Shown: one piece after another, positions 1 to 42,742 of the stretch
Numbering within the stretch: position 1 is the first letter of the stretch
Layout: every line of letters begins with the position of its first letter
NCBI GenBank assembly: GCA_003702545.1
Contig: REGK01000005.1
Coordinates: 1-42,742 of the forward strand
Source of the DNA: Candidatus Nitrosopumilus sp.
GTDB taxonomy: Archaea > Thermoproteota > Nitrososphaeria > Nitrososphaerales > Nitrosopumilaceae
Length of the DNA: 42,742 bases
Reading direction: 5' to 3'
The notes under the pieces: model-generated
What the model saw: the letters and a program-made list of their open reading frames with translations, nothing else
Database searches by the model: none
What the model was told of the DNA's origin: nothing
Made by a program: the position numbers and the translations under genes

Positions 1-266
1 TTGATGTCATGAAAGGAAAGATTGCAAATATGAAATCTAGTGATATCATTGAACCTCTTGCAGTAAAACTCCAAATTGTTTCAGCATCTGCTGAAGCTGC
101 ATGTATGATTCTTAGAATTGATGATGTGATTGCTACTCAGAAATCTGCTGGTGGTCCACCTGGTGGTGGAGAAGGCGGAATGCCACCTGGAATGGGCGGA
201 ATGCCACCTGGAATGCCTGGAATGGGCGGTATGGGTGGAATGCCTGACATGGGCGGTATGATGTAA
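1..266 (+). CDS. Thermosome subunit (group II chaperonin), C-terminal fragment truncated by window edge
   Basis: Frame open from window start; 'LQIVSASAEAACMILRIDDVI' chaperonin C-terminal region followed by Gly/Met/Pro-rich GGM tail. Confidence 0.95.
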   Translation, partial: DVMKGKIANMKSSDIIEPLAVKLQIVSASAEAACMILRIDDVIATQKSAGGPPGGGEGGMPPGMGGMPPGMPGMGGMGGMPDMGGMM

Positions 267-321
267 ATTATTTTGGAATTTTTTTCAAAAGTTTATTTGA
301 TAACCAACTTTACGGACAACA

Positions 322-600
322 TTGAATAAAACATCATCAAAAGCCCTTGCTGGTTTCAAGTATGTTTACTTGGTTGCATTCTTTGCATTACTGTCAGGAT
401 TTTTCCATCCATTAATCACTAACACTAGTTTTGATAGTGTTGTTGTAGGGGTTTTGGTATTGTTTGTAGGTCTTGCAGGTGGTGTGTTATTGTATAAATC
501 TGCAACTTCTGAGAAAAGAAGAGGAATTTTTCTTGGAGGTGGATTTGCTCTAATGGCAATTTCATTATACTATATCTTCGAACTTAGTGGGCGAGTCTAA
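322..600 (+). CDS. Small membrane protein, hypothetical (3 predicted TM segments)
   Basis: 92 aa ORF with TTG start, hydrophobic segments. Confidence 0.7.
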   Translation: MNKTSSKALAGFKYVYLVAFFALLSGFFHPLITNTSFDSVVVGVLVLFVGLAGGVLLYKSATSEKRRGIFLGGGFALMAISLYYIFELSGRV

Positions 601-2057
601 ACATCAAAGTATAGATAAAATTCATGTGGGTGTGGTCTAATAGAAATCTCACGTTGATCTCTTCTTTCTAATTCAATAATTTTGTCAATTACATCATTGG
701 TGTAAATTGGGTTGAGGAATTTTCTGTCACTTTCCAATTCATCAAGTGCTTCTCCAAGACTCTTTGGAAGAACTCCAATTCCTCTCTTAGTTCTGTCACT
801 TTTTGTCATCTTGAATATGTCGTCACGAACTTCATCTCCAGGATCCATCTTCTTTTTGATTCCATCCATACCAGCTGCAGTAACTGCCGCAAATACTAGA
901 TATGGATTTGATGAAGGATCAGGGGCTCTAAACTCTAATCTCTTTAGATTTGAATACTCTTTTCCTTTGAGGTGTTTTGGAACTCTGACAATTGCCGAAC
1001 GGTTACCAGAACTCCATGCAATATATGCTGGAGCCTCATACCCTGGAACTAATCTGTGGTAGGAGTTTGTAGTTGGATTACAAATTGCTGATAATGCTTT
1101 TGCGTGATTGATAATTCCTCCACAAAAGTATCTTCCAAGTTGGCTTAATTCAATTTCATCATCTGGATCATAAAATGCATTGTCTTTACCTTTCCATAAA
1201 CTAACATTAACATGCATACCTGAACCTGAATCCATTGCAATTGGTTTTGGCATCATTGTTGCAACTTTGCCGTACTTTTGTGCTACATTTCTAATTACAT
1301 ACTTGTAAGACTGTGCTGCATCTGCTGCATTTGTCATATAATCATATTTGATATCAATTTCACATTGTCCTGCTGTTGCTACTTCGTGATGATGGTTATC
1401 ACATAATATTCCAAAATTCTTATTGAGAATATTTACACATTCATTTCTGTATGGTGTGAGAGTATCTGCAGGTGTACTAGGATAGTATCCTTCCTGTAAT
1501 CCCATAGGATATCCATCACCTGATTGATTCCATGGAGCTTCTTTTGATTCAATTGAATAAGATTGACCTTTGTATGGGGTTAGAACATCCCAGTGTACTT
1601 TATCAAAAACAAAAAATTCTACCTCAGGACCCCAAGTACTAAAATCATATCCTTGTGTTTTGATGTACTCTTCAGCCTTTTGTGATATGCCTCTTGGATC
1701 TCTTGATAGTCTACCTCTGCCTTCTCCCCAGTAAACATCACAAAGCAGTCTTGCCGTTTTGTTTTCTGTCATCCATGGAATAATTGCAAATGTATTTGGA
1801 TCAGGTTTTAAGAGTAAATCTGAATCATCAATACTTGTGAATCCGATAATTGATGAACCGTCTAATTTTGGTAACCCATCTCTCATCTGCTCAGGCGTAA
1901 AAGTATTAGCTGAAATTGTAGTGTGATGAAAATGACCAGTTAAACCAGTAAATTGAAGATCAATGAATTGAATTCCCTCATGCTGAATTCTTGAGAAAAC
2001 TTCGTCAGGTGAATATGATACTTGCATTGCTTTTCCGTGACTGACTTTATAGGGCAA
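597..2057 (-). CDS. glnA: Glutamine synthetase type I (paralog 1)
   Basis: 486 aa; 'WGPEVEFFVFD', 'HHHEVATAGQCEI', 'MPKPIAMDSGSGMHVNVSLW', 'NSYHRLVPGYEAP', 'NRSAIVRVP', 'LEFRAPDPSSNPYL'. Confidence 0.97.
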   Translation of the reverse strand: MPYKVSHGKAMQVSYSPDEVFSRIQHEGIQFIDLQFTGLTGHFHHTTISANTFTPEQMRDGLPKLDGSSIIGFTSIDDSDLLLKPDPNTFAIIPWMTENKTARLLCDVYWGEGRGRLSRDPRGISQKAEEYIKTQGYDFSTWGPEVEFFVFDKVHWDVLTPYKGQSYSIESKEAPWNQSGDGYPMGLQEGYYPSTPADTLTPYRNECVNILNKNFGILCDNHHHEVATAGQCEIDIKYDYMTNAADAAQSYKYVIRNVAQKYGKVATMMPKPIAMDSGSGMHVNVSLWKGKDNAFYDPDDEIELSQLGRYFCGGIINHAKALSAICNPTTNSYHRLVPGYEAPAYIAWSSGNRSAIVRVPKHLKGKEYSNLKRLEFRAPDPSSNPYLVFAAVTAAGMDGIKKKMDPGDEVRDDIFKMTKSDRTKRGIGVLPKSLGEALDELESDRKFLNPIYTNDVIDKIIELERRDQREISIRPHPHEFYLYFDV

Positions 2058-2111
2058 TTTTATACTTCAATCAAACACAAATACATCCAGCATTTAAGGA
2101 TTAGGTAAGAA

Positions 2112-2669
2112 ATGTCCGAAACTAATCAAATCGATATCAACTATTTGCATCATGTTGTATTACGAGAAACTGAGGATGAATCTCTACTAGAAATTGATCC
2201 AAACTTTTACAGAAACTTATCTAATTTTATAGGAAATTTGAAAAAACAAGAATTTGATGGCGTTGAAAACAAAATCAAAGATGCCATGATAGAAATGGCA
2301 ACTGAATTGACTTCTTTATTGATAAACATCAGATTAGAAAAAATCTCAAAATCAAAAGATCTTGAGATTGGTTTTCTTTTAGATGAAGAAAAATTCATTC
2401 TTGACTCTCAAGAAGAAGAAAGAGACAGAAAAGAGATGATTCTTTCAGCAACAATCAACGGAAAATCAAAATTTCTTGAATCTTTATCACAAAATCATAA
2501 AACAAAGAGAATTGCAGTACGATTTTTGCAAGAAGTAGATGAAATTGTAGGTGCTGACCTTGAGAAATATGGACCATTCAAAGTCGAGGATATTGCAACC
2601 ATCCCATATGAAAATGCACAGGCACTAATAGCTAAAAATGCTGCAACTAAAGTCCGTTTAGAAGATTAG
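2112..2669 (+). CDS. DNA replication complex GINS subunit (Gins51/15-like)
   Basis: 185 aa; N-terminal helical A domain and C-terminal B-domain-like 'YGPFKVEDIATIPYENAQALIAKNAATKV'. Confidence 0.8.
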   Translation: MSETNQIDINYLHHVVLRETEDESLLEIDPNFYRNLSNFIGNLKKQEFDGVENKIKDAMIEMATELTSLLINIRLEKISKSKDLEIGFLLDEEKFILDSQEEERDRKEMILSATINGKSKFLESLSQNHKTKRIAVRFLQEVDEIVGADLEKYGPFKVEDIATIPYENAQALIAKNAATKVRLED

Positions 2670-2701
2670 ATAGAAATTATACCTGATTCATCTCTAATTA
2701 G

Positions 2702-2986
2702 ATGTCTCATACAGGTGTTGATGTAATTGATTTTCTATTTTATACAATTTATCCTGTAATTGGAATTTTTATTGTTGAGGGAATTAGCAGATTAGTTAAA
2801 GCTCCTAAATGGGCAAAACTATGGACACAAGCTATAGTTTCAATTGGTTTTGGAATTTACTATTGGTTCATTTTGCCCGCACCTCAAAATTTTCCATTAA
2901 CTGGAATGGTGATGTTTGCACTTGCTATTGCGTTAATCTATCAGGGAAGACGTGCAAAAATCTCTCCTGAAAAAAGCCCTTACTAA
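2702..2986 (+). CDS. Hypothetical membrane protein
   Basis: 94 aa ORF with 3 hydrophobic segments. Confidence 0.7.
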   Translation: MSHTGVDVIDFLFYTIYPVIGIFIVEGISRLVKAPKWAKLWTQAIVSIGFGIYYWFILPAPQNFPLTGMVMFALAIALIYQGRRAKISPEKSPY

Positions 2987-3204
2987 AAACGCCCAAAAAT
3001 TCTTCTAAAAATATTTGGTCTGTCTCTTCCACCATCTCTGATGACTTTCTTTTCACCAAATCGTTTTGCTCTAATTTGGCTTAGCTTTACACATCTATGT
3101 TCTTCAGGAAGTCTGTGCTCTGAACAAAATGGATCCTTGCAGTAATTACATTGGAATGGTAAATCAGTCAAATCTCCACAATATGCACACTTTTCAGACT
3201 TCAC
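2983..3204 (-). CDS. AN1-type zinc finger protein
   Basis: 73 aa; 'CAYCGDLTDLPFQCNYCKDPFCSEHRLPEEHRC' matches AN1 zinc finger spacing. Confidence 0.9.
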   Translation of the reverse strand: MKSEKCAYCGDLTDLPFQCNYCKDPFCSEHRLPEEHRCVKLSQIRAKRFGEKKVIRDGGRDRPNIFRRIFGRF

Positions 3205-3306
3205 AATTTCATTTACTATTTTACTTTTAATAAAGTTGCCAGTATTTTTTGAGAACTATTTTACTAGTCTAAACATTTTTACGATGTCAAAATTCAGTTT
3301 GATTAA

Positions 3307-4047
3307 TTGATAAAAGATAAAGTTGCAATAATTACTGGAGCTAGTAGTGGTATTGGATTTGCCACTGCTTTAGCATTATCAAAAGCAGGTGCAAAAGTTG
3401 CTATTGGTGCCAGAAGAGTTGATAGACTAGAAGAACTCGCAAAAAAAATTACTGAAAATGGTGGACAAGTATTTTATCAAAAATTAGATGTCACACAAAA
3501 ATCTGAATGTGATGATTTTGCAAAAGCTGTTTTAGAAAAATGGAATTCTATTGATATTTTAGTAAATAACGCAGGACTGATGCCTCTAAGCTTCTTCAAA
3601 AACCTCAAAGTAGATGAATGGGATAGAATGATTGATGTTAACATCAAAGGCGTGTTGTATTCTACTGCTGCAGTAATCACTCACATGAAAGAAAAGAAAT
3701 CTGGTCATATTGTTAATCTGTCATCTGTAGCAGGAAGAATTGTCTTTCCTGCTGGTAGTGTTTATTGTGCCACAAAACATGCAGTTGCAGCATTTAGTGA
3801 AGGATTAAGACAAGAATTCAGCATTCGTTCAAACATTAGAGTAACAAGCATTGAACCTGGTGTTGTAGATACAGAACTCAATAACACAATCACTGATGAA
3901 TCTCTAAAGGGATTTGTCGAAAATGCAGCAAAGATGGAAGCCTTACATGCTGAAGATATAGCAAATGCAATTTTGTATGCAGTAGACTCACCATCTTATG
4001 TAAATGTCAATGAAATCTTGATAAGACCAACAACACAAGAACGTTAA
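3307..4047 (+). CDS. SDR family NAD(P)-dependent oxidoreductase
   Basis: 246 aa; TGASSGIG, NNAG, 'YCATKHAV' (YxxxK) motifs. TTG start. Confidence 0.95.
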   Translation: MIKDKVAIITGASSGIGFATALALSKAGAKVAIGARRVDRLEELAKKITENGGQVFYQKLDVTQKSECDDFAKAVLEKWNSIDILVNNAGLMPLSFFKNLKVDEWDRMIDVNIKGVLYSTAAVITHMKEKKSGHIVNLSSVAGRIVFPAGSVYCATKHAVAAFSEGLRQEFSIRSNIRVTSIEPGVVDTELNNTITDESLKGFVENAAKMEALHAEDIANAILYAVDSPSYVNVNEILIRPTTQER

Positions 4048-4048
4048 C

Positions 4049-5197
4049 TTGACAGATATCCCACACGTTGTAATTTTAGGAGGTGGTTTTGGTGGACTTG
4101 CTGCTGCAAATGAAATTAGAAATTCGCTATCTTCTTCACAAGTAAAAATCACCATAATTGACAAAAAAGATTGGTTTATGGTAGGATTTGCAAAATTATG
4201 GATAATAAATGGAACACGAAGCTTTGAAAATTCTATTGGACACCTAAATCAATTAGAGAAAAAGGAAATCAATTTCCTACAGGATGAAATCCTTTCCATT
4301 GATTTTCAAAACAAAAATGTCAAAACTAAACAAGAAAACATATCATACGATTTTCTTGTAATATCATTAGGTGCAGTTTTAGCTCCACAAAAAATTCCTG
4401 GATTAATGGAAAATGGATTCAATCTATATGATCATAATCAGCTTTCAGAAATCCACAACAAACTCCAAAACATTGATTCTGGAAAAATTGCTATCTCTAT
4501 AATGGGAATGCCATACAAATGTCCTCCTGCACCATTTGAGGCTAGTTTACTGATAGATTCTATGCTTAGAAAGCGTGGAGTGCGTGATTCTGTTCAAATC
4601 GACTTTTACAGTCCAGCTCCAATCACATTACCTGCAGCCGGTCCAGAAGTTAGTAAAGAAATTCTTCAATTAGTAAATTCTGAAAAAATTACTTTTCATA
4701 ATTCATCTAAAATAAAATCAGTTGAATCAAAGAAATTAATTTTTGAAAATGGTGAAGCAGAATTTGATTTACTTTTAGCTGTTCCACCTCATATTGCACC
4801 AAAAGTAATCTATGATTCTGGATTGGCAAAAGAATCTGGATTCATTCCAATAGATAGAGATTGTAAAACCCATTTTGAAAATGTGTTTGCAGTTGGTGAT
4901 GTCACGAGTTTGGTAGTTACAGAAAATAAGGCAGTACCAAAGGCGGGAGTGTTTGCAGAAGGTGAGGGCATTACCGTTGCAAAAAATATTGTCTCAAAAC
5001 TTCAATCAAAAGAAGAATCTGAATTATTTGATGGAAAAGGAGGATGTTTTATTGAATCAGGCAGAGAAACAGCATCAGTTATTGAAGTTGACATGTTTTC
5101 ACAACCAGAACCTTCTACCCGTATTTCTGAACAAACTTCTGAGAATCTTTCAAACAAATTAGAATTTGAAAAAGAAAGACTCTCTAAATGGCTTTAA
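4049..5197 (+). CDS. NAD(P)/FAD-dependent oxidoreductase (sulfide:quinone reductase-like fold)
   Basis: 382 aa; 'VVILGGGFGGLAAANEIR' Rossmann motif, 'FENVFAVGDVTSL' FAD motif; starts 1 nt after the SDR stop. Confidence 0.9.
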   Translation: MTDIPHVVILGGGFGGLAAANEIRNSLSSSQVKITIIDKKDWFMVGFAKLWIINGTRSFENSIGHLNQLEKKEINFLQDEILSIDFQNKNVKTKQENISYDFLVISLGAVLAPQKIPGLMENGFNLYDHNQLSEIHNKLQNIDSGKIAISIMGMPYKCPPAPFEASLLIDSMLRKRGVRDSVQIDFYSPAPITLPAAGPEVSKEILQLVNSEKITFHNSSKIKSVESKKLIFENGEAEFDLLLAVPPHIAPKVIYDSGLAKESGFIPIDRDCKTHFENVFAVGDVTSLVVTENKAVPKAGVFAEGEGITVAKNIVSKLQSKEESELFDGKGGCFIESGRETASVIEVDMFSQPEPSTRISEQTSENLSNKLEFEKERLSKWL

Positions 5198-5407
5198 TCA
5201 ATCTGAATTTTCTTTCTCTCTTGCTAAGTGTTCTAAAACAGCTCTCATCTCAACACCAAGCTCTTTATCGTTTTTAGAAAGATTTAGTTTTTCAGGTATA
5301 CTATTTTTGAAATCTTCAGCTTCTAACTCTATACTTCTCTTTTGAATGCAATCTATGTGATCTTCTCCTGTTGCAGAAAGCTTGTGGCAAATATTACAAA
5401 TTTTCAC
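5198..5407 (-). CDS. Hypothetical small protein with CxxC pair
   Basis: 69 aa; 'MKICNICHKLSATGEDHIDC'. Confidence 0.6.
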   Translation of the reverse strand: MKICNICHKLSATGEDHIDCIQKRSIELEAEDFKNSIPEKLNLSKNDKELGVEMRAVLEHLAREKENSD

Positions 5408-5463
5408 AATTTTTGTTTGTTAATACGACGATTTAATAATTTCATTTTGTGCCTCTGTGACAA

Positions 5464-5537
5464 GGGATCGTCGTCTAGCTTGGTATGATACTAGTCTGGG
5501 GGACTAGTGGTCGCAGGTTCAAATCCTGCCGGTCCCA
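5464..5537 (+). tRNA. tRNA-Pro (anticodon GGG), no intron, CCA not encoded
   Basis: Acceptor GGGATCG/CGGTCCC, anticodon arm CTAGT-CTGGGGG-ACTAG, T arm GCAGG-TTCAAAT-CCTGC, discriminator A at 5537. Confidence 0.95.
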
Positions 5538-6299
5538 TTACAACTTTAAAATTTTCAATAGATTCTCAAAATTTTCAATAGATTTTTCTTGTTTGTACTG
5601 CTTTAGAGCACCAATAATTTTCTCCTTAGGTGGATTTTTGTAAATTTTCTGTACTTTTTTTGCAATTCCTGAACCAATAAAAATTGCTTGAGTAACTGAA
5701 GTAACATTTGATGGTCTTCTTTTTACACTAGAACTTTCAAAATCTATCAGAGTAGATCTTGTTTTTCCAACAATGACATGTTTTGAAATATTACTTAATT
5801 CTCCATGGTCGAAACCTATTTGATCCAAATTGTAACAATCTTCAAGAACTTTTCTTATTGTGAATTTTAATTTTTTAACACTACCTGTGCCTTTTAGAGA
5901 ATTCACCCAATCAATAATTTTGATTCCCTCAATGTATTCCATTATCAAAAAATTTTTGCTTGCATCAATCATTTTTGGTCCAACATTCACAGAATTTACT
6001 AAATTCAATAATCCTGCTTCACTTTTCATTTCTTTTCTTTGAGAATCTGTCCTTCTAATTTTCAATGCAACTTCTCTACTATTTTTTTTTGCAAGAACAA
6101 CTACACCCACATATCCTTTCCCAAGAATTTCTAACTTACCAAGTGTCATTGGTCCAGTTAACGATATAGATTTAATTTTTAATTTTTCTAATTCATTAAT
6201 TCTAGATTTTATTTGACGTGAAGTTGCTTTTGGATATCCAAGAATTTCTGAGTATGGCTCATCTACGAACTTTTTAATTGAAATGAAGGAATGTGCCAT
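5538..6299 (-). CDS. RIO/Bud32-like serine/threonine protein kinase, catalytic motifs diverged
   Basis: 253 aa; 'LGKGYVGVVVLAKKNSREVALKIRR', 'LIMEYIEG', 'HGELSN', 'LIDFES'. Confidence 0.75.
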   Translation of the reverse strand: MAHSFISIKKFVDEPYSEILGYPKATSRQIKSRINELEKLKIKSISLTGPMTLGKLEILGKGYVGVVVLAKKNSREVALKIRRTDSQRKEMKSEAGLLNLVNSVNVGPKMIDASKNFLIMEYIEGIKIIDWVNSLKGTGSVKKLKFTIRKVLEDCYNLDQIGFDHGELSNISKHVIVGKTRSTLIDFESSSVKRRPSNVTSVTQAIFIGSGIAKKVQKIYKNPPKEKIIGALKQYKQEKSIENFENLLKILKL

Positions 6300-7605
6300 C
6301 TGTTGAGATTAACTCACTTGCAACCTCTTTAATTGATTTACTTAATCCTTTTTCGCCGATGTTAATTTTGAAACCACGCTTGAAATCAGCTTGAAGACCT
6401 TTTGGTATACCTGTTTGAAGATTATTTTTCAAAAACCCCGTCATAAACTTGCCAGCATCTACTTGTTTTCTCTTTTCCAAAGAGATAATTTTTTTGTTAT
6501 TTCCAACCCACACTAATCCTTTATTTGAGAGATTTTTTGAAATGAAACTCTTGGAACTTCCTTCTCTGAAAAATTCAGGTCCGTTTTTTGCGTAGATTTC
6601 AGAAATTTTTGTCGATTCTAAAAAGAATAGGAGATATGCTTCCTTTTCCTGATCTGTGTAGGCCTTACTTCGTAGAACTGTAAATCCAGCTAATTCTAAT
6701 TGTGTACTTAATGATGATGTTGCTCTTTTGATCTGCCCCCAAATTATGTCAGGACTCCTAATTTTGAAATTAAATTTAATTGATAATACATTTCCCCAAT
6801 GCTTCTTTGAAACTCTTGATTTTTTATTCTTGAAAAACTCTAGTTTTGGATTTTCCTTGAATGCTCTACAAACAAGAATAAACTTTCCAATATTTTCATC
6901 AGAAATTGCAGCAGCTAAGTTTCTATTGCTATCTATTGGATCAATTATTACTAGAGATGTATCAAATTTCTTTGAGGTTTTTCCTATAACTTCATTTTCT
7001 TCAATTTTAGAAATTGATTTTATTAAATTTTCAAAACTGCCAAAATGTAAAACTAAAACTTCTGAAACATATCCACTAAATCCTTGTTTTGCAATCTCAG
7101 CACCGTAAATCCCATTTGATTTTAGAAATGTCTTTAGAATTCTAACTTCATTTCTCATTTTATGAGTTAGTGATTTTGACATGTATTTTGTATGATATGG
7201 AGATCTATCTGCAGCACTTTTCCATTCTCCAACTTCGACATCATAAAATGGAACCACATTGATCTTCGTGCCCTTCATTTTAGCTTCAACATATGGATGT
7301 TCGGAATATCTTACATATGGAGAAAATTTCTTCAATGAATCAAAACCAATTTTCTTTGAGATTTTTTCAAATTTCTCTTCTGAAGTTGATTTTTTGAATC
7401 TTACAAAAATATCAACATCTGCATCTTTTGATAACCATGTACCTTTAGCAAATGATCCACCAAACTCTGCCCCAATAATTTCAGGAAATTTTACAATTTC
7501 TTTTTTAACTAATTCTAATGCTGTTTCTGCAATCCTTTCTTTTGATTTTTCTACTGTCTGTGTAGGAATAACATTTTTCATGATATTTGGAATAATTTTT
7601 TTCAT
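6274..7605 (-). CDS. cca: CCA tRNA nucleotidyltransferase (archaeal class I)
   Basis: 443 aa; 'FGGSFAKGTWLSKDADVDIFVRF' nucleotidyltransferase motif and archaeal CCA architecture. Confidence 0.95.
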   Translation of the reverse strand: MKKIIPNIMKNVIPTQTVEKSKERIAETALELVKKEIVKFPEIIGAEFGGSFAKGTWLSKDADVDIFVRFKKSTSEEKFEKISKKIGFDSLKKFSPYVRYSEHPYVEAKMKGTKINVVPFYDVEVGEWKSAADRSPYHTKYMSKSLTHKMRNEVRILKTFLKSNGIYGAEIAKQGFSGYVSEVLVLHFGSFENLIKSISKIEENEVIGKTSKKFDTSLVIIDPIDSNRNLAAAISDENIGKFILVCRAFKENPKLEFFKNKKSRVSKKHWGNVLSIKFNFKIRSPDIIWGQIKRATSSLSTQLELAGFTVLRSKAYTDQEKEAYLLFFLESTKISEIYAKNGPEFFREGSSKSFISKNLSNKGLVWVGNNKKIISLEKRKQVDAGKFMTGFLKNNLQTGIPKGLQADFKRGFKINIGEKGLSKSIKEVASELISTDGTFLHFN

Positions 7606-8144
7606 TTTACAGCAATTACCTCTTCTAAATCAGAATAGATTGGACCCTCAGATGTAAGTTCGCTTTTCTTTAATTTGATACTGGAAATCTTTTGCATTCC
7701 AAAATCTGTAATACTTTGTTTATTCAAATCCTCTGTTATGTCCCCAATCTTCTTTTTAATCCTAAATACTGTAATGTGAGGTTTGAATGGTTTGTCAGAA
7801 ACCAATCCTAAGGGTTCAAGCACATTTTCCACCTTTTTTGCCAATTGAATCAGGTTTTTTCCACCTTTTTCATCTGTTCCCACCCAAACTATTCGTGGAA
7901 ATTTTGGTTTAGGAAATACACCTATTCCTTTCAAGATTATGGTAAATTCAGAAAATTCAATTTTTCTTAATGCTTCAATTACTTTTTGCGTTTGATTTTC
8001 TGATATTTCTCCCAAAAATTGTAATGTAAAATGTAATTGTTCCAAGTTTATTGGATTTGCATTAATTTTTAAATTATTTTGAAAATCTTTAATTGATTTT
8101 TTCACATCATCGTTTGAAATTTCAATTGCTACAAAAGTACGCAT
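7602..8144 (-). CDS. thpR: RNA 2',3'-cyclic phosphodiesterase (LigT/ThpR family)
   Basis: 180 aa; two HxT motifs 'LHFTLQFLG' and 'PHITVFRI'. Confidence 0.95.
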   Translation of the reverse strand: MRTFVAIEISNDDVKKSIKDFQNNLKINANPINLEQLHFTLQFLGEISENQTQKVIEALRKIEFSEFTIILKGIGVFPKPKFPRIVWVGTDEKGGKNLIQLAKKVENVLEPLGLVSDKPFKPHITVFRIKKKIGDITEDLNKQSITDFGMQKISSIKLKKSELTSEGPIYSDLEEVIAVK

Positions 8145-8216
8145 TACAACTTTTTTTGATGTATCTTTATAATAATTTCCGGTAGCTTCATAGACGAGTT
8201 TGATTTTTGATATACA

Positions 8217-8762
8217 ATGACAAAACTAATTGTTTGCCTGACAGGCATGCCTGGCGCTGGGAAATCTACAATTGCTGATGGGCTCAAACTGAAAGGTTAT
8301 GATAATGTCAATATGGGAAATGCTGTAAGGGAAGAAGCTAAAAAAAGAAACTTAGAGCCTTCAAGATCAAATCTTGGAAAATTAATGCTTGAACTTCGAG
8401 AAAAGAATGGACCTGGTGCAGTTGCTGAATTAATAAAACCACAAATTGAATCGTCAACTTCTAATGTAATTTTAATTGATGGTGTTCGTTCAAATGATGA
8501 AATTGAGGTCTTAAGAAAAATGGGAAATGTAAAATTATTAGCTATCCATGCATCAACTGATACAAGATTTGATTTTCTACAAAAGAGAGGAAGATCAGAT
8601 GATCCTCAAACTAAAGAACATTTTGAAGAAAGAGATAACCGTGAATTAGGTGTTGGAATAAGCAATTCAATTGCATTATCTGATTACGCAATTTCAAACA
8701 TTGGATTAACAAAAGATGAATTAATAGAATCCGCATATGAGATTATCCAAAGTTGGGTATAA
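8217..8762 (+). CDS. UPF0200-type P-loop nucleotide kinase (dephospho-CoA kinase-like)
   Basis: 181 aa; Walker A 'GMPGAGKST', 'VILIDGVRSNDEIEVLR'. Confidence 0.85.
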   Translation: MTKLIVCLTGMPGAGKSTIADGLKLKGYDNVNMGNAVREEAKKRNLEPSRSNLGKLMLELREKNGPGAVAELIKPQIESSTSNVILIDGVRSNDEIEVLRKMGNVKLLAIHASTDTRFDFLQKRGRSDDPQTKEHFEERDNRELGVGISNSIALSDYAISNIGLTKDELIESAYEIIQSWV

Positions 8763-9166
8763 TGAAAATTCCAAACATAAATTGTGAAATTGAAATGTTC
8801 TGTGCAGTAAATCCTTCTGAAGATCCAAATAAAGCAAAAAAATCAATTTCAAACATTTTCCCATATTCTACAATCAAAACTGAAAATCACTCAATTTTTG
8901 CAGAATCTAAAGATCTGACTTCATTAGAGAAAATATACGAAGTAGTTCACTCAAAGCAATCTCAAAAAACCTACAGGAGAAATCTTCAAAAAAATCTAAA
9001 CAATGACTCTACCTGGTTTTATCTAAATAAACAGGCTGCATTTGTAGACAAAATTGCTATTTGTGAGGAATCTGAGGAATCTCCTCTGGGCCCAATCAAA
9101 GTTATTCTAACTTCATCAAGAATTGATGAAATAATTGATTGGTTTGTAGATGGAGAAGAAAGTTAG
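8753..9166 (+). CDS. UPF0201-family RNA-binding-like protein
   Basis: 137 aa, overlaps upstream UPF0200 gene; '...LNKQAAFVDKIAICEESEESPLGPIKVIL...'. Confidence 0.75.
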   Translation: MGIMKIPNINCEIEMFCAVNPSEDPNKAKKSISNIFPYSTIKTENHSIFAESKDLTSLEKIYEVVHSKQSQKTYRRNLQKNLNNDSTWFYLNKQAAFVDKIAICEESEESPLGPIKVILTSSRIDEIIDWFVDGEES

Positions 9167-9240
9167 CTAAGAAAATTCAATCATTTTTGACTATTTTTTT
9201 TAGTATGAATCTAAAATCCATTTTTTAGAATTATTAACAA

Positions 9241-9684
9241 ATGTTCATAAAATTAGGTATAATTGTAGGCATAATTGTCCTGGGAGGAATGATTTTCTCA
9301 AATGAAATAGATACCTTATTCCCAACAACATCTGCAACCGTTGTTGATTCAATCAAAGAAGATGTATCTAATCTTAGTTCTAAAACTGTAAATTCTGTAG
9401 AACAAAGAATTGATAATTCTGTTGATAAAATTACTGAAAAAACTACCAATGCAATTACAAATGAGATAAACCAAATTGGAGATAAAATTCAAGCTGAAAT
9501 TTCTGATGTAAAAGAATCATCACAAAAAGCAATTCAAGCTGAAATTTCTGATGTAAAAGAATCATCACAAAAAGCAATTCAAGCTGAAATTTCTGATGTA
9601 AAAGAATCATCACAAAAAGCAATAACAAACTTTAATCCGTTAGAATTGATCAAAAATTCATTTAGTGATTGGAATTTCTTTTAG
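9241..9684 (+). CDS. Membrane-anchored coiled-coil protein with internal tandem repeats
   Basis: 147 aa; N-terminal TM 'LGIIVGIIVLGGMIF', then three copies of IQAEISDVKESSQKA. Confidence 0.7.
   Translation: MFIKLGIIVGIIVLGGMIFSNEIDTLFPTTSATVVDSIKEDVSNLSSKTVNSVEQRIDNSVDKITEKTTNAITNEINQIGDKIQAEISDVKESSQKAIQAEISDVKESSQKAIQAEISDVKESSQKAITNFNPLELIKNSFSDWNFF
9487..9621 (+). repeat. Three exact tandem copies of a 45-nt unit within a coding sequence
   Basis: attcaagctgaaatttctgatgtaaaagaatcatcacaaaaagca repeated at 9487, 9532 and 9577. Confidence 0.97.
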
Positions 9685-9703
9685 AATTTTTTTAATCAAA
9701 ATT

Positions 9704-10420
9704 TTATTTGAATAACGAAACAAATTCTGGTAATACCTTTGCACTGGTATCTCTTATAGCAAGATCCATGTCTAATGACATTTCAGTATTTTCTGGATTA
9801 ATTTCTATTAATGTTGCATTATTCTGTTTTGCATATATTGGTAAAGTATTTGCAGGAGATACTACGAGTGATGTACCTACAATAATCATTAGATCACAAT
9901 GATTTGCATGATTTATTGCGTTTTGCCAAACATCTTGCGGTAAAGATTCTCCAAACCAAACAACGTCTGGTCTCAGAATATTTCCACATTTACATAAAGG
10001 TGGGTTTTCTGAAAAATCTACCATTATTTCATCATTAAAATCACAAACAGTACATTTTATTTTTACAATACTCCCATGTAATTCCAAAACATTTCTGCTT
10101 CCAGCTTTTTGATGTAATCCGTCAATATTTTGTGTCAGAACAACAACATCTGCAAATTTTTCAAGTTCTGCAATTGCTTTGTGTCCTTGATTTGGTTCTG
10201 CTGAAAAAATATTATGTCTTCTTTCATTATACCACTCCCAAACTAATTTTGGATCATCATAAAATGCGTCAATTGTGGCTAATTTCATGACATCATTGTT
10301 TCTCCAGAGGCCATCTTTGCCTCTAAATGTGGGTATTCCACTTTCTTGTGAGATTCCTGCTCCAGTTACAAAAACAATCTTCTTTACATTCCCAATTTGG
10401 TTTTTAATTGATTCAAACAT
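9704..10420 (-). CDS. NAD-dependent protein deacylase, Sir2 family
   Basis: 238 aa; 'VFVTGAGISQESGIPTFRG', 'LTQNIDGLHQKAG', 'LHGS', two CxxC/CxC zinc pairs. Confidence 0.96.
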   Translation of the reverse strand: MFESIKNQIGNVKKIVFVTGAGISQESGIPTFRGKDGLWRNNDVMKLATIDAFYDDPKLVWEWYNERRHNIFSAEPNQGHKAIAELEKFADVVVLTQNIDGLHQKAGSRNVLELHGSIVKIKCTVCDFNDEIMVDFSENPPLCKCGNILRPDVVWFGESLPQDVWQNAINHANHCDLMIIVGTSLVVSPANTLPIYAKQNNATLIEINPENTEMSLDMDLAIRDTSAKVLPEFVSLFK

Positions 10421-10422
10421 GC

Positions 10423-11322
10423 TTATTTGATTTCTATTTCTAAAAGATCCTTTGCAGTAATTACTGAATCATGAATTTCTTTTGCTTCCTTCAAATGTTC
10501 TACCTCGTCTCTGTATCTTGCTGAAAAATGCGTTAATACTAGATTCTTGACTTTTGCATTTTTTGCTACTGTTGCAGCTTGTTTTGCAGTTGAGTGGCAT
10601 GTATCTTGTGCCTTTTGTTTTTCTGCTTCAAGGAATGTTGAATCAAATACAAGATAATCACATTCTTCAAAAAATTGCTCTAATTCTTTTGTAGGCATTG
10701 TATCTCCAGAAATTCCTATTTTTTTACCTGGACGTTTTTCTCCTAGAACTTGTTCTGGTTTTATTATTTTTTCATTAACTATAATCTCTTTTCCATTTTG
10801 TAGCTTATTCCATAACTCACCTTCAGGTATTCCTAATTCCTTAGCTTTCTCAACATTGAATCTACCTGGCTTGTCTTTTTCTTCAAACAAATAAGAAAAT
10901 GCAGTAATGGAATGATTTGCTTTGCACGTACAAATTGAAAATTTCTCATCTTCAAAAATTTTCTCATCTTTTATTGTATTAATTAAAATGGGAAATGATA
11001 AACCAAAATTCAAAACTTTGATGTTTGCGGCAATAAATTCTTCAATTCCACTAGGTCCAAAAATCTCTAATGGTTCTGTTCTATTTTGCATAGACATTGT
11101 TTGCAATAATCCTAAAATTCCTACACAATGATCGCCGTGAAGATGTGTAACAAATATTTTCATTTTTTTATTCCAACCCAACCCTGATTTCATATATGAA
11201 ATCTGTGCAGCTTCACCTGCATCAAACATGAGAACTTCACCTTCTCTTTCTAAACATATGCATGATAACCCTCTATTTTCAGTTGGTTGTGCAGCTGAAG
11301 TCCCAAGAAATACGAGTTTCAT
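10423..11322 (-). CDS. rnz: Ribonuclease Z
   Basis: 299 aa; 'FLGTSAAQPT', 'THLHGDHCVG' (HxHxDH), 'ISGDT', 'LTHFSARY'. Confidence 0.95.
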   Translation of the reverse strand: MKLVFLGTSAAQPTENRGLSCICLEREGEVLMFDAGEAAQISYMKSGLGWNKKMKIFVTHLHGDHCVGILGLLQTMSMQNRTEPLEIFGPSGIEEFIAANIKVLNFGLSFPILINTIKDEKIFEDEKFSICTCKANHSITAFSYLFEEKDKPGRFNVEKAKELGIPEGELWNKLQNGKEIIVNEKIIKPEQVLGEKRPGKKIGISGDTMPTKELEQFFEECDYLVFDSTFLEAEKQKAQDTCHSTAKQAATVAKNAKVKNLVLTHFSARYRDEVEHLKEAKEIHDSVITAKDLLEIEIK

Positions 11323-12266
11323 TTTATCAGAATTGTCCTTGTCAAGCTTTTATGCCTATAGATTTGATATTTTTTTAATCCTTTTAGTTTCAATTTATCT
11401 CCTAATTCTTTTTTGTACATTATTGCCATCTTCTTTCTTTTTGGCATAATAGTCACGAATTTCTTAATGATATCTTCAGGTTTTTCTGATGTTTTCGTAT
11501 TTTTTCCATATGGAAAATCTGTTACAATACCGTCAAATTCATCAGCCATGTTCTTAATTTCTTGAAAATCTGAATGAATTACTTTAGATTTGTATCTATT
11601 TTCTTTGAGATTCTTTTTTGTGATTTCAACCATTTTTTCATCAAAATCTAAACCAATTCCGTGAATTCCCATTGACTCAGCTTCTAGTAGTGTTGTACCT
11701 GTTCCACAAAACGGATCACAAACTGTTTCTCCTTTTTTTAATCCAACTAGGTTAATCATTGCCCTAGTTAACTTCCAATCCAATTCATGTGGCTGTGATA
11801 TTGCCTTTCTTGGTCTCTTTTTCTCCTTTGTTATTTTGGAAAATCCGAAAAAATTTTCTTTATTTGTAAAAATCAGATAAACTGTAATGTCGGGATTTTC
11901 AAGTTTTACCTTTGCATTAGAGAACTTTGAAATCATATCTCCCATAGAATTTTCCAATTCTGGTACGTCAAACTGATTTGAAGATAAATTAATAATTCTA
12001 CAAACGAATGTTTTTGCATTTTTTAATATTTCGAAATTTCCTTCATCTAAAAACAACCCAGACATTTTTCGTAATATCTGTCCTGAAGTTTTTACAAAAG
12101 TTGCTCTCTTTGTAATTTCATACCAATTGGTCTTTGATTGAATAATTACTAAGTTTGAAATAACTTTAATTTTTGAAAATCTATCCAAAGTTTTTGCTAT
12201 TGCAATAACTTCATCTGTTGCTATTTCTAAATACTCTTTGGATAATACAAAAAAACTTTCTGGCAT
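11319..12266 (-). CDS. Trm-G10/Trm11-like tRNA (guanine-N2)-methyltransferase
   Basis: 315 aa; THUMP-like N-terminus, 'VCDPFCGTGTTLLEAESMGIHGIGLDFD', 'VTDFPYG' (N/DPPY-like). Confidence 0.85.
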   Translation of the reverse strand: MPESFFVLSKEYLEIATDEVIAIAKTLDRFSKIKVISNLVIIQSKTNWYEITKRATFVKTSGQILRKMSGLFLDEGNFEILKNAKTFVCRIINLSSNQFDVPELENSMGDMISKFSNAKVKLENPDITVYLIFTNKENFFGFSKITKEKKRPRKAISQPHELDWKLTRAMINLVGLKKGETVCDPFCGTGTTLLEAESMGIHGIGLDFDEKMVEITKKNLKENRYKSKVIHSDFQEIKNMADEFDGIVTDFPYGKNTKTSEKPEDIIKKFVTIMPKRKKMAIMYKKELGDKLKLKGLKKYQIYRHKSLTRTILIK

Positions 12267-13144
12267 TACACTATTGCCTTTGCAATTGTATTTGATACAT
12301 CAACTATTGATGTATTACCTGGAATTGTATTTGCACTAATAATTTTTGTAACTCCAGATTTCTTTATTTTCTTTTCAGCATCATTCATCAATAGTGCATG
12401 TGTACATGCAACAAAAACTCTTTTACATTTTTCTTTTTTAAGGAATTTTGTTGCATTAACAATACTTCCACCTGTACTGATCATGTCGTCAACTAGAATT
12501 AGATCACGTCCAATAACATCTGCTTGTTTTGTTTTTATCTGTACTTTGCCTGTTTTTCTGTCTCTTTTCTTTTGTAATGCAATGAATTCTATTCCCATTT
12601 CTTTTGCGAATTCCTTTGCCCTTTCTTTTCCTCCTTGATCGGGTGAAACAACTAATGGGTTTTTCAGGTTCAATTTTTTGAAATATGCTGCCAAATCTGG
12701 AACAGCTGATACATTTTTGGATTTTATTGTGAAATATTTGAGCCCAATCAAACTGTGAATATCCACAACAATTAATTTTGATGCACCCGCGCCTTTGAAC
12801 AATTTTGCAATAACTTTCATGGTAACAATTTCTCCTGGCAAAAATTCTCTGTCCTGTCTTGCATAACCCATGTAGGGAATTACAACAATTACTTCAGATG
12901 AGTTTTCTTTAGCTTTTGAGATTAATGATAATGCTTGAATGAGATTTGAATCAACAGGTGGATAAATTGATTGGACAACAATTGATTTTCTTTTAGATAT
13001 CTTTCCCTTGAGAGTTATCTTGCTTTCACCATCTGGAAAAACTCTCACCTCTGATTTCACTAAATTTCCTTTAACCTTTCTAGCTAACTTCCTTCCTAAA
13101 TCTTCAGAGGCTTTACCGCAAATTACTGATAGTTTACTCAACAA
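12266..13144 (-). CDS. prs: Ribose-phosphate diphosphokinase
   Basis: 292 aa; 'IPYMGYARQDREFLPGE', 'VVSPDQGG', 'DLILVDDMISTGGSI'. Confidence 0.97.
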   Translation of the reverse strand: MLSKLSVICGKASEDLGRKLARKVKGNLVKSEVRVFPDGESKITLKGKISKRKSIVVQSIYPPVDSNLIQALSLISKAKENSSEVIVVIPYMGYARQDREFLPGEIVTMKVIAKLFKGAGASKLIVVDIHSLIGLKYFTIKSKNVSAVPDLAAYFKKLNLKNPLVVSPDQGGKERAKEFAKEMGIEFIALQKKRDRKTGKVQIKTKQADVIGRDLILVDDMISTGGSIVNATKFLKKEKCKRVFVACTHALLMNDAEKKIKKSGVTKIISANTIPGNTSIVDVSNTIAKAIV

Positions 13145-13183
13145 GAAAATGTGAATTAATGGGATTCTTAAGTTTTGAGAAAA

Positions 13184-14923
13184 CTATTCGTCTTCGCCAC
13201 TACCGCGACCAAGATCGCCTATACCATATTCATCAATAACCTTCTTCCTTTCTTCCTTAAGTCTGTCAATTTCTTCTTGTTCCCGTTTTTCATCTCCTTG
13301 GTAAACTGTTCTAATTGGCCATGGAATTCTAATATCGTATCTCTTGAACTCTTCATACATGATAATTCTCATGTCTGTTTTTGTTTTGAATTGTGCACCA
13401 TAATCTCTAACATATACCCACAATGAAAAATCTAATGAAGAATCATTAAACTGATTAAATCTAACTACTGGCTGATTAATATCAATGTGAATATCTTTGT
13501 CACACCCACAACTTGGTTTGTTGTTGTCTAAATATGGACATCTTCTTTGTCTAATCAAATGTCTTCCTTTAGTGTCAACTACTTCTTTCATTGCACGTTT
13601 TCCCACCTTCACAAGAATTGCTGAAACTTGTTTTGGATCATTTAGATAAGAAACACCAACATCAACAATGGCAGGAACCATTTTCACTCCTTGCGTATAA
13701 TTTACAATCTGTGCATTGACTAGTTGCCTTGTAGGAATTATTGCCATGGATTCATTTAATGCATCTCTAACATACGTAACTCTAGGCGTAATCTTATGCA
13801 CATATCCATTGTATCCTGTATCTAGTTTTACACGCTCACCTTCAACGAATATCTTGTCTTTTCGGATGAAAATGTAAGCAAAATAGTTCTGCATTGTTTC
13901 TTGTAATGCTAAACCTAAACCAATTGCCAATCCACCTGTTGCAGTAGCTAATACGATTAAATCTACACCCCACCAAGCAACAACTCCTAAGATTGTTGCA
14001 ATGAAAATACCAATTGGAAGAATTTGTTTTGCTGATCTTGGAATTCCTTCTCTTTTCTTTTTTGCATATCCTGGAGGACGATTACTTGGAATAATTGGTT
14101 CATAACTATGTATTCTCTTCTCTTCTCTCCATACATCAATTGGAAATATCTCATCTGGTTTTGCTCCAGGTCTTAACTTTCTACCTGATTGATTATGACC
14201 AGAAATACAATTTTGATAATATTTTTCATATTTTTGGCGTTCTGATTTCTTCCATTCTTCAAATGGATTATCTACTAATTTTTCATATCCTCCAATAGGA
14301 TTTCCTTTTATCGTTCTGAATTCTTCTAATTTCTTCATTCCTTCTTCTGACTTTAACATTTCTTGGAATTCTTCTTCTGTTAGATCTTCCGGTGTAATTT
14401 TTGGTGGAACCCATTTGTACAATTTATGAAATAGATCATCATCATCCACAAACCCTCGTATTTCAAACCAAGAATCAAAATCCTCTTTTTCCAACCTTGA
14501 TTTATCACGTTTAGTTAGAGCTATGGGGATTAGATGTGATACGGTATAACCTATCACAAGAATATTGAAAGTATTGAGAATTTTTGCAAAAATATCCTGT
14601 GGTGAGATGTCCTCATCACCAATTACTGTAAGATCTTCTTCTAACAAAAGCCCAGTTTGGATATGAACATTAATTGCTGTAATTAGTGCTATGGCAAAAA
14701 AAGGCAGCACCGCTCTTCTTAGAAATCTTGAGAAATGTGGTCTCTTGTAGTAGAATTTTTGAGAACCCACCCAAAATGAAAATTTCCTATATCCAATCAC
14801 TATTCCAATAATTCCAACTATCATAATCATGAATGCAAACTGAAGTGATTCAGAGGACGCTAGAAGCTGTGAAACTGTTTCAAATTCTCCTACTGAAATT
14901 TGAGATAATTCTTCTTCAGCCAT
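13184..14923 (-). CDS. MscS-family mechanosensitive ion channel with large insertion and Cys cluster
   Basis: 579 aa; TM segments, 'LATATGGLAIGLGLALQETMQNYFAYIFI' MscS pore helix region, 'VEGERVKLDTGYNGYVHKITPRVTYVRDALNESMAIIPTRQLVN' beta domain. Confidence 0.9.
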   Translation of the reverse strand: MAEEELSQISVGEFETVSQLLASSESLQFAFMIMIVGIIGIVIGYRKFSFWVGSQKFYYKRPHFSRFLRRAVLPFFAIALITAINVHIQTGLLLEEDLTVIGDEDISPQDIFAKILNTFNILVIGYTVSHLIPIALTKRDKSRLEKEDFDSWFEIRGFVDDDDLFHKLYKWVPPKITPEDLTEEEFQEMLKSEEGMKKLEEFRTIKGNPIGGYEKLVDNPFEEWKKSERQKYEKYYQNCISGHNQSGRKLRPGAKPDEIFPIDVWREEKRIHSYEPIIPSNRPPGYAKKKREGIPRSAKQILPIGIFIATILGVVAWWGVDLIVLATATGGLAIGLGLALQETMQNYFAYIFIRKDKIFVEGERVKLDTGYNGYVHKITPRVTYVRDALNESMAIIPTRQLVNAQIVNYTQGVKMVPAIVDVGVSYLNDPKQVSAILVKVGKRAMKEVVDTKGRHLIRQRRCPYLDNNKPSCGCDKDIHIDINQPVVRFNQFNDSSLDFSLWVYVRDYGAQFKTKTDMRIIMYEEFKRYDIRIPWPIRTVYQGDEKREQEEIDRLKEERKKVIDEYGIGDLGRGSGEDE

Positions 14924-15055
14924 GATTAATCACTATCTTACTCCAATCCGTGTCCTAGAATACAAACGTTAAGGCATATTATCATTTTTTTATCAAAAAA
15001 TTTTATGCGTAGTGAGCCTGTAACCTTTAACAAGGGTTAGCAGACTATTTACTAA

Positions 15056-16402
15056 ATGACCTATCAAGAATCAGTTTGGGGTGATTCTCCTTCGCTAAAA
15101 TCATATACATTATCAAATTTCCGCGATCTTCCACAAATTCAGAATATTTCAGAAGAAAAACAATTTGAAATGGAAGTTGTGGGAAATGTTTTACCATTCA
15201 AGGCAAACAACTATGTTGTTGAACAACTAATTGATTGGGAAAATATTCCAACTGATCCGATGTATGTTCTGACATTTCCTCAGAGAGGGATGTTAAAACC
15301 AGAACATTATTCAAAAATGGAAAATACTCTAAAAAACACTTCTGATAAAAAAGAAATTGCAAATGTTGCAAATGAAATTCGCTTACAACTCAACCCTCAC
15401 CCCGCAGGACAAATGGAACTAAATGTTCCTACTCTAAAAGACGGTACAAAATTGTATGGAATGCAACATAAATACAAAGAGACATGTCTGTTCTTCCCAA
15501 GTCAAAGTCAAACTTGTCATGCATATTGTAGTTTTTGCTTTAGATGGCCACAATTTGTGGGAATGGATGAAATGAAATTTGCAATGCAAGAGGGACAACA
15601 ACTTGTTCAATATGTTTCAGAACATCCTGAAATCACTGATGTTCTTTTCACTGGTGGTGATCCAATGATAATGAAAGCTAAAATGTTTTCCAAATATGTT
15701 GATGCATTAATTGAATCAAAATTACCAAATCTTAAAACCATTAGAATTGGAACAAAAGCTCTTTCCTATTGGCCATACAAGTTTTTGACCGATTCAGATT
15801 CTCAAGAAATGTTACAAGTTTTTCAAAAGATTACTGATAGTGGTCTGCATCTTGCATTTATGGCACACTTTAATCATCTAAACGAATTATCTACTGATGC
15901 TGTAAAATCAGCAATCAAAGAAGTAAGGAGCACTGGTGCTCAAATTAGAACTCAATCTCCAATTTTAGCTCATATCAATGATGATGCAGAAATGTGGGCA
16001 AAAATGTGGACAAAACAGGTTCAACTTGGTTGTATACCATACTACATGTTTGTTGTAAGAGACACTGGTGCTCAACATTACTTTGGTGTGCCTTTAGTCA
16101 GAGCATATGAAATCTTTAGTCAGGCTTACTCAACTGTTAGTGGATTAGGTAGAACCGTTCGTGGACCAAGTATGTCTGCAACACCTGGCAAAGTTCAGGT
16201 TGTAGGAACTACACAAGTCAATGGTGAAAAATTACTAATTTTGAGATTTTTGCAAGGCAGAAACCCAAATTGGGTAAAAGAACCATTTTTTGCAAAATAT
16301 GACGAAAATGCAATTTGGTTAGATGATCTAAAACCTGCATTTGGTGATAAATTCTTCTTTGAAGATGAATTAAACTCTATTAAAGCATCAAAAACCAGTT
16401 AA
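15056..16402 (+). CDS. KamA-family radical SAM aminomutase; substrate unknown, glutamate proposed
   Basis: 448 aa; 'CHAYCSFC' (CxxxCxxC), 'VLFTGGDPMIM', C-terminal region aligns without gaps to lysine 2,3-aminomutase from PYY to the PLP lysine (K379). Confidence 0.9.
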   Translation: MTYQESVWGDSPSLKSYTLSNFRDLPQIQNISEEKQFEMEVVGNVLPFKANNYVVEQLIDWENIPTDPMYVLTFPQRGMLKPEHYSKMENTLKNTSDKKEIANVANEIRLQLNPHPAGQMELNVPTLKDGTKLYGMQHKYKETCLFFPSQSQTCHAYCSFCFRWPQFVGMDEMKFAMQEGQQLVQYVSEHPEITDVLFTGGDPMIMKAKMFSKYVDALIESKLPNLKTIRIGTKALSYWPYKFLTDSDSQEMLQVFQKITDSGLHLAFMAHFNHLNELSTDAVKSAIKEVRSTGAQIRTQSPILAHINDDAEMWAKMWTKQVQLGCIPYYMFVVRDTGAQHYFGVPLVRAYEIFSQAYSTVSGLGRTVRGPSMSATPGKVQVVGTTQVNGEKLLILRFLQGRNPNWVKEPFFAKYDENAIWLDDLKPAFGDKFFFEDELNSIKASKTS

Positions 16403-16490
16403 ATCTGATAATTTTTTTAATTTACCTGACTATCTTGACAAATCTATCTTACTAGATAGCATTAGTAAATTGATTTTCTAAAAATATCAA

Positions 16491-17936
16491 TTGAACGCAG
16501 ATCAAGTACTACAAACTATACAAGATGAAAAAATTTCATTTATTGATTTTTGGTTTGTAGATATTTTTGGTGAATTACATAATGTAGGAATGCCAAGCTA
16601 TGCAATTGATAAAAATAGCTTTGTTAATGGTCTTGAGAAATTAGATGCAAGCTCAATTGTTGGATTCAAATCTGTAAATAATTCTGATATGATTTTAATG
16701 CCAGATCCAAATTCATTTAAAATTCTTCCATCTGATTATGATCCTGGACATAGAACAAATGCCAGAATATTTTGTGACTTGTATGATGGTAGTACAGATG
16801 AGGGTTCAAGATATAACAGAGATTCAAGAGGTATTGCACATAAAGCATCAAAGAAACTAGGTGAATTTGGATTTACTCATACAAATTGGGGACCTGAAAT
16901 AGAATTTTTTGTATTTGATACAATCAATGTATATCCTTCCCCATATGCTGCAACACATTCGTATGGTGGTTCAGGCTATTCAATTGAATCTAAAGAATCA
17001 CCTTGGGCTAAAGGAAATGTAAGTACTGCAATAGACATCAAAGAAGGATATTACCCATCTCAACCTAAAGATACACTTGAAGGATTCAGAAAAGATGTTT
17101 GTGATGATCTATACAATCACTTTGGAATTAAAATTGAAGCTGAACACCATGAAGTAGCAACTTCTGGTCAATGTGAAATTAATCTTGTATATGATGAAAT
17201 GATCCAAATGGCTGATAATGTTATCGGAGTAAAAAATTTAGTTAAAGTTAAAGCTAAACGAAAAAACAAAGTTGCTACATTTATGCCAAAACCAATTTTT
17301 GGTGATAATGCATCAGCAATGCATACTCATCAAAGTCTATGGAATGGAGATTCAAATGCAATGTATGATGAAAATGATAAACTTGCACAAATGAGTCAAA
17401 CTGGAAGGTATTACATTGGTGGAATTTTAAGTCATGCATCAGCATTATGTGCAATTTCAAACCCAACCACCAATTCCTATAAGAGACTCGTTCCAGGTTT
17501 TGAGGCACCTGTCAATGTTTGTTGGGGACTAGCAAACAGATCTGCTGCAATCAGAGTTCCAATGTATAATAGAAATCAAGAAAAAAGTAAACGACTTGAA
17601 TATAGAGTTCCTGATCCCACTGCAAATATCTATCTTCTAGAAGCTGCATTATTACTTGCAGGTTTGGATGGAATCAAAAACAAAATTGATCCAGGTGATC
17701 CAATTGAAGAAAATGTCTACAAACTTTCTGCAGAAAAGAAACGAGAATACAAGATTGGTTCATTACCCGTATCCCTGAAAGGCGCTCTTGATTCTTTGAA
17801 ATCTGATTCACAATTCCTTGAAGATGTTTTCACCAAAGATTTCCTTGATGTTTATTCTGAATTAAAATACAAGGAATATGTTGCATTTGCCCAAACTCCA
17901 ACAGCTTGGGAAGTTTCAATGTACGCTGATGCATAA
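16491..17936 (+). CDS. Glutamine synthetase type I (paralog 2, diverged signature)
   Basis: 481 aa, TTG start; 'WGPEIEFFVFD', 'EHHEVATSGQCEI', 'MPKPIFGDNASAMHTHQSLW', 'NSYKRLVPGFEAP', 'LEYRVPDPTANIYL'. Confidence 0.95.
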   Translation: MNADQVLQTIQDEKISFIDFWFVDIFGELHNVGMPSYAIDKNSFVNGLEKLDASSIVGFKSVNNSDMILMPDPNSFKILPSDYDPGHRTNARIFCDLYDGSTDEGSRYNRDSRGIAHKASKKLGEFGFTHTNWGPEIEFFVFDTINVYPSPYAATHSYGGSGYSIESKESPWAKGNVSTAIDIKEGYYPSQPKDTLEGFRKDVCDDLYNHFGIKIEAEHHEVATSGQCEINLVYDEMIQMADNVIGVKNLVKVKAKRKNKVATFMPKPIFGDNASAMHTHQSLWNGDSNAMYDENDKLAQMSQTGRYYIGGILSHASALCAISNPTTNSYKRLVPGFEAPVNVCWGLANRSAAIRVPMYNRNQEKSKRLEYRVPDPTANIYLLEAALLLAGLDGIKNKIDPGDPIEENVYKLSAEKKREYKIGSLPVSLKGALDSLKSDSQFLEDVFTKDFLDVYSELKYKEYVAFAQTPTAWEVSMYADA

Positions 17937-17991
17937 TTGGTACAAATATCAAATTCTTTTGAAATAGCATAGAACATTTTTAAAATCAATT

Positions 17992-18663
17992 ATGAATTTT
18001 TTTAACATGAAACTAAGCATCTTACTTCTTTTACTAATAATTCCAGGATCAGTAGGTATTGCATATGGACATACTGTAGATGCTGTAGGAGAATATAGAG
18101 TTGAAATTGGATGGATGAATGAACCAGTTGTTTCTGGAGAAACCAATGCAATTGAATTCTATGCTAGTCCCATGAACCCATGTCCTGAAATTCAAGATCC
18201 AATCAAATGTGCTGAATCTCAAGAGTTTGAAAATGGGGTTGAAGGTTTGAAAAAAACAGTAAAGATGCAATTAATTTACAAAGATGAAAGTATAACACTT
18301 CCACTTTCACCTGATCATAATATTCCTGGAAAATACTATGCATTTGTAAATCCAACTGTTTCAGGATTTTATCAAGCAAATGTATTGGGTTCCATTAATG
18401 AAACTCCAATTAGCTTATCTATGCATCCTCCAAAAGTGGGAGAACGTGCCTACATTGAGTTCCCTGAACCTTCTGATATTACTGTGCAACAAATAATTGA
18501 TGGACATACTGCGTTGATTGAAGATATTGGTGATCTAAAGGATTCTGTAGATAATCTAGAAGAAACTAAACAAGAAATGGATATGGGTTATGTAGGGATT
18601 GGTGTTGGAATTATTGGAATAGCAATTGCTGTTGTTGCTCTAGCAAAATCTAAAAAGAATTAA
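17992..18663 (+). CDS. Secreted/membrane-anchored hypothetical protein (signal peptide and C-terminal TM)
   Basis: 223 aa; N-terminal signal 'KLSILLLLLIIPGSVGIAYGH', C-terminal TM 'GYVGIGVGIIGIAIAVVALAKSKKN'. Confidence 0.8.
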   Translation: MNFFNMKLSILLLLLIIPGSVGIAYGHTVDAVGEYRVEIGWMNEPVVSGETNAIEFYASPMNPCPEIQDPIKCAESQEFENGVEGLKKTVKMQLIYKDESITLPLSPDHNIPGKYYAFVNPTVSGFYQANVLGSINETPISLSMHPPKVGERAYIEFPEPSDITVQQIIDGHTALIEDIGDLKDSVDNLEETKQEMDMGYVGIGVGIIGIAIAVVALAKSKKN

Positions 18664-19955
18664 TTAGAATTCATAAAATCTTTTCTTCTTCTCAAAAATA
18701 AATACAAAACAGCTCCAATTGCAATAATAGCTAATCCTACAAGAATTATTTCTGTCTCAAATTGTAATGCCATGTAAACAGTTGTTCCAAACCCAAATAA
18801 TGGCAAAACTGGGAATTTTCCAATATTAACTGGAACTCTAAACGGTCTTTCTAAAACTGGTTCAGTATATCTAAGAACAATTACTGCCAAGTTAATTGCT
18901 GCAAATGTGATTACTACTGCAAAGACCACAATATTTGCAATGATTACTATGTCTCCAACAAAAGCAAATGCAATGGATGTAACCAAAATTCCAATAACTG
19001 CAATCCAAGGTGTCTTTGTTTTAGGATGAACTCTTCCTAAAAATTCAGGGAGAGTTCTGCTTTTTGCCATTCCATATAGAATTCTAGCTCCTGCAACAAG
19101 TGTAATCAAAACAGTACTTGCTGTAGCAAAAAGTGCAATTAGTGAAAGTGTTACACTACCATTCATTCCTATTGCTCCATGAGCAACGTCAGCTAAAGGA
19201 GCAGAAGATACTGCTAAATCTTGCCAATTCAGAATCCGAATTGATGCTAAAGAAACTAGAATGTAAATTACACCTGTTATCACTATAGACAAAACTATTG
19301 CTTTGGGAATTGTTTTCTGAGGCCTTCTTACTTCCTCAGCAACATTTGCCATATCTTCAAATCCAATAAATGCAAAGAAAATCAATACAAATGCAAGAAT
19401 GATTCCAGTCATTCCAGTTGGTGCTTCAAAATAGTCAATTGTCTCAACTGGTTCCATTGAAAATCCGAGAAAAATAATTAGAACTAGTCCTGCAGCAGTA
19501 ACTAATGCAAAAATGGTATTTGCCCATGCTGATTCTCTTATTCCAATAAAATTTACAACTGATAAAATAACAATTAGAATTACTGCTCCAATTTCAATTG
19601 GTAAATCAACAAATTGAGTTAGATAACCACCAAATCCTAAAGCAACTGTAGCTGCAACAATTATGGATGTAATTGCAGTAAGCCATCCTATAATAAATCC
19701 AAAAAATCTATTCTTGAAAGCATTTTTTACAAAAGTATATTCTGCAGCGGCTTTTGGATATAATGCAGAAAGTTCTGCATAACTTAATCCTGCAAACATT
19801 GCAACTATTCCTCCTAACAAAAAAGATATCCACATTGAATTTCCTGCAAACCCTGCAGCTTCTCCAATTAAGACATAGATTCCTGCACCAAGAATTAACC
19901 CGACACCGTACATAGTAAGGTGAAAAAGTCCCATATGACGATGTAATTCAGACAT
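18660..19955 (-). CDS. APC-family amino acid permease
   Basis: 431 aa; 'MYGVGLILGAGIYVLIGEAAG', 'FFAFIGFEDMANVAEEVRRPQKTIPKAI'. Confidence 0.95.
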   Translation of the reverse strand: MSELHRHMGLFHLTMYGVGLILGAGIYVLIGEAAGFAGNSMWISFLLGGIVAMFAGLSYAELSALYPKAAAEYTFVKNAFKNRFFGFIIGWLTAITSIIVAATVALGFGGYLTQFVDLPIEIGAVILIVILSVVNFIGIRESAWANTIFALVTAAGLVLIIFLGFSMEPVETIDYFEAPTGMTGIILAFVLIFFAFIGFEDMANVAEEVRRPQKTIPKAIVLSIVITGVIYILVSLASIRILNWQDLAVSSAPLADVAHGAIGMNGSVTLSLIALFATASTVLITLVAGARILYGMAKSRTLPEFLGRVHPKTKTPWIAVIGILVTSIAFAFVGDIVIIANIVVFAVVITFAAINLAVIVLRYTEPVLERPFRVPVNIGKFPVLPLFGFGTTVYMALQFETEIILVGLAIIAIGAVLYLFLRRRKDFMNSN

Positions 19956-19964
19956 TCTGTTTTC

Positions 19965-20648
19965 CTATTGAACGAGAAAATTTAATCCATATCCTATGAT
20001 GTAGGCGACGGTCGCTGCAATTCCGCCGATGATAAGTGTATAGACTCCTGAACGAATCATTGATTTCTTTACAATTTTTGCTTTGATCATCCCAACAATG
20101 AAAAATGCAATTGCTACTGAAATTGTTGAATAAAGAAATGTATCTGAATTCAAATTTGAATTAAATGTAAAAAATATGATAAATGGAACAAGTGGAATTA
20201 CTCCTATTAGATTAAACCCTACAAATGTGCTAATAGAACTGTCGATCGGTTTCTTCTCATCTTCAATTAATCCTAATTCTTCTCTCATCATGGTATCCAC
20301 CCAAACTTTTCTTCTTGAAGTAATTATTCGAACAATTTCTTCTAATAATTCGTCTTTGAAGCCTTTTTTTCTGTAAATATCTCGAATTTCCTCTTTTTCT
20401 TCATCTTCTAAATTATCAATTTCCCATTCCTCTTGTTTTCTCTTCATTTGAATAAACTCATTTCTTGCTTTTGATGCTTGAAAATTTGCGGCAGCCATTG
20501 CAAAACCGTCTGCAAAAATATTTGCAAATCCTAAAATCAAAATTATTCCAGGTGGTAAACCAGCACCAACAACACCTGCAACTATTGCAAAAGTTGTAAC
20601 TGCTCCATCAATGGAGCCGTAAATAAAATCATCAAAATGCCATTTCAT
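19965..20648 (-). CDS. VIT1/CCC1-family metal transporter-like protein
   Basis: 227 aa; 'IYGSIDGAVTTFAIVAGVVGAGL', 'GFANIFADGFAMAAANF'. Confidence 0.92.
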   Translation of the reverse strand: MKWHFDDFIYGSIDGAVTTFAIVAGVVGAGLPPGIILILGFANIFADGFAMAAANFQASKARNEFIQMKRKQEEWEIDNLEDEEKEEIRDIYRKKGFKDELLEEIVRIITSRRKVWVDTMMREELGLIEDEKKPIDSSISTFVGFNLIGVIPLVPFIIFFTFNSNLNSDTFLYSTISVAIAFFIVGMIKAKIVKKSMIRSGVYTLIIGGIAATVAYIIGYGLNFLVQ

Positions 20649-20781
20649 AATTAATTTTTTAAAATTTTTTTATAAAAATAATCGATATAATTTTCATAAT
20701 TGGAAGAACTTTTTTACAATCCTATTTCCAATACTGAAAATCATCTCTGTTTCTTATATTGAATAATTTGATTTTTTGATT

Positions 20782-21204
20782 ATGGGAAAATTCTCAAAAA
20801 TTCTTGTTCCACTTGATGGTTCTAAAAACGCTACACGTGGTTTGGATAGAGCAATTGAACTTGCAAAAGGCACTGGTGCTGAAATTACTGGATTTTACGT
20901 ATTTCACTTACCAATTGCAGCAGGAATAAAATACACACAAAAAATGAAAGACGATGCTCAGAAAAAGGCCGTAAAAGCTATTGGCCCTGCAATGCAAAAA
21001 GCCCAAAAAAATGGTGCCAAATTCAAATATCAAACAGGCGGAGGTCATACGGGTTCAGAAATTGTCAAATATGCTAAAAAAGGCAAATTTGACATGATTG
21101 TGATTGGTGCTAGAGGTATGGGTGGTGCAAAAGAGACATTTCTTGGTAGTACGTCAAACTATGTCATGCACAAAAGCAAGATACCTGTACTAGTTGTCAA
21201 ATAG
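20782..21204 (+). CDS. Universal stress protein (UspA family)
   Basis: 'KILVPLDGSKNATRGLDRAIELA', 'MIVIGARGMGGAKETFLGSTSNYVMHKSKIPVLVV'; ATG at 20782 preferred over the TTG at 20776. Confidence 0.95.
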   Translation: MGKFSKILVPLDGSKNATRGLDRAIELAKGTGAEITGFYVFHLPIAAGIKYTQKMKDDAQKKAVKAIGPAMQKAQKNGAKFKYQTGGGHTGSEIVKYAKKGKFDMIVIGARGMGGAKETFLGSTSNYVMHKSKIPVLVVK

Positions 21205-21303
21205 TACCTCTTTACAATTTTTCTTTTCAAATCCTTGATATTCTGTAAATGTAATAAACTACAAGTATAGGAATTATGAAAAATTATTCGGGGACTGCCA
21301 CGT

Positions 21304-22458
21304 ATGGTTGAAAGCAATTATGATATCTTAGGAATTGTTGAAGGAACTACTGAAAAAGAAATTCGTGATGCATTTAGAAGATTAGCTTTACAATATCACT
21401 CTGATCGTGGTGGTGAAAATGAACAATTTATAAAAATTAAACAAGCATACGAAGATCTAAAAATTGGAAAAAAATATCCCGAAACAGATATTGAAAAAAT
21501 AAAAAACTCTAGAGTTTATTCTGATGAATCTGAATCTGATGTTCGAAGAAAAAATCAGATTTTAGGTCAGCAATTATCTAAAGAAATGAAAACAGCTGAA
21601 GAATGGGCTGGAGCACATAACAGAGCAAACTCAACTGGTTCAAAATTATTTGGTTCAAAAACTCTTGGTGAAATGGAATTTGAAAGAAAAGCTAATGGTG
21701 CATTATCAATCAAAGGAAACTTTATGGCAGGAAATTTGACTTATGATGGACCAATTACCATGCAAGGAAATATCACTAGTCCCTCATGGACTCAAGAATT
21801 TCAAACAAATATTCATCTAACAAAAGGAGATTTCAAATTTATTGATCCTTTAGAAAATAAATATAAAATTGAAAATGGTGCCAAAATCACAGTAGATAAT
21901 GGAAATATTGTAGTAGGAAATATTTTTGGAAGAAAATTCAGAGTTGAAGATCCTGATGGTAAAGTTGGTGTCTACAAAATTATGGAGCACAGAACCCAAA
22001 TTTCTGCACCAAATGGAAAAATTATTGCTGAAAATGTAGTTAATACTGTATCCTTAGATGCTGATTCAATTATTGTTCTAAATGTAGAAGATGATGTAAT
22101 AATTTCTGCTCGTGAGATCTTGTTTTATGGAGGGAAATTTACGTATGATTCTATAATCAAACTAAAAGAAGGTGGTTCAATCCGATTTTTTGAAAATTTT
22201 TCAATTCAAGGACTAAGCGGTGATGCTAAAATTGAGTTAGAAAATGGGAAAAAAATCAGATTATTTGATCTCAAAACAAAAAAAATCAAAGATTTGGCTG
22301 ATGAATTTGTTCCTAACAAGCAGAATTATGCAAATGATGCAACCTTGGTTGGTCATGGGTTTACAATTACGTATGAAATGCTGAATAATCTTTCAATGAA
22401 ACCATCAAAGAAGCAGAAATCAGGTTGGGCATCAAAGTTTGGCTTTTCTAGAAATTAA
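21304..22458 (+). CDS. J-domain protein with HSD in place of HPD and a beta-rich C-terminal region
   Basis: 384 aa; 'NYDILGIVEGTTEKEIRDAFRRLALQYHSDRGGENEQFIKIKQAYEDL'. Confidence 0.88.
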   Translation: MVESNYDILGIVEGTTEKEIRDAFRRLALQYHSDRGGENEQFIKIKQAYEDLKIGKKYPETDIEKIKNSRVYSDESESDVRRKNQILGQQLSKEMKTAEEWAGAHNRANSTGSKLFGSKTLGEMEFERKANGALSIKGNFMAGNLTYDGPITMQGNITSPSWTQEFQTNIHLTKGDFKFIDPLENKYKIENGAKITVDNGNIVVGNIFGRKFRVEDPDGKVGVYKIMEHRTQISAPNGKIIAENVVNTVSLDADSIIVLNVEDDVIISAREILFYGGKFTYDSIIKLKEGGSIRFFENFSIQGLSGDAKIELENGKKIRLFDLKTKKIKDLADEFVPNKQNYANDATLVGHGFTITYEMLNNLSMKPSKKQKSGWASKFGFSRN

Positions 22459-22480
22459 TCCGATTTAATTCCAAAATTCT

Positions 22481-24229
22481 CTAGATTTTTCTTTTGACTT
22501 CAAAGATATTGTAACCGTATTTTTCTTTTAATTCAGTTATGAATAACTCTGAAAATTCATATTCTGAAAAATTCTTAAAGATTTTTTCAACATTCTCACC
22601 TACAACTAAGCTATTTTTTGGACAAAGTGAATTTATTTTGAAACATCGATTAACAGTAGGCCCAAAAATATCACTAATTTTTGAAGTAGTACTTTCAGCC
22701 ACTTTGACAGGACCATATGTTAAACTAATTTTATAATCTAATCTAGGCATGTTTTCTTTTTCTAATTCTTCTTGTAGTTTTTGATGTGATTCAACCATAG
22801 ACAGACAACATTCTAGAGTATTTTTCAAAACTTCGTCATTTTTAGTATCGATGTTTGCAAATCTAAACATCAACGCATCTCCAATATTTTTTATGACTTC
22901 TCCTTTGTGATTAATCACAATCTTTGCCATAAAATTCAAAAATATTTCATATAGTTTAGAAATATCCTGATCAGATAATTTTGATGATATTCTAGTAGAG
23001 TCTGCCATATCAATTACTCCTACACAATCATTTTCCTCATGTTGTGAAAACTTCAACAACATATCACCTTCAAGCTGTTTGATGACTTCATCTTTTTGTT
23101 TGATCTCAATCAATGATTCTTGCAATTTCTGTGCCATTGAATCAAATGCATTAGATAAGTCTGCTATCTCATCTCTTGTTTTAATGTTAGTTCTAACATC
23201 AAAATTACCTTCCGCAATCTTATTTGCAGCCTTTTTTAGTGCACGTAATGGATGTGATAATGACTCCGCAGCAAAAAATGCAACTAATCCCATTGCCAAA
23301 GTAATGAGTAAACCGGTAAGAGTGATTCTAGTTTGTAGAATCTTTATTGGTTCGACTAACTCTTTTTCATCCATCTCTGCAAGTAAGACAATTCCAAATT
23401 CTGGCATACAGTACGATGATCCGTATATCGAAATTCCTCTATAATCAGGATAAATCCCAACATGCTCCATGTTGTTATTAAAGCACTCTTGAACTCCTAC
23501 TGTGTCTACTCTTTGTTTAAACACTGCATTTTCAAAAAATCTGGATTCAGATAACATTACAAAGTCCCTATTAACAATATAGACCTCACCAGTTTCACCT
23601 AAACCACTCTTGTTAAGTAAAACATTGTCAATTGCAGCAGTTCTCATTCTTGAAATGATAACTCCAATTGCCTCATCTCCAATTTTACTATCTACAGCAT
23701 AAACAGGAGTTACAACAATCATTTTTTTGCCTGTACTTGAAGGTTCAAAATCAACAAATGATTCGTTTAACCCTCTTTGAAAATAGTCATCTTGAGAATA
23801 ATTTTCATTAGATATTCCTACAAGTGAGAAGAGTACATTTCCATTCTTACCAATTATTTTAGTATCTTCAAATCCAATTGAGAATCCAACTAGCTCTTGA
23901 AATGCTTGTACTTGAATTAGAAAGTCTCTGCGTTTCTCTTCTTTCAAAGATTTTAGTTCTAATCCTGAAATTCCATCCATCTCTGAAACCAAAAGTCGAA
24001 TCATAGGATCATTTGCAAGAATTTTGTTTTGTTCTATTCTTGTTTCAAAAAGTAATTTTAAAGATTCTCCTCTGATATCTGATTCACCATGTAATAACTC
24101 TCCACCTCTTTCTTTGAGAGTCTCACTTGAATAATCTATGCTCATGTAAGATGTAATTGCTAAAGCAGTCATTGTTACAAGCATAACAAGCAAAACAAGT
24201 TTTTTACCAAGATTTATTGAAACTGCCAA
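22481..24229 (-). CDS. Membrane sensor: extracellular Cache-like domain, HAMP, class III nucleotidyl cyclase domain
   Basis: 582 aa; two TMs, HAMP 'SHPLRALKKAANKIAEGNFDVRTNIKTRDEIADLSNAFDSMA', cyclase 'GVIDMADSTRISS...VIKNIGDALMFRF...DIFGPTVNRCFKI'. Confidence 0.88.
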   Translation of the reverse strand: MAVSINLGKKLVLLVMLVTMTALAITSYMSIDYSSETLKERGGELLHGESDIRGESLKLLFETRIEQNKILANDPMIRLLVSEMDGISGLELKSLKEEKRRDFLIQVQAFQELVGFSIGFEDTKIIGKNGNVLFSLVGISNENYSQDDYFQRGLNESFVDFEPSSTGKKMIVVTPVYAVDSKIGDEAIGVIISRMRTAAIDNVLLNKSGLGETGEVYIVNRDFVMLSESRFFENAVFKQRVDTVGVQECFNNNMEHVGIYPDYRGISIYGSSYCMPEFGIVLLAEMDEKELVEPIKILQTRITLTGLLITLAMGLVAFFAAESLSHPLRALKKAANKIAEGNFDVRTNIKTRDEIADLSNAFDSMAQKLQESLIEIKQKDEVIKQLEGDMLLKFSQHEENDCVGVIDMADSTRISSKLSDQDISKLYEIFLNFMAKIVINHKGEVIKNIGDALMFRFANIDTKNDEVLKNTLECCLSMVESHQKLQEELEKENMPRLDYKISLTYGPVKVAESTTSKISDIFGPTVNRCFKINSLCPKNSLVVGENVEKIFKNFSEYEFSELFITELKEKYGYNIFEVKRKI

Positions 24230-24376
24230 TTTTGTTCTTTGTTGTTTTTATGTAAATATCAAGGCTTCTAGTATTTCCAAGTATATTCTATCTCCAGTAA
24301 TTCTTTAGTTTGATAATCACTTTCGATTTTGAAAATAACCTCGTGGATTTATTATCAATTTTTACATATTCTATTC

Positions 24377-25372
24377 ATGAAATCCCTCTTCATATTTTTC
24401 TTAATTTTATTCTCAGGCTCAACACCTTTTGTTTTTGGTGATGAATATATTGTTGATATCCCCTTTGGAGCATATAATCCTGAACTAAATACTCCCGCCG
24501 AAGTATGGTATGATCCACCTTTGATTAATGTGATCGCAGGAGATACAATAACATGGTACAACGATGACAGAGAAGCCCATACTGTAACTAGTGGTGATGG
24601 ACCAGGACGTTTTGGTTGGATGGATAACCGTGATTTTGGAAAGCCTGATGGAATTTTTAACAGTGGTAGATTTTTACCTGGAGACTCTTGGTCATACCAA
24701 TTTGAAGAATCCGGGAAATTTTCTTATTTTTGTACAATTCATCCATGGATGGATGGAATGGTAATTGTTGAAGAAGCAATTCCCAATTATCCTCATGATG
24801 CAACTGGAAAAGAAATTCAATTTCCTATATTGCAATATACTCCTGATGGAGCAATTGAAGTTGATCTATCATGGGATCCCCCTGTAATCAAAACACATGA
24901 AAAAATTCAATTTGTGTATCAATTCTATGATCCACAAACAAACTCTAATCTTGCAGAAATGAAATACAACTTTATAATATTCCAAAATGGACAAGAACTT
25001 TTTCGTGATGAAGGACTGAGTCAGATTGGTGGTGACTATAGAAATTTTGTCTTTTCAAATCCTGGTTCAATTATTGTTAGAATTGAAGGAATTCAAACTC
25101 CATCACTTTTAGCTGAGGAAAGTGTTACCGTATTTGGAGATGTACAAAGTGAAGAACAAAGATCAGTTGATTTCACTACTGCAGTTTATGGCAACTCTGA
25201 AAAAACATCTCATGAAACATATCATATCAAACCTGCACAACGATTAACAACCTATTATGAGTTAATGATTGTCATAATTCTTGTTCCAGCAATAATGTTT
25301 ATTGCTGCACTACTTTGGTTAAAGAAGAAACCTCATATCCAAGAACGTAAGCCTGGTGCTGTTAAAATCTAA
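24377..25372 (+). CDS. Secreted cupredoxin-domain protein with C-terminal TM anchor
   Basis: Likely start at ATG 24377 (MKSLFIFFLILFSG signal); type-1 Cu motif 'SYFCTIHPWMDGMV' and 'DREAHTVTSG'. Confidence 0.9.
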   Translation: MKSLFIFFLILFSGSTPFVFGDEYIVDIPFGAYNPELNTPAEVWYDPPLINVIAGDTITWYNDDREAHTVTSGDGPGRFGWMDNRDFGKPDGIFNSGRFLPGDSWSYQFEESGKFSYFCTIHPWMDGMVIVEEAIPNYPHDATGKEIQFPILQYTPDGAIEVDLSWDPPVIKTHEKIQFVYQFYDPQTNSNLAEMKYNFIIFQNGQELFRDEGLSQIGGDYRNFVFSNPGSIIVRIEGIQTPSLLAEESVTVFGDVQSEEQRSVDFTTAVYGNSEKTSHETYHIKPAQRLTTYYELMIVIILVPAIMFIAALLWLKKKPHIQERKPGAVKI

Positions 25373-25404
25373 AATAAGAAAAAGAAATTAAAAGTTGAAC
25401 TAAT

Positions 25405-25704
25405 CTAATCGATTAATTCGGTCCAACCTTTTACGAAGACTGAATCTTTGTGGAGTGGAACTGGTTGTCCAACAGTAAAGTCCATTGGTCTCATCCAAAA
25501 GATTGCTTTTGTTGGGCATACACCAATGCATGCACCATCAGAAATACATCTCTCTGGGTAAAAGACAAATGCTTTACCTCTCTTCCAGCCTTCAACTGGT
25601 TTTACTCTAAGGACATCTGGACCAAGTGTTGTACAGATTTCTACACATAGTGCACATCCGATACACATTTGTTCGCTTATGTCTGGAATAATTCCTACTG
25701 GCAT
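25405..25704 (-). CDS. Ferredoxin-like 4Fe-4S dicluster protein
   Basis: 99 aa; CxxCxxCxxxC at C14-C24 and 'CISDGACIGVCP' at C53-C63. Confidence 0.92.
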   Translation of the reverse strand: MPVGIIPDISEQMCIGCALCVEICTTLGPDVLRVKPVEGWKRGKAFVFYPERCISDGACIGVCPTKAIFWMRPMDFTVGQPVPLHKDSVFVKGWTELID

Positions 25705-25757
25705 AACAAAATAAAATCTTGATTCGGCATTAATATAATTTGCCTAAAAATCTGGTG

Positions 25758-25799
25758 TTATAACGGCGTTTGAAATTTTATAACGGCGTTTGAAATTTT
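25758..25799. repeat. Tandem duplication of a 20-bp unit (taacggcgtttgaaatttta)
   Basis: Period-20 identity over 25758-25799 in the intergenic region upstream of the minus-strand ferredoxin gene. Confidence 0.9.
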
Positions 25800-25824
25800 G
25801 ATCGCATTTTGACTGTCTTTTTGA

Positions 25825-26421
25825 TTAGATCTTGAAAATCTTTGAATCCTCTTCAATTTCACGAATAATCAAATCATTTTCAATTTTCTTTAGAAGGTAA
25901 ACGCCAGTTTTTGTAGATTTTATGATTTGTTTGCCTCCTGGTGTTAGAATCCAACCTTCATTTTCTTTTTTTCTTGCCATTGCAGTTATGATAACAGAAG
26001 AATCTGTATCTTTTCCCAAGGATGCAAGCAACATGATACATGAATTAATGAATATTGCCGACTCTAAATCTTCGAACATATTGTAGATTCCATTAAATGA
26101 ATCAATAATCACCATGAATTTTTCTTTAGATATTTTTGTGATAATTTCAGTGAATTTTTCTTCCCAATTTTCTTTTGTAGGATGGAATATTGTTAAATTG
26201 TTTTTCTTTTTAATCATACCTGATTCTACATATCCTGTATAAAGTAAATCCAAATCTACAAAAATTATCGGTTTTTCAAAAGAGTTGATTAATTTACTAA
26301 GAAACTGTGCTTTGTGAAATGGTTCTGAACAAAGTATAATGTTGGGGATCTTCTCTTTAAACTCATTTTGAATGTGGAATAGTTTACCATCTAAAATCTG
26401 CTCAGGACTTTTATCCAACAC
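25825..26421 (-). CDS. RecA/RadA-like hypothetical ATPase-fold protein lacking Walker A
   Basis: 198 aa; 'FMVIIDSFNGIYNMF' Walker B-like, 'SSVIITAMARKKENEGWILTPGG'; no GxxGxGK[ST]. Confidence 0.55.
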   Translation of the reverse strand: MLDKSPEQILDGKLFHIQNEFKEKIPNIILCSEPFHKAQFLSKLINSFEKPIIFVDLDLLYTGYVESGMIKKKNNLTIFHPTKENWEEKFTEIITKISKEKFMVIIDSFNGIYNMFEDLESAIFINSCIMLLASLGKDTDSSVIITAMARKKENEGWILTPGGKQIIKSTKTGVYLLKKIENDLIIREIEEDSKIFKI

Positions 26422-26447
26422 CCATTTAGCATTCTACAGATATAATA

Positions 26448-27593
26448 ATGAATTTAGCATCAAAAGATATCTCATCTGATTTTCCAGATTCTGATAAAAT
26501 CTATCTAAACAATGCATCAGTATCTCTAATGCCTAACCAAAGCATTGAGGCAATGAAAGAATTTCTAATCTCTTACAACTCTATTGGCCCAGATTCAAAA
26601 GAATCAGAACCATTTGTAACTGAAAAACTAAGAGATGTAAGAAAAATCATAGCAAAAATTATCTCATGTCAACCAGATGAAGTAGTTCTAACTCAAAGTA
26701 CTACTGATGGAATCAATATTGTTGCAAATGGGCTTTCATTTGATGAAAAATCAAATATGATTATTCGTGGAATGTCTCATGAACACCATTCAAATTTTTA
26801 CCCTTGGCTAAAACTACAAGAAAAAATCTCTGTGAAAAATCTCCCTATAGATAAAGACGGATTTTTCAAATCTGAAGATTTAGAATCATTAATTGATGAT
26901 AATACAAAATTAATTGCTCTTAGTCATGCTTTGTACAACACTGGTTCCATTTTACCTTTAGAAGAAACTACAAAAATCATTCCTGATGTACCTCTTTTTG
27001 TTGATAGTGCACAAACTGTAGGATGCATTGATGTTGATGTTTCAAAAATTAATTGTAATTTTATGTCCTTTAATGGTTCAAAATGGCTTTGTGGACCAAT
27101 GGGAACTGGTTTGTTTTATTGTAATAGAAAATCAAGTGAATTGTTAGAACCAAAAACTATTGGTGGAGAATCTGCAATTATTTATGATGACAACAATCTA
27201 GCATTCAAAGAACTTCCTGATAAATTCCAAACAGGATTTAGAAACTATGTTGGAATTGTTGGATTGGAATCTTCCGCAAATTATTTGCTTAATTTTGGTC
27301 TCAAAAATATACGTGAAAAAAATCAATATTTGTCTAGTCTTCTAAGAGAAGAACTATCAAAAATTCCAAAAATTATTTTGTACGGTCCTGAAGATCCTAA
27401 TACTCGAACCAGTATTGTGTCTTTTAACATAGAAGGAATGGATTCACAAGAAGTTGTTGAGAAACTAGAAAAACAAAACATCATAGTTGCTCTAAGGGAA
27501 ATCATGGAAAAAAAGATTGTACGAGCATCACCTCATTTCTTTAATTCAGAATCTCAAATTATGTCAGTAGTTGATGCAATAAAGAAACTATAG
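26448..27593 (+). CDS. Class V aminotransferase (cysteine desulfurase-like)
   Basis: 381 aa; 'IYLNNASVSLMPNQSIEAM', 'SHALYNTGSILPLEE', 'FVDSAQTVG', 'FNGSKWLCGPMGTG' (PLP Lys). Confidence 0.93.
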   Translation: MNLASKDISSDFPDSDKIYLNNASVSLMPNQSIEAMKEFLISYNSIGPDSKESEPFVTEKLRDVRKIIAKIISCQPDEVVLTQSTTDGINIVANGLSFDEKSNMIIRGMSHEHHSNFYPWLKLQEKISVKNLPIDKDGFFKSEDLESLIDDNTKLIALSHALYNTGSILPLEETTKIIPDVPLFVDSAQTVGCIDVDVSKINCNFMSFNGSKWLCGPMGTGLFYCNRKSSELLEPKTIGGESAIIYDDNNLAFKELPDKFQTGFRNYVGIVGLESSANYLLNFGLKNIREKNQYLSSLLREELSKIPKIILYGPEDPNTRTSIVSFNIEGMDSQEVVEKLEKQNIIVALREIMEKKIVRASPHFFNSESQIMSVVDAIKKL

Positions 27594-27845
27594 ATTCTCT
27601 TGCTCTTCTATTACCATCATAGTCAAGGTAGATTGTACTTTGGTAATCTTTCTAATTTTATTGGTAATGATTGAACGTAGATTCTCTGCATCATCTGAAG
27701 ATAATTTCAAGACAATGTCGTATACACCATAAACTCCTTGAACTTCATATGTTACATCAGCATCTGCGAGAATTTGTTTTACTTCGTTGATAATTGATTC
27801 ATCTGATCCTAAATCAGAATTTAATAGGACATATGCGGTAGGCAC
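27588..27845 (-). CDS. Stand-alone Lrp/AsnC ligand-binding (RAM) domain protein
   Basis: 85 aa; 'AYVLLNSDLGSDESIINEVKQILADADVTYEVQGVYGVYDIVLKLSS'; no HTH. Confidence 0.88.
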   Translation of the reverse strand: MPTAYVLLNSDLGSDESIINEVKQILADADVTYEVQGVYGVYDIVLKLSSDDAENLRSIITNKIRKITKVQSTLTMMVIEEQENL

Positions 27846-27920
27846 ACAATTTTTTTACCCAATGAGTATTTAACTTTTCATTACTCAAAAATTGATTAAT
27901 CACCCTCTTGTCATATTCAT

Positions 27921-28562
27921 GTGAAACCTATCGATCTTACACTTACAATATCAAAATCTATTCCAAGTTTTCCTGGTTCTCCAACACCACAATTCATCTC
28001 TTGGTCAAATCTCAAGGAAGATGGGTATAATCTGGAACTTTTGTTCCTTAGTTCTCATACTGGAACTCATCTAGATGCTCCTTTTCATTTTATCAAGAAT
28101 GGAATCAAAATTGATCAGATTTCACTTGGCAGATTAATGGGAAAAGCAATTCTAATCAAAATAAAAAAATCAAAAAATTCTCCAATTACAAAATCAGATA
28201 TTATTCAATTTGAGAAAAAGAATGGTTCCATTCCTGACAAATCTTCTGTCTTCTTTTTTACAGATTGGCAAAAAAACCTCAAAAAAGATAATTACTTTAC
28301 AGAAAATCCTGGATTGGCATTATCAGCTGCTACATATCTTGCACAAAAAAAGACAAATCTTGTTGGAATAGATTCGCCCAGCATAGATCTTGGAAAAGAT
28401 GAATCATTTAGCGTTCATCATGTCTTATCAAAAAATGATATCTTGATAGTAGAAAACCTAGCAAACTTGAATAAGATCAAATCAAAGGAATTTGATTTTA
28501 CAATTCTTCCACTAAAATTAAAAGATGCGACGGGTTCACCTGTAAGAGCAGTTGCACACTAG
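27921..28562 (+). CDS. Cyclase/kynurenine formamidase-like metal hydrolase
   Basis: 213 aa; 'SSHTGTHLDAPFHFI' (HxGTHxDxPxH). GTG start. Confidence 0.93.
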   Translation: MKPIDLTLTISKSIPSFPGSPTPQFISWSNLKEDGYNLELLFLSSHTGTHLDAPFHFIKNGIKIDQISLGRLMGKAILIKIKKSKNSPITKSDIIQFEKKNGSIPDKSSVFFFTDWQKNLKKDNYFTENPGLALSAATYLAQKKTNLVGIDSPSIDLGKDESFSVHHVLSKNDILIVENLANLNKIKSKEFDFTILPLKLKDATGSPVRAVAH

Positions 28563-28590
28563 ACATTTCGTAATGCTAAAAATATAGTGA

Positions 28591-29100
28591 ATGCCTACAT
28601 CTTACATGAGCAAGCCTGGAAATATTTGGAGAAAAGTTCATGGAAAGATTACAAAAAAACCAACAAACTTTTCCTGGTTGATTGAAGAAAAATTAGCAGG
28701 CTCTGGTATGCCTACAAGTTTTGATGAATTTGATTGGATTGTAAACCAAGGCGTAAAATCAATTGTAACTATGACTGAAAACGCTCTACCTGATAATTGG
28801 GTACAGAATATTGGATATCTTCACGTACCAACCCCTGATCTGACCGCACCTGACATGGAAAGAATTGATACTGCAGTTGATTTTATACATGAGCAAATTG
28901 GAAATGATCAAGCAGTAATGGTTCATTGTGCAGCCGGCATGGGAAGAGCTGGAACAATACTTGCATGTTATTTTGTAAAATACAAAAAATTCACTGCACA
29001 AAAAGCCATTGAAATGATTCGTGAGGAAAGACCTGGATCTATTCAATCTGAAGTACAGGAACTAGCTATTGGTTTTTATGAAAAACATGTAAAAAATTAG
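28591..29100 (+). CDS. Dual-specificity-type protein tyrosine phosphatase
   Basis: 169 aa; 'VMVHCAAGMGRAGTILACYFV' matches HCxxGxxR. Confidence 0.93.
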   Translation: MPTSYMSKPGNIWRKVHGKITKKPTNFSWLIEEKLAGSGMPTSFDEFDWIVNQGVKSIVTMTENALPDNWVQNIGYLHVPTPDLTAPDMERIDTAVDFIHEQIGNDQAVMVHCAAGMGRAGTILACYFVKYKKFTAQKAIEMIREERPGSIQSEVQELAIGFYEKHVKN

Positions 29101-29101
29101 T

Positions 29102-29248
29102 TTAAACAAATTCTGAAACTAATTTTCCATCAACAATTTTGATTTTCAAGGTTTTGTTTTCTTGAAAGATCATGGTAAGTCCACCATCTGAATCTGGATC
29201 TTCTATCTTTACAAGTTCTAACATTTTGATTGCATCATATTTTTCCAT
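29102..29248 (-). CDS. 48-aa hypothetical microprotein, paralog A
   Basis: My translation: MEKYDAIKMLELVKIEDPDSDGGLTMIFQENKTLKIKIVDGKLVSEFV; paralogous to the adjacent ORF; absent from ORF track (length cutoff). Confidence 0.8.
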   Translation of the reverse strand: MEKYDAIKMLELVKIEDPDSDGGLTMIFQENKTLKIKIVDGKLVSEFV

Positions 29249-29257
29249 TTATGTCAC

Positions 29258-29410
29258 CTATTCTGGGATTGATACGGTCTCGATTTTTCCATCATTTGCT
29301 TTGATGAACAAAAATCTGTTGTCTTTAAAGATAAAGGTAATTCCTCCTTCTTTATCAGGATCTTCAACTTCAAGAATTGGTTGTCCTAATAGACCATCGT
29401 ATTTTGCCAT
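29258..29410 (-). CDS. 50-aa hypothetical microprotein, paralog B
   Basis: My translation: MAKYDGLLGQPILEVEDPDKEGGITFIFKDNRFLFIKANDGKIETVSIPE; 9 nt upstream of paralog A. Confidence 0.8.
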   Translation of the reverse strand: MAKYDGLLGQPILEVEDPDKEGGITFIFKDNRFLFIKANDGKIETVSIPE

Positions 29411-29440
29411 ATTGATTCCACCAAAAAGTTCCTTATATCC

Positions 29441-29989
29441 CTAATTGATTTTTATTTCAATTTCTCTGGAATTGTTCTTGACATTTCCTGGTTCTGTAAA
29501 CTCATGTTTCTGCCATGATGCAAATGCTTCGGCACTAATTTTGTGTGTGCCTTTTCCCAATTCTTCTGCTTTGAAAACAAATTTCTCATTAAAATCAAAC
29601 AATTCCTGTCTGACTTCTTCTTCTGTGAGTCTGATAAATGGCTCAAAGTTTTTGGCTACTTGAACCCAGATTCTTCTATCTTTCATAGGATTGACAAGTT
29701 TTGGATTTCTAGTCCAAAATATGGATGCCTTTCTGTAGGTATCAATTGTTCGACCCAACTCTTTTTTCCTAAATCCGCCTGTAGTGAGTTTTACACCACA
29801 CTTCATTTTGAATGAAACATCATTTTTGTTGTATGCCTCTGTCCAGTTTGCCTCGTTAAATGCGTCTCTTAGGCCGCCTTCAACTGAAAATTGGACATTT
29901 ATCTCAATATTCTCATCTGATGCGTATTCGTCCTTGGATTTTACCAATTCTATGTCTGAAATCCTACTTTCACTCATTTCTCTGCTCAT
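29441..29989 (-). CDS. Hypothetical protein
   Basis: 182 aa ORF starting upstream of and divergent from rpoL; strongest coding frame in the region. Confidence 0.7.
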   Translation of the reverse strand: MSREMSESRISDIELVKSKDEYASDENIEINVQFSVEGGLRDAFNEANWTEAYNKNDVSFKMKCGVKLTTGGFRKKELGRTIDTYRKASIFWTRNPKLVNPMKDRRIWVQVAKNFEPFIRLTEEEVRQELFDFNEKFVFKAEELGKGTHKISAEAFASWQKHEFTEPGNVKNNSREIEIKIN

Positions 29990-30027
29990 AATGATTTATA
30001 TCCGCAATAAGTGCTTTTTCTGAATAC

Positions 30028-30306
30028 ATGAACGCACAAGTGATCAGTTCAGAAGCCAAAGAAATCAACATTTCAATCACTGAAACCGATATTGGCATTT
30101 TGTACCTAATTCAACATGAGCTTCTAAAGGAATCAAACATTGATTTTGCAGGTGTTATAGTAAAACATCCATTAACTAATGAATGCTGGATGCGAATAAA
30201 TTCTAGTTCAAAACCTCTAGGTGAAATAAAAAAAGCCGCTGATTCAGCAATTAAGATGGCAGATGAATTCAAACAATTATTCAATTCAAAACTTAAGGTA
30301 AATTAG
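30028..30306 (+). CDS. rpoL: DNA-directed RNA polymerase subunit L
   Basis: 92 aa; 'IGILYLIQHELLKESNIDFAGVIVKHPLTNECWMRI'. Confidence 0.93.
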   Translation: MNAQVISSEAKEINISITETDIGILYLIQHELLKESNIDFAGVIVKHPLTNECWMRINSSSKPLGEIKKAADSAIKMADEFKQLFNSKLKVN

Positions 30307-30308
30307 AA

Positions 30309-30626
30309 TTGAAGTTTTGCCCCAAATGTGAGGTTAAATTAAAAAAATCCACTTCAGGCCTCCAATGTTCCAAATGTGGTTATACAGAAGGTGCAGAAGA
30401 AAAACAGACCAAAAAAAATGTTGAAACTGAAGAACAAGAAGAATCCATTTTAGCTTTTGAAGGAAATGAGGGAGAAGAATCTCACCCAACCATTAAAATC
30501 GATTGTGAGAAATGTGGACATGATGAAGCAATTTGGTGGATGCTTCAAACAAGAAGTGCAGATGAACCAACAACACAGTTCTATCGCTGTACAAAATGTC
30601 AGAATACTTGGCGTAATTACGCATAA
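30309..30626 (+). CDS. Transcription factor S (TFIIS-like)
   Basis: 105 aa; two zinc ribbons, C-terminal 'CEKCGHDEAIWWMLQTRSADEPTTQFYRCTKCQNTWRNY' with DE catalytic pair. Confidence 0.96.
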   Translation: MKFCPKCEVKLKKSTSGLQCSKCGYTEGAEEKQTKKNVETEEQEESILAFEGNEGEESHPTIKIDCEKCGHDEAIWWMLQTRSADEPTTQFYRCTKCQNTWRNYA

Positions 30627-30660
30627 CGTTTAACTGGAACATAAAGTCAACAAAGTTGAT

Positions 30661-31407
30661 TTGACTTTTGGAGCAAAAACTAGCGGTTCTGATGATCTAA
30701 AAGCAATCATCTCTGCAATTTCAACACTAGTTGAAGAAGCAACATTTGTTGCAACGGCAGAAGGAATTTCATTTCGAGGAATGGATCCATCACATGTTGC
30801 TCTCATAGATATTTCATGGCCTAATTCTGCATTTGAAAAATATGAATGTGATAGTGATATAAAATTTGGAGTAAGAATTGATGAATTCTCAAAACTTATC
30901 AAAAGAGCAGACAAAAAAGATAGCATAGAGATTAGTATCTCTGAACAAAACATGTTACTTGTTACGGTTGGAAAAAATAAAAAATACAAAATGCGTTTGA
31001 TTGAAAGTTCTGCAACAGATACTCCATTACCAAAAATCCCATATGATTCCAAAATTATCTTGTCTTCATCAAAGTTTGACAAAATTTTAGGTGATGTTCA
31101 AGTTGTATCTGACTATTTGACAATACACACATCTGATTCTAAAGGCGATTTTTCAGGCAAAGGTGATTCTGGAGAAGTTGTCATTGATTTAGACAAAGAT
31201 GATGAAGACATTGAAGAGATTTCTTCTAAAGAAGATAGTGTCGGAACCTACAGCCTAGAATATCTAAATCCTGTAGTAAAAGCAGTAGGAACCACTGCGG
31301 GCTTTATCACATGTGAGTTTTCGAGTGCAAAACCACTTAGAATTGAATTCAAGGTTGCCAATATTGGCAGAATCCACTTTTACTTGGCTCCACGCGTGGA
31401 AAGTTAA
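30661..31407 (+). CDS. pcn: DNA polymerase sliding clamp (PCNA)
   Basis: 248 aa; 'GISFRGMDPSHVALIDISWP' and 'APRVES' C-terminus. Confidence 0.96.
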   Translation: MTFGAKTSGSDDLKAIISAISTLVEEATFVATAEGISFRGMDPSHVALIDISWPNSAFEKYECDSDIKFGVRIDEFSKLIKRADKKDSIEISISEQNMLLVTVGKNKKYKMRLIESSATDTPLPKIPYDSKIILSSSKFDKILGDVQVVSDYLTIHTSDSKGDFSGKGDSGEVVIDLDKDDEDIEEISSKEDSVGTYSLEYLNPVVKAVGTTAGFITCEFSSAKPLRIEFKVANIGRIHFYLAPRVES

Positions 31408-31442
31408 AGCATTTAAAGATTAACTAATTCAGGTATTTTGAA

Positions 31443-32846
31443 ATGAGACTTGTAATAAAATATGGTGGGACATCAATTTCATCTGCAAAAGACATTCAAG
31501 CAGTAGCTAACCATCTAAATTCATTATCAAAGAAAAATGAAATTGTAGTAGTTTGTTCTGCAACTAGTGGGACAACAGATGATCTAATCGAAATATCTGA
31601 ATCAATTAAAAAAGAAAATAAATCAAAGGCTGAACAACTTGCATCCAAGATAACTAATAGACATAAGCAATTAGCAAAACAAACTATCAAAAAAGCAGAT
31701 TTACGTAAAAAACTATTAAAAAACTTTGATGATGATTTTGTAGAACTTGTTGCATTAATTGATGGGATGGTGCTATTGGGAGAAGTTACTCCAAGAACAA
31801 TGGATTACCTGTTCTCATTTGGTGAACGACTATCAATAAAATTAGTTTCAATGGCAGTTAGTGATACCGGTAAAAAATCAGTATCCCTTACTGGAAAAGA
31901 TGTTGGAATAGTAACTGACTCTAACTTTGGTGAATCTAAACCACTTATTGATACAACTAGATTAAGAGTTTCAAAAACTGTGGAAAATCTTTTCTCAAAG
32001 AAAATAATACCTGTTGTAGGTGGCTTTGTCGGTGCAGATCAACATGGTCATGTTACCACTTTTGGACGAGGTGGTTCAGATTATTCAGCAACAATCATTG
32101 GAACTTGCATAAAAGCAGATGAAATTTGGTTGATGAGTGATGTTGACGGTCTAATGACTGCAGATCCAAAAATAGTCAAGAATGCAAAACTGCTCAAAGA
32201 AGTATCATACATAGAGGCAATCGAGATGGCATTATTTGGCGCAAAACAGATCCATCCACGCACATTTGAGCCTCTACTATCAAAGAAAATTCCAATGAAG
32301 ATTAGAAGTTCGTTTAATGTGAAAAATGAAGGAACTTTAGTTACAGCTTCTCCGTCATCTTCTGTAAAAAATACCGTAAAGTGTGTTAGTAATGTACGAA
32401 ACAATGGGTTAATTGATATTCAAGGTGGTAGTATGGTTGGAACTCCTGGTACTGCTGCAAAAATTTTTGAAACATTAGCAAAAGCTGGAATCAATGTAAT
32501 GATGATATCTCAGAATCCATCAGAATCTAGTATAACAATCGTAGTAAAGAACGGTGATCTTGACAAAGCAGTAAGTTCACTTGAAATGGAACTTTTAGGA
32601 AAAATAATCAAGAAACTAGAAGTAACAACAAATGTAGCAATTATTGCACTTATTGGTTCCGGAATGCGTGGAACTGTAGGTGTTGCTTCCAAAGTGTTTG
32701 GCGCAGCTGAGAAAAATAAGGTAAATGTTTCAATGATTACACAAGGTTCATCAGAACTGAATCTAGCCTTTGTTGTTAAAAATTCTGATACAAATGCAGC
32801 TGTTCGTGCATTACATGATGCATTTGAATTAGACAAAATCAATTAA
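31443..32846 (+). CDS. Aspartate kinase
   Basis: 467 aa; 'VIKYGGTSISSAKDI', 'FGRGGSDYSATIIG', two C-terminal ACT domains. Confidence 0.97.
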   Translation: MRLVIKYGGTSISSAKDIQAVANHLNSLSKKNEIVVVCSATSGTTDDLIEISESIKKENKSKAEQLASKITNRHKQLAKQTIKKADLRKKLLKNFDDDFVELVALIDGMVLLGEVTPRTMDYLFSFGERLSIKLVSMAVSDTGKKSVSLTGKDVGIVTDSNFGESKPLIDTTRLRVSKTVENLFSKKIIPVVGGFVGADQHGHVTTFGRGGSDYSATIIGTCIKADEIWLMSDVDGLMTADPKIVKNAKLLKEVSYIEAIEMALFGAKQIHPRTFEPLLSKKIPMKIRSSFNVKNEGTLVTASPSSSVKNTVKCVSNVRNNGLIDIQGGSMVGTPGTAAKIFETLAKAGINVMMISQNPSESSITIVVKNGDLDKAVSSLEMELLGKIIKKLEVTTNVAIIALIGSGMRGTVGVASKVFGAAEKNKVNVSMITQGSSELNLAFVVKNSDTNAAVRALHDAFELDKIN

Positions 32847-32880
32847 GACAAATCATTTAAGGGAATAATCTCAATTAGAT

Positions 32881-34347
32881 TTGTTGAGAAAATTAATTGC
32901 CATATTGATAATTGGAATTTTTGCAACAAGTATAATGACTGTTTCCTCATTATCAGATCAGTTTGCTGATGCAGGTTCTAGAAAAAAAATACATTTTACG
33001 CAAACTATTACATCTTCTCAAGATCCAGGTCAGGGACATGAAAATCATCAATTATCATTAATTTTGTCGCCTAGTGAAGGAACAATTTATGATGGTTCTA
33101 TGACATTTACATCAAGTGAACCTGTTCAGATTGTTGTATTGCATGAAATTAACTCAAATGATGCAAAAGGACAACCTACCTGGACCATCGATGGAGAAAC
33201 TGTTTATGGACTATCTCTAATTGATTTACAAGAAAGATCTGGTTCTTTTGAATTTACAGGAGCTGCACTTGGATTACACTCGCCAAATTCTAAACCATTT
33301 ACTTCAACTGTAAGTGTTGATGGATGGATTAGAGGGCAACCAACTGAAGTCATTATGCAAAAAATTGAGTTAGAAAAAGAAGAACCAACCTCATTACTTT
33401 CAAGAGCAAATGTTCCAGCTACAATTCCATTGCATGAAGGAATCTATGGTGGTGAAAAAGTTTTGTATATTATTACTGATGGAAGTGATGAAGAATATGT
33501 AAAGGAATTATCAGAAAAACAAGAATGGAATGTAGAATTTGCACCTGTTCTGACTGATGTTCCAGAAGATGCTCTTCAAAAAATATTCGTTTTCAAAAAT
33601 GGAGTTAAAGGAAATGGGCTTTATGGATTCCAAAACGAAGTATTCTCTAATACCCCTCAACAAAAATCACAATACAGTGCCTTATCTTCTGTAATAGAAG
33701 TAACATGGAAGATAGGTCAAAAAGAGATTGTCTTTGAATCTGCTACAGATGTAATTGCAGCTGAAGAAGGTGGAAGAATTGAATTCAATGAAACAGGAAT
33801 TGTACTCAATACTCCACATATTGTATGGCCTGATGGACAAATGCAAGTACGTTCAGAAAAAGAAATAACTGATGATATGCCATATGGTGGAGGCCAAATT
33901 ACTGAAATTAATGAAGAAGAAATGACTGTCACATTTGTTGCTCATAGAGGTTGGGGACCTGATGGAAGAACAATTTACTATATTGTAACTGATGCAACTC
34001 CCTCTGGTCCTGCAGAAATGATGGGAGTGACTTCGTCTCCCACTTTAGCAAATTTGATTGCTCATTCAGGAGCAGTTGATCTTTTCCAATTCAAAAATGG
34101 AATTAAAGGCACAGGTCCATTAGGATTTCAAGCTGGAATTGCCGGAGCTGCATTAGGTGATAAGAATTACAGTCCAATATGGAGAATCTATCTAATTGAA
34201 TGGAATGATTCAGAAAATGCAAAAATTCTCGAAACAAAATCTGACATTGATTCATTCAGAGCAGATGATGAAATTACTGTCAGCATAGCACGACCAACCA
34301 ATAGTGATCATATAGTAAATTGCCCATTTATTGATCCCTTTCAATAA
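32881..34347 (+). CDS. Secreted hypothetical protein with two homologous internal repeats
   Basis: 488 aa, TTG start, signal peptide; repeats containing 'FKNGVKGNGLYGFQ' and 'FKNGIKGTGPLGFQ'. Confidence 0.85.
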   Translation: MLRKLIAILIIGIFATSIMTVSSLSDQFADAGSRKKIHFTQTITSSQDPGQGHENHQLSLILSPSEGTIYDGSMTFTSSEPVQIVVLHEINSNDAKGQPTWTIDGETVYGLSLIDLQERSGSFEFTGAALGLHSPNSKPFTSTVSVDGWIRGQPTEVIMQKIELEKEEPTSLLSRANVPATIPLHEGIYGGEKVLYIITDGSDEEYVKELSEKQEWNVEFAPVLTDVPEDALQKIFVFKNGVKGNGLYGFQNEVFSNTPQQKSQYSALSSVIEVTWKIGQKEIVFESATDVIAAEEGGRIEFNETGIVLNTPHIVWPDGQMQVRSEKEITDDMPYGGGQITEINEEEMTVTFVAHRGWGPDGRTIYYIVTDATPSGPAEMMGVTSSPTLANLIAHSGAVDLFQFKNGIKGTGPLGFQAGIAGAALGDKNYSPIWRIYLIEWNDSENAKILETKSDIDSFRADDEITVSIARPTNSDHIVNCPFIDPFQ

Positions 34348-34391
34348 TTCACTAAAGGGATAAATTACTTGCAAGATGATTTCTTGTAAAT

Positions 34392-35189
34392 TTGACTGGA
34401 AAATTGAACATTGTTGGTGTTGGTCCTGGAAATAATAATCATATGACATTTAGAGCAAAAGAAATAATCAGTGAAAGTGATATCATTATTGGTTATGAAA
34501 CATATGTAAATTTAGTTTCAGATCTTATTGAAGGAAAAACAGTTTATCGTTATGCAATGACTCAAGAAGTTGAAAGAGCTCATCAATGTATTGATCTAGC
34601 AAAGTCCGGAAAAATTGTATCTCTTGTATCTAGTGGAGATCCTGGAATTTATGGAATGGCTGGATTAATCTATGAAACTCTAGCTGAGAGCGGTTGGGAT
34701 CCAAAAGATGGACTTCAGGTAGAAGTAGTTCCAGGCGTATCTGCACTAAATTCTTGTGCATCTATTGTTGGCTCACCACTAATGTCTGATTTTGCAGTAG
34801 TAAGTATGAGTGATTTGTTAGTTCCATGGGATGTTATTGAAAATAGAGTAGAATCTGCAGCCAAAGGTGATTTTGTTCTTGTGATTTACAATCCTGCTAG
34901 TAAGAAAAGAGTTCATCAGTTACAAGATACTAGAAAAATTCTATTAAAATACAGAAAACCTACAACACCTGTTGCAATTATTGTTAGTGCATATAGAGAA
35001 TCTGAATCAATTGTGATAACTGATTTAGAAAATCTGCCAAACCATTCAGACAAATTAGGAATGACTAGTACTGTAATTGTAGGAAATTCATCTACATATT
35101 CTTACAAAGATTTGATGATAAATCCAAGAGGATACAAATCAAAATATAATTTAGAAGAACAAACTAATCCAGATCTTAAAGTTCAGTAA
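34392..35189 (+). CDS. cobJ: Precorrin-3B/cobalt-factor III C17-methyltransferase
   Basis: 265 aa; 'LNIVGVGPGNNNHMTFRAKEII', 'VSSGDPGIYGMAGLIYE', 'VEVVPGVSALNSCASIVGSPLMSDFAVVSMSD'. Confidence 0.94.
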   Translation: MTGKLNIVGVGPGNNNHMTFRAKEIISESDIIIGYETYVNLVSDLIEGKTVYRYAMTQEVERAHQCIDLAKSGKIVSLVSSGDPGIYGMAGLIYETLAESGWDPKDGLQVEVVPGVSALNSCASIVGSPLMSDFAVVSMSDLLVPWDVIENRVESAAKGDFVLVIYNPASKKRVHQLQDTRKILLKYRKPTTPVAIIVSAYRESESIVITDLENLPNHSDKLGMTSTVIVGNSSTYSYKDLMINPRGYKSKYNLEEQTNPDLKVQ

Positions 35190-36229
35190 CTTTTCTTAAT
35201 TGCCTCATACAGTTCTTCAGTAAGATTAAGCTTGTCTCTAATTGGAGAGATTATTTTCACCAAATAATTTCCAACTACCTGCTTCAAATCTCCTGGATGT
35301 AATTTTTTTTCAACAAAATCAGTTTCAAGTTGATTATAATCTTGATATGATACATTTCCTCCAAATTTCTCAGGCCTTTCTACATTCATCTCATTGAATT
35401 CATGGAAAATTACTGTTTTTGCAATTTCTAATAGTGGATTATTCTGTATGTTTGCCTCTTCACACCAGGCTTTGTTCATCTTTTTCTTAATTTCTTCATC
35501 AGTATTGTGAATGAAAACTCCTGAATTTGGATCAGATTTGCTCATTTTCCCTAAAACTTGTGAATCACTCGTATCTGCAGGCTTGGATAGACCTGGCAAT
35601 AGTTTGTGATGCACAGCTACTGGCACATTCCATTTCATTTTAGGAAATATTTCTCTGACTAGCATGTGGATTTTTCTTTGATCCATTCCTGCATGTGCAA
35701 TATCTACTCCCAAAGAATGAATATCAACTGCTTGCATTGCTGGGTAAAGTAACTTTGCAACGTCTATATTTTTAGGATTTTCAGAACGTCCCATAATTGT
35801 TAAAGTTCTCATTGTTCTAGCTAATGACATGTGTTTTGTAAATTTCACAAGCTCTGACCAATACTCTGTTTTTTCTTCATAAAGTTTTGATCCCAAAACG
35901 ATTTCAGCATCAGGACAAACTAACTTGAAAGCGTCTTGATAATATTTTGAAACTTTGGAAATTGTTTCCCAATCTCCTCCTAATTTATCATTGATTAGTG
36001 TGTGCCAGTCTGCAAGAAATATTGTGCACTTTACACCAGCTTTTGCAAAATCATTAATTTTGAATCCTGTACTGATTAGACTACCTAGATGTAAGAAACC
36101 AGAAATCTCTAAGCCAATGTAATGCTTTGGAGATGAATTTGTTTTGAATAATTCAGTTAACTCATCACGTGTAACAACTTCTTCAGTTGGTGGTCTTTCA
36201 ATTAAATCAACTTTTTCAGTTATGTCCAA
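35183..36229 (-). CDS. tyrS: Tyrosine--tRNA ligase
   Basis: 348 aa; class I 'GFLHLGSLIS' (HIGH-like) and 'LGKMSKSDPNSGVFI' (KMSKS). Confidence 0.95.
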   Translation of the reverse strand: MDITEKVDLIERPPTEEVVTRDELTELFKTNSSPKHYIGLEISGFLHLGSLISTGFKINDFAKAGVKCTIFLADWHTLINDKLGGDWETISKVSKYYQDAFKLVCPDAEIVLGSKLYEEKTEYWSELVKFTKHMSLARTMRTLTIMGRSENPKNIDVAKLLYPAMQAVDIHSLGVDIAHAGMDQRKIHMLVREIFPKMKWNVPVAVHHKLLPGLSKPADTSDSQVLGKMSKSDPNSGVFIHNTDEEIKKKMNKAWCEEANIQNNPLLEIAKTVIFHEFNEMNVERPEKFGGNVSYQDYNQLETDFVEKKLHPGDLKQVVGNYLVKIISPIRDKLNLTEELYEAIKKSY

Positions 36230-36323
36230 ATCAAATCAACTTTTGAGTGGTAAACGTATAAAGTTATTCAAAGAATTTTTGAAAAATTAGAACCTTTGAA
36301 TAGTTGTTAGATCAATTATTGTT

Positions 36324-36533
36324 ATGACTCTTGAAGAAGGACTAGAATTAATTGAAAATTACAAAAAAGGTCTTGAAAAATTCTTAGAAACATTACCTGA
36401 ACAATCTGTACAATTAGGCACAGAAATGGTCAAAACCTTGACTATGAACTCAAAAAACGAAATAAAAAATCTAGAAGCAATAGAAAAAGCCCTTAAACGA
36501 CCCCCAAAATATGAATCAGGACTTTCAGAATAA
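36324..36533 (+). CDS. Hypothetical small helical protein
   Basis: 69 aa ORF, charged and helical. Confidence 0.6.
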   Translation: MTLEEGLELIENYKKGLEKFLETLPEQSVQLGTEMVKTLTMNSKNEIKNLEAIEKALKRPPKYESGLSE

Positions 36534-36542
36534 CTAAATTTA

Positions 36543-36719
36543 TTTACAACTTTTTTGTGTTTTCTCAAATCTTGCTGAGTGTTAAATTCTGTTCCACAAA
36601 CTCTTCATTTTTTCTGTTATGTGCTATTTCCTGATGGTTCTTTAATCTCTCTGAATCTGAAAGTATGGTTCCACATTTTTTTACTTTAATTCATTTTTGT
36701 TTTCACCAAACAATTCCAT
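36543..36719 (-). pseudogene. Degraded two-finger C2H2 zinc-finger protein gene
   Basis: Minus strand: MELFGENKNELK(stop/shift)KKCGTILSDSERLKNHQEIAHNRKNEE(shift)CGTEFNTQQDLRKHKKVVNK; two fingers in different frames. Confidence 0.75.
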
Positions 36720-36768
36720 TCTTTTACTACATGATATTACAAAAAAGGTCTTAAAATTCTCAAAAAAC

Positions 36769-37356
36769 TTAATCTTGTGGTTCATCCAATGACTTTCTAG
36801 GTTTGGTACTGAGATAGAATGCATGACTACTGATGATGAATGCTGCTAGAAACATTTTGATTGCAAAAATTGTATTCCAAGGCCGTTCAGGATCTGGATA
36901 TGCAATTGATAATTTATCAATATCTGGTAACACTCCGTTAACTATTCCTGCGGAAATCTGTGCAGTTAATACTGAAAAGTTGTACATTACTTCAAACAAT
37001 GTGATAATTGAAAATCCTAACAACATTAGTTGTAATAATGCCATTCTTGTTCCAACAATTTTATTTCCTGCAGTTCTTCTCCAACCTATTCTAGATACAC
37101 AATACCATCCAATTATTGTAGAGAAAAATATCCATGTTGACACTCTTGCAAAATTTTCAAACGGAATAGTTGTATTGTGTATGGCTTCTCCCATCACATA
37201 TGTTCCATTTTCCATCCACTCAATCATCGTAACATAAACGCCAAAAATTAATGATGAACTCATGATGAATCCACAAATATAGAAAATATACAGAAAAACT
37301 TTGTATCCTTTGTCTGTTTTTTCTAGATGACGTGATTTCATTATGCCGATTGCCAA
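36769..37356 (-). CDS. Hypothetical multi-pass membrane protein
   Basis: 195 aa; four hydrophobic segments. Confidence 0.8.
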   Translation of the reverse strand: MAIGIMKSRHLEKTDKGYKVFLYIFYICGFIMSSSLIFGVYVTMIEWMENGTYVMGEAIHNTTIPFENFARVSTWIFFSTIIGWYCVSRIGWRRTAGNKIVGTRMALLQLMLLGFSIITLFEVMYNFSVLTAQISAGIVNGVLPDIDKLSIAYPDPERPWNTIFAIKMFLAAFIISSHAFYLSTKPRKSLDEPQD

Positions 37357-37376
37357 ATTTTGAAATATAAAAATTC

Positions 37377-38510
37377 ATGCGTAGTAATTGTCTTTATACA
37401 CTAGTTCTAAGGACAAAATTTGTGAAAATTCCAATTAACACGCCTATTTTAGGTAAAGAAGAACTTTCAGCTGTGGTCTCAGTAGTGAAATCAGGAGGAC
37501 TTACTTCAGCCTCAAAGGATGGCGGAAAAAATGTACAGGAATTTGAAAAATCAGTTAGATCCTTTGTCAAAGCCAAATATGCTATTTCAGTAAATTCTGG
37601 TACTGCTGCATTACAAGCAGCTCTATATGCACTTGATATCAAAAAAGGAGATGAAGTCATTGTACCTTCTTTTACATTTGTTGCTAGTGCAAATGCTATT
37701 GCATCTACTGGGGCAAAACCTGTTTTTGCGGATATCTTAAAAGAAAACTTTACAATTGATCCTGAGTCAATTACAAAAAAAATTACGAGAAAAACTAAAG
37801 CAATAATGCCTGTCCATTTGTATGGTCATATATCATCACTTGATAGAATAAAAGAGATTGCAAAAAAACACAATCTTTCAGTGGTTGAAGATGCTGCACA
37901 ATCACTTGGTTCAACTTTTAAAGGAAAACAGACTGGAACATTTTTTCAACTTGGATGTTATAGTCTCTATCCTGGAAAGGTCATAACTTCTGGAGAAGGT
38001 GGGGTGATAGTTACTAACAACAAAAAACTCTATGAAAAATTACAGATGATAAGAAATCACGGTATGGTTAAGGGATATGATTCCAAAATATTTGGATTAA
38101 ATCTAAGACTCCCTGAAATTAATGCTGCAATAGCTAAAATTCAAATTAAAAAATTACCAAAATTCATTCAATCACGAAGACGTAATGCAAAACTATTATC
38201 TGATTTATTATCTGATACAAAAATAAAAATTCCCTTTGAACAAAAAAATGAAAAATTCAATTGGTCATTATACACTATTGCAATAAAAAACAGAGATTTA
38301 ATTTTAAAGAAATTAAATTCAAAAGGAATCGGAGCTGCAGTCTATTATCCAATCCCTGTTCATAAAATTCCTATTTACAAAGTAAAATCAAAATTAACAA
38401 ATACTGATTGGGCATCAAAACACGTTTTGTCCTTGCCTGTTCATCCAAATGTATCTGCTAAAAACGTTGAATATATCGCAAAAACTGTGCGTGATTTGGT
38501 AAATGAATAG
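37377..38510 (+). CDS. DegT/DnrJ/EryC1/StrS aminotransferase
   Basis: 'SVNSGTAALQAALYALDIKKGDEVIVPSFTFVASANAI', 'EDAAQSLGSTFKG', 'YPGKVITSGEGGVIVT' (PLP Lys); true start probably the GTG near 37422 (VKIPINTPILGKEEL). Confidence 0.93.
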   Translation: MRSNCLYTLVLRTKFVKIPINTPILGKEELSAVVSVVKSGGLTSASKDGGKNVQEFEKSVRSFVKAKYAISVNSGTAALQAALYALDIKKGDEVIVPSFTFVASANAIASTGAKPVFADILKENFTIDPESITKKITRKTKAIMPVHLYGHISSLDRIKEIAKKHNLSVVEDAAQSLGSTFKGKQTGTFFQLGCYSLYPGKVITSGEGGVIVTNNKKLYEKLQMIRNHGMVKGYDSKIFGLNLRLPEINAAIAKIQIKKLPKFIQSRRRNAKLLSDLLSDTKIKIPFEQKNEKFNWSLYTIAIKNRDLILKKLNSKGIGAAVYYPIPVHKIPIYKVKSKLTNTDWASKHVLSLPVHPNVSAKNVEYIAKTVRDLVNE

Positions 38511-38979
38511 CCTTGGAAACATAATTGGAGAAATCTGTAAGGTTGTTCTGCCTATAAAACAGGAATTTTACTCTGGTAATCCTAATTCACAAACTGCAAT
38601 TTGCACGCTTGCAAGTATATCATTACTAGATGATTTGAAGGATTCAGGAATATTGTCACAGGTTGCAATTATTGGTAGACTATTTTCAGAGAACAAGGGA
38701 ATTGATAGTATGATACAATACGTTTATGAAAACAAGAACATTAAAAGAATAATTCTTTGTGGAAAAGAAGTTTGGGGTCATAAATCCGGACATTCATTAT
38801 TACAATTGCACAAGAATGGAATAGATGAAAACTCTAGAATAATTAATTCTGTTAGTCCTGATCCTTATCTTACAGTTTCAAAAGATATGATAAACTATTT
38901 TCAAAAAAACATTACAATTATTGATTTAATTGATAAAACCAGTCTCAAAGTAATCCGTGAACAAATTGAGATTTCTTAA
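38503..38979 (+). CDS. MtrA-like protein (tetrahydromethanopterin S-methyltransferase subunit A soluble domain homolog)
   Basis: 158 aa; 'AICTLASISLLDDL', 'VAIIGRLFSENKGIDSMIQYV', 'LCGKEVWGHKSGHSLLQLHKNGID'. Confidence 0.82.
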   Translation: MNSLGNIIGEICKVVLPIKQEFYSGNPNSQTAICTLASISLLDDLKDSGILSQVAIIGRLFSENKGIDSMIQYVYENKNIKRIILCGKEVWGHKSGHSLLQLHKNGIDENSRIINSVSPDPYLTVSKDMINYFQKNITIIDLIDKTSLKVIREQIEIS

Positions 38980-39323
38980 TACCCATTTCTCTGTCTTTCT
39001 CTGTTGATTTCATTTTTCTTTTTGTATTCAGCTACGATATCATCAGGGGTGAGGTTCAATTCAAGTGATGCCTGAACTACAAAATGCCAAATATCGATTA
39101 ATTCTTCTCTTGCTTCATCTTCATTGAATTTTGTTGGAGTTTTCCACCATTTCCAGTTGGTAGTTCTTTGTAGTTCAACTGCTTCATGCATTATTGCAGT
39201 AGATAACGCAGATACTCTACCTTCTGCATCTTTTGGATATCTGTCAAGTTTCATCATTTCTGATAATCCTTTTTGAAGTTGGAAAATAGTATCTAGTCTG
39301 TCTCCACTTACTTCTTGCGACAA
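38976..39323 (-). CDS. dUTPase/MazG-like all-alpha NTP pyrophosphatase
   Basis: 115 aa; 'IMHEAVELQRTTNWKWWK', 'EELIDIWHFVVQASLEL' (ExxE...ExxD). Confidence 0.88.
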   Translation of the reverse strand: MSQEVSGDRLDTIFQLQKGLSEMMKLDRYPKDAEGRVSALSTAIMHEAVELQRTTNWKWWKTPTKFNEDEAREELIDIWHFVVQASLELNLTPDDIVAEYKKKNEINRERQRNGY

Positions 39324-39362
39324 TGATAAATTAATTTGAGAAATTATTGAACTTAAGTCTTT

Positions 39363-40256
39363 TTAGAATCTGATCATTTTTTCATACATCTTGACTCTTT
39401 TTGTAATGTCTCCATTTTTGATCTTCAACAATCCATCTAATCCGTATCTTTCAACGGCAAATGAACCTAACACATTACCATAAACTACTGCTTTCTTGAT
39501 CTCTGAAAGACTGGTTGATTTTTTACTTGCAAGATAACCTATCATGGCACCTGCAAAAGAGTCTCCTGCACCTGTAGGATCTACTACATCTTCTAATGAA
39601 AAGCCAGCAGTTGGAAATATTACATCATCATAGAACATGAGTGAGCCATGTTCTCCTTTCTTAATAATAACATATTTTGCACCCCACTGCATCATCTTCT
39701 TTGCACATTTTATCAAGTTGAACTCTTTTGTGAGAAGTTTGGCTTCTTCATCATTAATCACAACTGCATCTACAGATTTTATCATTTTGATTACGGCATC
39801 TCTTTTAGTAGATATCCAAAAGTCTATTGTATCACACATTGAGAATTTTACTTTGTCAAACTCTTTGATTAGTGCAGTATTTTGCTCAGGATCATTATTT
39901 GCAAGATAAACGAATTGTGACTTTCTATATGCTTCTGGTACTGTAGGTTTGAAATCTGCTAGAACATTTAGTTCAGTTTTTAGTGTTGATCTAGTACTTA
40001 ATGTATCATCATATTTTCCATCATAACGAAATGTTTTTCCATTTTTAATTGATAGTCCTTCTAAATCAAGATATTTTGATAGTGTTTTATGATGCTGTTT
40101 TGGGAAATCTTCTCCTACAACTGCAATTAATCCAGTATCTACAAAATTACTTGCAGAAATTGCAGCAAAAGTTGCAGCACCACCTAAAACATTTTTGAGT
40201 GTTTTTTTGGGCGTTCTAATTGTATCTAATGCAGTTGAACCAAAAACTGTAAGCAT
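39363..40256 (-). CDS. PfkB-family carbohydrate/nucleoside kinase
   Basis: 297 aa; 'GGAATFAAISASNF', 'DVVDPTGAGDSFAGAMIGYLA'. Confidence 0.93.
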   Translation of the reverse strand: MLTVFGSTALDTIRTPKKTLKNVLGGAATFAAISASNFVDTGLIAVVGEDFPKQHHKTLSKYLDLEGLSIKNGKTFRYDGKYDDTLSTRSTLKTELNVLADFKPTVPEAYRKSQFVYLANNDPEQNTALIKEFDKVKFSMCDTIDFWISTKRDAVIKMIKSVDAVVINDEEAKLLTKEFNLIKCAKKMMQWGAKYVIIKKGEHGSLMFYDDVIFPTAGFSLEDVVDPTGAGDSFAGAMIGYLASKKSTSLSEIKKAVVYGNVLGSFAVERYGLDGLLKIKNGDITKRVKMYEKMIRF

Positions 40257-40267
40257 TTGTGAAGAAA

Positions 40268-40717
40268 CTAATCTTGATGTATAAATTCTCTTGCCTGCTC
40301 ATCTGTTGGATAGTATACAAATGGAATTTCAATTGATGTAAAGGCTACATCATATTTTGTTACACCTGTAATTTTTACTGATTGGGCATTACTACCTTCT
40401 GCATCTGTCTGAAAAGTTCCCTTTACGTAAGTATTGTCTAGAGGTTGTAAGGTGAATGATTCTAACTGACCTTTCCCTACCATTTGTTCATCTGCAATAA
40501 CAAAGAATTCAGTTGTGCCTGAAGTTAGTATTAATAATGACGGATTTGTAAATTGCAATTCTATATTGTATTCTGAACCTTTTTCGCTATCACTTAGCAA
40601 CTCACTTTGTGTAATGCTTATCCCTATTTGAGATGCTGAGGCATACTGTGAATAGCCGAAAATACTCATTCCTAGAATGAATAGAATAACTAATCCTCCC
40701 TTCTTTGATGAATTCAT
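40268..40717 (-). CDS. Secreted hypothetical protein
   Basis: 149 aa with N-terminal signal 'GGLVILFILGMSIFGYSQYASAS'. Confidence 0.8.
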   Translation of the reverse strand: MNSSKKGGLVILFILGMSIFGYSQYASASQIGISITQSELLSDSEKGSEYNIELQFTNPSLLILTSGTTEFFVIADEQMVGKGQLESFTLQPLDNTYVKGTFQTDAEGSNAQSVKITGVTKYDVAFTSIEIPFVYYPTDEQAREFIHQD

Positions 40718-40848
40718 GATTGATTTTAAGAAAATTACATTTTAACTAAATAGGGAAATAATCCCAATAAATTGTGTAAAAGATTTGATCTACTCTTAAA
40801 CCTCCTTAGAGCTAACAGAATAAATGAAAATTACATGATTATTTGTTG

Positions 40849-41325
40849 ATGGCTAGAATAAAGCTCAAACTAGGCGAGAATGAAATTGAGGTTGATTCTA
40901 GAGATTTCTATGTTGATAATCAAACATTAGGTGAAGTTATTGAAAATATCTCAAGTCATTTACCTGAAAATCATGCTAAAATTGTTTATGAAACTGAACC
41001 TGTTGCAACTCCTGAAATTCCTGTTCAATCTGGATTGGAGTCCCTTGAGGATGCAGAAATATTCGAACCAGAATTTAATGAACCAACACATGTTGCTCCA
41101 AATGAAGTAAAATCAAAACTACGTATTTTAGAAACTAGTAGATTCTTTGATTCTCCTAGAACAGTTACAGAAACTGTTGAACAATTACGTGAATATGGTT
41201 GGTCTGCAAGTCCACTTGATGTATCAAAAGTATTGGCAAAAATGGCATCAAACAAAGAAATGTTGAAAAATTCTAGTGAGAACAGAACTCAGTACTTTGT
41301 TAAAGAATCTCTAGTGGCTAACTAG
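40849..41325 (+). CDS. Hypothetical protein, possible C-terminal winged-helix-like region
   Basis: ATG at 40849 (MARIKLKLGENEIEVDSRDFYVD...). Confidence 0.7.
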   Translation: MARIKLKLGENEIEVDSRDFYVDNQTLGEVIENISSHLPENHAKIVYETEPVATPEIPVQSGLESLEDAEIFEPEFNEPTHVAPNEVKSKLRILETSRFFDSPRTVTETVEQLREYGWSASPLDVSKVLAKMASNKEMLKNSSENRTQYFVKESLVAN

Positions 41326-41506
41326 AGAAATTACATTTTTCACAACTAGAAAAAATCTCCCCATCTAAATGATCAAAATGTGTATTACATTCATTGCAGG
41401 TATGATGCATGTCAAAATAACCGTCTTTTTCTATCTCTCCAATTCTATAGGACTCAAGATTCGTACTTTTACATTTAATACAATGACATCCACATTCAAT
41501 CTTCAT
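41318..41506 (-). CDS. Small multi-Cys zinc-binding-like protein
   Basis: 62 aa; CGCHCIKC...CNECNTH...CEKC. Confidence 0.75.
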   Translation of the reverse strand: MKIECGCHCIKCKSTNLESYRIGEIEKDGYFDMHHTCNECNTHFDHLDGEIFSSCEKCNFSS

Positions 41507-41533
41507 TATTTTTCTCCGATAATGTATGTATAG

Positions 41534-41710
41534 TTGCAGGACCTATACAAATTATTGGAAAAGAAACGAGAAATTCCAATTGAAATTGATGATCATTTTA
41601 GACTATTTGGAAAAGAACCGTGGGAAGTAGATTATGGTGAAAAATGCCCTGTTTGTGAAGTTAGAATAGATGAGTATGGATTTTGTTCATGTGGCTCTAG
41701 TGGAGACTAA
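41534..41710 (+). CDS. 58-aa small zinc-ribbon-like protein
   Basis: TTG start after in-frame TAG; (M)QDLYKLLEKKREIPIEIDDHFRLFGKEPWEVDYGEKCPVCEVRIDEYGFCSCGSSGD; not in ORF track. Confidence 0.72.
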   Translation: MQDLYKLLEKKREIPIEIDDHFRLFGKEPWEVDYGEKCPVCEVRIDEYGFCSCGSSGD

Positions 41711-42584
41711 ATTTCTTCATAAAAGGTAAGGCTAGAATTACAAAAAATCCTATGATTAATGGGATCATCATTGAAAATTCAGGAACTACCGTTGTTCCTA
41801 TAATATTGATCTGTCCTGATGTCTCTGGATTGATAATTAGCCAAACATGTGTCCCATTATTGATATGTTGACGAGATGGAATTTCTTCATCATTAAGAAA
41901 TACTGTATAAGGTTCCCATAGTAATTCTAAAGGAATTATAGTTGTAACAAATCTATTTTCTCCAATTGTGTCAAATGTAATACTTTTTGATGGTTGATCA
42001 AAAACAAACTTCTCAACGCCATTATGATTTCTTATTTCTACTGTGAATTCTTTTTCTTCCCACTTTACATTTTGATAAATCCTTGATTCGTCTATAGAAT
42101 ATTCTAAAAGCATTTGGCATCCGTGACATGCAATTCCTTTTTTATCATCAAGAAAAACTGGACGTTCATTTGCAAATAACAGATCAACTTCTTCAGGGAA
42201 AATGAATGCAGTTGATTCTAGATACAAAAAATCCCATGTCCATACACCACTTTTCTCCAAGAGTACATCTTTAAGATCATAAGTTACAAGAAGATCTCCT
42301 TGATTTGGAAGGAATACAATATTTTTTGTACCTTCAGCTTCTGGAACTGATTCTTCTATTCCAAATTTAATGAATTTCACATTTGATACATTCCCATCTA
42401 CAAAAGTTAATTGACTTGCATCTTTTGAATTTCTGAGTTCATGAACAACTTTGACATTTCCCTCGTTGTCGATTGTTATTGTTACTGATTTTTGTTCTAT
42501 TTCTTGAAATGATTCTTGCCCAAAAACTTCTGGTGAGGAAATGAGTATTATTAAAGCAAAAAAACCTACTAAAATCTTCTTCAT
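41697..42584 (-). CDS. Secreted protein with PEFG-CTERM-like C-terminal sorting signal
   Basis: 295 aa; signal peptide; C-terminus 'VVPEFSMMIPLIIGFFVILALPFMKKFSLH'. Confidence 0.8.
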   Translation of the reverse strand: MKKILVGFFALIILISSPEVFGQESFQEIEQKSVTITIDNEGNVKVVHELRNSKDASQLTFVDGNVSNVKFIKFGIEESVPEAEGTKNIVFLPNQGDLLVTYDLKDVLLEKSGVWTWDFLYLESTAFIFPEEVDLLFANERPVFLDDKKGIACHGCQMLLEYSIDESRIYQNVKWEEKEFTVEIRNHNGVEKFVFDQPSKSITFDTIGENRFVTTIIPLELLWEPYTVFLNDEEIPSRQHINNGTHVWLIINPETSGQINIIGTTVVPEFSMMIPLIIGFFVILALPFMKKFSLH

Positions 42585-42742
42585 TATTCACTCACTGTGA
42601 CATGAGTCATTTCTACTTTTTCTAAAGGACAATCATTGCCATCTCTATCAAGATTCACAATCTTATCGGCCACATCCATACCTTCAGTAACCTCTCCAAA
42701 TACAGTATATTGTCTGTCTAGGAATGTACTATCAGTTGTTAC
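42584..42742 (-). CDS. Cyclophilin-type peptidyl-prolyl isomerase, C-terminal fragment truncated by window edge
   Basis: Minus-strand translation ends ...TDSTFLDRQYTVFGEVTEGMDVADKIVNLDRDGNDCPLEKVEMTHVTVSE. Confidence 0.9.
   Translation of the reverse strand, partial: VTTDSTFLDRQYTVFGEVTEGMDVADKIVNLDRDGNDCPLEKVEMTHVTVSE

Follow-up and report, generated by a model that had tools for sequence, protein, structure and literature searches.

Ammonia-oxidising archaea rank with the most numerous cells of the subsurface ocean, and a three-gene locus in a Candidatus Nitrosopumilus genome raises the question of which of their genes make and handle the osmolyte beta-glutamate. Among the metabolites identified in N. 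maritimus SCM1, beta-glutamic acid ranks first in abundance, at about 730 mM, and the publication names no gene for it (PMC8269262). In the literature we found no gene for this pool, no mention of Nmar_1771 and nothing relevant on an aminomutase in connection with Nitrosopumilus or ammonia-oxidising archaea; the locus described here offers a specific candidate. The initial annotation of this stretch of DNA had read it as an osmoadaptation module and had noted no earlier description of the route in ammonia-oxidising archaea; the solute itself was already published in them (PMC8269262). We consider the locus the best candidate so far for beta-glutamate synthesis and handling in marine ammonia-oxidising archaea.

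Layout and conservation of the locus

The window analysed is the whole stretch of 42,742 nucleotides (contig REGK01000005.1, assembly GCA_003702545.1). Its open reading frames bear out the gene order first described, with an MscS gene divergent from a KamA-type gene and a second glutamine synthetase gene (GS2) following KamA in the same direction:

597-2057, minus strand: GS1, housekeeping glutamine synthetase (for contrast)
13184-14923, minus strand: MscS-type channel, long form, 579 aa (ORF with PF00924 and PF21082)
14924-15055: divergent intergenic region between MscS and KamA, 132 bp
15022-15036: conserved promoter-like block of KamA, AACCTTTAACAAGGG, 34 nt before the KamA start (aligned loci)
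15056-16402, plus strand: KamA-like radical SAM enzyme, 448 aa (ORF; best model TIGR00238)
16403-16490, plus strand: gap between the tandem genes KamA and GS2, 88 bp
about 16426-16471: conserved GS2 upstream element, acctgactatcttgacaaatctatcttacta...attagtaa, within the 88-bp gap
16491-17936, plus strand: GS2, type I glutamine synthetase paralogue, 481 aa, TTG start (TIGR00653)

PF00120 has two matches in the whole assembly, both inside the window (609-1703, minus strand; 16818-17924, plus strand), and since this assembly is 93.6% complete an additional glutamine synthetase may exist. The adjacency that the initial annotation saw in a single genome extends well beyond it: the arrangement is kept across many species and genera and, given this conservation, is not due to chance. 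In the genome that we take to be N. maritimus SCM1, KamA (96%), GS2 (98%) and MscS (91%) lie in the same order as in the window. The wider neighbourhood is also largely common to close relatives.

The channel scores above the cut-offs for both the MscS beta-domain (PF00924, 29.6 bits, cut-off 20.2) and the MscS C-terminal domain (PF21082, 32.8 bits, cut-off 21). An MscS gene, in a long or a short form, adjoins KamA in 33 of the 38 loci inspected, several KamA loci lack one (L243, L244, L254, L269 and L271), and MscS is missing in all 21 KamA-lacking Nitrosopumilaceae tested. In genus g2 an unrelated short MscS adjoins KamA in place of the long form. The channel is a candidate release valve for the solute. 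Genes for Na+/H+ exchangers lie within 7 kb of KamA in 16 of 38 loci; the control regions numbered 57, and three containing KamA itself were excluded from the comparison.

Both intergenic regions contain conserved sequence. The block AACCTTTAACAAGGG is conserved in 27 aligned Nitrosopumilaceae loci, and in other genera it is found mostly 33-34 nt before KamA, often with mismatches. Allowing at most one mismatch, this site is the only one in the whole genome, and N. maritimus likewise has one. The GS2 upstream element accompanies GS2 also when the gene is unlinked, as judged from 16 linked and 4 unlinked copies aligned. A search of Rfam over 13000-18800 returned a single sub-threshold lncRNA match and nothing else.

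KamA orthologues are present in 154 of the 221 Nitrosopumilaceae sampled, and the rest of the class yielded only six weak, distant matches. Family f3, which has large genomes and which we take to be the soil Nitrososphaeraceae, falls in this second group. Most Nitrosopumilaceae are thus predicted to make beta-glutamate, and the rest of the class, including f3, is predicted not to. Since KamA also occurs in a genome that we believe to be the wastewater species Nitrosotenuis cloacae (G003), it is perhaps not strictly marine.

Family, active site and probable substrate of KamA

The best model for KamA is TIGR00238 (KamA family), which it matches at 130.9 bits, below the cut-off of 199.2; its nearest bacterial relatives likewise fall under this cut-off. 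Scores were also below the cut-offs of TIGR03820 (lysine 2,3-aminomutase, 107.5 bits versus 525.4) and TIGR04368 (clostridial glutamate 2,3-aminomutase, 84 bits versus 650), and membership of the latter curated family was rejected on this score. Cys154, Cys158 and Cys161 of the CxxxCxxC cluster motif, the PLP lysine (Lys379) and the carboxylate arginine (Arg163) are invariant in 133 homologues, 124 archaeal and 9 bacterial.

The residue most informative about the substrate is Arg335, which in 124/124 archaeal and 9/9 bacterial homologues occupies the site of Asp293 of lysine 2,3-aminomutase. Asp293 binds the epsilon-amino group of the substrate of that enzyme, and C. difficile GAM has a Lys/Asn substrate pocket, with Lys where KamA has Arg. 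Because Arg335 stands in place of Asp293, an acidic substrate would fit KamA, and lysine was rejected as its substrate. The AlphaFold model (mean pLDDT 64, pTM 0.56) leaves the active-site loops unresolved. With its conserved Arg, this group would represent a second aminomutase lineage.

Full-length bacterial homologues of KamA share 45-52% identity with it. The homologue from Streptomyces NBC_00334 (45.6% over 93%) is flanked by type I PKS genes of an incednine-type macrolactam cluster, and it adjoins an aspartate-aminotransferase-like PLP enzyme and an adenylating enzyme whose closest structural relatives are beta-aminoacyl-ACP synthetases. Other bacterial members, from Rhodococcus and Streptomyces cellulosae, are located in differing biosynthetic clusters. 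The incednine pathway has beta-glutamate as its intermediate, which IdnL3 decarboxylates; disruption of idnL4 supports a role of IdnL4 in the 3-aminobutyrate pathway, and on this genetic evidence IdnL4 is assigned as a glutamate 2,3-aminomutase, with activity not seen in vitro (PMC11284099). Judging from its residues and relatives, we propose that KamA is an IdnL4-type glutamate 2,3-aminomutase, that is, a PLP-dependent radical SAM enzyme.

The second glutamine synthetase

GS2 exceeds the cut-off of TIGR00653 (GlnA; 515.4 bits versus 429.15) and forms its own clade on a long stem in the tree. Its classical catalytic residues, as far as checked, are invariant (Glu129, Glu131, Glu212, Glu220, Glu357, Arg321, Arg339, Arg344, Arg355, Arg359, Asp50, Ser53 and Tyr179). 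Gly265 and Gly267, both kept in GS1, are replaced by Ala-Ala in 84/84 GS2 orthologues, the other catalytic residues checked, for metal, ATP, ammonia and glutamate, being conserved. In a wider alignment Gly265Ala and Gly267Ala are each found singly in other archaeal glutamine synthetases, and neither is by itself unique to GS2.

GS1 is present in 60 of the 61 family genomes sampled, including those that lack KamA. GS2, on the other hand, is nearly restricted to KamA-bearing genomes, even where it is unlinked (G042, G060 and G123), and many KamA-bearing genomes and lineages are without it. Among good genomes, 75 carry both KamA and GS2, 25 KamA only, 2 GS2 only and 29 neither; the corresponding counts are 7, 0, 0 and 12 within genus g8 and 6, 0, 0 and 6 within genus g4.

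We propose that GS2 is either a beta-glutamate amidating enzyme or a salt-dedicated glutamine synthetase. With the role of KamA unchanged, the chances seem about even that GS2 works as an L-glutamine synthetase, either salt-dedicated or high-flux, and meets the large demand of osmolyte synthesis for glutamate and nitrogen. All of the classical catalytic residues checked are invariant, many KamA-bearing genomes manage without GS2, and N. maritimus retains beta-glutamate as such (PMC8269262), all of which would suit an L-glutamine enzyme. So would the precedent of Halobacillus halophilus, whose glutamine synthetase isogene glnA2 is reported to be tied to osmoadaptation (PMC2412884). What argues for a different substrate is the long stem of GS2 and the joint fixation of Gly265Ala and Gly267Ala beside the substrate amino group, where GS1 keeps Gly, although the latter is a weak argument since each change occurs singly elsewhere. 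In the literature we found no report of beta-glutamine in these archaea. The osmolyte module as first drawn is supported for a glutamate-type aminomutase with an MscS valve, given their adjacency, the pocket and the 730 mM beta-glutamate of N. maritimus, while synthesis of beta-glutamine by GS2 is not established.

A proposed beta-glutamate route and its counterparts

Radical SAM aminomutases differ in substrate, and the bacterial relatives of KamA sit in differing clusters, both of which would allow another product, such as beta-lysine, a small metabolite for secretion, or beta-glutamine if glutamine itself were the substrate. We regard this as unlikely: the Asp that binds lysine has given way to Arg335, the KamA neighbourhoods read showed no recognisable beta-lysine acetyltransferase next to the gene, and the cells contain beta-glutamate (PMC8269262). 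Alternatively, beta-glutamate could be made through hydroxyglutaryl-CoA, glutaconyl-CoA and ammonia addition, as proposed in Methanocaldococcus, with KamA serving a different role; early NMR work showed that methanogens do not obtain it from a glutamate aminomutase (PMC1224877). The methanogen parallel is accordingly confined to glutamine synthetase. However, a family-restricted, MscS-paired and IdnL4-related KamA fits beta-glutamate directly, making the methanogen-type route quite improbable here. It is most improbable that the three genes are neighbours through ancestry alone, without joint function. Close relatives do have much of the wider neighbourhood in common, but GS2 tracks KamA even when unlinked and a different MscS class adjoins KamA in another clade, indicating that shared synteny alone is insufficient.

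Our preferred reading, which we consider probable, is that this locus serves beta-glutamate osmolyte metabolism in Nitrosopumilaceae, with KamA making the solute, MscS releasing it and GS2 as an accessory. Using a [4Fe-4S] cluster, S-adenosylmethionine and PLP, KamA would turn L-glutamate into beta-glutamate by shifting the amino group from C2 to C3. Beta-glutamate is not used in protein; together with K+ it would build up as the chief compatible solute and, upon hypo-osmotic shock, leave through the divergent MscS channel. In most Nitrosopumilus, GS2 may add an accessory amidation, either of beta-glutamate to beta-glutamine or for a salt-dedicated supply of L-glutamine. We infer these roles (the substrate of KamA, the cargo of MscS and the function of GS2) from the genes and their relatives. 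A bolder and rather doubtful extension is that an IdnL4-type aminomutase, shared with bacterial antibiotic clusters, became an osmolyte enzyme and was coupled to MscS at least twice, and that GS2 is a true beta-glutamine synthetase which balances anionic beta-glutamate against zwitterionic beta-glutamine and sets Nitrosopumilus apart from lineages without GS2, for instance Nitrosopelagicus. If the preferred reading is true, the locus could serve as the genetic marker of a pool of organic nitrogen in the ocean and would represent a route unlike that proposed in methanogens.

N. maritimus reportedly also makes ectoine (Widderich 2016), which is compatible-solute synthesis in the same genus with a different solute; we did not find an ectoine synthase in the present genome, which has KamA. 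The Clostridioides glutamate 2,3-aminomutase (TIGR04368) shares with KamA the proposed reaction and the radical SAM/PLP chemistry but is a separate lineage, and KamA has Arg where that enzyme is understood to have Lys at the substrate side-chain site. The likeness to the IdnL4 type rests on the Streptomyces copy from an incednine-like cluster, which has the Fe-S motif, the PLP Lys and the Arg at the Asp293 site in common with KamA. In contrast to the role proposed for KamA, IdnL4 serves antibiotic synthesis together with a beta-glutamate decarboxylase and not an osmolyte pool. In Methanohalophilus portucalensis a glutamine synthetase amidates beta-glutamate (PMC1224877), a case of such an enzyme tied to a beta-glutamate solute, as may apply to GS2; unlike in our scheme, that beta-glutamate is not known to derive from an aminomutase. 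Finally, a KamA-family lysine aminomutase dedicated to a beta-amino-acid osmolyte and regulated by salt is already known (PMC1224877). Its substrate is lysine and its partner an acetyltransferase, whereas the KamA described here has lost the lysine-binding Asp and is partnered by MscS and GS2.

Gene layout and conservation of the MscS/KamA/GS2 locus

By re-deriving the open reading frames of the window, we recovered exactly the three genes that the initial annotation had assigned to an osmolyte locus: an MscS channel gene, a gene for a KamA-like radical SAM, PLP-dependent protein (KamA) and a type I glutamine synthetase gene (GS2). The latter is indeed a second glutamine synthetase, since a search of the whole assembly returned two such genes, GS2 and the housekeeping GS1, both inside the window.

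597-2057, minus strand: GS1, the other glutamine synthetase
13184-14923, minus strand: MscS, with MscS beta and C-terminal domains both above cut-off
15022-15036: near-palindromic block AACCTTTAACAAGGG, 34 nt before KamA, kept in 27 aligned loci
15056-16402, plus strand: KamA-like gene, outlying member of the KamA family
16426-16471: GS2 upstream element, inverted repeat TTACTA...TAGTAA, kept in GS2 copies far from KamA
16491-17936, plus strand: GS2, type I GlnA above the curated cut-off

In profile searches the KamA-like protein scored 130.9 bits against TIGR00238, 107.5 bits against the lysine 2,3-aminomutase model and 84 bits against the glutamate 2,3-aminomutase model (cut-offs 199.2, 525 and 650, respectively); judged by its sequence, it is a genuine yet outlying family member. 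KamA was matched in 160 of the 400 Nitrososphaeria genomes surveyed. All strong matches (154 genomes) fall within the window's own family, f1, which is Nitrosopumilaceae as judged from the named loci, nearly all of them Nitrosopumilus, Marine Group I, Nitrosarchaeum, Nitrosopelagicus or Cenarchaeum; outside f1 there were only weak matches in six genomes (E 1e-14 to 2e-27). The adjacency seen in the window is kept well beyond its own genome: among loci of sufficient length the divergent MscS/KamA pair is near-universal, and GS2 is usually the next gene. Three single-contig genomes (G042, G060 and G123) carry GS2 hundreds of kilobases from KamA, and in genome G003 neither GS2 nor MscS is found close to KamA. 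Since G003 is, we believe, the wastewater species N. cloacae, salinity may not fully explain the presence of KamA.

Most other genera have a recognisable AACCTTTAACAAGGG block 33-34 nt before KamA, differing at no more than five positions, and the window's genome contains a single match when at most one mismatch is allowed; possible roles are a core promoter for a leaderless transcript and an operator. Retention of the GS2 upstream element in unlinked copies suggests that GS2 is probably regulated separately and not merely carried along.

Co-inheritance and role of GS2

We tabulated KamA and GS2 in 221 genomes of f1. Of those with at least 90% completeness and no more than 5% contamination, 75 carry both genes, 25 KamA alone, two GS2 alone (both draft assemblies) and 29 neither (Fisher p 5e-12, relatedness ignored). 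Together with the splits within genera g8 (7, 0, 0 and 12 genomes, in the same order) and g4 (6, 0, 0 and 6), these counts indicate that GS2 is nearly limited to genomes with KamA. GS1 is present in almost every f1 genome sampled, including those lacking KamA. In the small-genome genus g9, whose complete genome is presumably that of Nitrosopelagicus brevis, KamA is present and GS2 is missing, apart from one probable contaminant. In one near-complete genome (G031, contig 1, 17603-18538) the KamA-adjacent GS2 is interrupted by a stop and present as fragments, which suggests recent loss.

Phylogenetically, the GS2 sequences group as a separate clade with good support and a long stem, closest to an extra glutamine synthetase of family f3. 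All catalytic residues checked are retained except the glycines of the NGSGMH loop: Gly265, which contacts the substrate amino group, and Gly267 (Salmonella numbering) are both Ala in 84 of 84 GS2 orthologues, and GS1 retains both. Given that other archaeal glutamine synthetases show one or other of these changes, the pair is no more than a hint of altered amino-acid recognition. A third type, with the motif NGSAMH and sister to the extra enzyme of f3, occurs in some f1 members (loci L219, L234, L235 and L236).

The proposed osmolyte module holds in outline, MscS/KamA/GS2 being real, conserved and functionally coherent; its final step fares less well. That GS2 is a beta-glutamine synthetase we consider rather doubtful, and the rival reading, a glutamine synthetase dedicated to salt, has about an even chance.

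MscS and other neighbours of KamA

A long form of MscS, sought in 32 genomes, was found in six of the 11 with KamA versus none of the 21 without. In two KamA-carrying genomes that lack it (G025 and G028), a short canonical MscS adjoins KamA, behind a DUF432 gene; that another clade has an MscS of a different class in this position is the strongest single argument for cooperation of channel and enzyme. Within 7 kb of KamA, 33 of 38 loci contain MscS and 16 of 38 a Na+/H+ exchanger, versus none and four, respectively, in 54 control stretches (about 860 kb; three others were excluded since they contained KamA). We lean towards MscS being a valve for the beta-glutamate pool.

In loci of genus g2, the long MscS beside KamA is replaced by a short MscS together with a DUF432 gene, and G155 (L252) has a similar pair a few kb upstream of its KamA; DUF432 could be an MscS partner. 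The Na+/H+ exchanger genes are of several kinds, in some loci near the expected position of GS2. An APC family amino acid permease gene (18660-19955, minus strand) lies downstream in the window, and many Nitrosopumilus keep it in the vicinity of KamA; solute uptake or scavenging is a possible role.

DUF432/short-MscS loci of genus g2: L246 10889-12489; L247 10048-11661; L248 8113-9725; L249 6994-8627; L250 6554-8193
Loci with Na+/H+ exchangers near KamA: L243, L246, L247, L248, L251, L252, L253, L255, L261, L274, L275, L277, L281, L283

KamA substrate and the source of beta-glutamate

In lysine 2,3-aminomutase, Asp293 binds the epsilon-amino group, Arg134 the carboxylate and Lys337 PLP. With this enzyme as pocket reference (PDB 2a5h), the window's KamA retains the Fe-S cysteines 154/158/161, Arg163 (equivalent to Arg134) and Lys379 (equivalent to Lys337), and Arg335 occupies the Asp293 site; all six residues are unvarying in 124 archaeal and nine bacterial homologues. 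Arginine in this position would be expected to repel lysine and to favour a substrate with a carboxylate in its side chain. The C. difficile glutamate 2,3-aminomutase presumably has Lys at this site, so the Arg of KamA would be a parallel solution.

The same module is carried by G044, which we take to be N. maritimus SCM1. Beta-glutamate is the top identified metabolite of that strain, at about 730 mM (Heal et al., PMC8269262); the solute is therefore already known in ammonia-oxidising archaea. A search of the open literature, outside paywalled papers and preprints, found no gene proposed for its synthesis in these archaea. The KamA locus is the most plausible source, and KamA is probably a glutamate 2,3-aminomutase feeding the pool. 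In methanogens, a glutamate aminomutase was excluded by NMR and a CoA-ester route proposed instead (PMC1224877), and the archaeal precedent invoked initially therefore covers the solute, not the enzyme. Ectoine synthase was not found in the window's whole assembly, unlike in the N. maritimus genome; of the two osmolyte routes, the one through KamA may be the more widespread.

The nearest full-length non-archaeal homologues found are on bacterial plasmids (45-52% identity) and form one group with archaeal KamA, distant from lysine 2,3-aminomutase. A KamA homologue on a Rhodococcus plasmid (L147, 8925-18707) accompanies SidA-type monooxygenase, ATP-grasp, carrier protein and AMP-binding genes, a predicted small-molecule cluster. 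Type I PKS genes flank the homologue in Streptomyces sp. NBC_00334; it lies immediately before an aspartate-aminotransferase-type PLP enzyme and near an AMP-binding protein whose best structure matches are 5jjq (6e-185), presumably the IdnL1 enzyme of the incednine pathway, and named beta-aminoacyl-ACP synthetases. This locus has the layout of the incednine macrolactam pathway: IdnL4 (radical SAM), IdnL3 (beta-glutamate decarboxylase) and IdnL1 (adenylation). There, IdnL4 is the predicted glutamate 2,3-aminomutase; its in vitro activity was not seen, but disruption of idnL4 backs the role, and feeding showed the intermediate to be beta-glutamate (PMC11284099).
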